Of a stretch of 8,081 bases of DNA, positions 1 through 8,081 are shown piece by piece. Origin of the DNA: Synergistetes bacterium JGI 0000079-D21 (GTDB lineage: Bacteria; Synergistota; Synergistia; Synergistales; 79-D21); contig AQRZ01000056.1 in assembly GCA_000402835.1 (NCBI GenBank), positions 13,225 through 21,305 of the forward strand. The letters are read 5' to 3'. Each line of letters starts with the position of its first letter. The first letter of the stretch is position 1. The notes beneath the pieces were generated by a model. That model was not told the origin of the DNA and made no database searches. It saw only the letters and a program-made list of their open reading frames with translations. A program made the translations under genes and the position numbers.

Positions 1-593
1 CGGTGTCCACTTCCCGGGAGCTCGAGCGCATCGTGGCGGCTTTCCTGGACAACCCGTCGAAAAGCCCGGAGGGTCTGGAACCTAAAGCCTGCCGCGTGCG
101 TCCCTTCGCGGTGAAGCTTTTCGCGACGGCCGCCCCCTACCGGATCACGACCCGCCTCTTTTCCGACCGGGACCTCGACACGGCGGCGGCGACCGCGGCG
201 TTCGCGGGGATGTTCCTCGCGGGAAGCCTTTCCCTGTTTTTCACGTGGAAGGACCGCCGGCGGGAGGGAGCCTCCCGCCTGGGGATCGCCGGGCGCCTGG
301 CGGGGGGAGTCGGGGCGGGCCTCGACGGGCTCTTCATGGTTTCCCTGGCTTTGTCCGTTGCCTGGGTCAATCGGGCCGAACCGTCGATGCTCTTTTTCGG
401 CCTGCCGCCGAGCATGGCTTTCCTGCCGTGGCTGGGCCGCCTGGGTGCCCTGGCCTGCGTTTTCCTGTTCCTGGGGCTCGTTTTCCTGTTGAAAGACCGG
501 GGCATTTCCAGGCCGGCCAAGGGGTTCTTCCTGGCGCTGGCTGCGGCGGAGGGTCTTTTCGCCCTGTCCCTGGCCCAGCTGGGCCTGATCTAG
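1..593 (+). CDS. C-terminal part of a polytopic membrane protein (5' end outside window)
   Basis: The frame is open from the first bases of the window and ends at TAG 591-593. A GTG at position 3 could be read as a start, but no upstream sequence is visible to support it, so I treat the gene as truncated by the window edge. The visible 196 residues have a soluble stretch of about 60 residues followed by four hydrophobic segments, at about residues 61-81, 101-122, 145-163 and 174-195, with Arg/Lys-rich loops (KDRRR at 83-87, KDR at 164-166) between them. This layout of a soluble stretch then four helices near the C-terminus occurs in some membrane-anchored serine beta-lactamase/esterase-like proteins, but no catalytic motif is visible here. 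I do not assign a function. It lies 36 nt upstream of the cupin gene on the same strand and may be cotranscribed with it. Confidence 0.6.
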   Translation, partial: VSTSRELERIVAAFLDNPSKSPEGLEPKACRVRPFAVKLFATAAPYRITTRLFSDRDLDTAAATAAFAGMFLAGSLSLFFTWKDRRREGASRLGIAGRLAGGVGAGLDGLFMVSLALSVAWVNRAEPSMLFFGLPPSMAFLPWLGRLGALACVFLFLGLVFLLKDRGISRPAKGFFLALAAAEGLFALSLAQLGLI

Positions 594-609
594 AAAACCC
601 TCCCGCTTT

Positions 610-629
610 GGGAGAGAGGAGGCAAGACC
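610..629 (+). promoter_or_regulatory. Ribosome binding site of the cupin gene
   Basis: AGGAGG at 617-622 lies 7 nt before the ATG at 630, a near-ideal Shine-Dalgarno sequence that fixes the cupin start. Just upstream, CTCCC (600-604) and GGGAG (610-614) can pair around a 5-nt loop. No U-run follows, so I do not call this a terminator. Confidence 0.7.
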
Positions 630-953
630 ATGAAGGTGTACGAACTCGATACGGTCGAGGAAAGGGAATTGGCGCCCGGGTTCTTCGCCAGGCTGGTCCA
701 TTCGGAGAAGATGACGCTCGCCTACTGGCGCATCGTGGAGGGAGCCGGGCTGCCCGCCCACAGCCATCCCCACGAGCAGGTGGTGAACCTGCTGGAAGGG
801 ACGTTCGAGCTGACGGTGGACGGCAAGAGCCGGGTCCTGGCCCCGGGCAACGACGTGGTGGTGATCCCGCCGAACGCGCTGCATTCCGGGAGGGCCCTGA
901 CGCCCTGCCGGATCCTGGACGTGTTCTGCCCTGTCCGGGAAGATTACCGCTGA
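630..953 (+). CDS. Small single-domain cupin protein
   Basis: This 107-residue protein is a minimal single-cupin beta-barrel. Cupin motif 1 is seen around residues 44-57: His44, His46 and His48, then Glu49/Gln50 and Gly57. Motif 2 is around residues 72-85: Pro-Gly at 72-73, Pro80-Pro81 and His85. In this family two histidines and Glu/Gln of motif 1 plus the histidine of motif 2 hold one metal ion (Fe, Mn, Zn or Ni); His44, His46, Gln50 and His85 are the likely set here. No signal peptide or second domain is present, so it should be cytoplasmic. Small cupins of this kind include sugar- or ligand-binding barrels, dioxygenase-like enzymes and isomerases, and the sequence alone does not choose among them. 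Its last 10 bp overlap the end of the convergent copper ATPase gene. Confidence 0.85.
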
Positions 954-3130
954 GGCGTTTCGGCTGAAACGGCCCGGATCCTCAGCGAGTTCAGGATCAC
1001 GGAGATCGAGCTGAAGGCCATGGCGGCCTCGGCGATGACCGGGTGCAGGAGGGCGGCCATGGCGAGCGGGATGGCCACGAAGTTGTAGGCGAAGGCCCAG
1101 AACAGGTTCTGGCGGATCACCGACAGCGTTTGCCTGGAAATGGAAACGGCGTCGGCGATCCGCGAAACGCCGCCGGAGACGATGACGATGTCGGCGCTGT
1201 CGATCGCCAGGTCCATGCCGGATCCCACCGCCACGCCGACATCGGCCCCTTTCAGGGCCGCGGCGTCGTTCATGCCGTCTCCCACCATGAGGACCTTTCC
1301 GCCCTTGGCCTGCAGTTCGCGGACGAGGGAGAGCTTCTCCTCCGGCCGGACACCCGCGTGGACTTCCTCGATCCCGACGGCCCCGGCCACGGCGCGGGCC
1401 GTCCTTTCGTCGTCTCCCGTGGCCATGACGGGCCGGATCCCCATGGCCTTGAGTCGCGACACCGCATCGACGGCATCGTCCCTCAGGGGGTCGGCGATGG
1501 AGAAAAATCCCGCGGGTGCCCCGTCCTTCCTGACTTCCACCACGGTCCGCCCCAGGGCGAGCTGGTTTCCGTAAAGGGCCGGATCCAGCGGGCGTCCGAC
1601 GAACAGTTCGGCCGTGCCGAAAACGCCCCGGATTCCCTCTCCGGCGATTTCCTCCACCGCGCCGGGTTCCGGGCCGCCGGGGGCGGCCAGCGCGGCGACG
1701 GCTTTTGCCAGGGGATGGTTGGATCGACGTTCCAGGGCGGCCGCCCAGGCGAGGGTTTCGCCGTCCAGGGAGTGCTCGGCCACCGTGGGGTGTCCCTCCG
1801 TGAGGGTTCCCGTCTTGTCCATCACCACGACGGAGATGCCGGAGGAGGTCTGGATGGCCTCGGCGTTTCGGATCACGAGCCCCTTTCGGGAGGCCTGTCC
1901 CGTTCCGGCCACCAGGGCCATCGGTGTGGCCAGCCCGAGGGCGCAGGGACAGGCGATGACGAGTACCGTGATGAAGGCGAAGATCCCCAGGGAGAGGGGG
2001 TCCCGGACGGGGGTGACCCAGGGAAGGATTTGCGCCGCCCTGTCCAGGAAACCGCCGAAGCGGCCCGCGCCGAGAGCCCAGAAGAGGCCGCTGATGACGG
2101 CCAGGAACGCCACCGCGGGGACGAAGGCGTTCGTGAGACGGTCGGCGAAGGCCTGGATGGGGATTTTCGAACCCTGGGCCTCCTGGATGAGCCCGATCAT
2201 CTTCGCCAAAAAGGTGTCCGGTCCCACCCGGGTGACCCGGATCCGCAGGGGGCTTGTCAGGTTGAGGGAGCCTCCGGTCACGGTTTCTCCGGCTTCCTTC
2301 AGGACGGGGATCGATTCCCCGGTGATCATCGATTCATCCACCGCGGACCGCCCTTCTTCGATCGTCCCGTCCACGGGGATCCGGTCGCCTGGAAGGCACA
2401 AAACGAGAGAACCGGCCTTCACGGCCTCGATCGGGACGGGAATTTCCCCCTTTTCCTCGTCCAGGACGACGGCTTCCCGCGCCTGCAGCTTCAGCAGGCC
2501 CTTGATCTCCTTGGCGGCCCTGTCCCTCAGGGAGGACTCGATGGCCCGCCCGGTGACGTGGAGCGCCATGATCATGGAGCCGAGGGCGCCGAAGGAGACG
2601 ATGGGAAGCCCCGCCGCCGACAGCAGGGCGGTTCCCCAGGCGGCGGCCGATCCCAGGACGACCAGGACGTCCATGTTGGCGTGGGCGTGGGAGAGGGCGA
2701 TCCAGGCCCCCTTCAGCGAGGCGCGTCCCGCCCCGAAAAGGACGACCGCGCCTCCCGCGATCTCCATCCACAAAAAGCCCGCGACGTGGGCCCCGGCCAT
2801 GTGGAAGAGCATGAGGACCATGAGGGGAGCGGTGACGGCCCAGCTGACGAAGAGGTTCCGCCGGGACTGTTCGTAGCGTTTCCGGTCGAGGTCTTCGGAA
2901 GAACCGTAGGCCACGTCGTACCCGACGGCCCGGACCGCGGCCTCGATCGTTTCCTGGGGGACGTCCCGTTCGAGGACGATGAAGGCCGTTTCCGTGGCAA
3001 GGTTCACCGCGGCGAAGGAAACGCCTTCCGTCTTGCGCAGGGCTTTTTCGACGGTCCGGGAGCAGGTGGCGCAGGTCATCCCGGTCACCCGGAAGCTTCG
3101 CTTCAATCCGTCCGGCTTGCCTTCGCTCAA
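944..3130 (-). CDS. copA: Copper-translocating P1B-type ATPase (CopA-like)
   Basis: This is an inner-membrane ATP-driven pump that in this family exports Cu+ (or Ag+) from the cytoplasm. The 728 residues hold, in order: one N-terminal heavy-metal-associated domain with GMTCATC at 17-23; transmembrane helices at about 93-112, 117-136, 152-170 and 176-195; the actuator TGES at 270-273; two helices at about 335-355 and 381-402 with the intramembrane metal motif CPC at 394-396; the phosphorylation site DKTGTLT with Asp438; the nucleotide-binding His-Pro at 472-473; GDGMND at 617-622; and two last helices with Tyr682-Asn683 and Met704/Ser708. CPC, YN and MxxxS form the Cu+ site of the CopA (P1B-1) subgroup, which argues against a Zn/Cd pump. 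The start is TTG at 3130, with AGGGG six bases upstream. It lies 22 nt after the molybdoenzyme stop and is the last gene of the - strand unit. The stop codon lies inside the convergent cupin gene, so there is no intergenic terminator. Confidence 0.93.
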
Positions 3131-3152
3131 GGGAATCCCCTGCCTTTCCAGG

Positions 3153-5009
3153 TCATGACACGACGTCGACCCATGTCTCGTTGATGCAGGAATGGCCTCT
3201 CGGGGTGGTTTCCGGGCTGACGAGGACGTTCAGCCCTTCCGCCGCCTGCTCGACGACGACGGTTCCAGGCGCCATTCCAGAATCCAGGCGGACCCTGGCG
3301 GCGAACGTTCCACGGGTGTTGACCAGCGTCACCGCCTGTCCCTCCCGAAGGTCGAGCCGTTTTGCGTCGTCCGGGCTGAAGGCCGCATCGGGAAGAACCT
3401 CGGGCGGACCGGCCTGGCGCAGGTCCTGCCCGTTGGTGTAGCCCCTGGCGTGAACGGTGACAAGACGCAGGGATGCGTCCGGCCTGGCGGGCTCGTCGAG
3501 GCAATGGGGAAAACGGAAGGGCCCCCCTTGGGCCGGTTTCGGGCGCGCCCTCCACATCCCGGGCGCCAGCGGTTCCAGCCACTCCAGCGACCGGATGTGC
3601 CTGCCGATGGCCTCGAAGGCCGGGTGAAAGCGATCGGGCAGGCCGAGCCCTGCGGCCACTTCAGTCAGGACGTCCAGCTCGTGCCGGACTCCCGCGGGGG
3701 GCTCCGTGACGGGGGACGTTTCCTGCACGATGTCGTGCCAGTAGCTGGAGACGAAGTCCCCTCCGCGCTCCAGCGGGAGGCTGACTGGAAGGACGAGGGA
3801 GCAGCATCGGGCGGTGAGGCTCATGCGGTAGTCGAGGCAAACGGAAAAGGGGCAGTTTTCGAGAAAGCGCCGGATCGACCCGGCATCCCCGCACTGGGAC
3901 ACGGGGTTGCCCCGGACGATGAAGGCGGCCTCCACGGGAGGGTCCGCTTCCAGCAGGGCTTTGCCCATGCCGTTGCGGGAGACGGTGCGCGGGTTGGCAC
4001 CCGGCACGTCGAACACCCCCTCGGGAAGGAGTCCTTCCACCTCGGCGTTGAAAACGACTCCGCCGCCGGGGATCCCGCGGTTTCCGGTCAGAATCCCGAG
4101 CGAGTCCAGCACGGAGGCCAGGCTGGCCCCGGTCCTGGCGCGCTGCGGTCCCCATCCCATCCAGATGGAGAGGGGACGGGTTTCCAGCACGAAGGTCTCG
4201 AGCTCGTCGAGGCCCTTTCCGTCCAGTCCGGTTTCCTCGAGGACTCGCTTTCGATCGACGGCGAAAGCCAGCACAGAGAAGGCCTCGCCGCTGCAGGTCC
4301 CCTCCGGGAGCCCGTTTCGCCGGATCGCCCGGCCGCAAAGGTACAGGGCCAGGGCCAGGTCGCTGCCCGGCCGGATGATCCAGGCCCGGTCCGAGAAGAC
4401 CGTGGTCGGAGTGGTCCTCACCTCCACGGTTCCGATGAAGGCCCCCCGCTTTCGGGCCCGGTCGAGAAGGGGCATGAAGTGGACGTTCGTCACGGCAGGA
4501 TTTCTGCCCCAGAGGAGGATCCCGCGGCTTTCGAGGACGGATTCGGGCCGGGGGCGAGGACCGGACGGATCCGTCGCCGCAAGGCCCGAAAGCCCTTCAG
4601 AGCCGCAGAGGGAGCCCTTCGCGATCGTCCCCCCGCCGAGAAGGGCGGGGAAGAGCTCCTGGGCTTCGTTGCCCTTGAGGATGTTCCCGGCATAGCTGTA
4701 GTAGAGAACGGAACGGTGGCCGTGACGGGAAACGGCCCGGTCCAGCCCTTCCACGGTCCGTTCGATGGCCTCTCCCCTGCCGATGCGTTTCCACCCGCTA
4801 CCGTCCTTCAGCAGGGGGGACCTCAGGCGCAGCGGCCCTTGCATGCGGTTCGGCCAATCCTGCCCGCGCGGGCAGAGGAACCCCCGCGTGTAGGGGTGGT
4901 CGGCCCTGGGGCCGAAGGAAAGGATCCGGTCCCCGTCGACCTCGGCCGTGATGCCGCAGGAATCGGGGCAGTCGTAGGGGCAGACGGTGTGGCGGGTTTC
5001 TCGGGCCAT
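3153..5009 (-). CDS. Molybdopterin (Mo/W-bis-PGD) oxidoreductase, DMSO-reductase superfamily
   Basis: A 618-residue oxidoreductase expected to bind one [4Fe-4S] cluster and a Mo- or W-bis(pyranopterin guanine dinucleotide) cofactor. The cluster ligands are Cys10, Cys14, Cys18 and Cys46. Family hallmarks follow: a WGRNP segment at 167-171, MGWGPQRARTGA at 284-295, VRGNPVSQ at 365-372, the block LPLERGGDFVSSYWHD at 411-426 and, in the C-terminal cofactor-binding domain, the block containing TNGQDLRQ at 525-532. Cys135, in SLCGSEGLSGL, aligns by eye with the Sec/Cys that ligates the metal in formate dehydrogenases, so a Cys-ligated metal is likely; this is inference. There is no Tat or Sec signal and no membrane segment, so the enzyme should be cytoplasmic. 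No iron-sulfur or membrane-anchor subunit gene is next to it. The substrate is unknown. It is shorter than respiratory ArrA, NarG or NapA enzymes. ATG at 5009 has AAGGGA about 11 nt upstream, 15 nt after the SYLF gene stop. Confidence 0.88.
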   Translation of the reverse strand: MARETRHTVCPYDCPDSCGITAEVDGDRILSFGPRADHPYTRGFLCPRGQDWPNRMQGPLRLRSPLLKDGSGWKRIGRGEAIERTVEGLDRAVSRHGHRSVLYYSYAGNILKGNEAQELFPALLGGGTIAKGSLCGSEGLSGLAATDPSGPRPRPESVLESRGILLWGRNPAVTNVHFMPLLDRARKRGAFIGTVEVRTTPTTVFSDRAWIIRPGSDLALALYLCGRAIRRNGLPEGTCSGEAFSVLAFAVDRKRVLEETGLDGKGLDELETFVLETRPLSIWMGWGPQRARTGASLASVLDSLGILTGNRGIPGGGVVFNAEVEGLLPEGVFDVPGANPRTVSRNGMGKALLEADPPVEAAFIVRGNPVSQCGDAGSIRRFLENCPFSVCLDYRMSLTARCCSLVLPVSLPLERGGDFVSSYWHDIVQETSPVTEPPAGVRHELDVLTEVAAGLGLPDRFHPAFEAIGRHIRSLEWLEPLAPGMWRARPKPAQGGPFRFPHCLDEPARPDASLRLVTVHARGYTNGQDLRQAGPPEVLPDAAFSPDDAKRLDLREGQAVTLVNTRGTFAARVRLDSGMAPGTVVVEQAAEGLNVLVSPETTPRGHSCINETWVDVVS

Positions 5010-5024
5010 CCGGTTGGAGGTCCC

Positions 5025-5726
5025 TTACTTTCCGGCCTTTTTCTTCAGCTCGTTCAGCGCGGCCAGCAAAGGCTGAACGCTGTCGGACTCCGCGGGTTTG
5101 TCCAGGATCATCCTGGGGTTGTACTTGGCGCCCCAGAAGGACGTGTTGGCCTTTTCATCCGTGCTCATGACCGCTCCGCCCAGCGACAGGCCGGCGAACA
5201 GCCCCTTGCTCATGGAATAGCTGTAGATGGAAGCCTTCAGGTTGACGTCCGTTGCGGCTCCCGCGCTTCGTCCGACCGGCCCGGCGGCGATGTCGATGTC
5301 GGCTCCCAGCTTGACCTTGTCCCCGTAGAAGCGCTCCATTCCCCGCTGGTTGGTGATCACCAGGAGCAGGGCGGTGGACTGGACCCCGATCTGGAGGCCG
5401 TAGGAAGCCCCGGCGATGTTCATGAAGCTCGGTCCGTACCAGCGCCCCGTGGCCGGGTCATGGCGCAGCACCACGCCTTCCCCGTAGGCCCCTCCCAGGC
5501 CGATGGCCGCCTTGACGTAACTCGGGATGATCACGACCCCCCTGGCTTTCCTGACCAGGTCGGCCATGGTTTCCGCGTCGTTCTGCCCGGCCATTTCCCG
5601 GACGACCTTCGTCGCGGAGACCAGGCGGTCGTTCACCGTCTTGGCCAGGGCGACGGAAGAGACCGCAAGCGAAACGGCCAGGGCAAGGAAAAGCACAGCC
5701 AGGATCCTGAACGGTTTTTTCTTCAA
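5025..5726 (-). CDS. Secreted SYLF-domain (Ysc84-like, DUF500) protein
   Basis: The 233-residue protein starts with a clear Sec signal: Lys2-Lys3-Lys4, a hydrophobic core at about 8-25, and a likely cleavage after Ala28 (VALA|K), giving a mature periplasmic or outer-surface protein of about 205 residues. No lipobox cysteine is present. Residues about 57-190 match the SYLF/Ysc84 pattern: ARGVVIIPSYVKAAIGLGG at 61-79, the segment ending GASYGLQIGVQSTALLLVI, then KVKLGADIDIAAGPVG and the SYSMSKGLFAGLSLGG block. SYLF domains are known as phosphoinositide- or lipid-binding modules in eukaryotes; bacterial members are secreted proteins of poorly defined role. The start chosen is TTG at 5726, because AGGGAG lies 8 nt before it and the signal peptide begins exactly there. 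The frame stays open upstream to 6206, but that extension runs through the promoter region and the MarR gene and has no protein-like character. It is the first gene of a three-gene unit, 15 nt before the molybdoenzyme. Confidence 0.87.
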   Translation of the reverse strand: MKKKPFRILAVLFLALAVSLAVSSVALAKTVNDRLVSATKVVREMAGQNDAETMADLVRKARGVVIIPSYVKAAIGLGGAYGEGVVLRHDPATGRWYGPSFMNIAGASYGLQIGVQSTALLLVITNQRGMERFYGDKVKLGADIDIAAGPVGRSAGAATDVNLKASIYSYSMSKGLFAGLSLGGAVMSTDEKANTSFWGAKYNPRMILDKPAESDSVQPLLAALNELKKKAGK

Positions 5727-5747
5727 GGTGATCGCTCCCTTCCTTCG

Positions 5748-5764
5748 GCGGGCTTGCAGCCCGC
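5748..5764 (-). promoter_or_regulatory. Leader hairpin ahead of the SYLF gene
   Basis: GCGGGC (5748-5753) and GCCCGC (5759-5764) form a perfect 6-bp GC stem with a 5-nt loop. In the - strand transcript it sits in the 5' leader, about 8 nt upstream of the SYLF Shine-Dalgarno (5735-5740). It has no following U-run, so it is not an intrinsic terminator. It could protect the mRNA 5' end or affect ribosome access; no function is shown. Confidence 0.4.
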
Positions 5765-5804
5765 TCAGGAAAATTCTACCACGGCGGGCAAATCGGGCTT
5801 GCAG
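5749..5804. repeat. 11-bp direct repeat in the divergent intergenic region
   Basis: CGGGCTTGCAG occurs at 5749-5759 and again at 5794-5804, 45 bp apart. The first copy forms part of the leader hairpin. The second contains the proposed -35 element of the MarR promoter. The spacing is close to four helical turns. It may be a second regulator's site or chance in GC-rich DNA. Confidence 0.4.
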
Positions 5805-5828
5805 GGAACCGGATATTAGTTGTATTAT
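5799..5828 (+). promoter_or_regulatory. Putative promoter of the marR-arsM transcript
   Basis: TTGCAG (5799-5804) and TATTAT (5823-5828), separated by 18 nt, resemble sigma-70 -35 and -10 elements; the -10 matches the consensus at five of six positions, the -35 only moderately. Transcription would begin near 5835, giving a leader of about 27 nt. The -10 lies inside the inverted repeat at 5819-5833, so bound repressor should block it. Confidence 0.5.
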
Positions 5829-5840
5829 ACAACAGTTGTA
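5819..5840. promoter_or_regulatory. Overlapping inverted repeats, probable MarR operator
   Basis: GTTGTAT-T-ATACAAC at 5819-5833 is a perfect inverted repeat with 7-bp arms and a 1-nt centre. It overlaps a second one, TACAAC-A-GTTGTA at 5828-5840, with 6-bp arms. Together they give three alternating GTTGTA half-sites at a regular 9-bp step. MarR dimers typically bind imperfect 15-20 bp palindromes in the promoter of their own gene, and the marR gene starts 22 bp downstream. The AT-rich site stands out strongly against its GC-rich surroundings. Binding by this particular MarR protein is inferred. Confidence 0.7.
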
Positions 5841-5852
5841 GAAGACGACAGG
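5824..5852 (-). promoter_or_regulatory. Putative promoter of the SYLF-molybdoenzyme-ATPase unit
   Basis: A perfect TATAAT reads on the - strand at 5829-5824, within the operator. The best -35 candidate is CTGTCG at 5851-5846, with a 16-nt spacer, a poor match that suggests either weak or activator-independent low-level transcription. Transcription would start near 5817, leaving a leader of roughly 90 nt before the TTG at 5726. Confidence 0.5.
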
Positions 5853-5861
5853 GGGGATTCG

Positions 5862-6317
5862 ATGGCGTTTGAGCCTGCTGACCTTCGGGAGGCCCTTCGC
5901 AGGCTCTTCCGGAAAATGGGGTTCCTTGAAAGGGACGAGGCCCGTTGCTGCTCCATGAGCCTGAGCCGCTGCCAGGTCCTGGTGGAGATCGGGCGGAGCG
6001 GGGGTCTTTCGCTGGTGGACCTCGCCGCCCGGATGGGCCTGGAAAAAAGCAGCGTCAGCCGCCTGGTGGACGGCCTGGTCGAGGACGGCCTCGCCGAAAG
6101 GGCGGAATCGCTCCCGGACCGGAGGTACCTGGTGATCCGTCTGACGGAGGAGGGGAAGGCCCGCTTCCTGGAGATCGAAGAGAGGATGGATGTGTTGATC
6201 GGGCAAGTGTGGGAGCGTTTGCCGAGGGAGCGGAGGGAGCTCGTGCTGGAATCCCTTCTCGTCCTGGAGGAAGCGCTTGGCTGCTGCAGGAACGGTTGCG
6301 GACGGGAGGAAAAATAG
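5862..6317 (+). CDS. MarR-family transcriptional regulator, cysteine-rich
   Basis: A 151-residue dimeric winged-helix regulator. The DNA-binding core is at about residues 48-98: LVDLAARMGL and the recognition helix KSSVSRLVDGLVEDGL, followed by the wing with the conserved Asp86-Arg87-Arg88 and the LTEEGK segment. Helices before and after would form the dimer interface. Cysteines are unusually abundant and grouped: Cys29-Cys30 and Cys37 near the N-terminus, Cys141-Cys142 and Cys146 near the C-terminus. Such clusters could bind As(III) or another soft metal(loid), or respond to oxidation; this is inference. The ATG at 5862 is preferred because AGGGGGG lies 5 nt before it. An in-frame TTG at 5820 would add 14 residues but lies within the operator and has no ribosome site. 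The TAG stop is 2 nt before the arsM-like gene, so the two are surely cotranscribed, and the divergent palindromes suggest autoregulation. Confidence 0.9.
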   Translation: MAFEPADLREALRRLFRKMGFLERDEARCCSMSLSRCQVLVEIGRSGGLSLVDLAARMGLEKSSVSRLVDGLVEDGLAERAESLPDRRYLVIRLTEEGKARFLEIEERMDVLIGQVWERLPRERRELVLESLLVLEEALGCCRNGCGREEK

Positions 6318-6319
6318 GG
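6301..6319 (+). promoter_or_regulatory. Ribosome binding site of the arsM fusion gene
   Basis: GGGAGG at 6304-6309 lies 10 nt before the ATG at 6320 and within the last codons of the MarR gene. This supports the start of the fusion protein and tight co-expression with the regulator. Confidence 0.6.
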
Positions 6320-8081
6320 ATGGAAGAGATCCGAAAGATCGTCGAAAAGAAATACGCGGAAGCCATCCGGAAGGGGTCGTGCTGCTGCGGGAGTTCGGCC
6401 GGAAGCTGCTGCTCGGCCCCTGGGGGGAAGGATGCCATCACGTCGGGCATCTACGGGGAAGAGGTCCTGGAGAAGCTGCCGGAGTCGGTGAAAAACCAGT
6501 CCTTCGGCTGCGGGTCGCCGACCCTGAAGGCGGGGATCCATCCCGGGGAGGTCGTCCTGGACCTCGGGAGCGGTGCCGGGATCGACACCTTCCTGGCGGC
6601 GGAACGGGTTGGCCCGGCGGGCCGCGTGTTCGGGCTGGACATGACCGAGGAGATGCTGGAAACCGCCCGCAAGAACGCGGCGGAGATCGGGGCCGGGAAC
6701 ATCACCTACATTAAGGGGACGATCGAGTCGATCCCCCTGCCGGACGAAAGCGTCGACGTGATTCTCTCCAACTGCGTGATCAACCTTTCTCCCGACAAGC
6801 CGGCCGTTTTCCGGGAAGCGTTCCGGGTGCTGCGCCCCGGAGGCAGGCTCTCCGTTTCCGACATGGTCTTCCTCTGCCGCGTGGATCCTGCGGTCCAGAA
6901 AAGCCTGGATGCCTGGGCGGGGTGTGTCGCTGGCGCGGCTTTCGTCGGGGACCTTGCCGGATTCCTCTCGGAAGCGGGGTTCGAGGAAGTGCGAATCGTC
7001 CCGGAAAGGATTTTCCGTTTCACCCGGGAAGAACTCGCGGGGATGTTTCCCGACCTGCCGCCTGAAGCCGCCGAGGAGGTGAGCGGAGCGCTGGCTTCCG
7101 CTTCGGTCACCGCCAGGCGGCCGGTGCAGCCTTGGATGGAGGGTGCCGACTACCGGATCCGGCCCGCCGAACCAGGAGACCTCGGCCGGGTGGAGGAGCT
7201 GCTGCGGGAATGCGGGTTGCCGGTCGAAGGCGTCGGGGAAAACCTGGAATCCTTCCTGGTGGCGGAGAAGGAAGGAAAAATCATCGGTTCGGCAGGACTC
7301 GAGATCGCGGGGGAATCCGCCCTCCTGAGGTCGGTCGCTTCCGCTGCCTGCGCCCGAAAGCGTCGCGTGGCGGAAACCCTGGTGAGGCGGGCAGTCGACC
7401 GGGCCGCCGAGTCCGGGGCCCGATCGGTTTTCCTGCTGACGGAAACCGCCGAGGGCTGGTTCGCCCGGATGGGGTTTACCGCCGTTTCCAGGGATGCCCT
7501 TCCGGCAGAGATCCGTTCCAGGTCCGCCCTCGAGGGCGTATGCCCTGCCTCCAGCACCTGCATGAAGCTTTCAACGGCCGTCTCCCCCGGAGGGGTTCCC
7601 CTGGTCGACAGGGAAAGGATCGCGCGGATCCTGGATTTCCTGGTCGAGATCGACGGGCTGAAGCGCGTGTACCGGGCCGGGTACCTGGCGGACGGGAGTC
7701 GTCACGAGAGCGACGCCGAGCACATGTGGCACCTGGGAATGTACGCGCTGGCCCTATCGGGGGAAACTGGCTTTTCGGGCGACGTCGGGCGCGTCTTGAG
7801 GCTCGTGCTGTGTCACGACCTGGTGGAGCTCTACGCGGGGGACACCTATGCCTACGACGAGGCCGGGGTGGAAAACCAGGCGGAACGGGAGGAGAAGGCA
7901 GCCCGGGCTCTTTTCGGGAAACTGCCTCCCGACCTCGGAGCGTTCTTTTACGGGGCCTGGCGGGAGTTCGAGGAGCAGGTCACGCCGGAAGCCCGTTTCG
8001 CGAGGGCGCTGGACCACTTGCAGGGCTTTGCCCAGAACGTGATCTCCAGCGGGAAATCCTGGACGGAAAACGGGATCACCC
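6320..8081 (+). CDS. arsM: Three-domain fusion: ArsM arsenite methyltransferase / ArsN2-type GNAT / HD phosphohydrolase (3' end outside window)
   Basis: Reading every codon from ATG 6320 to the window edge gives 587 residues with no stop. Residues 1-268 are an ArsM-type SAM-dependent As(III) methyltransferase: an N-terminal cysteine cluster (21-23, 30-31), FGCGSP with Cys64, SAM loop DLGSGAG at 81-87, [11 protein letters not shown] with Cys152 and AGCVAGA with Cys202. The 50-residue spacing of Cys152 and Cys202 equals that of the arsenic-binding Cys174/Cys224 in algal CmArsM. Residues 278-417 are an ArsN2-like GNAT domain: [30 protein letters not shown], and the terminal CPASSTCM with Cys408 and Cys414. 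Its acetyl-CoA loop reads RKRRVA (346-351), lacking the usual glycine. Residues 430 onward are an HD hydrolase with His468, His499-Asp500, Glu503, Asp508 and Asp565, the pattern of YfbR/HDDC2 5'-deoxynucleotidases. Neither domain junction has a Shine-Dalgarno before its in-frame ATG (7136, 7562). From the usual size of such HD proteins, a stop some 30-50 codons past the edge is expected. Confidence 0.88.

Follow-up and report, generated by a model that had tools for sequence, protein, structure and literature searches.

The window very probably encodes the product of a recent stop-loss fusion between two adjacent genes in a Synergistales-related lineage, with three independently acting, flexibly linked enzymes on one chain. 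The window is the whole stretch of DNA analyzed, 8,081 nucleotides from Synergistetes bacterium JGI 0000079-D21. Its last frame (6320-8081) opens at ATG 6320 and translates for 587 residues with no stop. ArsM (residues 1-268) comes first and ArsN2 (278-417) second; the third domain, HD_3/YfbR-like, begins near residue 431 and is truncated by the window end. In related genomes, the HD gene is separated from the arsenic genes by a GGDEF gene or adjoins them across a 12-nt in-frame spacer. The fused form completes this series, which gives an unusually complete picture of gene fusion in an operon.

Domains of the fused protein

The ArsM domain occupies 6320..7123 on the plus strand, as do all features described below. 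It matches the arsenite methyltransferase model NF008823 at 299.8 bits (cut-off 263) over residues 1-269, covering model positions 4-269 of 272. C64 (in FGCG), C152 (SNC), and C202 (AGC) are present and are, we assume, the conserved arsenic-binding cysteines of the family. An N-terminal CCC/CC cluster is found as well. This domain would methylate trivalent arsenic with SAM.

A 9-residue linker (7124..7150), seen as a gap between the domain matches, leads to the ArsN2-type GNAT domain at 7151..7570. NF040501 matches residues 289-417 at 132.0 bits (cut-off 125), covering model positions 3-132 of 133. The available text of PMC6465285 describes arsN genes from ars operons. Here, ArsN2 is joined to ArsM, and no other ars gene is recognized in the window. 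The domain may acetylate an amino compound, possibly an arsenical.

The presumed acetyl-CoA loop of this domain (residues 346-351, window 7355-7372) has an arginine in place of the first glycine of R/Q-x-x-G-x-G/A, which we take to be the GNAT motif. The loop reads RKRRVA, RKRRMA, or RKRRVG in all six close relatives. In more distant ArsM-ArsN2 fusions, the glycine is present in G026, G027, G019, and G175 and absent in G042 and G103; the loop is RKKGFG in G026 and G027 and RKKRFG in G042. From these residues, acetyl-CoA binding in the window-type ArsN2 may be different or absent.

After a linker of residues 418-430 (7571..7609), the HD domain runs from 7610 to 8081 (residues 431-587). Despite the truncation, it matches PF13023 (HD_3) at 139.6 bits (cut-off 22.5, residues 445-586) and PF12917 at 26.3 bits (cut-off 25.9). 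The domain is complete, to residue 628, in P0002, a 628-aa protein that is the full version of the fusion protein. P0002 and the window protein are identical at 582 of 587 residues. The only differences are at residues 2, 16, 27, 29, and 192, all within the first 192; residues 193-587, including the ArsN2-HD junction, are identical. The P0002 cluster holds 7 member sequences and 1 contig. P0002 is taken as a strain variant of the window protein; it supports the junction, though perhaps not as an independent assembly. The calculated mass of the fusion protein is about 67 kDa.

The three-domain fusion is confirmed at the sequence level. A reading made from the sequence alone had proposed a single open frame with three domains, and the 587 stop-free residues and the profile matches for all three bear this out. 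Its domain borders were correct to within a few residues.

ArsM-ArsN2 without HD

ArsM-ArsN2 is an independent gene of two domains. Five close relatives (P0003-P0006 and P0009) consist of ArsM-ArsN2 alone, at 419 aa, and stop at the point where the linker to HD starts. Of the 185 genomes searched in the phylum, eight have ArsM and ArsN2 in one frame (G001, G006, G019, G026, G027, G042, G103, and G175). G026 has two copies, and the G103 frame lacks the beginning of ArsM. P0026, a 422-aa protein from Peptococcaceae, has the same form. P0019 (447 aa) has the two domains reversed, with ArsN2 before ArsM, and no HD.

Three of these genomes (G026, G027, and G042) give neighborhoods outside the gene order of the window. 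In two of the three, the ArsM-ArsN2 gene is flanked by an ArsC-like gene on one side and ACR3 on the other (G026, L089 3188-6101; G027, L090 3730-6652). ACR3 scores above its curated cut-off in both, and the ArsC-like genes score below theirs, at 148.5 and 145.2 of 174.3 bits. Their ArsN2 matches to NF040501 (cut-off 125) are 126.2 in G027, above the cut-off, and 122.0 in G026, just below. Neither ArsC nor ACR3 was recognized in the 10 kb around the G042 gene, which has an ArsR/SmtB-family gene upstream. The sequence-only reading had called the pairing of ArsM and ArsN2 sensible, and the shared frame in eight genomes and the two ars neighborhoods agree with it. The single chain, together with the reversed P0019, connects the still uncharacterized ArsN2 with arsenic methylation in a testable way. 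No publication on ArsM-ArsN2 or ArsM fusions was found in the open-licence literature.

ArsN2-like domains are also joined to other partners. From their Pfam numbers, these are presumably a pyridine nucleotide-disulphide oxidoreductase (P0020 and P0021) and a SpoU-type methylase (P0022). In Haladaptatus caseinilyticus (NZ_CP111041.1, 326365-327432), a single tblastn piece covers ArsM and ArsN2 (query 59-415), and the record annotates two features. This locus is possibly another fusion, or a pair of adjacent genes that share a frame. Many ArsM-like matches in the phylum contain one or two in-frame TGA codons, e.g., those in G035, G036, G044, G105, and G136. Some of these codons may be end-of-gene stops, and others may encode selenocysteine, as in the ArsM selenoproteins of NCBIfam.

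Gene order in related genomes

Gene order was compared by tblastn of the window proteins in three related genomes. Synergistaceae bacterium UBA6083 (G002) has a P-type ATPase, a molybdopterin oxidoreductase, SYLF, GGDEF, and HD. MarR, ArsM, and ArsN2 were not matched within the 19.9 kb searched at this locus. In this 1.3-Mb genome as a whole, which may be incomplete, the best ArsM-like match has 35% identity over query residues 74-182. In Synergistales bacterium DFE_SYN (G001), a MarR-ArsM/ArsN2 cassette stands between SYLF and a GGDEF gene on the minus strand, with HD behind GGDEF. The identity of GGDEF was verified by the profile PF00990.

The third genome, G006, has SYLF, MarR, and ArsM/ArsN2, followed by the ATG of HD 12 nt past the TAA and in the same frame. 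GGDEF was not matched within the 19.8 kb searched. The locus aligns to P0002 residues 1-625 at 80% identity, with a single in-frame TAA. The order in the window (SYLF, MarR, and then ArsM/ArsN2-HD in one frame) matches that of G006; the DNA behind HD is beyond the window end. HD is therefore a separate gene of the chromosomal neighborhood, one that the arsenic cassette adjoins.

Four neighborhood proteins (HD, SYLF, the molybdopterin oxidoreductase, and the ATPase) pair the window with G006, with 52 sites against 17 and 10 for the alternatives and a branch support of 100. A single loss of GGDEF is thus the simplest account. HD alone leans slightly toward the window with G002, by 3 sites to 1 for the window with G006 and by 85% identity to 80%, which would allow two separate losses of GGDEF. 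The four-genome quartet is unrooted, and both gain of the cassette and its loss in G002 fit.

The first gene of the cassette, at 5862..6317, encodes a MarR-family regulator (PF12802, 53.7 bits for 5820-6314) that is syntenic in G006 and G001. It ends 2 nt before ArsM; its probable start, at 5862, was chosen by similarity to G006. Its cysteines are kept in all three genomes (window 5862-6317, L058 1043-1501, and L001 5546-6001). An RCC and an RC lie close to the N-terminus, and a CC and one more C lie at the C-terminus. This MarR protein could be the As(III) sensor of the cassette, in place of the usual ArsR. The sections available from PMC8060452 do not make a link between MarR and arsM.

The molybdopterin oxidoreductase (window 3153-5009) scores 115 of 666 bits, far under the formate dehydrogenase cut-off. 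It stands beside a heavy-metal P-type ATPase and a SYLF (Ysc84) gene in all four genomes, the window included. Phage records gave no near match. Plasmid records gave 733 matches, all below 60% identity and none with 80% query coverage in one place. The window has no Rfam match at the gathering threshold.

The junction

The junction in G006 reads ATG AAG CTC GAA CTA CGG TAA GGA GAG CCG GAA ATG GAA GAC CGG. The corresponding stretch of the window reads ATG AAG CTT TCA ACG GCC GTC TCC CCC GGA GGG GTT CCC CTG GTC GAC AGG. The window linker thus occupies the place of the former stop, the spacer, and the HD start site, which in G006 are TAA, 12 nt, and ATG. The codon at the HD start position is CTG (L428, 7601..7603). 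From 7565 to 7666 there is no in-frame ATG, GTG, or TTG; the next is at 7667. The two spacers are unequal in length and hardly align, so the mutations that removed the stop are not recovered.

GGAG stands 8 nt ahead of the HD start codon position in both sequences, before ATG in G006 and before CTG in the window. The GGAGG at 7589..7593 is probably the relic of the old HD ribosome-binding site. GGAGG lies 4-9 nt upstream of 56 of the 2367 codons in six window genes, including 5 of 131 CTG codons (that at 7601 among them). At this frequency, the relic is suggestive and not proof.

These gene orders and the junction suggest how the fusion would have formed. The MarR-ArsM/ArsN2 cassette would first have stood next to the HD nucleotidase gene of the chromosome. 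Loss of the GGDEF gene, which separates them in G001, would then have placed HD 12 nt past the ArsM-ArsN2 stop and in frame, as is still the case in G006. The window lineage would afterward have lost both this stop and the start codon of HD, giving a read-through protein. In practice, the nucleotidase would be made with, and controlled by, the arsenic cassette, presumably with arsenic induction.

The same junction allows a second product, which is unlikely and can hold together with the stop-loss fusion. HD alone would be made beside the full chain, from the old ribosome-binding site at 7589 and with CTG 7601 as a weak start. The GGAGG is 7 nt ahead of this in-frame CTG, at the site of the G006 ATG. 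Against this, translation rarely starts at CTG, and then weakly, and GGAGG at such a spacing recurs at the codons counted above.

The AlphaFold model of the fusion has a pTM of 0.49. Confidence is very low (pLDDT below 50) at linker residues 421-428, as well as at 24-29 and at 454-462 inside HD. The alignment behind the model had 17 rows, with P0002 alone spanning both parts, and contacts between the domains remain compatible with it. The model is consistent with residues 421-428 being a flexible tether, on which the three domains would work independently.

The HD domain

Among solved structures, the nearest to the HD domain in sequence are 3kh1 (the best, E 1.3e-41) and human HDDC2. The window protein retains H468, H499-D500, and D565, which by analogy with YfbR we take to be metal residues, and E503 and D508, which we take to be in the active site. 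All have the same letters in the nine alignment rows that hold the domain. In the portion of PMC5098729 available, relatives of this domain are 5'-nucleotidases for (deoxy)nucleoside monophosphates. A trypanosome member is a metal-dependent 5'-nucleotidase with its highest activity on dCMP, dUMP, and dTMP; for E. coli YfbR, the substrates are deoxynucleotides (PMC5098729, same portion). The HD domain of the fusion would continue as a metal-dependent 5'-nucleotidase.

Pairwise dN/dS (NG86) for HD is 0.140, 0.137, and 0.116 between the window and G006, G001, and G002, and 0.141, 0.105, and 0.075 among the other three genomes. The range over the six pairs is 0.075-0.141; dS is high (0.72-1.22), and the ratios are therefore rough. 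Changes seen only in the window fall at 6 of 155 sites, versus 8, 7, and 3 in the other genomes. These values show purifying selection on HD, with the putative catalytic residues kept. Relaxed selection on HD after the fusion was not seen in the pairwise dN/dS or in the window-only changes. Three intact domains in two variants fit short-term neutrality, but they also fit some benefit.

Rarity of the fusion and the role of HD

Three protein homology searches listed 23, 11, and 11 proteins; the first scored a region from the ArsM end through ArsN2 and HD, the second ArsN2, and the third HD. These searches reach sequences that share short words with the query, and the first scored the 7994 candidates that share the most words. 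P0002 is the only listed protein that joins ArsM or ArsN2 to HD. The search of the 185 phylum genomes scored at most six candidates per genome, and no listed match covers all three domains without a stop. The same architecture in several independent lineages was found neither by the protein searches nor in the phylum genomes. ArsM-ArsN2-HD is new in the data searched, and its component parts are ordinary.

The sequence-only reading had offered HD as an arsenic-chemistry module, in which the fusion fixes the stoichiometry or HD hydrolyzes or senses a nucleotide linked to methylation (SAM-derived or arsenylated). Such a selected three-module arsenic enzyme, in which the fusion might also channel a product, is improbable. 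It fits the intact domains and their purifying selection, and HD is already a close neighbor of ArsM-ArsN2 in G006, where the arrangement itself could have been selected. However, only a single listed protein has this form. An HD match at E of at most 1e-25 occurs in 15 of the 185 phylum genomes, and eight of these also have an ArsM-like match. Only in G001 and G006 are the two on one contig; in the other six, they may be unlinked or divided among contigs. In G001, G002, and G006, HD stands as its own gene, and the G002 locus is without the cassette. HD_3 in the listed proteins is fused to many other unrelated enzymes, among them what we take from Pfam numbers to be Maf, NUDIX, HAD, RmuC, and peptidase domains. 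In addition, methylation with SAM yields SAH, which is not a nucleoside monophosphate.

A role of HD in arsenic-nucleotide chemistry is thus improbable and not supported, as far as this part of the earlier interpretation goes; its domains, frame, and ArsM-ArsN2 pairing stand. In close relatives HD is separate, and ArsM and ArsN2 are joined. The separate genes bear on the functional claim and not on the existence of the fusion. They also caution against inferring function from one three-domain protein, in which HD would pass for arsenic chemistry where the neighbors show a separate gene.

There is an equally slim chance that selection favored both losses, first that of GGDEF and then that of the stop. 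Coupling of a phosphatase to methylation would then aid the cell under arsenic stress, e.g., through dNMP pools or the removal of arsenylated nucleotides. If this were true, the window would show a trifunctional enzyme of arsenic detoxification at an early stage of its formation.

The least probable account, an assembly or sequencing artifact that dropped the stop between adjacent genes from the consensus, could draw on the unproved independence of the P0002 assembly and is largely rejected, because near-identical P0002 shares the junction despite five residue differences, the window departs from G006 across the entire spacer and not by one indel, and the upstream gene order agrees with G006 and G001.

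Comparison with known systems

The stop-loss fusion combines parts that are each known in other settings. Nine aligned ArsM-ArsN2 proteins have the same domain order as the window protein, with 49-82% identity. The five relatives scanned match both NCBIfam models, with ArsN2 just under the cut-off in one. Unlike the window, none of the two-domain proteins or frames has HD before the stop codon.

The NCBIfam selenoprotein fusions ArsM_AhpD_UU (NF041537) and ArsM_DUF2284_UU (NF041536) resemble the window protein in joining ArsM to a second domain, as judged by the model names. They differ in the identity of that domain, and their cut-offs of 510 and 575 bits compare with 185 and 167 bits for the window protein.

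The HDDC2/YfbR-like nucleotidases (PDB 3kh1 and 4dmb) belong to the same family as the window HD and share its metal and active-site residues. They are stand-alone proteins of 200 and 204 aa, whereas in the window HD forms the C-terminal end of an arsenic enzyme. HD_3 is joined to other unrelated enzymes, presumably Maf, NUDIX, HAD, peptidase M29, RmuC, and a low-weight phosphatase, much as it is in the window. None of those listed carries ArsM or ArsN2, the partners that HD has in the window protein.
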